36,249 bases of DNA from Chitinophagaceae bacterium (GTDB lineage Bacteria; Bacteroidota; Bacteroidia; Chitinophagales; Chitinophagaceae). The stretch's first letter is position 1. The number at the start of each line of letters is the position of its first letter. The translations under genes were made by a program, and so were the position numbers. Location: NCBI GenBank assembly GCA_947379895.1, contig CANCPA010000022.1, positions 1 through 36,249 of the forward strand, written 5' to 3'. Of this stretch, positions 1-36,249 are shown in pieces. A model generated the notes under the pieces. The model saw only the letters and a program-made list of their open reading frames with translations, was not told the DNA's origin and did no database searches.

Positions 1-822
1 ATCCCGTTGTACTTGCGTATTGCTAATGAGTTGTATTTAAAAAGACTAATTGTAGGTGGGTTTGATTGGGTGTATGAATTTAGTCGCAACTTCAGAAATG
101 AGGGGATGGATAGAACGCATAACCCTGAATTTACCGTTTTGGAATGGTACACCGCTTACAAGGATTATTTTTGGATGATGGAAACGACAGAGCAATTATT
201 TGAGCAAATCGCGATTGCTTTGCATGGCACAACTGAAGTGACTGTTGGTGAACAAACAATAAGCTTTAAGGCACCTTTCAAACGGATAAGCATTCATGAG
301 GCGATTCAAGAAAATACGGGGATTGATGTAAGTAATCTAGATGAGGAAGGACTTAGAGCTGTTTGCAAAAAATTGGATATTGGCGTGCCCACTAATATTG
401 GGAAGGGAAAATTGATTGACGAAATCTTTGGTGCTACGAGTGAACATAAATATATACAACCGACTTTTATCATCGATTATCCTGTTGAGATGAGTCCTTT
501 GACTAAAAAGCATCGTAGTAAGGAAGGATTAGTAGAAAGATTTGAATTGATGGTAAATGGTAAGGAAATTGCAAACGCTTACAGTGAATTGAACGACCCT
601 ATCGATCAGCGCAATCGCTTTGAAGAACAAGCAAAACTGATGGAACGTGGTGATGACGAAGCCATGTTTATTGATAACGACTTCCTTCGTGCACTTGAAT
701 ATGGAATGCCACCTACGAGTGGTATTGGAATAGGAATTGACAGACTTTGTATGCTAATGACTAATAGCCCTTCAATACAAGATGTGTTATTGTTTCCTCA
801 GATGAGACCGGAAAGAGTTTAG
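1..822 (+). CDS. lysS: Lysyl-tRNA synthetase, class II (3' part, start outside window)
   Basis: This is the C-terminal 273 codons of a class II lysyl-tRNA synthetase, which charges tRNA-Lys with lysine in the cytoplasm. The frame is already open at base 1, so the N-terminal anticodon-binding OB fold and motif 1 lie outside the window. An apparent start at base 7 is only an internal TTG. Visible landmarks are class II motif 2 ([15 protein letters not shown], near residue 32 of the visible part) with its ATP-binding arginine, the lysine-specific block around [12 protein letters not shown], and motif 3 (GIGIGIDRL), followed by the family's usual ending LLFPQMRPE. There is no frameshift. The gene is followed by about 290 bases of AT-rich sequence before galE, so the two are probably transcribed separately. 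Confidence 0.97.
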
Positions 823-1114
823 TGGAAAGGTGTAAGGTATAAGGCGAAAGGTTTTTGGCAATTGAATTGGAGTAAGTGAAGAAATTAGAAATTACTAACT
901 CAGAGTTTTTAACTTAATGAATATGGAGAATTAAACTAATAATCATGATGGAATATAACGTTTATCACTTCATTTAAACAGGTCCAGAAAACTTGGTGTT
1001 CCTTGTTTTTTCCTTGTTTCCTTTGTGTTAAAGGCTGATGAAGAATCAAAAATTATTATTTGTAAATATTGGTTAAGGTATAATTCATTACTTTGCCCAC
1101 TTAATTAACTGAAA
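823..1114. other. Intergenic, degenerate phrase-like AT-rich sequence
   Basis: No gene was seen between lysS and galE. The first 120 bases contain loosely repeated words (gtgtaaggtataaggcgaaagg, attagaaattactaactc) of the kind scattered through other gaps of this window. The last part must hold the galE promoter. A TTACTTTG at about 1090 resembles the TAnnTTTG -7 box with one mismatch, with a TTGG about 17 bases upstream. Confidence 0.4.
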
Positions 1115-2140
1115 ATGGCAAAAATATTGGTAACAGGTGGATGTGGATACATTGGGTCACACACTATTGTTGATTTAATTGAAAATGGGTTTGAAGTAAT
1201 CTCTGTAGATGACAACTCACGTTCTTCTATAAAATCTTTAGATGGTATAGAAAAGATTACAGGTAAAAAAGTAAAGAACTATACTGTTGACTTGAAAGAA
1301 TTCGAAGCAACTAAAAATATCTTTGAAGAAAATAAGGATATTACAGGTATCATTCATTTTGCTGCTTATAAAGCTGTGGGAGAGTCAGTTGAAAAGCCGT
1401 TATTTTATTATGAGAATAATATGTTTTCTCTTATCAATTTGCTGAAATGTGTTGAAGAGTATAAGGTTCCTTACTTTGTATTTTCATCTTCTTGCACCGT
1501 TTATGGCAACCCTGACAGCATTCCTGTTACCGAAAAGACACCTACTAAAAAAGCCGAAAGTCCTTATGGTGCTACCAAACAAATGGGAGAAGTAATGATT
1601 CAGGACTTTTCGAAGGTAGCTGAAGCTAATAGCATCTTGTTACGCTATTTTAATCCTGTAGGAGCACATAAATCTGCTTTAATTGGAGAATTGCCAATAG
1701 GGAGGCCGATGAACCTTGTTCCTGCAATTACGCAGACTGCAATTGGAAAGTTGCCAAAGATGATGGTTTATGGAAGCGATTATCCTACTAGAGATGGAAG
1801 TTGTTTGAGAGATTATATTCACGTTTGTGATATTGCACATGCACATACACTAGCCTTACAATATTTGATTGACAAGAAAAATGAAACTAAGTGTGATATT
1901 TTCAATCTTGGTTCAGGCAATGGAATTACGGTTCTTGAAGCAATCAAGTCTTTTGAGAAGGTAAGTGGTGTTAAACTGAATTATGAAATCGGCCCTCGTC
2001 GTGGTGGTGATGTGGTAGCGATATATGCAAATAATGAATATGCAGTAAAAGGACTGAATTGGATATTGAAGAATAGTCTCGAAGATATGATGTCAACAGC
2101 TTGGGCTTGGGAATTGAAGTTGAAAGAGAATAGGTGGTAG
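1115..2140 (+). CDS. galE: UDP-glucose 4-epimerase
   Basis: GalE interconverts UDP-glucose and UDP-galactose with tightly bound NAD in the cytoplasm and supplies galactose donors for surface glycans. The 341 residues match the family's usual length. The Rossmann NAD-binding motif GGCGYIGSH is at residues 8-16. The catalytic set is FSSSCTVYG near residue 125 and YGATK at 151-155 (Tyr151, Lys155). The substrate-binding stretch RYFNPVGAH follows, and RDYIHVCDIA is the usual downstream block. The ATG at 1115 sits directly before the glycine-rich motif in an A-rich leader, so the start is secure. It converges on the EamA transporter gene, with a long inverted repeat in the gap. The related epimerases of the extended SDR family are possible, but the substrate motifs favour GalE. 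Confidence 0.93.
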   Translation: MAKILVTGGCGYIGSHTIVDLIENGFEVISVDDNSRSSIKSLDGIEKITGKKVKNYTVDLKEFEATKNIFEENKDITGIIHFAAYKAVGESVEKPLFYYENNMFSLINLLKCVEEYKVPYFVFSSSCTVYGNPDSIPVTEKTPTKKAESPYGATKQMGEVMIQDFSKVAEANSILLRYFNPVGAHKSALIGELPIGRPMNLVPAITQTAIGKLPKMMVYGSDYPTRDGSCLRDYIHVCDIAHAHTLALQYLIDKKNETKCDIFNLGSGNGITVLEAIKSFEKVSGVKLNYEIGPRRGGDVVAIYANNEYAVKGLNWILKNSLEDMMSTAWAWELKLKENRW

Positions 2141-2202
2141 GAATTAGGTTGCAGGCTTCAAGCTACTTGTTACAGGTAATTGAGTCAACTTAGTATTAAA
2201 CA

Positions 2203-2266
2203 TCAAGTAGGAAATAATAAAGGTTATTTTGAAATTATGAAATAACCTTTATTATTTCCTACTTGA
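2203..2266. repeat. Perfect 27-bp inverted repeat between convergent genes
   Basis: The left arm is 2203-2229 and the right arm 2240-2266. They are perfectly complementary over 27 bp around a 10-base loop. The arms begin with tcaagtaggaaataataaag. It lies between the 3' ends of galE (plus) and the transporter gene (minus), so a bidirectional terminator is the simplest role. It is far longer than a normal terminator stem and is not followed by a clean T tract. The flanks (caggcttcaagctacttgttacagg at 2153-2177 reading outward, and aaacctgaaacttgtaac at 2271-2288) are also loosely inverted copies of each other. Confidence 0.8.
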
Positions 2267-2301
2267 CTAGAAACCTGAAACTTGTAACTAGTCACTCAAG
2301 T

Positions 2302-3186
2302 TTACACCTTTTTGAAATGTATCACTCTCGCCATTTGTAATATCACGGAGAGTACTATTAAACCAAACCCAAAATAGAAACTGATACCTAATTCTTTGTT
2401 TTCTTTATATACTAAAAAGGCTAATATAATCCCGTAAACAGGTTCAAGATTGAGGGTTAGATTTTGTGTAAATGCAGACATGTGCCTTAGTGCCTGTAAC
2501 GATAAATCCATTGCTAAAACAGTACATACCCACGACATCAACAATAACCAACACCAATCTGTAAAACTAGGTACAAGATAGGTTGTTGGAAATAAATATA
2601 AATAGAAAGGCATAAATAATGTCAACACAAGGAATCCTCCAACAAGCTCATACAACATCAATGTTTTCGATTCAATTGCGGGTTGTGCATTTGTCAATAT
2701 TTGTTTATTGAAAATGCTAAATATCACGCTTAATAAAGTAGCAATAATTGCTATAATGATTCCCTTCTGGAAACGGGAATCAAAATGAAATATCAAGCAA
2801 ATTCCTGCGATTCCTAATAGACTAAGTAATATTTCTTGCAATTTAGGGGTACGTCTATGAAATAATGGTTCTAAAATGGCAGTAAATAACCCCGCAGAAG
2901 AAAGGCAAGTCAGACAAATAGATACGTTTGACACTTTAATACTACCATAAAAACAAACCCAATGCAAGGCAATAATTGCGCCTACCCCAAATAGCTTGAT
3001 TATTACCTTTGTTGGCAAAACTTTTAACTCTCCTTGTCTCCACAATAAAATAAATAACGTAATAATGGTTATCAAAAGCCGATACCAAACTAAGAGTCCT
3101 TCATTAAGCTGAATTAAACGGCCTAATACTCCTGTAAATCCCCATAAAAAAACAGCAGAATGGAGTTTTATTAGAGAAGAACGCAT
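2302..3186 (-). CDS. EamA/DMT-family transporter (10 TM), probable metabolite exporter
   Basis: This is an inner-membrane protein of the drug/metabolite transporter superfamily with two EamA repeats, 294 residues and about ten hydrophobic segments. The first repeat begins at once (HSAVFLWGFTGVLGRLI) and the second after residue 150 (IAIIATLLSVIFSIFNKQIL). The characteristic helix-9/10 region LNLEPVYGIILAFLVYKE, with its conserved Glu-Pro, lies near residue 245. A short basic C-terminus (ARVIHFKKV) follows the last helix. Members export amino acids, nucleosides or other metabolites, and the substrate cannot be told from the sequence. It stands alone on the minus strand, with about 130 bases separating its ATG from the next minus-strand gene upstream. 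Confidence 0.85.
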   Translation of the reverse strand: MRSSLIKLHSAVFLWGFTGVLGRLIQLNEGLLVWYRLLITIITLFILLWRQGELKVLPTKVIIKLFGVGAIIALHWVCFYGSIKVSNVSICLTCLSSAGLFTAILEPLFHRRTPKLQEILLSLLGIAGICLIFHFDSRFQKGIIIAIIATLLSVIFSIFNKQILTNAQPAIESKTLMLYELVGGFLVLTLFMPFYLYLFPTTYLVPSFTDWCWLLLMSWVCTVLAMDLSLQALRHMSAFTQNLTLNLEPVYGIILAFLVYKENKELGISFYFGFGLIVLSVILQMARVIHFKKV

Positions 3187-3315
3187 TAAAAGTTCCGAAT
3201 TATTAATGATAAGTTAAGAGTGTTGAATTGCAAGTAAACAAAAAAAAATTTCAGGAAAAAAATGGTAGTGAACTTAATACAAAAAGACATGTCCCTAATA
3301 ATTATTGCTCATTAG

Positions 3316-4062
3316 TTACTTATTTGCCTTTACTTTTTTACTATATTTTTTGGTTAGGCTTAAAAATTGAATCTTTAAGACTCCTAATATTCCTTCCTTA
3401 ACGATACCCTTACTCATTTTACTGATACCAATTTGTCGATCAATAAAGGTAATAGGAACTTCGGCCATCTTAAAACCAAGCTTCCAACATGCAAATTTCA
3501 TTTCTATCTGAAAGGCGTATCCTACAAAATGAATCGCATCTAAATTAATGGCGTCTAATACTTTTCTTGAATAGCACATGAAACCTGCAGTAGGGTCATT
3601 GATTGGCATCCAAGTAACAAACTTAGTAAAAAGGGCTCCTCCCCTCGAGTAAAAATGCCTATCAAACGGCCAATTCTCTATTTTACCTCCTTTTACATAC
3701 CGACTTCCAATTGCAACATCGGCTCCCCCAATTTCACAGGCATTAAATAAATTTTCTAAGTCTTTTGGATTATGAGAAAAGTCGGCATCCATTTCGAAAA
3801 TATAGTCATATCCATTTGCCAACCCCCATTTAAATCCATGTATATATGCAGTACCAAGTCCTAGCTTCCCCCTTCGTTCTTCTAAAAACAGCTTTCCTGC
3901 ATACTTTTCTGTTAATTGCTTTACAATAGTTGCGGTACCATCCGGCGAACCATCGTCTATTATTAAAACATGATAGCCCGCATTCAAGTCGAAAACTGCT
4001 GAAATAATCTGAGAAATATTCTCTTTCTCATTGTACGTGGGAATAATTACAATCTTATTCAA
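3316..4062 (-). CDS. Polyprenol monophosphomannose synthase-like GT2 glycosyltransferase (TTG start)
   Basis: This is a GT2 glycosyltransferase of the Dpm1 type, which moves mannose (or another hexose) from a nucleotide sugar to a polyprenyl phosphate at the inner face of the membrane. The fold starts at once with IVIIPTYNEKENI. The nucleotide-binding DDGSPDGT follows at residues 36-43, and the metal-binding DADFSHNP at 92-99. The FIDRQIGISKMS block near residue 207 is typical of the Dpm1 group. The 248 residues have no C-terminal membrane helices, as in single-domain Dpm1 enzymes. The start codon is TTG at 4062: the frame closes a few codons upstream and no ATG is available before the first beta strand. 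Donor sugar and lipid specificity are inferred only from the family. Confidence 0.85.
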   Translation of the reverse strand: MNKIVIIPTYNEKENISQIISAVFDLNAGYHVLIIDDGSPDGTATIVKQLTEKYAGKLFLEERRGKLGLGTAYIHGFKWGLANGYDYIFEMDADFSHNPKDLENLFNACEIGGADVAIGSRYVKGGKIENWPFDRHFYSRGGALFTKFVTWMPINDPTAGFMCYSRKVLDAINLDAIHFVGYAFQIEMKFACWKLGFKMAEVPITFIDRQIGISKMSKGIVKEGILGVLKIQFLSLTKKYSKKVKANK

Positions 4063-4151
4063 GTCTCTAAAGTATATTAATCAAAGAATGGCAACAACAC
4101 TATTGACAATTACAATTACTAAATTGTTGCAAACACATTCTTACAATATTG

Positions 4152-4922
4152 TTATCTTTTTAATATAGTTCTATTCAATATTTCTGTTAACTTTTGCTTT
4201 GTGTTTAAAGCAAAGTCACCTTTCATCATCCAATCATAATACTGAGGTTCCTCTTTAAGTACCTGTACAACAGGCTTTCCTTTGTGTTTTCCAAAATTAA
4301 ATATTTCAACACCCTTGTCGTCACGAACAAATCGGCGAGCAAAGTCAATAATATCATCTTCCCCTGTAAACTTTACAATACTCTCCAATGTATCCCCAAT
4401 ATTTGGATATCTTTCTATTTGTGCTTCTAAAACTTCCCAAGTTGCAGTTGCATCGGCTTCTGCGCCGTGTGCACCTTCAAGTGTCTTATTACAATAAAAC
4501 TTATAGGCAGCACTTAGCGTACGTTGCTCCATTTGATGAAAAATCTTCTGTACATCAACCAATTTTTTGCCATCGATTGTAAAATTAATTCCTGCCCTAG
4601 AAAACTCTTCAATTAACAAGGGTAAATCAAATCGATTACTATTATACCCACCCAAATCGCAACCATCAATAAATTGTTTTATTTCATTTGCAGCCTGTTT
4701 AAAAGTAGGTGCATCTTTTACCATTTCATCAGTAATACCATGAATATCACTCGAAGATTTAGGAATTGGAATAGTTGGGTTAATTAATTTTCGTTTGACT
4801 TGTCTTGTACCATCTATTAATACTTTAACAATTCCTATTTCCAAAATGCGGTCATTCGTAATATTTATTCCTGTAGTTTCTAAATCTATAAACGCAAGTG
4901 GACGAGTTAATTTTAATTTCAT
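4152..4922 (-). CDS. DEDD 3'-5' exonuclease with ExoX-like C-terminal domain
   Basis: This is a DnaQ-fold exonuclease of 256 residues. Exo I is FIDLETTGI (residues 12-20, with the metal-binding Asp and Glu). Exo II is GYNSNRFDLPLL (about 92-103). Exo III is HGAEADATATWEVL (about 153-166), with His and Asp giving the DEDDh form. From about residue 190 a second small domain reads FNFGKHKGKPV and ends in YYDWMMKGDF. This is the pattern of the C-terminal domain found on exonuclease X-like and DUF3820-like proteins. Such enzymes trim 3' ends in repair or replication, but the sequence gives no direct link to a polymerase. It is a single minus-strand gene with a long non-coding region upstream (4923-5777). 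Confidence 0.85.
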   Translation of the reverse strand: MKLKLTRPLAFIDLETTGINITNDRILEIGIVKVLIDGTRQVKRKLINPTIPIPKSSSDIHGITDEMVKDAPTFKQAANEIKQFIDGCDLGGYNSNRFDLPLLIEEFSRAGINFTIDGKKLVDVQKIFHQMEQRTLSAAYKFYCNKTLEGAHGAEADATATWEVLEAQIERYPNIGDTLESIVKFTGEDDIIDFARRFVRDDKGVEIFNFGKHKGKPVVQVLKEEPQYYDWMMKGDFALNTKQKLTEILNRTILKR

Positions 4923-5279
4923 GTCAGGTATTAATAAGCTTCAAAATATTATACGAGGGCGAAAGTAAGTATATCACAAAGAATTAATACTTTGTTTTGC
5001 TTAAATTACATTTAAAATTCATAATTGTGAATAACTAACACACATATTTATATTTAGTCACGTCGTAATTACTTCATATCAGAGGTACTTCTCAATTTAG
5101 CTTTTATATATTTTGCTATGAATTAAATTCTCCTAGTGGTTAAAAAAGAAAGTATATTTTGCTTACATCTATGGAATTATATCACACTATGATAGAATAC
5201 TTCGAAAATTAAATAAAACGATGCTTTCATTTAATAAGTGCTCTTATATTCCAATACTTCAGTTATTTATTCTCGAAAT

Positions 5280-5376
5280 CCTAGTACCAGTGTTGGCAGT
5301 CCTAGTACCAGTACTAGCAGTCCTAGTACCGGTGTTGGTTGTCCTAGTACTCGGACTGGCAGTCCTAGTACTTAGG
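5280..5376. repeat. 21-bp tandem array, 4.6 units (cctagtac-type)
   Basis: Units start at 5280, 5301, 5322, 5343 and 5364, an exact 21-base spacing. Each begins cctagtac and the full units share a loose form, with gt or ct near the middle and gcagt at the end in three of four. The last unit is truncated after cctagtacttagg. It is much more GC-rich than its surroundings. Unit 2 contains the inverted pair ctagta/tactag. No coding frame of useful length runs through it: a GTG-started frame would give only 46 codons of SPST-rich heptapeptides. Confidence 0.85.
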
Positions 5377-5710
5377 TTTTAAGTTCGAGTACAAGGATTA
5401 CGGTGATAAATGGTCATCACTATAAAAGAAAGAATCGAAAATTGAGTCCAATTGTATTTCCAATGATTTAGTTACTCTAAAATCATCATAGTAAAATATG
5501 GGATATCAAATCGAAGGCAATAATCATCCTTAAAAGTGTATTTAAATAATTCAAAAACGAGTATTCTCGTACCTTACTATGACGCCGCTTGAGACAAATT
5601 TCATTTTCTGAAGAATTCTAATCAATCAAAATTAGTTTCGGTTTAGGAGGTGTATCTTATATTTCGGCTCACATTAAGCAAATCAGTCAAAATAGTTTGT
5701 AAAACTTCTA

Positions 5711-5747
5711 AAATAAAAATGCAGTTGAATGTTCGCTATCAACTGCA
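5711..5747 (-). terminator. Rho-independent terminator of pfkA
   Basis: Read on the minus strand, a 9-bp perfect stem (tgcagttga / tcaactgca, arms 5739-5747 and 5720-5728) with a 10-base loop is followed by tttttattt (5711-5719). It lies about 30 bases after the pfkA stop codon, the expected place. Confidence 0.75.
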
Positions 5748-5777
5748 CTTTAATTGAAAATCGACAATTCTAACAAA

Positions 5778-6806
5778 CTATCTGAAAAAATAACTAGCAT
5801 TTTCATAAAACTCTGCATCTACTCGTTTTTGAATAGTAACTGCTTTTTCTAAATCCGCAGCAATAATACTTGTGCCCTGCAAGGCCACCATATTTCCATA
5901 AGCTTTATCAATAGCAAGTTCCGCAGCCTTCACGCCAAATTTAGTACCTAGTACTCGATCAAAAGCTGTAGGAGTACCACCACGAATCAAATGGCCTAAT
6001 ACCGTTGCACGGGTAATAATCCCTGTTTTTGCTTCAATCATTTTAGCAATTTTGGGACCTATTTCTTTCTTCTCAAGTCGCACATTACCAAAATCGTCAG
6101 TTTCGATATTCTCCTGATCCATACCAGAAAGTTCAAACCCCTCAGCAACAACGATAATACTATAATGTTTCTCACGCCATTGTCTATCAACAACCACTTC
6201 AATTACATCTTCTATACTCTTAGGAAATTCAGGTATCAATATCATGTGTGCACCTGCTGCCATTCCCGCCTGAATGGCAATCCATCCTGTATGACGGCCC
6301 ATTACCTCCACGACAAAGCATCGAGAATGTGATCGAGCAGTAGTATGCAAACGATCAATTGCATCCGCTGCAATATTAGTTGCTGTATCAAATCCAAAAG
6401 TATAATCTGTACATGAAAGATCGTTGTCAATCGTTTTAGGAACACCAATCATGTTCATTCCCATTTTCTGAAGCTTATTAGCAACTCCAAGGGTATCATC
6501 CCCACCAATTGCAATAATCCCCTCAAGACCAAGCTTATCAATAACAGCCCTGACTTTTTCAGGCCCTTTTTCAATTTTCATAATATTAGTTCTTGAGGAT
6601 CCTAGTATCGTACCTCCAAGCGTATGTATATCTTCTACTAAATCGAAAGTTAATTCACTTCCCTCTCCCGATAATGCACCTTGCCAACCTTTTTTAAAGC
6701 CAAAGACTTTGATGTCGTTCATCAGACACTTTTGAACAACACCACGAATTACTGCATTTAGACCGGGACAATCTCCTCCCCCAGTAAGAATTCCTATCTT
6801 TCTCAT
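5778..6806 (-). CDS. pfkA: 6-phosphofructokinase with PPi-type active-site residues
   Basis: This enzyme phosphorylates fructose 6-phosphate to fructose 1,6-bisphosphate in glycolysis. With the ATG at 6806 the protein has 342 residues and starts MRKIGILTGGGDCPGLN. A longer reading from a TTG at 6830 is rejected because that codon falls inside a promoter-like tagctttg. The catalytic motif PKTIDND covers residues 123-129 (Asp127). Two positions decide the phosphoryl donor in this family: residue 104, which is Asp here (GGDDT), and residue 124, which is Lys here. The E. coli ATP enzyme has Gly at both, while pyrophosphate-dependent enzymes carry Asp and Lys. No alignment gap is needed to compare the numbering. 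It may therefore be PPi-dependent and reversible. This is an inference from two residues and needs an assay. Confidence 0.93.
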   Translation of the reverse strand: MRKIGILTGGGDCPGLNAVIRGVVQKCLMNDIKVFGFKKGWQGALSGEGSELTFDLVEDIHTLGGTILGSSRTNIMKIEKGPEKVRAVIDKLGLEGIIAIGGDDTLGVANKLQKMGMNMIGVPKTIDNDLSCTDYTFGFDTATNIAADAIDRLHTTARSHSRCFVVEVMGRHTGWIAIQAGMAAGAHMILIPEFPKSIEDVIEVVVDRQWREKHYSIIVVAEGFELSGMDQENIETDDFGNVRLEKKEIGPKIAKMIEAKTGIITRATVLGHLIRGGTPTAFDRVLGTKFGVKAAELAIDKAYGNMVALQGTSIIAADLEKAVTIQKRVDAEFYENASYFFR

Positions 6807-7303
6807 TTTTAAAATGTTTAATTTTTTCAAAGCTAAATACTAAATTTCATGGAAAACGATTTCGCATTTTTAGATTTAAAAAAAAAGAATTTCTTCTCTT
6901 GAAAAAAAGTCAAATATTACAAAAAGTACGTTTCAGAAAAATCGATATTTCTAAATTGAGGTAACTAGGAAATGTAATTAGAATTAGTTGGCATTAAAAA
7001 TTGATGTTACTGTACAGATAGATACTTGTATCACTTTGTAAACAATAAGGATTAATGGTTTTTGATTTAAAACAAGATTACGCAATAGGACTATACTTGA
7101 ATTTACAACTACTTCAAACACAAGCTTTTAATTGAAATGTTTGACTTGAACGTAATGTATTACGTGTTCAGTCAAAAAACCTACTCAAAAACTTGTCTTT
7201 TTTGTATGTGTGAATTTCGTTGCAAGTCTATTGAGTAATCTGGGTTAAAAAGATGAGAATTAGCAATAGTTATCGAAAGTGAAACTAAATCTAAGTTGTA
7301 CAG
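6807..7303. other. Gap between recO and pfkA
   Basis: No gene was seen. Apart from the pfkA promoter region it contains an imperfect inverted repeat at 7140-7176 (tttgacttgaacgtaat facing attacgtgttcagtcaaa, with small bulges). It has no T tract on either side, so it is not a clear terminator and could be a binding site. Confidence 0.4.
6828..6835 (-). promoter_or_regulatory. Candidate Bacteroidota -7 box for pfkA
   Basis: On the minus strand the sequence tagctttg fits TAnnTTTG exactly and ends 21 bases before the ATG at 6806. The upstream -33 TTTG is not clear (gttttcc lies 15 bases away), so this is a half-matched promoter. It supports the shorter pfkA start. Confidence 0.4.
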
Positions 7304-8044
7304 CTACCCCAAAACCTCCTGAAGTACTGATAATGTTTTTAAAGTACCAAAATCTGTAATGTGCAAGGAAAGAAATTGACCATAAACTTCCAACAACTTC
7401 CTCCTAGTTATTCTATTTAGTTTAATATTTGACAAATCAGAATAAAATACAATTGAATTCAATTGGGAAGTATAATCAGCGAGTTCCGAGCTTAAATAGT
7501 GCATGTGTTCGGGTTGGTTTACTACAAAAAAACCTTCCCTTAAATCAAGATAAGGTGTGCCATTATTATAATTACCCTGAATTTGAAAACCAAGTTCAGT
7601 ACCAAGTCGTAACATGAAATATAATGGAAGATTAGCTGTTTCTGATAGGCTCCCCTTATCGAGTTGCTGTAAAGATTCCTCAATAAAATAAAATAATTCA
7701 GGGTTAGCTTCGGGTTGTTTGAGTGCATGATGCAAAACTTCTACCATATACATGGCAACGCAGTTTTTAACAACATCAAAAAGAATAGTTTGGTATGGGT
7801 ATGCCCAATTATACTCTTTTATAAACTGTAGATTTTTCTGTTCATTATGATAAACCGAGAGTTCAAGAATAGCAGCTGCTTGAAAATAAGCAGCCTTTCC
7901 ACTTGATTTTTTTGATTGTTGCCTTACCCCCTTCACAATATATGCTTGTACGCCAAAAAGCTCTGTATAAACAGTAGTAATTATCCCTGTCTCGCCATAT
8001 TTAACTGTTCTAAGAACAATTCCTTTAGTATTGTGCAATTGCAT
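7304..8044 (-). CDS. recO: DNA repair protein RecO
   Basis: RecO acts with RecR to load RecA on SSB-coated single-stranded DNA in the RecFOR gap-repair pathway. From the ATG at 8044 the product is 246 residues, a normal RecO length, and opens with the family's N-terminal OB-fold signature QLHNTKGIVLRTVKYGETGII. A reading that begins at a TTG ten codons upstream is possible but adds residues the family lacks. The basic loop GVRQQSKKSSGKAAYFQ (about 46-62) and the following ILELSVYHN strand fit the OB fold. The rest is helical, ending in SLHITDFGTLKTLSVLQEVL. Overall conservation is low, as is normal for RecO. It is divergent from the hybrid kinase gene. Confidence 0.88.
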   Translation of the reverse strand: MQLHNTKGIVLRTVKYGETGIITTVYTELFGVQAYIVKGVRQQSKKSSGKAAYFQAAAILELSVYHNEQKNLQFIKEYNWAYPYQTILFDVVKNCVAMYMVEVLHHALKQPEANPELFYFIEESLQQLDKGSLSETANLPLYFMLRLGTELGFQIQGNYNNGTPYLDLREGFFVVNQPEHMHYLSSELADYTSQLNSIVFYSDLSNIKLNRITRRKLLEVYGQFLSLHITDFGTLKTLSVLQEVLG

Positions 8045-8430
8045 TTTTGCTGAAAGTTTGCGTGAAGAAACCAAATTTTTGTCAATTTAGAAAATTAATA
8101 AAAATCACCATTTTTAAAATTCAAAAACAGATGAATGGACAGATAAAAAAGCTAATTCCCGTCCCTAATTTCGTAATAAATTCAGTTTAAAATGACTAAT
8201 TTTTAATAATATATAGGTATTGTAATAATAAAATTTTTTATTCATTTCAATTATACTCATATTTGAAGTTTCTTGAGGACTTTTTTATAACATTCATTTG
8301 ATGGTTTTAATGAAAGAAATGATTGATTTAATAGGTTTAAATACCCTAAACATTCATTTTTTCATCTTCAATTTAATGAATATAAACTAAAAAGTAAGTT
8401 CAGTGTTAAAGGAAATTATTAAATATAACC
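8045..8430. other. Divergent promoter region recO / hybrid kinase
   Basis: This is very AT-rich sequence with no gene. On the recO side aaaatttg (close to TAnnTTTG) occurs about 25 bases before the recO ATG. No convincing box was recognised for the kinase side. Confidence 0.35.
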
Positions 8431-11400
8431 ATGGGGAATCTGCCGTTACCGTTAAATGAGAAAGAGCGTCTCATCGCCCTTAAAGAATATAACATACTCG
8501 ATACATTGCCAGAAGAACAATTCGATAGGCTAACTGAACTTGCTGCAGTAATTTGTAAGGTTCCAATAGCGTTAGTTAGTCTTATTGACGAAAACAGACA
8601 ATGGTTCAAATCTAGAGTAGGACTTTCTGCCGAAGAAACGCCTAGAAGTATCTCGTTTTGTCAATACACTGTTGCCGAAGGAAAAGTTTTTGAAGTAACT
8701 GATGCACTAACTGACAATCGGTTTGTAGAAAATCCATTAGTAACAGGAATTCCAAATATTAGGTATTATCTTGGACAACCCTTAATAGACCCAAGAGGAT
8801 ACGCTTTAGGCACTCTTTGCGTTATAGATAATGAACCAAGAAAATTGGATGAAACGCAACTTAGAGGGCTAGAAGTTTTAGCAAAGGAAGTTGTCATGCA
8901 AATTGTTTCTCAAAAGGAAAAAAATGAACTGGAGAATTATCACCGGTTATTTAATTTATCAAACGATTTAATTTGTGTTACTGGGACTGATGGCATCTTA
9001 AAAAAAACAAATCCTGCCTTCGCAATCGCATTAGGTTGGCAGGAAGAAGAACTTGTAGGCAAGCCTTTTTTTAGTTTTGTGCATCCTGACGATTATAAAG
9101 CAAGTCAACAAGAAATAAACAACCTTACAAGATATCAAATTCCTTCTCATTCCAAAAGCCGATTTAGGGCAAAGGATAATACATACAAAATTATTGAGTG
9201 GAGTGCAAGTACAGATAATATTTCAGGCGATATATATGCAACAGGTCACGATTTAAGTAAAATGCGTGATGCTGACCGAAAGCTAAGACTAAGTGAAGAG
9301 AGATGGAAATTCGCACTCGAAAACTCAGGAGATGGGTTATGGGATTGGAATGTAGCTACTGACAGAGTTTATTTTTCGGATAAATGGAAGGAATTAATTG
9401 GGTATGAACCACACGAGATTGCTGATTCGTTTGAAGAATGGAAGGTCAGGGTACATCCTGATGATTTAAGCAGTTGTTATGATGAACTAAAAAAACACAT
9501 GCAGGGCGAATCCCCTAACTACTACAAAGAATTTAGAATGCTATGTAAAGATGGCAAATACAAATGGATACTGACAAGGGGAAAAGTAATAGAATGGACA
9601 AAAGAGGGTCAACCTTTAAGAGTTTTAGGAACACATACAGATCTTACTGAACGAAAAATTGCTGAAGAGTTAATCATAAAAGCAAAAGAACAAGCAGAAG
9701 CTGCAAATATTGCAAAATCTGACTTTTTAGCTAATATGAGCCATGAAATACGTACGCCACTTAATGGAGTTATTGGATTTACCGATTTGTTGTTGAGAAC
9801 AAATTTGAATCCTACTCAAACTCAATACATGTCTGCAGTTTATCAATCAGCAAATTCATTATTAGATATCATTAATGATATTCTTGATTTTTCGAAGATT
9901 GAAGCAGGAAAACTTGAACTTGATATTGAAAGAACAGATTTACTTGAAATTGGAAATCAAGTTGCAGACGTTGTGACATATCAGGCACATCAGAAAAACT
10001 TGGAAGTACTGTTAAATATTTCTCCTGATGTCCCCCGATTTATTTGGGCAGACCCAATCAGGCTCCGCCAAGTATTAGTGAATTTATTGGGTAATGCAGT
10101 AAAGTTTACCACTAAGGGAGAAATTGAGTTAAAGGTTCAAACACTTCCCAATTTAAAAGGTCAAGAAGATGTAACAAATTTCAGATTTTCTGTTCGTGAT
10201 ACAGGCATTGGTATCTTGCCAAAGAATCAACAAAAAATATTTGAAGCCTTTTCTCAAGAAGATGCGTCCACAACACGTAAATATGGTGGAACAGGATTAG
10301 GACTAACAATTTCTAATAAATTGTTAGCCTTGATGAATAGTAGGTTACAACTGATTAGTCAACCTGGAAATGGAAGTACCTTTTATTTCGACATTTCATT
10401 TAAGTCTATGAAAGGTGAACCAATAGTTTGGGATAATCTTGATAACATACAAAACATATTAATTGTAGATGACAATGCTAATAACCGTATCATCTTACAG
10501 GACATGCTAGCAATGAAGCAAATTGCAACAGAAGAGGCGGAAAGTGGAATAATAGCGTTAGAAAAAATAAGGTCGGGCAATAAATATGATGTTGTTTTGA
10601 TGGACTATCACATGCCCGAAATGGATGGAATTGAGACAATAAGAAATATTCGTCGAAATATTAATCTTCAAAGAGAGGAACAACCCATCATTTTATTGTA
10701 TAGTTCATCAGATGACGAAGGTATTAATACTGCTTGCCGCGAATTAGAAATCCAGCAACGCTTAATTAAACCCATTAAAATAAGACAACTCTTTGATTCA
10801 TTATCAAGACTTAGTACAAAGCATCATGTAGAATTAACAGTTAAAAAGAAGACTGAAAATGAATGGTTAAATAAGATTCCCGATACTACCAAGATATTGA
10901 TAGCAGAAGACAATATGGTGAATATGTTTTTGGCAAAAACCATTATCAGCAGCCTTTTACCGCATGCAAAAGTATTAGAAGCTGAAAATGGCAAAGCTGC
11001 TGTAGAACTATTTAAATCTGAAAAGCCGAATATTGTTTTTATAGATGTTCAGATGCCAGATATGAATGGATACGAGGCTACAGAAGCTATTAGAAAGCTT
11101 GAGACATCGGGCAGAGTGCCTATTATTGCCTTAACAGCAGGAATCGTAAAAGGAGAAAAAGAAAAATGCTTGGCAGCAGGAATGGATGATTATATCAGTA
11201 AACCTGTGGTAAAGGATGCCATTGAAAAAGCATTGAGACATTGGTTAATATTTAATGTTGAAAACAATAAAAATGAACAAATGGAAACAGAAGCAGATAC
11301 AACAGAACATTTTGATGTAGAAAAGTTAAAAAGTAGACTCGGAAATAATGAAATGATTTATCAACAGTTTTTGTCTTTAATCAAGAAGAATCTAGAAAAG

Positions 11401-11634
11401 CCTACTGAAGATATGATTAATGAGATTGAAACTTTTGTGGCAGCAAAGGATTTTACAGGTATAAAAGCTGTTGCACATAAGATTAAGGGCACAGCTTTGT
11501 CGGCATGTTTTGGTGAATTATCCGAACTTTCAAAAGGACTAGAGTATCAAGAAACTTTTGATGAAACAATTGTCAGGGGGTTTGTTGACGGGATAAAAGA
11601 AGAAGTTGAATTTTTGAAAAAGTTGTTAAAATAA
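8431..11634 (+). CDS. GAF/PAS hybrid sensor histidine kinase with two receivers and Hpt
   Basis: This 1067-residue protein contains a full internal phosphorelay. Domains in order are GAF (about 25-165, ending in the typical [14 protein letters not shown]), PAS (about 168-285), PAS with PAC (about 290-415), HisKA with [16 protein letters not shown] (His438), and HATPase (N box [30 protein letters not shown]). Two receivers follow: [10 protein letters not shown] with Asp725, and [10 protein letters not shown] with Asp872. The Hpt domain at the C-terminus has [16 protein letters not shown] (His1016). The usual flow would be His438 to a receiver, then His1016, then an unlinked regulator. There are no membrane helices or signal peptide, so the sensor is cytoplasmic and reads its signal through GAF/PAS. 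No partner regulator gene is adjacent. The ligand cannot be told from the sequence. Confidence 0.95.
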
Positions 11635-11670
11635 CATCTAGTAATTATTAGGTAGATTAAAGAAATAAAA

Positions 11671-12447
11671 ATGCGGGTAATATCTTATAATGTAAATGGA
11701 ATTAGAGCGGCATGTAAAAAGGGATTTATTGATTGGTTAGCAACAGATCCTGCCGATATTATATGTTTACAAGAAACGAAGGCAACAAAAGAAGACGCAG
11801 ATTATAAGGCAATAGAAGCTTTAGGATATGAAACATTTTGGTTTTCAGCTCAAAAAAAAGGATATAGCGGGGTATCTATTTTTACAAAAATAAAACCCGA
11901 TGCAGTTTTTTATGGTAATGGAATTGACCACAGTGATTTTGAAGGAAGAGTAATTAGAGCCGACTTCGGTAATATAACACTCATTAATTCCTATTTCCCA
12001 AGTGGTACTAGTGGCGATGAACGGCAGACTTATAAATACAAATGGCTTGATGAGTTTTTTGATTATTTAGAAAATCTTAAATTAACTCGAAACCAATTAA
12101 TTGTTCTTGGAGATTACAATATTGCACATCATCCGATTGATATACACGATCCAAAAGGAAACAAAAATTCATCAGGCTTCTTACCACAAGAAAGAGAATG
12201 GATGGACATGTTTTATAATAATGGTTGGATTGATACATTTCGATTTATAAATAAGGACAAAAAAGATAGCTATTCATGGTGGAGTCAACGCTTCCCATCA
12301 GTAAGGTTGCAAAATAAAGGGTGGCGTATTGATTACATAAGCGTTACGGATAATTTGGCGGGAAATATTAAAAATTCTACTATATTCCCCGATATTAAGC
12401 ATAGCGACCACTGTCCAATATATCTAGATTTGGAAATTGATAATTGA
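11671..12447 (+). CDS. xth: Exodeoxyribonuclease III / AP endonuclease
   Basis: This endonuclease/exonuclease/phosphatase-fold enzyme cuts DNA 5' of abasic sites and trims 3' ends in base excision repair. The 258 residues hold all family motifs: SYNVNGIRAA (5-14), LQETKA with the metal-binding Glu (about 33-38), YFPSG, GDYNIAHHPIDI with the catalytic Asp and Asn (about 148-159), WWSQRFPSVRLQNKGWRIDY, and the terminal HSDHCPI with the catalytic Asp-His. The ATG at 11671 follows the kinase stop by 36 bases, so it may be read through from the kinase transcript, but nothing proves one operon. It is complete, with no missing catalytic residues. Confidence 0.95.
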   Translation: MRVISYNVNGIRAACKKGFIDWLATDPADIICLQETKATKEDADYKAIEALGYETFWFSAQKKGYSGVSIFTKIKPDAVFYGNGIDHSDFEGRVIRADFGNITLINSYFPSGTSGDERQTYKYKWLDEFFDYLENLKLTRNQLIVLGDYNIAHHPIDIHDPKGNKNSSGFLPQEREWMDMFYNNGWIDTFRFINKDKKDSYSWWSQRFPSVRLQNKGWRIDYISVTDNLAGNIKNSTIFPDIKHSDHCPIYLDLEIDN

Positions 12448-12491
12448 TAATTAATATTTACTTCTCATCACACGCAACCCGCTCATTTAAA

Positions 12492-12797
12492 ATGTTCATA
12501 TACAATATAACAACACATGTAGCACACTCTATTAAAGAAGTATGGCTAGATTGGATGGAGAAAAAACATATTCCTGAGATTATGCAAAAAGAGTGTTTTG
12601 TAAAATATCAAATATGTAAAGTCTTAGAAATTGATGAAACAGAAGGAGTAACTTATGCAATTCAATTTTACGCTGAAAGCAAGGCTCAATACAATAGATA
12701 TATAGAAATGTATGCAACTGCTCTTCGTGAGGATGCGGTAAGATGTTGGGGCAATAAAACTATTGGATTTAGGAGTTTAATGGAGTTAATAAGCTAA
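12492..12797 (+). CDS. DUF4286 family small protein
   Basis: This is a 101-residue protein of the DUF4286 family, common in Bacteroidota and without known function. It begins MFIYNITTHVAHSIKEVWLD and contains the family's WLDWMEKKHIPEIM segment and a later YAIQFYAESKAQYNRYIE stretch, suggesting a ferredoxin-like (dimeric alpha-beta) fold. I chose the ATG at 12492 because the family starts exactly there. A frame opening at 12444 would overlap the xth stop and add 16 residues foreign to the family. It is 44 bases downstream of xth on the same strand and may share its transcript. Function unknown. Confidence 0.8.
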   Translation: MFIYNITTHVAHSIKEVWLDWMEKKHIPEIMQKECFVKYQICKVLEIDETEGVTYAIQFYAESKAQYNRYIEMYATALREDAVRCWGNKTIGFRSLMELIS

Positions 12798-12961
12798 ATT
12801 TCTAATATTTATATAGTTATGGGAATTAAATAAACCAAATGATTTAGTTTAAATTTATAGGATTGTTAAGATAAATGGCTATTTAAACGCTGTACAATAA
12901 ATTCTTGACAAATTTTTGAAAAGAATTGACATAATCGATTAAAAACATTTTTTAATTCCTC

Positions 12962-12986
12962 AAAAGCAAATAGATTTGCTTTTTTT
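12962..12986 (+). promoter_or_regulatory. Palindrome carrying a candidate -7 box before the HU gene
   Basis: A 10-bp inverted repeat (aaaagcaaat / atttgctttt, two-base loop) runs into a short T tract, so it looks like a terminator for the upstream DUF4286 gene. The same bases include tagatttg (12971-12978), an exact TAnnTTTG match, 28 bases before the HU ATG. No -33 TTG sits at the right distance. Either role is possible, or both. Confidence 0.45.
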
Positions 12987-13006
12987 CAACTACTAATTTA
13001 ATTTAT

Positions 13007-13285
13007 ATGAACAAGGCAGATTTGATTGAACAAATTGCAGAAGAAACAGGCATTAATAAAAAATTAGCGAATGATGTAATAAACTCAATCACAAAGGCAA
13101 TTACAGAAGCACTAAAAAAAGGGGACAAAGTTACAATCGTTGATTTTGGTACATTTTCTGTTTCACATAGGGCTGCAAGATTAGGAAGAAATCCTCGTAA
13201 GGATGCACCTCCTGGTAAAATTTCAATTAAAGCAAAAAAGGTTGCTAAGTTTAAAGCAGGAAAGTTGTTGGGAGCTAGCATTTAA
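13007..13285 (+). CDS. HU/IHF-family DNA-binding protein
   Basis: This is a small basic nucleoid protein that bends DNA as a dimer. The 92 residues match the HU fold throughout: two N-terminal helices (MNKADLIEQIAEETGINKKLA), the VTIVDFGTFSV hinge strand, the RAARLGRNPRKD arm with the conserved Arg-Asn-Pro at its tip, and a closing VAKFKAGKLL helix. It is close to HU of the HupB type. A long open frame on the opposite strand over the same bases is a shadow. It is transcribed alone or with the THX gene 91 bases downstream. Confidence 0.95.
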   Translation: MNKADLIEQIAEETGINKKLANDVINSITKAITEALKKGDKVTIVDFGTFSVSHRAARLGRNPRKDAPPGKISIKAKKVAKFKAGKLLGASI

Positions 13286-13376
13286 TCTTTTTTATTCGGG
13301 TAAATAATTAAATGCTGCGGTTTGCTTACAATTTTTTATTTTCGCCGTTCACAATTTATATAAACATAAAATAATC

Positions 13377-13496
13377 ATGGGAAGAGGCGACAAAAAAACA
13401 GCAAAAGGAAAACGTTTTAAAGGATCATTTGGCAAAAGCCGTCCTGCAAATCAAAAGAAAGCGACAGCCCCTAAAGCTGAAGTAAAAGCATCTTAA
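13377..13496 (+). CDS. 30S ribosomal protein THX
   Basis: This is a 39-codon gene. The product is MGRGDKKTAKGKRFKGSFGK followed by SRPANQKKATAPKAEVKAS. The start GxGDKKTxxGKxFxGxFG matches the THX family of tiny 30S subunit proteins, known from Thermus Thx and annotated in many Bacteroidota. In Thermus the peptide sits in the head of the small subunit and stabilises 16S rRNA. Family members usually continue RRPR; here the equivalent is SRPA with a lysine- and alanine-rich tail. The product is highly basic. A strong terminator directly follows at 13517-13554, which supports a real expressed gene. Confidence 0.88.
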   Translation: MGRGDKKTAKGKRFKGSFGKSRPANQKKATAPKAEVKAS

Positions 13497-13516
13497 AATA
13501 TAGGATGACTTAATTA

Positions 13517-13554
13517 AAAAAAGCCTGCAAAAAGAAATTTTTGCAGGCTTTTTT
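13517..13554 (+). terminator. Rho-independent terminator after THX gene
   Basis: A 17-bp perfect stem, with gcctgc/gcaggc at its core flanked by A and T runs (arms 13517-13533 and 13538-13554), has a four-base loop and runs into a T tract on the plus strand. It starts 20 bases after the THX stop. The symmetry would allow function in both directions. Confidence 0.9.
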
Positions 13555-14020
13555 AATATTCAATCTCATTACACAATATTAGGAATATGATTTCTTTATT
13601 ATTTATTGTCATTAATTAGTTAGTATCTAATGAAGTACAAACCTTACTATTCAATTAAACAGGTTGCTATTTAAAATAGCAACCTTACTACCACTTATAG
13701 TAATCTTGATGGAGTATCTAGCAAGGTGAAAAACAGGTTTATACAGACCATTGATTGAAAAAGATGTCTTGCTAGTGTGAGAAGTAAGTTTACTTTTGGA
13801 TTCAGCAAACCTGTGGAGCTTCCCATCAAGGTTACTATTTCCAATAGCAATCCTACTTGAGTAACTAGCAGAGGTGTTTATTTAAACAAATATTTGAATT
13901 ATAGGCAAGCTACCTCTCATTATTAATTATTAATTTTCAAAGTCGCTAATTCACTACAATGCTTTCTATTTTGAGAAGAAAGTTGATCTCTGTAATAATA
14001 AGGGATAATAGTAAAAACCA
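13555..14020. other. Gap between THX terminator and rlmN 3' end
   Basis: No gene was found. Apart from the duplicated hairpin block it contains simple AT-rich filler (tattaattattaatt near 13920) and the hairpin overlapping the rlmN stop. Confidence 0.5.
13661..13876. repeat. Non-coding block with duplicated hairpin module
   Basis: Copy 1 (13661-13728) opens with a perfect 11-bp inverted repeat (aggttgctatt / aatagcaacct, three-base loop) and ends gagtatctagcaaggtg. Copy 2 (13829-13876) opens with the related aggttactatttccaatagcaatcct and ends gagtaactagcagaggtg, lacking about 20 bases in the middle. Between them gatgtcttgctagtg is an inverted match to the ctagcaag word. Also, agtaatcttgatgg (13700-13713) faces the reverse complement of ccatcaaggttact (13823-13836). 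It has no long open frame and lies between the THX terminator and the 3' end of rlmN. Confidence 0.7.
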
Positions 14021-14029
14021 TTATCCCTT
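14000..14029 (-). terminator. Hairpin overlapping the rlmN stop codon
   Basis: A 10-bp perfect inverted repeat (aagggataat 14000-14009, attatccctt 14020-14029) includes the rlmN TAA at 14021-14023. No clear T tract follows on the minus strand, so termination is only a possibility. Confidence 0.4.
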
Positions 14030-15070
14030 ATTTGCCAATTGACCACACGCCGCATCTATATCCTTCCCTCTACTGTGACGTAAACGAACATTTACCCTGT
14101 TTCTTTCTAAGTGGTTCATAAAGTCTTCAATGACGCCCTCTTCTGGTTTGTAAAATTTATAGGCATCAATAGTATTGTATTCAATGATATTAACGAGGTC
14201 AGCGGGTACTTGACGATATATTTTTATCAATTCATCCGCATCCTTAATACTATCATTAAAGCCCTTAAATAAAATATATTCAAAAGTTATTTCATTGTCA
14301 GTCTGTTTATAAAAATAGTTTAATGCCTCAATTAAAGCAGCAATATTATTACTTTCGTTAATTGGCATTATTTCATTCCGCTTTTTATCATTTGCTGCAT
14401 GAAGCGACAGTGCCAATTTAAATCGAACTTTATCATCCCCTAAATGCTTAATCTGCTTGGCAACCCCTGCAGTGGAAACTGTAATTCTTCGAGGACTCAT
14501 AAATAATCCATCTTCTGCACTAATCCTTTCAATTGCAGCCAATACATTATTGTAATTCATGAGTGGCTCCCCCATCCCCATGAATACAATATTGGTTAAC
14601 TTTTGCTGAAATGCTGCCTCACTTTGTTGATTTATCAAAACAACCTGATCGTATATTTCATCAAACGTAAGATTCCGTCGTCGTTCCATATAACCTGTTG
14701 CACAAAACTTACAATTAAGGCTGCATCCAATTTGAGAAGAAACACATGCAGTTTTTCTTTCTTCAGTTGGAATTAAAACCCCTTCAATTAGATGTCCATC
14801 ATGAGTTTTAAAACGGCTCTTAACTGTACCATCATCACTATGCTGTGAAGCATCAATAGAAAGTGAAGGAAGTACAAATTCCTGATTTAGTTTAGCTCTC
14901 AACGCTTTACTTAAGTTGCTCATGTCATCAAAACTATGCGCATGTTTTTGCCATAGCCATTCATGTAATTGCTTAACACGAAACTTCGGTTCGCCGATAG
15001 TAGCGAAATAATTTTCAAGATCTTTTATAGATAAATGACGAATATTCTTTTGTTCTAATTCTTTTGACAT
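14021..15070 (-). CDS. rlmN: Dual-specificity 23S rRNA A2503 / tRNA methyltransferase RlmN
   Basis: This radical-SAM enzyme methylates C2 of A2503 in 23S rRNA and, in characterised homologues, A37 of some tRNAs. The 349 residues are a normal length. The iron-sulfur cluster motif CSLNCKFC has Cys116, Cys120 and Cys123, followed by ATGYMERRRNLT, which is typical of RlmN rather than Cfr. The SAM-binding GMGEPLMN is near residue 165. The methyl-carrying cysteine should be the Cys in IDAACGQLA at the C-terminus. The N-terminal helical domain (GEPKFRVKQLHEWLW) is intact. ATG at 15070. It is transcribed alone and divergent from the large surface-protein gene. Confidence 0.95.
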   Translation of the reverse strand: MSKELEQKNIRHLSIKDLENYFATIGEPKFRVKQLHEWLWQKHAHSFDDMSNLSKALRAKLNQEFVLPSLSIDASQHSDDGTVKSRFKTHDGHLIEGVLIPTEERKTACVSSQIGCSLNCKFCATGYMERRRNLTFDEIYDQVVLINQQSEAAFQQKLTNIVFMGMGEPLMNYNNVLAAIERISAEDGLFMSPRRITVSTAGVAKQIKHLGDDKVRFKLALSLHAANDKKRNEIMPINESNNIAALIEALNYFYKQTDNEITFEYILFKGFNDSIKDADELIKIYRQVPADLVNIIEYNTIDAYKFYKPEEGVIEDFMNHLERNRVNVRLRHSRGKDIDAACGQLANKG

Positions 15071-15503
15071 GCAGCGAAGATAATTGAAGAAAGCGAAGCT
15101 CCATTTATTTTTACTTTATATCTATTATAACAAGAAGAGTTTACCACAAGGGACAGATGATTTTACAAACAAACACCAGTATCTATAGTATTTAAGGGTG
15201 TAACTTCATTCATTTTTTACATTAAACTTTAAACTTATAACCTGAACTGAGTTTAACTTAAAACTTAAAAATGTCAAATCTTTTGACTCATTTATTTAAG
15301 GGATTTCATCTTAAGACAAAATCATACAACTTTGACACCGTAGCATATTTGCGTTCGTTGGGGAAAAAGCTGAACAAAAAAAAGAATTCAGGTGCAATGT
15401 GGATAAATAAATTGACATAGTAGTCATAGATTATATAATAAATTGTCCTACTTTTCGTTTAATAGTATATAATCTTTATTTGTACCCCTTTTACTGAACA
15501 TGT
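15071..15503. other. Divergent region rlmN / surface protein
   Basis: No gene was seen. A stretch at 15210-15270 is made of variations on actttaaactt, aacctgaact and aacttaaaactt, related to words in other gaps. A small perfect palindrome gtcaaa-tct-tttgac lies at 15273-15287 and could bind a regulator. Near 15477-15485 ctttatttg is one base off a TAnnTTTG box for the surface-protein gene. Confidence 0.4.
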
Positions 15504-18500
15504 ATGCTACATAATTTTTGCGAATTAGCATTGAATAAAAAATTTATGTATAGGGCATCTATCTTTAAAGCAATAATTTTGTCTCTTGTGCTTTTTAGCT
15601 CAAGTGCTAGTGTTGCGATGAGAAATGATGCCATAATTCCGACACCATCTTCCATTATAAATGCTAGTATTTGCAGTGGCGATTCTTATAAATTTAATGG
15701 AATAGATTATACTGTTTCAGGAACATATTCAGTTCATTTTATAAGTGCTGCAGGTGGAGATAGTATTGCTACACTAAATTTAATAGTAAACCCATTACCT
15801 AGTCCGTCAGTTTCTGCAAGCGGTTCCACTATTTTCTGTGCAGGAGACTCTGTTACACTAACTGCTAGTTCAGGTGGCACCTATTTATGGAATACAGGTT
15901 CAAAGAATCAATCAATTACGGTTTTGAGCAGTGGCTATTATTGGGTTTATTATACAGACAACAATGGATGCAATGCATTTTCGCCACATACAAATGTGAA
16001 TGTAAATCCGTTGCCTACTATTTCAACAGGTGCGATAGCAGATATTTGTGCAGGTTCCCAAAATTTATTATTTCCTTTTTCAGCTACAACAGGAAGTCCA
16101 GATCAATATAGTATTACATGGAATCAAGCGACAATTACTGCAGGAATGACAAATGTAAGTTGGACAACGTTAGGTGCAAGCCCAATAATTGTCAATAATC
16201 CCCCCGGACATTCAGGTAGCTATGGAGGAGTTCTGAGAGTAAGAAATTCAATTACTGGTTGTGAATCAATTCAAGGTACTCCAACAGTTACTCCAATATG
16301 TGCTATTGCAGGAGAATCAGGTTATGTCATTCTCACAGCACCTGCCGGTGGACTCATTTCAGAAATTACTTTTGCAAGTTATGGGACTCCAAAGGGCAGT
16401 TGTGGTAACTTTTCAATAAATCCTACTTGCCATGCTGCTAACTCAGATAGTGTACCTAAAGCAAGATGCATTGGTCAAAATGGTTGTGTTTTTTCTGCTG
16501 CTAACTATTATTTTGGCGATCCGTGTCCAAATACTTTCAAATTCATGTACGTACAAGCAAATACGATAACAATCAATCCTCCTAATCCAATAAATTTCTT
16601 TGTGAAGAGACAATCAAATTCGACCACAAATGCAAGTATTTGTGCTGGAAGTACTTATTTATTCAATGGAAATACCTATTCTAATACTGGTACTTATTAT
16701 GTTTATTTGACTAATTCAGTTGGATGCGATAGTGTTGCGATATTAAATCTCAATGTTAAAGCAAAATCGACTACTACAATTTCAGCTACAATTTGTTCTG
16801 GAAGCAGTTATACTTTTAACGGAAACGTTTATTCTGTAGCTGGATCGTATATTGCTCATTTGACCAATTCAGTTGGTTGCGATTCTGCAGCCACTTTACT
16901 ATTGACTGTGAAAAGTGCCTCTTATTCAAGAACAAATGCAAGTATTTGTGCAGGTACTAGTTATCAATTCAATGGTATCAATTATAATACTTCTGGAACT
17001 TACACCACACACCTAATCAATGCAGCAGGTTGTGATAGTGCCGCAACATTGGTTTTGACTGTCAGAGATATTACTACTTCTACTACAAATGCAAGTATCT
17101 GTTCAGGCAGTTCTTATACTTTCAATGGAAATGTATATTCAACTGCAGGAACCTATACTGTTTATTTGACGAATGCAGAAAATTGTGATAGTGTTGCCAC
17201 ATTAGTATTGACAGTCACACCATTGCCAACGGTTGCATCAATTCAAGGAGTTAATACTCTTTGTAAAGGCACCGTTACTGTATTGTCCGAATCGACTGTA
17301 GGTGGAACATGGTTATCTGCAAATAATAAAGTAGGTATTTTAAATGGCAATGGTTCTGTAGTCGGTGCTGCGGTTGGTACAGACACTATAAGCTATGCTG
17401 TTACTAATGCTTGTGGTACTGCCACCTCATCAATCGTGATTTCTGTTTCGGACCTATTATATGTAGCGCCAATCAGTGGTGTAGATGGGATTTGTTTAGG
17501 AAACAATGCCTCTTATGTAGATACTTCAATTGGTGGTGTGTGGAGTATATCAAATCCTGCTATTGCAACAATTGATGCAAGTGGTAACGTTTCTACTGTC
17601 TCTGCCGGTAAGACAACCATCAATTATTCAATTACGAATGGTTGTGGTATGGCAACTGCTACAAAGGATATTATTGTGAGTACCTCAAAACCTGTTGTTC
17701 AGGTAATTGGAGGAGTTTCTGCTGCTTGTGCAGGAACCACTTCAACGCTTACTGATGCTACGATTGGAGGTAAATGGTCAAGTGATAATGATGCAATTGC
17801 AATTGTTAATGACTCTACAGGTGTTGTAGCTGCTATAGCTGATGGTTCTGCGAATATCACTTATACTGTAGGAGCAGCTTTAGGATGTTCTGCTTCTGTA
17901 AGCGTTCCGTTTACTGTTAGTTGTTCTACTGTATCTACAGGAGGCGAAGGAGGATTGGAAAGTAAGAGTATGGGTGATGCAGTGGCAAAAAGAGTTTATA
18001 ATAAGGCTTTAGTTAATACAACAAACATTGTTGATTATTCAATGATGCCAATCGTGAAAGAAGGGAGGGGTAAGATGGAAACAATGGGAGTTGTTACACC
18101 TGGAACACAAGCTGTTACCTATTTGATGCCTTCCTTAAATGCAATTGGCACTGGATTTACAGGCTATGACATGTCTGCAGGGGTGGCTGATTTGCCTGGT
18201 ATTACGAATGCATCAACTATAAAGGCCTACGACTATACTGTAAATGCACAAACAAAAGCATCAACACTTATTTCTCGGACTTATGGTTTGGTTTATCAGC
18301 ATACAAAACCAATCTGTGACAGATTGAAAGAGGCTACCTTGATGGATGTAAAACAAGTGAAGGTGCAAGGCATGAATTTCATTCAATACAAATTATTACA
18401 AAACTCAGGTCAAATCGAATATGCAATCAGTTTCTCTGCAGGCATTCAACAAGGAGTGGATTCATTTAAGATACAATCTGTTTGGTTGACACAAAACTTC

Positions 18501-19679
18501 ACTAGCCAAGATACCATGTTTAATTTTCAAATATGGTCTGTTGATGCAGGAATGACTGTGAATATGTTGAAAAGCACATTAAACAAATTGAGCAACTTGT
18601 TACCTCTTACACAAGTGAATAGCGGTTACGGTGTGCCATCTACTTATATTTCTAAGATTACCCGTAACCAGAATAAACTGTTATTGACCATCAATAATAA
18701 TTCGGCATCAACAAATGGTACTTTAAATCTTGTTTTAAATAGCAATGAAAATAGTTTAAATCAAACTTCTACTTCTATTCCTGTTAGTTTCTTGCCTGAT
18801 GCGACGACAGATATTGCTGTTGATTTGAATGATAATTATGAAAGTGACGTACATCTTTTTGTAGATGGAGTACAACAGGATATGGCATACATGAATGATG
18901 GTAATTGGAATTATAGTGTAAGTTACGCTGCTGTTCACCCTAATTCATTTAATATCACCAATGATGGTGTAATGCCGGTAGATAGTACTGAATTTAGGTT
19001 ACTTCGTAATGTTCATGTCAATGTAAATGTGACTGATTATGTGTCAATCTATAAACTATTGAAAGCAGGTGGGGTAACTAAAGATTTAACTCAATTTGCA
19101 AACCTTGAATTTAATGCAGCGGCTGTTGGGTCAGGTCAAATAAAGATCGTGATACAAAAGTCTTCAATCAGTAATTGGAATAGTCAATACAGCTATACAT
19201 TACCAATTTCTGGCAATCTGAATCATTATAAGGTAAAACTTAGTGATTTCGTTTCAAGTACGAGTTCTCAACCGCTAATTGCAGATGATGTGATTACTGT
19301 TACTTTCTCTTTCATTAGTGTAGGAGGAAATAATATCGATGCAACAATTACAAATGTTAAGTTCACTCAAAATAAGTCTGCTTTTGTTCCTGAAGCATTA
19401 GATAGTTTTAGTGCCAAAACTATCTTGGCATTTCCAAACCCTGCAAAAGATAAGTTTGTGTGCACTTTCCAATCTGATAAAAAAGCCACTCTGCAATTAA
19501 AAATTGTAGAGTTATCTTCTGGTCGAGTAGTAGAGGTAGAAACTATTACTGCCTTAATTGGTAATAATATAGCTCCTGTAACTGTTAATAAGAAGAAGAT
19601 AATGAGTGGGACATATATTTTAGTTTTAGAAGGGGAAGGTGTTAGATATCAACCATTTAAAATGCTTTTTAAAGATTAA
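15504..19679 (+). CDS. Secreted repeat protein with SUEL-type lectin domain and T9SS type A sorting domain
   Basis: This is a predicted exported, surface-attached or released protein of 1391 residues. A signal peptide lies near the start (FKAIILSLVLFSSSASVA). If the ATG at 15546 is used instead of 15504, the peptide has the usual length. One repeat beginning NASICSGDSYKFNG (about 53-98) is followed by an Ig-like part and then a SUEL/galactose-binding-lectin-like domain (about 270-350) with ITFASYGTPKGSCGNF, CIGQNGC and FGDPCPN. Four tandem copies of the 46-49 residue unit follow (about 374-575; pattern ICxGxxYxFNGxxY...GCDSxATLxLTV). Two or three Big-type Ig-like segments come next. After an unrecognised middle there is a type IX Por-secretion C-terminal domain (about 1310-1391; FPNPAKDKF ... 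SGTYILVLEGEG). The lectin domain suggests glycan binding. No catalytic domain was recognised. Confidence 0.85.
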   Translation: MLHNFCELALNKKFMYRASIFKAIILSLVLFSSSASVAMRNDAIIPTPSSIINASICSGDSYKFNGIDYTVSGTYSVHFISAAGGDSIATLNLIVNPLPSPSVSASGSTIFCAGDSVTLTASSGGTYLWNTGSKNQSITVLSSGYYWVYYTDNNGCNAFSPHTNVNVNPLPTISTGAIADICAGSQNLLFPFSATTGSPDQYSITWNQATITAGMTNVSWTTLGASPIIVNNPPGHSGSYGGVLRVRNSITGCESIQGTPTVTPICAIAGESGYVILTAPAGGLISEITFASYGTPKGSCGNFSINPTCHAANSDSVPKARCIGQNGCVFSAANYYFGDPCPNTFKFMYVQANTITINPPNPINFFVKRQSNSTTNASICAGSTYLFNGNTYSNTGTYYVYLTNSVGCDSVAILNLNVKAKSTTTISATICSGSSYTFNGNVYSVAGSYIAHLTNSVGCDSAATLLLTVKSASYSRTNASICAGTSYQFNGINYNTSGTYTTHLINAAGCDSAATLVLTVRDITTSTTNASICSGSSYTFNGNVYSTAGTYTVYLTNAENCDSVATLVLTVTPLPTVASIQGVNTLCKGTVTVLSESTVGGTWLSANNKVGILNGNGSVVGAAVGTDTISYAVTNACGTATSSIVISVSDLLYVAPISGVDGICLGNNASYVDTSIGGVWSISNPAIATIDASGNVSTVSAGKTTINYSITNGCGMATATKDIIVSTSKPVVQVIGGVSAACAGTTSTLTDATIGGKWSSDNDAIAIVNDSTGVVAAIADGSANITYTVGAALGCSASVSVPFTVSCSTVSTGGEGGLESKSMGDAVAKRVYNKALVNTTNIVDYSMMPIVKEGRGKMETMGVVTPGTQAVTYLMPSLNAIGTGFTGYDMSAGVADLPGITNASTIKAYDYTVNAQTKASTLISRTYGLVYQHTKPICDRLKEATLMDVKQVKVQGMNFIQYKLLQNSGQIEYAISFSAGIQQGVDSFKIQSVWLTQNFTSQDTMFNFQIWSVDAGMTVNMLKSTLNKLSNLLPLTQVNSGYGVPSTYISKITRNQNKLLLTINNNSASTNGTLNLVLNSNENSLNQTSTSIPVSFLPDATTDIAVDLNDNYESDVHLFVDGVQQDMAYMNDGNWNYSVSYAAVHPNSFNITNDGVMPVDSTEFRLLRNVHVNVNVTDYVSIYKLLKAGGVTKDLTQFANLEFNAAAVGSGQIKIVIQKSSISNWNSQYSYTLPISGNLNHYKVKLSDFVSSTSSQPLIADDVITVTFSFISVGGNNIDATITNVKFTQNKSAFVPEALDSFSAKTILAFPNPAKDKFVCTFQSDKKATLQLKIVELSSGRVVEVETITALIGNNIAPVTVNKKKIMSGTYILVLEGEGVRYQPFKMLFKD

Positions 19680-19787
19680 CAAATTACAAGCTTACAGGAA
19701 AGCAAATCCTCAAAAAATAGTTTTGTCAAGGTAAGCTCCATTCTATTAAATTAAAAGCCTAAGATTATTCTCTAATTTGTTGAGTAA

Positions 19788-20090
19788 CTAATTCTGAACA
19801 AACTTTGCTGTCTTTTCATCTCCTGTAATATCACAATTACTTCTAATTTGAATTTGAAGGTTAGTGATCCATTCGCTGCAACCTCTGTTATATAGAAATT
19901 CATTTACCTCATGAATCAATTTCATAACCTCGTCATAAGTTCCTTCAAGAACAGTTGAAAAAGCCCCCACTTCATATTTAACTGTTGACTTTTGTATGAT
20001 AGAAATAGCTTCATCCACCCATTCATAAGGATGCTTGTCAGTTACTACAGGTATTATTTGAATGCTTGCGTTAATGATGAATTTATGCAT
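19788..20090 (-). CDS. Thiamine-binding / MTH1187 family small protein
   Basis: This 100-residue protein belongs to the MTH1187/YkoF-like family (Thiamine_BP), small ferredoxin-like proteins some of which bind thiamine or its hydroxymethylpyrimidine part. The sequence fits the family's layout: a first strand with IIPVV, a helix EWVDEAISIIQKS, the YEVGAFSTVLEGTYDEVM hairpin with the conserved Gly-Thr-x-Glu-like turn, and a final RSNCDITGDEKTAKF. Its ATG lies 48 bases after the aroC stop on the same strand, so it is probably the last gene of the aro transcript. A role in thiamine handling is only a family-level inference, and no thiamine gene is nearby. Confidence 0.75.
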   Translation of the reverse strand: MHKFIINASIQIIPVVTDKHPYEWVDEAISIIQKSTVKYEVGAFSTVLEGTYDEVMKLIHEVNEFLYNRGCSEWITNLQIQIRSNCDITGDEKTAKFVQN

Positions 20091-20138
20091 GTTCTTAAAT
20101 TAATAATTAGAAATTGTTAAATGAGTTTGCATACTTTA

Positions 20139-21437
20139 TCAATTAATACTTATCACCTCTTTTATTGCATTAAGGTTAATAACACCATAAATATGAGGAA
20201 ATGAAATATTAAGCGAAGGGGCCACCTCATATAATAATGTATGAGTTAGTTTTTCCGGCTGTATGACAAGCTTAACTAGATTTACTTTTCCTCCAAAAAA
20301 GCGTTCCAAGGTACCTTCAACTTGATCTTTTGTACTACAATGAATAAATCCCTCCGAATCTAAAGACTCAGCTTCATAATAGCCTATGCTTTTAGCATTT
20401 TCCCAAGCATCTAAAGTTGTAATATGATATATTGGCTCTTCTTTTGCAAGTATTCTTGGAATTCTATTTTCTAAAAGCATCAAATCAACTAGAACCATGG
20501 CAGTAACAGCTTCAAGAACGACGGGTACACGCAAAGCAATACATAAGTCATGACGCCCCTTTACAGAAAAAGTCTCCACCTGATTCGTATTCCAATTAAG
20601 AGATTGCTGATCTTTTGGAGTTGATGAAGTAGGTTTTACTGCTATCCTGAAAACAAGTTCATTGTTATTTGTATAGCCTCCAACAATACCACCTGCATTA
20701 TTAGTTGAAGTTTTGCCACTTGAATCAATTATAGGGTCATTATGATCTACCCCAAACATCTTAGCTGACTCGAATCCTGCTCCAAATTCAATCCCTTTTA
20801 CAGCAGGAATAGCAAATACTGCATGACTAATTAATGATTCTACCGAATCGAAGAAATGTTCGCCTAATCCTAGTGGAAGACCGTTTACCCTACAATCTAC
20901 TATGCCTCCAATACTGTCTTTAGTATCAATTGCTTTTTGTAATCCTGCTTCTAAGTCTTTCTCGCCACCTATTTCTAATATGGTACTCTTGACTTCAATG
21001 CCCTTTAATAATTTCTTCGCAATAACTCCGACAGCAACTAATGCTACTGTTAATCGACCACTAAAATGACCACCACCTCTAAAGTCTTCGAAACCTCCAA
21101 ATTTTTCATGAGCTACAAAGTCCGCATGTCCGGGACGAGGAAAATCCCTTTGCTTTTGATAATCTCCTGAACGGGTGTTATTGTTTTCAAATTGGATTGT
21201 TATTGGCGCTCCTGTGGTGTAACCATTATAAATGCCACTCTTGAAGATTGGCAAGTCGGTTTCTTGACGGGGAGTAGTCCCCTTTTGAGTGCCACCCTTT
21301 CTTCGTTCTATATCGACTAAAAAGTCTTCAACGCATATTGGAAGTCCCGCAGGACATCCATCTATATTTACACCTACAGATTCTCCATGTGATTCACCAA
21401 AGATGGTTATTCTAAAAATTCGTCCGAATGAGTTCAT
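20139..21437 (-). CDS. aroC: Chorismate synthase fused to a C-terminal DUF952 domain
   Basis: Residues 1 to about 333 are a complete chorismate synthase, which removes phosphate from EPSP to give chorismate with reduced FMN. Signatures are GRIFRITIFGESHGESVGVNIDG at the start (shown here only as the known family block; His14 region), the RPGHADF segment, FRGGGHFSGRLT, and a normal core ending GRHDLCIALRVPVVLEAVTA. Without a break the frame continues (LLENRIPRILAKEEP) into about 95 residues with the DUF952 pattern: IYHIT near 337, WENAKSIGYYEAESL, SEGFIHCS, and a closing FPHIYGVINLNAI. The total of 432 residues compares with about 350-360 for the usual enzyme. The DUF952 role is unknown. The ATG is 3 bases after the PIN toxin stop. 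Confidence 0.93.
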   Translation of the reverse strand: MNSFGRIFRITIFGESHGESVGVNIDGCPAGLPICVEDFLVDIERRKGGTQKGTTPRQETDLPIFKSGIYNGYTTGAPITIQFENNNTRSGDYQKQRDFPRPGHADFVAHEKFGGFEDFRGGGHFSGRLTVALVAVGVIAKKLLKGIEVKSTILEIGGEKDLEAGLQKAIDTKDSIGGIVDCRVNGLPLGLGEHFFDSVESLISHAVFAIPAVKGIEFGAGFESAKMFGVDHNDPIIDSSGKTSTNNAGGIVGGYTNNNELVFRIAVKPTSSTPKDQQSLNWNTNQVETFSVKGRHDLCIALRVPVVLEAVTAMVLVDLMLLENRIPRILAKEEPIYHITTLDAWENAKSIGYYEAESLDSEGFIHCSTKDQVEGTLERFFGGKVNLVKLVIQPEKLTHTLLYEVAPSLNISFPHIYGVINLNAIKEVISIN

Positions 21438-21440
21438 TTG

Positions 21441-21872
21441 TTATAAAAAAATTTGTATTGTTTCCGAATCAAAAATATTATAGAATCCCTTTTCTTGCAA
21501 TGCCTTTTTGAGTGGTTTGTCACTAGACCATAACACAGCTTTTAGAAAAATTGTGGTAGCAACAAAAGCTGCATCATCAAGGTCAACATTCTTTACAAGA
21601 TTATAAGCCTCTTGAATTATTTTTGATGGCAATTGCAAATCTGTTATTACTTTGCATCGATTTAGCAATTCTCTTTTAAAAGTACTAACTTCTATTTCAT
21701 TAAGATGAGAAAGTTTTAATATTTTATTAGAATGCTTACTTAATTCAGCAATTGTTCTTTCCGCAATAAATAATGTATTCTTAATTGTTAGAGTATTAAA
21801 CAACTCATAAGTTTTTCCCGATGGCTTAATCAATATGCTAAAAAGTATGTTTGTGTCTGCAACAATTTTCAT
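21441..21872 (-). CDS. PIN-domain ribonuclease toxin (VapC-like)
   Basis: This is a 143-residue PIN nuclease, probably the toxin of a type II pair that cleaves RNA with Mg2+. The acidic set is in place: Asp6 (IVADTNILFS), Glu43 (TIAELSKH), Asp97/Asp99/Asp100 (VDLDDAAFVA) and Asp118 (WSSDKPLKKAL). The last motif is typical of PIN toxins. It has no extra domain. The start ATG overlaps the stop of the preceding small gene by one base (TAATG), and its own stop is followed by CAA and the aroC ATG, so translation of all three looks coupled. Whether it is active is unknown, but no key residue is missing. Confidence 0.85.
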   Translation of the reverse strand: MKIVADTNILFSILIKPSGKTYELFNTLTIKNTLFIAERTIAELSKHSNKILKLSHLNEIEVSTFKRELLNRCKVITDLQLPSKIIQEAYNLVKNVDLDDAAFVATTIFLKAVLWSSDKPLKKALQEKGFYNIFDSETIQIFL

Positions 21873-22108
21873 TAGATAGTAATTCCTGCTTTACTTAATA
21901 ATTCCTTAGTGTATAACCGCCTTTCCCTTTTTACTTCTAATAATAATTCTTCTAATTCTGAGCCTGCATCAACATCATAAAAGTAAGTTGACTCTTTGAC
22001 TTGAAGCGTTTCAATTTCATCAACGAGTTTCTTGATACTACTATCACTTTTATATTTATCGAGAGGTATTCTTACAATCACCTCTTTTTCAAGAATTTCT
22101 ACTGACAT
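21872..22108 (-). CDS. Putative antitoxin of the PIN pair
   Basis: This 78-residue protein is encoded immediately before the PIN gene with a one-base stop/start overlap, the usual order antitoxin then toxin. The N-terminal part (VEILEKEVIVRIPLDKY) could form a beta strand for a ribbon-helix-helix-like dimer. The C-terminal part (SELEELLLEVKRERRLYTKELLS) is a charged helix suited to wrapping a toxin. I do not recognise a named DNA-binding family, so the call rests on size, order and overlap. It starts 32 bases after aroA. Confidence 0.7.
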   Translation of the reverse strand: MSVEILEKEVIVRIPLDKYKSDSSIKKLVDEIETLQVKESTYFYDVDAGSELEELLLEVKRERRLYTKELLSKAGITI

Positions 22109-22140
22109 AAAATTAATTTTTCCAAATCTACATGAAAAAA

Positions 22141-23436
22141 CTAAGAAACCAATGCTCCCAACTTTTCAATATGTTTATAAAAGTCAGGATAAGATTTATT
22201 AATCGCTTCCGCTTCTTCAATTACAACATTACCTTTTGCTTTCAATGCAGCAATTGCACAGGCCATTGCAATCCGGTGGTCATGACGAGAATGAACTACT
22301 GCTCCATTGAGACCATTTCCTCCATTTACAATCATTAAATCATCTTGCAAAACTATTTCAACACCAAGTTTTCCAAACTCATCCTGTAACGTCAGGCCTC
22401 TGTTACTCTCCTTATGTGCTAATCTACTAACGCCTTCAATAACGGTTTTACCATTACAATACGCAGCAAGTGCCACTAAAGGAGGGAATAAATCGGGACA
22501 ATCGGTTGCATCAAAATGAAATGCGTTTAAACCACTGACGCCTTTTAGAGGACTAGCAATTTCAATCTGACTTTCCTGAATAGAAATACGACAGCCACTA
22601 TCTATCAAAGCCTGTAGAATTGCTTTATCAGCTTGTGTAGAATTTATATCTAAGCCTTTAACAGTAATGTCACCTGCAATTGCACCCGCTACTAATAGGA
22701 ATGATGCACCACTCCAATCTCCTTCTACAGTATAATCAATGACCTTTGATGTATTTAATTTTTGATCAGGTTTTACAGTAAAACTTTTGTAATTATTGTT
22801 AGTAATAGTATAGTTAAAATCATTCAATACTTTTAATGACAAATCTATATAAGGTTTGCTTTTCAAATCAATAACAGTTATTGTAACTTCTTCCGTTGCA
22901 GAGGCTGCAAAAGCAAATAATAACCCTGTTAGAAACTGAGAACTAAGTGAACCATCAACGTTAATGTTTGAAGGAGTAAGAGGCCCTTTTATTACTAAAG
23001 GTAATTTACCTTGATTGGATGCAATAGTAACTCTTAGTTGAGGCAAAACTTCATCGAAGAAATCCATGGGACGAGTTAGCAAACTACCCTTTCCATTGAT
23101 TGTTATTTCTTGAGAAGACAAAGCAGCAATTGGAGTAAACATCCTGATACCTAATCCACTCTCCCCACAATTTACTTCAATGCCTTTTGAAGATTCAGAT
23201 TTTTTTACTAGTCCCTTTGAAGAAACAATTAGTTCCTCCTTTTTAAATTCAACAGTTGCTCCTAAATCCTGAATCATCTTTATGGCAGCTTGATCATCAT
23301 TTGAAGTGCCAGGATTATGAATTACAGTTACTCCTACTTTCAACAGTGCCGCAGCACAAGCACGCTGCATGGAGCTTTTTGACGATGGGGCTACAATAGT
23401 CCCCTTTAATGTTGATGGTTGTACGGTTACAATCAC
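22141..23436 (-). CDS. aroA: 3-phosphoshikimate 1-carboxyvinyltransferase (EPSP synthase)
   Basis: AroA joins shikimate 3-phosphate and phosphoenolpyruvate, the sixth shikimate step. The 431 residues carry the substrate-binding APSSKSSMQRA (about 16-26, with the conserved Lys), GESGLGIRMFTPIAAL (about 91-106), SSQFLTGLLFA (about 165-175), a DGSLSSQF loop and the closing HDHRIAMACAIAAL (about 380-393). The phosphate/PEP loop differs from the common NAGTAxR form by reading GESGLGIR, seen in many Bacteroidota enzymes. The start is GTG at 23436, 18 bases after aroB. A nearby better ATG was not found. It is co-directional with aroB and tightly spaced. Confidence 0.93.
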   Translation of the reverse strand: MIVTVQPSTLKGTIVAPSSKSSMQRACAAALLKVGVTVIHNPGTSNDDQAAIKMIQDLGATVEFKKEELIVSSKGLVKKSESSKGIEVNCGESGLGIRMFTPIAALSSQEITINGKGSLLTRPMDFFDEVLPQLRVTIASNQGKLPLVIKGPLTPSNINVDGSLSSQFLTGLLFAFAASATEEVTITVIDLKSKPYIDLSLKVLNDFNYTITNNNYKSFTVKPDQKLNTSKVIDYTVEGDWSGASFLLVAGAIAGDITVKGLDINSTQADKAILQALIDSGCRISIQESQIEIASPLKGVSGLNAFHFDATDCPDLFPPLVALAAYCNGKTVIEGVSRLAHKESNRGLTLQDEFGKLGVEIVLQDDLMIVNGGNGLNGAVVHSRHDHRIAMACAIAALKAKGNVVIEEAEAINKSYPDFYKHIEKLGALVS

Positions 23437-23454
23437 GTATTATAATCTAATATT

Positions 23455-24477
23455 TTAATTAAATGTATTAACAATCCTATCAATCTCTACCAATGGGATT
23501 TGTTTGATAACTCCTGTCCCAATCTTTTCGAGTAAAATATAATTGATAGTTTCTCGTTCTCTTTTCTTATCCATTTTTAAAACCCCTAAAACGCGCTCTT
23601 TATCAAATTCTAATTTAGTGGGTAGTCCATAGTTTTCAATCACAGACTTTATTTCTTTTGTTTGATTGAAACCTAATAGTTGTTCTGAAATGATTGATGC
23701 GTATCCCATTCCGATAGCGACAGCTTGACCATGAAATAATTCATATTGATTTTCTAAAGCATGTCCAAGAGTATGTCCAAAGTTTAGCAGTTTTCTCTCT
23801 GCTTTTTCGAACTCATCCTTCTGAACAACCTCTGTTTTTAATTTTGCATTACGCTCAACTATATCAGCTAAAAGTTGTGTATTATTTTGAAATGAACTTA
23901 AGTTATTCGACTTTAGAATTTCAAACATTGCAGCATCCTTAATACAAGCATGTTTGATTATCTCTGCAAACCCATTACTCCATTCTGAATCTTCCAATGT
24001 TTTTAGCAGACTTACATCATACAGAAGGAATTTTGGCTGACGAATGATTCCAACCATGTTTTTATATACCCCAACATCAATCCCATTCTTTCCACCAATG
24101 CTAGCATCAACCATTGCCAATAATGTGCTTGGAACAAAACCAAAGTTGATTCCACGCATATAAATACTAGCCACATAACCAGTCATATCAGTAATCACCC
24201 CTCCGCCTATACCAACTAAAGTTGATTTCCTGTCAGCTTGTAATTCAATCAATTGATTAATAATACTGTCAATAGTAGATTGATTTTTATGTTTCTCTCC
24301 CGGAGGAACAATAATAACCTTAAACTCGCTGATTTGTGATTGATGAAGTTGATAAATAGTTTCATCTGTAATGATGATTGTATTTTGTATATCAACAATT
24401 TCTTTTAACTGTTTGATTGATGCATTAAAATAGTAATCAACAGCAGCAGTAGTGAATTGAAATGTCTGTTTATTCAT
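23455..24477 (-). CDS. aroB: 3-dehydroquinate synthase
   Basis: AroB cyclises DAHP to 3-dehydroquinate, the second shikimate step, using NAD and a divalent metal. The 340 residues include the NAD/phosphate loop PPGEKHKNQSTI, VGIGGGVITDMTGYVASIYMRG (listed here as landmarks: GGGV then DMTG), PSTLLAMVDASIGGKNGID with the substrate-binding Lys, and metal ligands in GFAEIIKHACI, NFGHTLGHALE and FHGQAVAIGM. It is complete and normal in length. The ATG at 24477 follows the DAHP synthase stop by 90 bases, and that gap holds a terminator-like hairpin, so it may not be fully coupled to the first gene. Confidence 0.95.
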   Translation of the reverse strand: MNKQTFQFTTAAVDYYFNASIKQLKEIVDIQNTIIITDETIYQLHQSQISEFKVIIVPPGEKHKNQSTIDSIINQLIELQADRKSTLVGIGGGVITDMTGYVASIYMRGINFGFVPSTLLAMVDASIGGKNGIDVGVYKNMVGIIRQPKFLLYDVSLLKTLEDSEWSNGFAEIIKHACIKDAAMFEILKSNNLSSFQNNTQLLADIVERNAKLKTEVVQKDEFEKAERKLLNFGHTLGHALENQYELFHGQAVAIGMGYASIISEQLLGFNQTKEIKSVIENYGLPTKLEFDKERVLGVLKMDKKRERETINYILLEKIGTGVIKQIPLVEIDRIVNTFN

Positions 24478-24529
24478 GATTACATCCCATTTAGGAGTGG
24501 GATTTTGACAAAAAGAGAAAGAATGAGAA

Positions 24530-24558
24530 ATAAGGCTTGCCTTTCTGGCAAGCCTTAT
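24530..24558 (-). terminator. Hairpin between DAHP synthase gene and aroB
   Basis: A 12-bp perfect stem (ataaggcttgcc / ggcaagccttat, arms 24530-24541 and 24547-24558) with a five-base loop is followed on the minus strand by a T-rich stretch (tctcattctttctctttttg). It starts 9 bases after the DAHP synthase stop. A second short inverted repeat (atccca / tgggat, 24484-24503) lies just before the aroB ATG. Confidence 0.7.
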
Positions 24559-24567
24559 AATCTATAA

Positions 24568-25662
24568 TTAAGAATTCATTATCTTATTCTGATGATTGAT
24601 ACTTTCCATATGAACAGCATCCAAATATTTAGTAATAAACTCATTGCTCAATCCAAGTTTTGAACCATTTGCAAAAGCACGTTCTAAAATTTCGTTATAA
24701 CGACTTGTTTGCAAGATTGTGATATTATTGTCCTTTTTGTATTGTCCAATCTTTTCAGCAACCTTAATGCGTTGACCTAAAATCTGCATTAATTCGTCAT
24801 CCAAATGATTGATTTGTTGACGAAGCTTTTCTAATGCTGCATGATATTCTTCAGAAGCTACATCTTCCTTTCTCCAACGAATTGCACTAATCAATTCACC
24901 CAATTTTTCTGGCGTAATTTGTTGTTTAGCATCACTCCACGCATGATCAGGATCAACATGACTTTCAATAATTAAACCATCAAAATCCAAATCAATTGCT
25001 TTTTGTGCAACTTCCAATAAAATATCTCTACGACCACAAATATGCGAAGGATCATTAATCATCATCATTTCTGGATGACGACGTTTCATTTCAATTGCCA
25101 AATGCCACATTGGAGCATTTCTATATTCAGTATTACCATAGCTGCTAAATCCTCTGTGAATCAAACCAATTTGTTTAATTCCAGCTTTTGCAATACGTTC
25201 TACTGCCCCTAACCATAGTTCTAAATCAGGATTGATAGGATTTTTAATTAATACAGGAATATCTACTCCACGTAAGGAATCTGCTAATTCTTGTACGCTA
25301 AAAGGATTTACTGTAGTTCTAGCTCCCAACCACAAAATATCTACCCCAAAGTGTAGGGCATCTTCTACTTGTTTTGCTGTAGCTACTTCTACGGCAACAG
25401 GCAGACCTGTTATTTTCTTAGCGGATTGTAACCAAGGTAATCCCATCGTTCCAATTCCTTCAAAACTTCCAGGACGGGTTCTTGGTTTCCAAATTCCTGC
25501 TCTAAGTACATCTACTTTACCTGTAGCAGCCAATTGTGTAGCGGTGTTAATTACTTGTTCTTCAGTTTCTGCACTACATGGACCGCTGATAATTAACGGA
25601 CGTTTACTCCATGCTTTCTGTGTAACCTCTTTCATTGTTGGGCTTGCAATAATTGCTTCCAT
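24568..25662 (-). CDS. Bifunctional DAHP synthase / chorismate mutase
   Basis: This bifunctional enzyme makes DAHP from PEP and erythrose 4-phosphate (first shikimate step) and turns chorismate into prephenate. The N-terminal class I DAHP synthase domain (about 20-265 of 364) has PLIISGPCSAETEEQV, the LRAGIWKPRTRPGSFEG loop, GLIHRGFSSYG and MMINDPSHICGRRD. The C-terminal AroQ-type mutase (about 275-355) has INHLDDELMQILGQRIKVAEKIGQYK, with the usual Arg and Lys active-site residues. The order DAHPS then mutase is the Prevotella/Porphyromonas-type arrangement, in which prephenate is known to act as allosteric inhibitor. I prefer the ATG at 25662. A GTG at 25680 would add six residues. Confidence 0.93.
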   Translation of the reverse strand: MEAIIASPTMKEVTQKAWSKRPLIISGPCSAETEEQVINTATQLAATGKVDVLRAGIWKPRTRPGSFEGIGTMGLPWLQSAKKITGLPVAVEVATAKQVEDALHFGVDILWLGARTTVNPFSVQELADSLRGVDIPVLIKNPINPDLELWLGAVERIAKAGIKQIGLIHRGFSSYGNTEYRNAPMWHLAIEMKRRHPEMMMINDPSHICGRRDILLEVAQKAIDLDFDGLIIESHVDPDHAWSDAKQQITPEKLGELISAIRWRKEDVASEEYHAALEKLRQQINHLDDELMQILGQRIKVAEKIGQYKKDNNITILQTSRYNEILERAFANGSKLGLSNEFITKYLDAVHMESINHQNKIMNS

Positions 25663-25749
25663 TTTTGTTTGTTTATTCACATAATGACGACGCCATCGGT
25701 CTAGAACATTATGCTACATGAGTGATAATTTGTATTTTTATATAGTAAA

Positions 25750-25784
25750 GGATTCAAGTTGCCAATATCTAGCAACCTGAATCC
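25750..25784 (-). terminator. Hairpin after the DEAD-box gene
   Basis: A 13-bp inverted repeat with one G-U type mismatch (ggattcaagttgc 25750-25762, gcaacctgaatcc 25772-25784) lies 10 bases after the helicase stop. Only a weak T-containing stretch (tttactatata) follows on the minus strand. The words gcaacct and cctgaa also occur in other gap repeats of the window. Confidence 0.5.
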
Positions 25785-25794
25785 TGAAACTTTT

Positions 25795-27510
25795 CTATCT
25801 GCTATTTGCATCATTCATTCTAATTCTCCTACCCTTGTAGTTTTTACCATCAAGGCAGCGAATCATTTGGTGTGCTGCACCCTGTTCTACCTCAACCCAA
25901 GTATTCATATCTTTCATATCTATCCTGCCTAATACTTCTTTCTTCAAATCGCTCATATCCAAGATAAATTGCAAGAAACTTGCTTTATAAAAACCATCTT
26001 TTGTGCCTAAATTAACAAATAAACGAGCATAACCTGCTGTAGTTCCTCCGCCACCAAAAGAACCTCTATCACCTCTTTCGCCCCTATCTCTGTCTCTTTC
26101 ACCACCTCTAGTTTCATATCTATTTCTATCACGAGGAATCACGGCCCTATCACTTCCAAACTCACGAGGACGTTGTCTGCCGTTATCTCTTAAGTTAAGA
26201 TCTTCTGCATTCTCGTAATATTTCAAAAAGCGGTCGAACTCCACTGCAGCCATCCGTTGCAGAATTTCATCCTTGCTAACATCTGCAAATTTCTCTTGCA
26301 ACATAGGAAGGAAAGTATCATAGTCACCATGAGAAATATCTGTTTCAAGAATTTTATCCATTACTGCATAAAATTGTTTTCTTGTTACATCCTTTCCAGT
26401 AGGAATATCGACCCTATTAAATTGTGCTTGAATTAATTTTTCAATTGCTTTTAATTTAAAGGTTTCTCTAGCATGAACAATGCTCATACAGATTCCCGTA
26501 TTACCTGCACGACCTGTTCTACCCGAACGGTGAGTATATACTTCAATATCATCAGGTAATTCATAATTAATAACGTGAGTGATACCATGTACATCAATAC
26601 CTCTTGCTGCAACATCAGTTGCAATTAAAAGCTGTAATGTCTTATCTCTGAACTCTCCCATTACCTTGTCTCTCTGTGCCTGTGTCAAATCGCCATGAAG
26701 TGCATCAATATCGTACCCTTCACGAGTTAATTTCTCGGCTATATCTTGCGCATCTACCTTTGTTCTAGTGAAGATGATACCATAAATTCCTGGATTAAAG
26801 TCAATCAAACGCTTAAGTGTTTCGTAACGATGTTGGGCTGCTGTAATGTAGTATTGATGATCGATACTCTTGTTACCACTATTCACCTTTCCAACAGTCA
26901 CTTCAAATGGTTCGTTCATGTACTTTTTACTCACCTTTCTAATTTCAGGTGGCATTGTTGCACTAAACAACCAAGTACTTTCTCTCTTTGGCGTATTTTG
27001 CAGAATAAATTCGATATCGTCTTTGAAACCCATGTTAAGCATCTCATCTGCCTCATCGAGTACTACGTATTTAATTTGTTCTAGATTAATTGCTTTTCTT
27101 TCAATCAAATCTATCAATCTTCCTGGAGTAGCCACTACAATTTGAACACCCCGTTTCAAATCTCTGATTTGCAAGCCAATACTTGCACCACCATAAACAG
27201 CTACAACTGAAACTCCCTTAATATGTTTCTTAAATAATTCAACTTCGCTAACTATTTGCATACAAAGTTCCCGAGTAGGACAAACTATTAATGCCTGTGG
27301 ATACTTCTCGTCCGCTTCGATAATGTGTAGTAATGGAAGACCAAATGCTGCTGTTTTTCCAGTTCCTGTTTGTGCTAATCCAATAAAATCCTTTGTGCCT
27401 GAAAGCAATACTGGTATTGCCTTTTCTTGTATTTGTGTTGGGTTCACGTACCCCAACTCTGACGTTGCCTGAATTAATCTGGCATCTAAACCCAACTCTT
27501 CAAAAGTCAT
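25795..27510 (-). CDS. DEAD-box RNA helicase with DbpA-type C-terminal RNA-binding domain
   Basis: This ATP-dependent RNA helicase of 571 residues is likely active in ribosome assembly or mRNA turnover, particularly in the cold. Motifs in order are the Q motif GYVNPTQIQEKAIP, motif I AQTGTGKTAA (about 46-55), PTRELCMQ, GG, TPGRLIDL, VLDEADEML, LFSATMP, IIFTRTK, and ATDVAARGIDV with HRSGRTGRAG. An Arg/Gly/Asp-rich linker (about 450-490, with RDRNRYETRGGERDRD) joins a DbpA-like RNA-recognition fold (about 495-571, starting YARLFVNLGTKDGFYK). This is the CsdA/DeaD-like layout. It is read from its own promoter and ends before the aro cluster. Confidence 0.92.
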   Translation of the reverse strand: MTFEELGLDARLIQATSELGYVNPTQIQEKAIPVLLSGTKDFIGLAQTGTGKTAAFGLPLLHIIEADEKYPQALIVCPTRELCMQIVSEVELFKKHIKGVSVVAVYGGASIGLQIRDLKRGVQIVVATPGRLIDLIERKAINLEQIKYVVLDEADEMLNMGFKDDIEFILQNTPKRESTWLFSATMPPEIRKVSKKYMNEPFEVTVGKVNSGNKSIDHQYYITAAQHRYETLKRLIDFNPGIYGIIFTRTKVDAQDIAEKLTREGYDIDALHGDLTQAQRDKVMGEFRDKTLQLLIATDVAARGIDVHGITHVINYELPDDIEVYTHRSGRTGRAGNTGICMSIVHARETFKLKAIEKLIQAQFNRVDIPTGKDVTRKQFYAVMDKILETDISHGDYDTFLPMLQEKFADVSKDEILQRMAAVEFDRFLKYYENAEDLNLRDNGRQRPREFGSDRAVIPRDRNRYETRGGERDRDRGERGDRGSFGGGGTTAGYARLFVNLGTKDGFYKASFLQFILDMSDLKKEVLGRIDMKDMNTWVEVEQGAAHQMIRCLDGKNYKGRRIRMNDANSR

Positions 27511-27533
27511 TATGTATATTTATATGTTCGCCG

Positions 27534-27563
27534 CAAAAGTAACTTAATTAAGTCCTTTCCAAA
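27534..27563 (-). promoter_or_regulatory. Bacteroidota-type promoter of the DEAD-box gene
   Basis: On the minus strand tttg (27560-27563) lies 18 bases before tacttttg (27534-27541), which fits TAnnTTTG exactly. The spacing matches the known Bacteroidota -33/-7 arrangement. The box ends about 23 bases before the ATG at 27510, giving a short A/T-rich leader. Confidence 0.65.
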
Positions 27564-27776
27564 CATTTTCTTTGTATTAACCTAATTTTATACCAAAATT
27601 TTTACGTTTAAAGGGAATAACACTTGGTTTTCTAATCATAATTGCACCTAAATAGTGAAATTAATTAGAAAAAAACTGAGTACCCACTAATTTTCGGAAT
27701 CATTTTTTCCAAAATGCAATATTTTAATCTTCAAATTTCTGCAAAACAATCTTTAAACATCCTTAAAATTAAAAAA

Positions 27777-28120
27777 GCTACAAACCTCATAAGCCGGATT
27801 CTGTTTCTAAACTATCATTTATCTGCGATAAGCATTACTGCTTTACCTGTTGCTGCCTACCCTGAAACATCGAACGAGCCGCTCTCAAACGCTTCTATAC
27901 GTGGCATTACAGTAACCAAGGTTTACCCATGCAAAATATTACTACCCTGCATCGTAGGCTCTTACCCTACATTTTCACCCTCATCCGCCTTAGCGGACAG
28001 TTATTTTCTGTGGCACTCTCTCTTCCTGTAAAGGAGCCGGCTATTCACCGGTGGTTTGCCCTATACTGTCCAGACTTTCCTCCCCTGAATAAATCAGAGG
28101 CGATAGTTCGGGTTTGTAGC
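27777..28120 (-). ncRNA. rnpB: RNase P RNA, bacterial class A
   Basis: This is the catalytic RNA of RNase P, which matures tRNA 5' ends. On the minus strand the ends pair perfectly as helix P1 (gctacaaacc at 28120-28111 and ggtttgtagc at 27786-27777). The conserved core gaggaaagtc and acagtatagggcaaaccacc follow the 5' side. The later ggcaaaccaccggtgaata / agccggct segment and the 3' core agaatccggcttat complete the class A layout. The length of about 344 bases is normal. A run of six T (27776-27771) directly after P1 serves as terminator. Just upstream tacattcg, one mismatch from TAnnTTTG, is placed correctly for a start at about 28120. Open frames across this region on the plus strand are shadows. 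Confidence 0.95.
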
Positions 28121-28940
28121 GCAGCGAATGTAATAGGTTTAAATTATTTAGCACTAGTTATTATTTTCTAAACGCAATATTATGTAGTGGTTGATTGTTA
28201 GTGTTTAAAATTTCAAAACTTTAGTAATGCTATTTAAATTACCGATCTAAGCTTAATTAGATTCCTAACACAATAACTAGTAAAAATTTAAAAGTCAGAT
28301 TTAAATAATGTTCAAAACCTAAAAAAAGCTGATTAAATCTCTTTGAAACAACATTTTAATAGAAGTAGTCTATATCTAAGTTCTCCTGATTTGGGCAATA
28401 TGGATCAAGATTGTTCTAAAGTCTCCTCTTTGTCAAGTAATAACGACGGCTATTTAATTCTGTTTCTTAAGCCTACTATTTCTTTTGCCCTCAAAAGAAT
28501 TTATTCCTATTCTCAACTTAAATTTCAATTGCAATTATAATTAAACATAACTCGGAATAGATTATCATTTGACTAATGTACGTATCAAAATAAAATAAAT
28601 TCTAAATTTTATCATGTAATCTTTAAAGTGATTATAACCTGATTATCGTATTCAATAAATACTAAATTATTGCAAAACAATTTATAAAATAAAATTTTAA
28701 TATACTATAGAAACTAAACAATGTATATCACAATTTCCTAATCAACATTTTACAATAATTCCAATCATTTGAAATATTTATTCATTTTGATTTCTATTGA
28801 ATTACTGTGTGTTCTTTTGATAACGAGCATCTGTAAATAAACATACTTTAAGTAATAAAACCTTTACATTTTTCAATTGAGTTGCTAAAGAATTAAGGGG
28901 ATTATGCCTTTAAAGTTAGGGCAACACACAAAAAGTAATT
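28121..28940. other. 820-base gap, rnpB to exporter operon
   Basis: Apart from the rnpB promoter and, at the far end, the leader of the exporter operon, nothing was recognised. The sequence is very AT-rich with stops in all frames. A 65-codon frame at 28343-28540 lacks any family resemblance. A long untranslated leader for the exporter operon is possible. Confidence 0.45.
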
Positions 28941-29786
28941 ATGATTCAAACTGTAAAATGGGATTGGGAATTAAAACCCGAAAAAAAATGGTTTCAGCTC
29001 GAAATAATGGACATTTTCAAATATAAAGGTCTCATAAAATCTTTTGTAAGGCGCGAATTAATTGCAGGTTACCAACAAACGATTATGGGCATATTTTGGT
29101 TGGTATTACAACCCCTATTTACCACACTATTTTTCTTCCTTATATTTAGTAGAATCGTGAAAATATCTACTGACGGTATACCTCCCCTACTCTTTTACAT
29201 GTCCGGAAGTATTATGTGGAGTTTTTTCTCTGATTGCCTAAGTAGTAGTATGTATTCGTTTGTACACAATGCACATATTTTCAACAAAGTATATTTTCCT
29301 CGAATAATTGTACCCCTAAGTATGGTATTAACACATACAGTGAGGTTTTTAATTCAGTTTATATTTTTCGTCATAATATATAGTTACTACACTATTAGCG
29401 GCAAAGTTCAGCCTTCGATTTATATGCTTTTGCTTCCCTTTTTACTTGTCCTTATTGGAACCTTTGCAATAGGAATTGGGATGATTGTAAGTATTTTCAT
29501 GGCAAAATACAGAGACATTGAACAAATAATGAATTTCCTCCTTCGATTTGTGATGTTTGTTACTCCTGTGGTTTATCCGGCATCTATTATTTCGAAATCG
29601 TATCAAATATGGTTTTGGTTAAACCCCTTGACTCCTATTTTGGAAACATTCAGGACGGCATTTTTTGGTACCCCACTAATGTACCCCAACTTTATATGGA
29701 TAAGTATGCTAACGGTGATAGGGGTATTTTTCGTTGCACTTGTGGTATTTAAAAAGAATGAAATCAAAGTAATGGATACACTTTAA
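28941..29786 (+). CDS. wzm: ABC-2 polysaccharide exporter permease (Wzm-like)
   Basis: This is the membrane half of an O-antigen-type ABC exporter that moves finished undecaprenyl-linked glycan across the inner membrane. The 281 residues begin with the cytoplasmic amphipathic lead TVKWDWELKPEKKWFQLEI and IFKYKGLIKSFVRREL, typical of the family. The conserved YQQTIMGIFWLVLQPLF marks helix 1, with five more hydrophobic segments, including VTPVVYPASII and LNPLTPILETFRTAFFG near the C-terminus. The Wzt-like ATPase gene starts 13 bases after the stop, so they form a pair. Teichoic-acid or capsule exporters are related alternatives. Confidence 0.9.
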   Translation: MIQTVKWDWELKPEKKWFQLEIMDIFKYKGLIKSFVRRELIAGYQQTIMGIFWLVLQPLFTTLFFFLIFSRIVKISTDGIPPLLFYMSGSIMWSFFSDCLSSSMYSFVHNAHIFNKVYFPRIIVPLSMVLTHTVRFLIQFIFFVIIYSYYTISGKVQPSIYMLLLPFLLVLIGTFAIGIGMIVSIFMAKYRDIEQIMNFLLRFVMFVTPVVYPASIISKSYQIWFWLNPLTPILETFRTAFFGTPLMYPNFIWISMLTVIGVFFVALVVFKKNEIKVMDTL

Positions 29787-29799
29787 GAGCGAGCGCATT

Positions 29800-31071
29800 A
29801 TGTCTGAATTAGTTATACAAGCAGAGAATATTTCAAAACACTATCAATTAGGAGTACTCGGATCGGGGACTCTTAAAAGAGATATGCATAATTGGTGGCT
29901 GAAAAGTGTACTGAAAAAGGAACTATTACAAGAAAATGAGGCTAACAGCAAACAACATATTTGGGCACTAAGAGACATAAATTTTGAAATCAAAAAAGGT
30001 GACTCTGTTGGATTTATTGGCAAAAACGGGTCAGGAAAATCTACATTATTAAAAATTATATCTAGAATAATTCTACCTACTTCAGGCACTATTAAAGGAA
30101 ATGGTAAGGTGGCTAGTCTACTTGAAGTTGGAACAGGTTTTCATCCGGAACTAACTGGAAGAGAAAATATTATATTGAACGGTCAGATTCTAGGTATGAA
30201 CAAAAAAGAAGTCATCCGTAAGTTTGATGAAATTGTAGCTTTCTCAGGGGTTGAACGTTTTATAGATACACCTGTAAAACGATATTCAAGTGGTATGTAT
30301 GTTCGTTTAGCATTTGCAGTTGCAGCACATTTAAATTCAGATATTCTAATAGTTGATGAAGTACTTGCAGTTGGTGACGCCGATTTTCAAAAAAAGTGCT
30401 TAGGAAAAATGAAGGAAGTATCTGAGGAAAAGGGAAAAACGATATTGTTCGTCAGCCACAATTTGCAAGCAGTCAGAAACCTCTGTAATAAAGCTATTTA
30501 TTTGGATCAAGGTCAAATGGTAGACTTTGGAAAACCCGACTCTATCATATCAAGCTACTTGATAAAGGAAAAAGTTGAGACTCTTGAACAACATTATGAC
30601 AATTGGGATAATGCTCCAGGTAATGACTATATTAGAATAAAATTAGTAAAACTAATTCCACAATTTATTAATGAGATAAATACAATAGATATCCGCACAC
30701 CCTTATTATTTCATTTTGAGTGTTGGGTTATCAATAGTCGTTTATTAAGGGAAAATGTATTTGCGATAATAGAATTATTCAGTTTGACAGGCGAATGTAT
30801 TTTTAAAGTAATGTCCGATGCTACATTAATTGAGCAGGGATTGTTATCTGGCTCAATACATATTCCTGGTAACTTCTTAAATAATGGATATTATTATATA
30901 AGCATCTCATTTATGGATAATAAAGGAGAGAAAATATTCGAATTCCCTGCAAGTGTAGCTGTTGAAGTTGCAGATTATCGCGAAAACACTCCCTTTTTTG
31001 ACAAGTGGAATGGTGCCGTCCGCCCTCATTTCCCAATTGACCTGAATTTTAAAAAGCATATTTTAAATTAA
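29800..31071 (+). CDS. wzt: ABC polysaccharide exporter ATPase with C-terminal glycan-binding extension (Wzt-like)
   Basis: This is the ATPase partner of the Wzm-like permease. Residues 1-245 are the nucleotide-binding domain: Walker A GKNGSGKST (about 74-82), the Q-loop region VASLLEVGTGFHPELTGREN characteristic of polysaccharide exporters, signature YSSGMYVRLA (about 166-175), Walker B ILIVDEVLAVGD (about 184-195) and the switch His in FVSHNLQAV. Residues from about 265 to 410 form a beta-rich Wzt_C-like domain (LLFHFECWVINSRLL ... GYYYISISFMD). In O-antigen systems with ABC export this domain reads the terminal modification of the glycan. That suggests a capped or modified polymer here. 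It is 7 bases before the next gene. Confidence 0.9.
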   Translation: MSELVIQAENISKHYQLGVLGSGTLKRDMHNWWLKSVLKKELLQENEANSKQHIWALRDINFEIKKGDSVGFIGKNGSGKSTLLKIISRIILPTSGTIKGNGKVASLLEVGTGFHPELTGRENIILNGQILGMNKKEVIRKFDEIVAFSGVERFIDTPVKRYSSGMYVRLAFAVAAHLNSDILIVDEVLAVGDADFQKKCLGKMKEVSEEKGKTILFVSHNLQAVRNLCNKAIYLDQGQMVDFGKPDSIISSYLIKEKVETLEQHYDNWDNAPGNDYIRIKLVKLIPQFINEINTIDIRTPLLFHFECWVINSRLLRENVFAIIELFSLTGECIFKVMSDATLIEQGLLSGSIHIPGNFLNNGYYYISISFMDNKGEKIFEFPASVAVEVADYRENTPFFDKWNGAVRPHFPIDLNFKKHILN

Positions 31072-31078
31072 GTATTAT

Positions 31079-33157
31079 ATGAACAATTTTCAATCATATC
31101 AAATCATTCACTTTGCACTAGAAAATTGCAACAATTGGAATGTACCTCAAGGTAATACTCTATTATACTTTTGGTGGCATGAAAAGGCTTTAGCACATAT
31201 TTGGCTAGAACCTGAAAAAGAATGGGTGGATAGCACATCTTTCAAGAAAAAATTGATCGAGGCAATTCAACCGGCAATTTCTCAGTCTTTACATCGACAA
31301 AACAAACAAGATTTAACTTCATTTAATTGGCAGAAATGCGTTAATGATGATAATTTCAATGAATTAATTTCATTTCTAAATGAATTATATAATACAAGTC
31401 GAATTCAATTAAAAGAAAACATTTCGGTGGTTGTTTGTACTAGAAATAGAACAGAGGCTCTTAGAAATTGCTTGGCCGCTATCGAAGAATCCGTGACAGA
31501 AGGAGACGAAATTATTGTAGTAGACAATGCACCTTCAGATAATTTTACAGAACTTGTAGTAGCTAATCTTCCTAAAGTACGCTATATAAAAGAACCTCGA
31601 AAAGGGCTTGATATTGCGAGGAATACAGGAGCAATGGCAGCAAGAAATCAGATTATTGCCTATACAGATGATGATGTATTAGTATCAAAGACTTGGGCAA
31701 ATGAAATTAGAAATTGCTTTGAGGATAAATTGACAATGGCAGCAACAGGTTTAATAATTCCCGAGACCTTAACAACAAAAACACAATACATTTTTGAACG
31801 TTATTGGGGCTTTAATCGAGGCTATTGCGAAAAAATATTCGATCATCAATACTTCATGAATCACATCGATTATGGAGTACCTGTTTGGGAAATAGGTGCC
31901 GGTGCTAACATGGCATTCAGGAAATCTATTTTTGATTTAGTTGGATATTTTGATGAAAGACTCGACGCAGGTGCTTCTGGATGCAGTGGCGATTCGGAGT
32001 TTTGGTACAGAATACTAGCAGAAGGGTGGAATATTTTTTACCAGCCAGATGCCTATGTTTATCATCATCATAGAACTTCTGAAAAGGATTTGCAACAACA
32101 GTTATTTAGCTACATGCGTGGGCAAGTAAGTTCATTACTCGTTCAATATGAGACCTATGGACATGTGGGCAATTTAAAAAGAGCCATGAAACACCTGCCA
32201 AACTATTATTTTTATAGATTTAAAAATCGCCTTTTACAAGGAAAAACAGAAGATTTCACCACTATTTTTACTGAAATTAAGGGATGTATTTCAGGACTCA
32301 GATATTATCGACAGCACAAAGAGAAAAGAAATATTCCTTTTTTAAAAATTGATCAGTCACTATATAATCCTGTTATCATAAATGATTATTCACTAGTTTC
32401 TGTAATCATAACTGCCTATAACTATGGTGAATTTATCGAACAAGCAATCAAAAGCGTTTTAAATCAAACCTATCAAAACATTGAGATTATTGTAGTTGAT
32501 GATGGATCGGCAGACAATACATCAACTATACTTTCAAAATACCCTCAGGTTAAGAAAATTCACACAAACAGGGTAGGTCTAGCTGCTGCGCGTAATATGG
32601 GCACTCAATTATCTAAGGGAGATTTCCTGTTGTTTCTTGATGCTGACGATTACCTTTTGCCCGATGGAATAGAACAGAATTTAAAACATTTCAAACAATT
32701 TCCCAATGCAGCCTATGTTTCTGGTGCTCATTTAAAACAAGATGAAAATGAGAATTATTTGCAAGTAAATCCGTCCTTGTACAAAGAAGGTGATGTGTAT
32801 GCGGCACTCTTACAAGGAAATTATATTGGCATGGAAGCCACTGTTTTATATAGGAAAGAACTATTTTTCACATTCCATTTTGAGCCCAAATTGGCAGCTT
32901 GCGAAGATTATGACATTAATCTAAGAATTGCCCGTCATTTACCTGTTTATTCTCACAGAGAATTTGTTGCTGTTTATCGGATTCATAAAAAAAACATGTC
33001 ATCCGACAACTCAAAAATGCTACAGGCGGCTACTAAAGTACTTCAACAACAGATTCCATATTTAAACTCACAAAATGAAAACGAAGCACTGCATGCAGGT
33101 CTAGAAAATTGGAAAAAATATTACACTCAACCGCTAAAAACAACTGTTCTACAATGA
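31079..33157 (+). CDS. Two-domain GT2 glycosyltransferase
   Basis: This is a 692-residue protein with two GT2 (GT-A fold) domains, likely adding sugars to the exported glycan at the cytoplasmic membrane face. The first 115 residues have no recognised domain. GT-A domain 1 (about 117-330) reads ISVVVCTRNRTEALRNCL, EIIVVDNAPSDN and AYTDDDVLV, the last being the metal-binding DxD. Domain 2 (about 438-640) reads VSVIITAYNYGEFIEQAI, IEIIVVDDGSADNTST and FLDADDYLL. It has no membrane helices. The two domains probably transfer in sequence or alternately, as in other bifunctional GT2 enzymes, but donor and acceptor are unknown. The stop overlaps the next start as ATGA. Confidence 0.87.
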   Translation: MNNFQSYQIIHFALENCNNWNVPQGNTLLYFWWHEKALAHIWLEPEKEWVDSTSFKKKLIEAIQPAISQSLHRQNKQDLTSFNWQKCVNDDNFNELISFLNELYNTSRIQLKENISVVVCTRNRTEALRNCLAAIEESVTEGDEIIVVDNAPSDNFTELVVANLPKVRYIKEPRKGLDIARNTGAMAARNQIIAYTDDDVLVSKTWANEIRNCFEDKLTMAATGLIIPETLTTKTQYIFERYWGFNRGYCEKIFDHQYFMNHIDYGVPVWEIGAGANMAFRKSIFDLVGYFDERLDAGASGCSGDSEFWYRILAEGWNIFYQPDAYVYHHHRTSEKDLQQQLFSYMRGQVSSLLVQYETYGHVGNLKRAMKHLPNYYFYRFKNRLLQGKTEDFTTIFTEIKGCISGLRYYRQHKEKRNIPFLKIDQSLYNPVIINDYSLVSVIITAYNYGEFIEQAIKSVLNQTYQNIEIIVVDDGSADNTSTILSKYPQVKKIHTNRVGLAAARNMGTQLSKGDFLLFLDADDYLLPDGIEQNLKHFKQFPNAAYVSGAHLKQDENENYLQVNPSLYKEGDVYAALLQGNYIGMEATVLYRKELFFTFHFEPKLAACEDYDINLRIARHLPVYSHREFVAVYRIHKKNMSSDNSKMLQAATKVLQQQIPYLNSQNENEALHAGLENWKKYYTQPLKTTVLQ

Positions 33158-34146
33158 ATGATGCATACAGAACACCACAATCACCGCCCATTATAGCTCC
33201 GTTGCCTGCTGGAATTAATCGACCTATTTGGTCAGTAATGATACCTGTATATAATTGTATGGCCTATTTAGAAGCAAACCTGAAATCGGTCTTAAATCAA
33301 GATTTGGGAGAAGACATCATGCAAATAGAAGTGATAGATGATGGTAGTACTGATGGAGATATTGAGGCATTTGTAAATAAAATTGGAAATGGTAGAGTTA
33401 GTTACTTTCGACAAAACGAAAATGTAGGTAGCTTACGTAATTTTGAAACCTGTATTCAGCGTTCAAAAGGGCACTATATACATTTATTTCATGGCGACGA
33501 TGTTGTGATAAAAGGATTTTATGAGGAAATAAAAACGCTTTTTGATGAATATCCAGAAATAGGTGCGGCATTTACCGATTATCAATATATGGATGATAAC
33601 GGGGATAAGATGTGGGATAATGAGAAGCTAATTGAACCACGAGGAATTGTAGAAAATTTTCTACATAAAATAGGCTCAAATCAATTACTACAAACCTGTG
33701 CTATAGTCGTTAAAAGAGATACGTACGAAACATTAGGTGGCTTTTATGGGGTTCATTATGGTGAGGATTGGGAGATGTGGGCTAGGATTGCTGCCCATTA
33801 TTCTGTTGCGTATTCTCCAAAAGTATTAGCCAAATATCGTGTTCATCAGGAAAATATTTCATTTAATTCTTTAACAAGTGGTCAAAACATTCACGACATA
33901 TCAAAAGTAATTAAGACTATAGAACAATATTTGCCAAAAAAGGAAGCAAAAAAGATTACAAAAAATGCAAGGAAAAACTTTTCGCAGCATTATGCTAGAA
34001 TTGCACATCAAGTTTATCATCATTCATACAATACAGTAGGTGCACTCGCACAAACACATGGAGCGCTAAAATTAGACATCAATAAAGTTTCTGTGACACA
34101 GGCACTTAAGATGTACACAAAACTTTTGATTAGATACAGAAATTAA
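33154..34146 (+). CDS. GT2 family glycosyltransferase
   Basis: This is a single-domain GT2 glycosyltransferase of 330 residues. From the ATG at 33154 (which forms ATGA with the previous stop) it has a short proline-rich lead and then WSVMIPVYNCMAYLEANL, EVIDDGSTDGD and the metal-binding HLFHGDDVV (about 110-118), a variant of the DxD. The later GGFYGVHYGEDWEMWARIA block is the acceptor-side GT2 pattern. A frame opening at 33109 would overlap the previous gene by 49 bases and adds nothing recognisable. It closes the exporter operon. Which linkage it forms cannot be told. Confidence 0.85.
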   Translation: MNDAYRTPQSPPIIAPLPAGINRPIWSVMIPVYNCMAYLEANLKSVLNQDLGEDIMQIEVIDDGSTDGDIEAFVNKIGNGRVSYFRQNENVGSLRNFETCIQRSKGHYIHLFHGDDVVIKGFYEEIKTLFDEYPEIGAAFTDYQYMDDNGDKMWDNEKLIEPRGIVENFLHKIGSNQLLQTCAIVVKRDTYETLGGFYGVHYGEDWEMWARIAAHYSVAYSPKVLAKYRVHQENISFNSLTSGQNIHDISKVIKTIEQYLPKKEAKKITKNARKNFSQHYARIAHQVYHHSYNTVGALAQTHGALKLDINKVSVTQALKMYTKLLIRYRN

Positions 34147-34200
34147 TACAATCGGTTAATTCAAAAATCTGATTACATTTTAAATTCTTGATTCAGCCTA

Positions 34201-34608
34201 TTATATTGCTTTCATCTTATTCCCTTTTGCATCGTGTGTAACTTCTGCTAAACCGAGTGCTTCCATTAGAGGTGGAATATACATGCCAAAGCGGCCCCGC
34301 AAACCTTTTTTCAGCCCATACCAACCTCCATTTGGGTTACTTTCTGAACGGCCCCATGCTTCAACAGTCCCTTCTTTTACAGTTTTTTGTTCGTCGGCAC
34401 TACCAAGTTCCATCCAATCGCCATGGTCTTTAAGCATTTGATGAAGGTCGGTCAAGCAATCAATGTTATAGTGTAAAACAGTCTTTCCCACAGTACAAAC
34501 TAAGATTTCCTTCTCGCCCTTAGCATCAACATGCATCATGTATTCACTCGACAATGGAGGTGTTTTCAATACCAATGGACTATCCTTTGTCCCTATTTTA
34601 TAGCTCAT
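34201..34608 (-). CDS. DUF6855 family protein
   Basis: This is a 135-residue soluble protein of a widespread conserved family (DUF6855 as I recall it) without known function. The opening MSYKIGTKDSPLVLKTPP, the block GKTVLHYNIDCLTDLHQMLK and the glycine-rich ending GGWYGLKKGLRGRFGMYIPP are strongly conserved features of that family. It is probably a compact alpha-beta protein. There is no signal peptide, membrane segment or catalytic motif I can name. It stands alone, convergent with the exporter operon and divergent from the 21-bp array region. The gene does not look part of the glycan operon. Confidence 0.75.
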   Translation of the reverse strand: MSYKIGTKDSPLVLKTPPLSSEYMMHVDAKGEKEILVCTVGKTVLHYNIDCLTDLHQMLKDHGDWMELGSADEQKTVKEGTVEAWGRSESNPNGGWYGLKKGLRGRFGMYIPPLMEALGLAEVTHDAKGNKMKAI

Positions 34609-35284
34609 TTTCAGTTGTTTTAATTTATAAATTTATAGACTTTATTTGAACTACATAATAAAAACCACAGCTAGTTAAAGCGGTTTTGAAATTATTTATC
34701 TCAAAAAAGCATCAAAAAGCATATATATTCATAAAACGCCTCTCTTTATTTGTCTTTATTTTCGTTAATGTACACTTTTTTGAAACTTTAACGTTGCTAT
34801 GTGCTTTTTATATTTGAACATTTGTCCGTGCTGAAAAAATATATGATTGTCGCTCTCAAAAACCCACCCGTGGCGAACAATAAACTCAAGCACAATTACC
34901 AAGAGATTAACCTTATTTTATCCCTTTTTTATTTTTTCACTTACTGTAAATCATTTATCGCTTACTGTAAATCATTTATTGCCTACTCTCAGTTATTAAG
35001 TGCCTGCTGTAAATCATTTATCGCTTACTATAATTCATTTACCGCCCACTATCAGCTATTAATTGCCTACTATCAATCATTTATCGCTTACTGTAAATCA
35101 TTTACCGCCTACTCTCAGCTATTAATTGCCTACTATCATTCATTTATCGCTTACTGTAAATCATTTACCGCCCACTATCAGTTATTTATTGCCTACTGTA
35201 AATCACTTATTGACGGCTGTAAATGCTTCAAATTCTCGATTTCAAACTTTTTTTATATCAATTCAAACTTAAAATTTTATAATC
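34609..35284. other. Gap with 21-bp array
   Basis: This 676-base gap lies upstream of the 226-residue gene and behind the DUF6855 gene. It contains the tandem array at 34941-35234. The remainder is AT-rich, with no gene I can support. A GTG-initiated frame of 163 codons spanning 34801-35292 is a by-product of the repeat and is discussed under rejected items. Confidence 0.6.
34941..35234. repeat. 21-bp tandem array, 13-14 units
   Basis: Thirteen units with an exact 21-base period run from 34941 to 35213, and a fourteenth, decayed unit reaches 35234. The common form is ytactrtmaatcatttaycgc. Most units match at 15 or more positions. Two unit types alternate: a gtaaatcattt type and a tcagctatt type (units 3, 6, 9 and 12 are of the second type, that is every third unit, so the higher-order period is 63 bases). 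The array ends about 50 bases before the ATG of the next gene. Confidence 0.93.
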
Positions 35285-35965
35285 ATGTCTAATTATTTTG
35301 TCAAACAAAACAATCGTGAATTTAGTGCACAAATTACGGGATTTTCAAAAGAATTACCTCATTATTCAACCGATTTGGGATTTACGGTTGATGATGTCAA
35401 AGAAACAGTTGATGATGCTGCTTTTATGGCTTGGCTAGTAAAATCGGAGATTGCAGAGGAAAAAAACAAATTGGCGTGGACATCCTTTGTAAATGCTAGC
35501 AGAAATAACTCGAATGGAGCATTAGTATTAGTTCCCCCTGTAGCAATTGTGCTTGATGTAATGCCAACATTGGTTTTGCCGGGTATCGATAAACGTTTTT
35601 CACAAAAAGCGGCTAAGGCAAAGGCAAACGGCTGTTCGGAGGCGAATCAAAAGATATTGGGAATATTTACCTCCCCCGATACCACTCAAGTAACTGAACC
35701 TGCTTTAAAGTTAAAGGAAGAGGCAGGGTACCCTGAAATTAGTTTTCAAAAACATGGATACGTGACCATCAATCTGTATCGAAATACGGGTAAGGGTTAT
35801 GATAGTCAACCATATAAAACATTATCAAAAAGTCCATTTTTAGATACCGATATACCGGCAACTGGAGTTACAGCTCAATATAAATATAAGGCTATCTATA
35901 CTGTAAATGATGTGGAATCGGGAAGTTACAGCGCAGAAGTAAGCATTAATGTGGTTGGAAAATAG
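35285..35965 (+). CDS. Protein of unknown function with helical N-part and beta-rich C-part
   Basis: I do not recognise this 226-residue protein with certainty. There is no signal peptide or membrane helix. The first 80 residues look helical and charged (DDVKETVDDAAFMAWLVKSEIAEEKNKLAWTSF broken into shorter helices), followed by a proline/valine segment (VPPVAIVLDVMPTLVLPGIDKRF) and a lysine/alanine helix. The last 85 residues look like a fibronectin- or Ig-type beta domain (YPEISFQKHGYVTINLY, YKYKAIYTVNDVESGSY). This general layout occurs in Bacteroidota proteins of unknown role. ATG at 35285. The 21-bp array lies upstream and a good terminator follows at 35990. Confidence 0.75.
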   Translation: MSNYFVKQNNREFSAQITGFSKELPHYSTDLGFTVDDVKETVDDAAFMAWLVKSEIAEEKNKLAWTSFVNASRNNSNGALVLVPPVAIVLDVMPTLVLPGIDKRFSQKAAKAKANGCSEANQKILGIFTSPDTTQVTEPALKLKEEAGYPEISFQKHGYVTINLYRNTGKGYDSQPYKTLSKSPFLDTDIPATGVTAQYKYKAIYTVNDVESGSYSAEVSINVVGK

Positions 35966-35989
35966 TGGTTAGTTAAATCTGATTGAATC

Positions 35990-36025
35990 AAAAAGCCCTA
36001 GAAGTAAATCCTTCGAGGGCTTTTT
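35990..36025 (+). terminator. Rho-independent terminator after the 226-residue gene
   Basis: A 15-bp stem with one mismatch (left arm 35990-36004, right arm 36011-36025; agccct facing agggct) and a six-base loop ends in ttttt. It starts 24 bases after the stop codon. Confidence 0.85.
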
Positions 36026-36123
36026 AATGTCCCGAATAAAGGGTGCATAAAAGTTTTTCGCTTAAAATATTAACCCTAAATAAATTCGATTTATAAAAGC
36101 TAAAAGTTCAAACCGATTAAAAT

Positions 36124-36249
36124 ATGGATTTATTCGATTTTTTTGCCTCTGAGCCGGCAGGCTTCGTCCTTACAACGCCACTCCGTTCAACCTTTTGAGA
36201 AAAAATATCCTACGGATTTTTCTCAATTTCAGCTTCGCTGAAAGCAGAT
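36124..36249. other. Hairpin-rich stretch at window end
   Basis: The last 126 bases differ from the AT-rich surroundings, with GC-rich words (gagccggcaggcttcgtcc). They hold two hairpins: gagaaaaaatatcc facing ggatttttctc (36197-36224, with a bulge), and tttcagc/gctgaaa around ttc (36227-36243). An ATG at 36124 opens only 24 codons (MDLFDFFASEPAGF and so on). It may be the edge of a dispersed repeat or of a gene that continues in another frame. The window ends before this can be decided. Confidence 0.35.

Follow-up and report, generated by a model that had tools for sequence, protein, structure and literature searches.

Why should an intergenic stretch of bacterial DNA keep an exact 21-bp step over thirteen repeats, when the bases within these repeats vary? 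The question is raised by a tandem array (34942-35224, not assigned to a strand) in the window, i.e., the whole stretch of 36,249 nucleotides analyzed here, which comes from a Chitinophagaceae bacterium (assembly GCA_947379895.1, contig CANCPA010000022.1) whose genome, hereafter G000, consists of 401 contigs and 5.3 Mb. The array is flanked by a divergent DUF6855 gene (34201-34608, minus strand) and by a plus-strand gene starting at 35285.

The array in the window and the gene behind it

The array was delineated by Tandem Repeats Finder (TRF), autocorrelation against shuffled sequences, and unit slicing, and comprises 13 full units and a partial fourteenth. At a period of 21 bp, TRF returns 34942-35224, with 13.5 copies, 70% matches, 0% indels, and a score of 223; at a period of 63 bp, the stronger of the two, it returns 34942-35210, with 4.3 copies, 87% matches, 0% indels, and a score of 405. 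The autocorrelation of 34931-35230 is 0.70 at lag 21 and 0.83 at lag 63, whereas 1000 mononucleotide shuffles never exceeded 0.47 at any lag between 1 and 149. Slicing yields 13 AT-rich units, for which 12 out of 12 spacings equal 21 bp, and which carry 47 substitutions with respect to their consensus, TACTGTAAATCATTTATCGCC. The exact period and the 63-bp super-period described in the initial annotation are therefore borne out, and so is its remark that every third unit is of another type, since units 3, 6, 9, and 12 (starting at 34984, 35047, 35110, and 35173) have TCAGYTATT replacing GTAAATCATTT. It had placed 13 to 14 units at 34941-35234: the 13 full units stand, while 34942 is the first position of the array proper, and only half of the fourteenth unit (35215-35235) can be recognized.

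A sigma-70 scan returned 12 promoter-like sites, for 6.2 expected, seven of them on the minus strand, in the array or at its edge. These seven TTTACA-17-GATAGT-like matches recur with the unit along the minus strand of 34942-35224 and are directed at the DUF6855 gene; such promoter-like sites are not taken as evidence.

The gene downstream of the array (35285-35965, plus strand) encodes a protein of 226 aa with predicted N-terminal helices and a C-terminal fibronectin type III (FnIII)-like domain. It was first described as uncharacterized, and indeed Pfam returns no match for this protein. A hairpin followed by T, seen in the sequence at 35990-36025 (plus strand), is a possible terminator, so the gene would be a single-gene unit; a scan of 34600-36100 with a loop limit of 8 bases did not flag this hairpin. 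For 14 members of the protein family, Pfam and NCBIfam gave no convincing match (three NCBIfam families and one Pfam family each match one member, with E from 0.011 to 0.076), and the Pfam FnIII profiles gave none up to E 0.1; a family can be too diverged for this kind of profile. Modeled with AlphaFold2, both the window protein (mean pLDDT 85.5, pTM 0.52) and its relative L117 (mean pLDDT 88.9, pTM 0.47) have helices at the N-terminus and a beta domain at the C-terminus. Residues ~133-226 of the window model match the FnIII fold (best Z 9.9, rmsd 2.3, 84 residues aligned), with a best Foldseek E of 1.1e-3; the fold comparison covers residues 133-226 well and says nothing on the fold of the helical part. 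Among the families listed by this comparison, which barely covers the helices, no DNA-binding fold was recognized for the family protein. In a viral structure library, FnIII-containing phage proteins were matched, tail proteins included. A tblastn search with the member L046 gave no match among 50,697 phage records and 72,556 plasmid records, and no relative was found in viral contigs searched with the window protein.

The family is multicopy in the genus, where 11 of 13 genomes have between 1 and 12 matches (a number of fragments included) and the other two (G005 and G008) have none. Beyond the genus, it was detected in 5 of 296 genomes of a phylum sample (the window's own included), in 12 of 245 genomes from the class of genome G310, and in 2 of 282 genomes from the phylum of a Myxococcales metagenome-assembled genome (MAG), which carries a relative on contig CALLYL010000541.1. 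A Chitinophagaceae MAG contig, JAIXOJ010000215.1, holds a relative identical to the query from genome G011. The family is, overall, scattered over the Bacteroidota and two Myxococcota MAGs, and the Myxococcota contigs could be misbinned.

Arrays ahead of the gene family and elsewhere

The upstream regions of 86 family loci were examined: the window gene, 47 of the 63 other places found in the genus (hand-picked, mainly for available upstream DNA, before that DNA was seen), all 13 places of the phylum sample outside G000, 22 of 33 additional places from the class of G310 (no locus was returned for the other 11), and three from the Myxococcota. Once L071 had been dropped (5 bp upstream) and the partial genes L059, L141, and L145 retained, 85 loci remained, each with at least 150 bp upstream, of which up to 900 bp were scanned. 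A locus was scored positive if TRF gave a score of at least 60 for a period close to a multiple of 21. An upstream array was found in 61 of these 85 loci (54 at a score of 100), namely 35/47 for the genus plus G032, 6/13 for the phylum sample, 17/22 for the class of G310, and 3/3 for the Myxococcota. By comparison, TRF rows with other periods (at least 9) reach a score of 60 in 10/85 loci. When any period was allowed, the best one was a multiple of 21 in 47 of the 54 loci scoring at least 100, i.e., 21 (17 loci), 42 (14), 63 (11), 84 (3), 105 (1), or 126 bp (1), and the remaining best periods were 60 (2), 41, 43, 62, 91, and 128 bp (1 each). The arrays have a median span of 184 bp, and the median distance from their end to the start codon is 132 bp.

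No array was scored at 60 for the other 24 loci, including four of the nine in G000 and two near-identical family genes of G322. At least one of these negatives, L098, shows a diverged 21-bp periodicity by eye.

Several individual loci deserve mention. The upstream region of L029 (G004:C2), a family gene without array, apparently holds a transposase-like gene on the same strand. The related family genes L044 (G004:C65) and L057 (G003:C205) have arrays with a period of 20, 40, or 60 bp instead of 21. A GGA-nn-TCC-like palindromic core recurs in the arrays of L024, L027, L028, L032, and L117, from Bacteroidota and a Myxococcales MAG.

Several controls bear on this association. Arrays are rare in the downstream flanks of family genes (3/38). 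A fixed 900 bp upstream of 231 open reading frames (ORFs) from sampled G000 contigs gave 19 arrays at a score of 60 and 11 at a score of 100. In a comparison stratified over eight genomes, which leaves out the 14-aa fragment L145, family genes have an array ahead of them in 37 of 46 cases, and other ORFs preceded by 250 bp or more of intergenic DNA in 38 of 245 (Mantel-Haenszel odds ratio of 23, p = 3e-18; Fisher p ≤0.035 in each of the eight genomes); this comparison tilts slightly to the family, whose upstream regions were not cut at the neighboring gene while the others were, and its related loci are not independent. For G000 alone, the figures are 5/9 for the family and 15/101 for the others (3/9 and 10/101 at a score of 100). 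Such arrays are enriched ahead of family genes in two Myxococcota MAGs as well as in several lineages of Bacteroidota.

The arrays are not restricted to family genes. The window itself holds a second, unrelated 21-bp array (TCCTAGTACCAGTACTGGCAG, 5279-5371, no strand assigned; 4.4 copies by TRF) of palindromic look, which is not beside a family gene and lies upstream of an RNase_T/ExoX-like exonuclease gene on the minus strand (4152-4922), at 357 bp from the start of that gene. Counting only arrays that are not within an open frame of 200 codons, 400 kb of G000 contain 14, several of them ahead of unrelated genes such as those for a tRNA synthetase, an M23 peptidase, a dUTPase, an isocitrate dehydrogenase, and a pfkB-like protein. 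Samples from genomes with the family total 38 arrays in ~1.18 Mb (arrays/kb: G000 14/400, G011 5/82, G004 8/140, G310 2/104, G215 2/70, G322 1/48, G443 0/56, G012 0/80, G006 5/100, G404 1/47, and G474 0/57), against a single array, of 22 bp, in ~0.58 Mb from genomes without it (G014, G018, G016, and G349 0/80 each, G353 1/40, G183 0/29, G235 0/78, G005 0/49, and G008 0/61), a contrast which rests on few independent lineages and includes three positive genomes with no array in their sample. The location of the arrays is partly conserved across the genus. For example, upstream of the dUTPase gene, 5 of the 12 genus loci that could be read carry an array (score of 50); these five comprise four different units, and G005, G008, and G012 have no array there. 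Upstream of the pfkB-like gene, an array is found in 1 of 14 readable genus loci, that of G000 alone. Arrays with a period of 7 or 14 bp (AGTTATG type, e.g., L003 8556-8586) are also common in G000 and are of a different kind.

Turnover of the units, and a shared leader

The units are replaced while the period stays. In the arrays at family loci, the spacing between successive units is 21 for 432 of 441 pairs. Over 52 arrays of at least four units, 1742 substitutions were counted with respect to each array's own consensus, for 9 off-phase junctions out of 426, a ratio that overstates the constraint, because the unit finder penalizes shifts and TRF favors regular arrays. With this leaning of the method in mind, the suggestion that constraint acts on the period and not on the sequence finds support beyond the window. 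Clustering the consensus units at 15/21 matches gave 53 clusters from 61 arrays. Defining a shared unit as at least 16/21 matches (54 of the 61 arrays compared; shuffled mean 9.8), units are shared by 3 of 10 pairs above 70% protein identity, all three at 79-83%, by none of 49 pairs at 50-70%, by 2 of 42 pairs at 40-50% (L024 and L028, each with L032, 48%), and by none of 1330 pairs below 40%. Arrays of sister species vary in unit as well as in number. The window protein is 83% identical to its relative in genome G009, and the units of the two arrays match at chance level (10/21). Units at chance level ahead of related proteins are hard to reconcile with a protein that recognizes the unit by its letters; this difficulty does not arise for a reader of spacing.

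A leader upstream of the array (34785-34900, plus strand) is also found upstream of several relatives of the downstream gene. It contains TATATTTG, which we take to be a possible Bacteroidota -7 promoter box. Matches were obtained in G009, G001, and G006, at 73-75% identity, and on contig C18 of G000. The leader is recognizable ahead of the gene's relatives in other species, where the arrays look unrelated. Eight aligned leaders have a mean column identity of 59%, and their consensus stem is weak (7 pairs, one of them changed on both sides).

The leader and array together have two copies in G000. The second one, the only further related array in this genome, lies on C18, ahead of the pfkB-like gene, and shares 76% identity with the window across ~390 bp of leader and array. 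Direct repeats of ~42 bp, at 814-855 and 1394-1435 of this locus (L231), flank its leader and array and may hint at the route of its arrival; no homologous empty site was found in seven orthologous loci. Another side observation comes from G009, where a short run of units like those of the window (TAAATCATTTATCGCC), at ~1157-1259 of L025 (G009:C37), is the source of two matches in the leader and array search and is possibly a displaced relative of the window array.

What the constant period may reflect

Our leading explanation, held tentatively, is that the arrays are evenly phased protein docking sites, read more by their spacing than by their sequence, and enlarged by slippage or unequal exchange. 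The array is a constant-period, variable-sequence satellite ahead of a gene for a small helical and FnIII-like protein. As equal positions recur every two helical turns, proteins could line up in register along the same side of the helix and would read the shape or spacing of the DNA more than its letters. The best candidate binder would be the family protein itself, oligomerizing through its helical part, which may bind both to the array preceding its gene, as autoregulation, and to arrays elsewhere in the genome. We infer that slippage, or unequal exchange, involving one to three units would enlarge and homogenize the arrays, yielding super-periods of 42 and 63 bp; the units would change fast, and selection would remove off-phase changes. 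Growth by copying multi-unit blocks, initially proposed for the window array, is supported by the super-periods of 42, 63, 84, and 126 bp in other arrays.

Several results weaken the docking explanation. No DNA-binding fold was recognized, and FnIII domains usually bind proteins or sugars. In addition, 24 of the 85 family loci have no array at a score of 60, many arrays are located away from family genes, and G443, G474, and G012 have family genes with no further array in 56, 57, and 80 kb, respectively. The Myxococcota MAG contigs could be misbinned, and related loci are not independent. Lastly, arrays of 20-21 nt also occur in Bacillus, Cyanobacteria, and Actinobacteria, according to the accessible part of PMC8161180.

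The main rival, which we consider somewhat unlikely, is that the arrays are a mutational by-product of replication, repair, or recombination, which in these lineages would tend to duplicate DNA by about two helical turns at a time. Arrays would arise in any tolerant intergenic space, and family genes would either have a long tolerant upstream region or gain arrays readily. The arrays ahead of unrelated genes (tRNA synthetase, M23 peptidase, dUTPase, isocitrate dehydrogenase, pfkB-like) and the free turnover of units fit this explanation, as does the pfkB array, the presence of which in a single readable genus locus out of 14 implies that arrays come and go. Nevertheless, the family exceeds other genes with long upstream regions in each of the eight genomes, and the downstream flanks are poor in arrays. 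A shared location with replaced units is likewise unexpected for a purely random process, although a hot spot could produce it.

An RNA function is unlikely, though it has several observations on its side. The array would be transcribed in the 5' leader of the gene, or separately, and repeated stems or protein sites would be regulatory. On the gene strand, the folding energy is better than that of column-permuted arrays in 25 of 46 arrays (mean z -1.69), dyad symmetry reaches p <0.05 in 12 of 52 consensus units, and every counted array lies upstream, ending at the median of 132 bp ahead of the start codon mentioned above. Satellite transcripts have also been reported in Bacillus coagulans (PMC8625621, in excerpt). 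Conversely, the opposite strand folds equally well (mean z -1.79, 26/46), and since both strands fold alike, there is no sign of gene-strand G-U pairing. The window array itself has no folding excess (z 0.62), Rfam returns nothing up to E 1 for 34600-35300, the promoter box is not significantly enriched ahead of the arrays (13 seen, 9.6 expected), and RNA helices do not account for the 21-bp step. The folding data fit a tendency toward symmetry, alike on both strands, in about one half of the arrays; the window array is not among them. Two narrower proposals were rejected: hairpin arrays acting as RNA, as the excess in 25/46 is strand-symmetric and absent from the window array, and dyad symmetry as the defining feature, which with 12/52 consensus units is enriched and not universal.

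Intrinsic curvature from phased A-tracts, suggested by the two-turn period and the AT-rich unit of the window, is very improbable. The prediction called for at the outset was run with a wedge model and gave no excess over column-permuted arrays (z -0.82 for the window; mean z -0.04 for 41 arrays, two of them above 1.645), with an AA/TT share at 10.5 bp of 0.105, for 0.1 expected. That the array codes for a repeat peptide of seven residues per unit is scarcely credible and was rejected: a 163-aa frame is open across the window array, but it is uninformative because open frames are as common on the opposite strand (32/41 arrays, and 30/41 on the gene strand), a codon-position pattern appears in 0/41 arrays, and the arrays of L044 and L057 have a 20-bp period. 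Codon-level constraint had been named as what would overturn the non-coding interpretation, and none was found in these 41 arrays with their strand-symmetric frames.

To return to docking, the arrays and the family may form one system, in which the protein reads the spacing of the repeats (two helical turns) and not their letters, and coats the array at its own gene as well as other arrays; this stronger proposal is conceivable, if doubtful. If true, the repeats would be selected for phase alone, their sequence being free to drift and be replaced, and such a sequence-independent reading of repeat spacing would be unusual among DNA-binding proteins.

Comparison with known systems

Plasmid iterons are direct repeats spaced by about two helical turns, to which the product of an adjacent gene binds in register. 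The repeat step and the neighboring gene are alike, whereas the present arrays are chromosomal, with sequence-diverse units, and the neighboring protein has no replication initiator match in Pfam. REP elements with their RAYT, and CRISPR arrays, are genome-wide repeats found alongside a protein family in the same genomes. Unlike these, the present arrays have no conserved repeat and no spacers, and Pfam matches the neighboring protein to neither a transposase nor a nuclease.

The nearest Bacteroidota element found is BrickBuilt, a minisatellite MITE of Porphyromonas gingivalis with a 23-nt unit, a single unit family, and 19 copies in one genome (PMC4596501, in excerpt). Both are intergenic tandem arrays with a leader segment. 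Nevertheless, BrickBuilt, as described in the available portion of PMC4596501, has a leader and a tail with inverted-repeat ends, while here the unit is 21 bp long and nearly every array has its own. Its 19 copies (same excerpt) also contrast with the two copies of the window leader in G000; neither the 23-nt unit nor the many copies of one element are found here. A long-read survey of lake bacteria describes frequent non-coding deletions at intergenic tandem repeats (PMC9426551, in part), in line with copy-number change of the arrays.

The closest likeness is with the bacterial tandem repeats of constant size (20-21 or 52 nt) and variable sequence described by Subirana and Messeguer in Bacillus and other bacteria (PMC8161180, PMC6749651, PMC8625621, all in excerpt). 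Those of 20-21 nt are reported in Bacillus, Cyanobacteria, and Actinobacteria, and the authors relate this size to two helical turns and suggest either small RNAs or a protein polymerizing on DNA (PMC8161180, accessible text). According to the same accessible text, these satellites resemble the present arrays in repeat size, in having several unrelated units per genome, in being mostly non-coding, in being present in some species and absent in relatives with a variable copy number, and in the proposal of a protein that needs a fixed size. The class is also characterized by a short sequence common to most arrays of one species. The window array has units of 20-21 nt repeated at least four times (period of 21, 13.5 copies), its genome contains further repeats of this size with different sequences (400-kb sample of G000 and window), and no amino-acid-repeat coding was found in 41 arrays. 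There are also differences: the accessible text of PMC8161180 names no partner gene, whereas the arrays described here are associated with a gene family from Bacteroidota and Myxococcota MAGs, stand mainly at one position relative to its genes, and have super-periods of 42 and 63 bp. Our literature search found no protein family named in connection with 21-bp arrays; a 2020 J. Bacteriol. paper outside its reach could contain one.

Constant-size satellites have so far had neither a known partner nor a known function, and their authors asked whether a protein needs the fixed spacing (PMC8161180, accessible text); if the arrays and the family do form one system, this family would be the missing protein. 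The link between family and arrays extends over large phylogenetic distances, and gives a known but unexplained repeat class a candidate partner protein. The window array belongs to a constant-size, variable-sequence class of 20-21 nt that is already in print, and the candidate for its partner protein is new.
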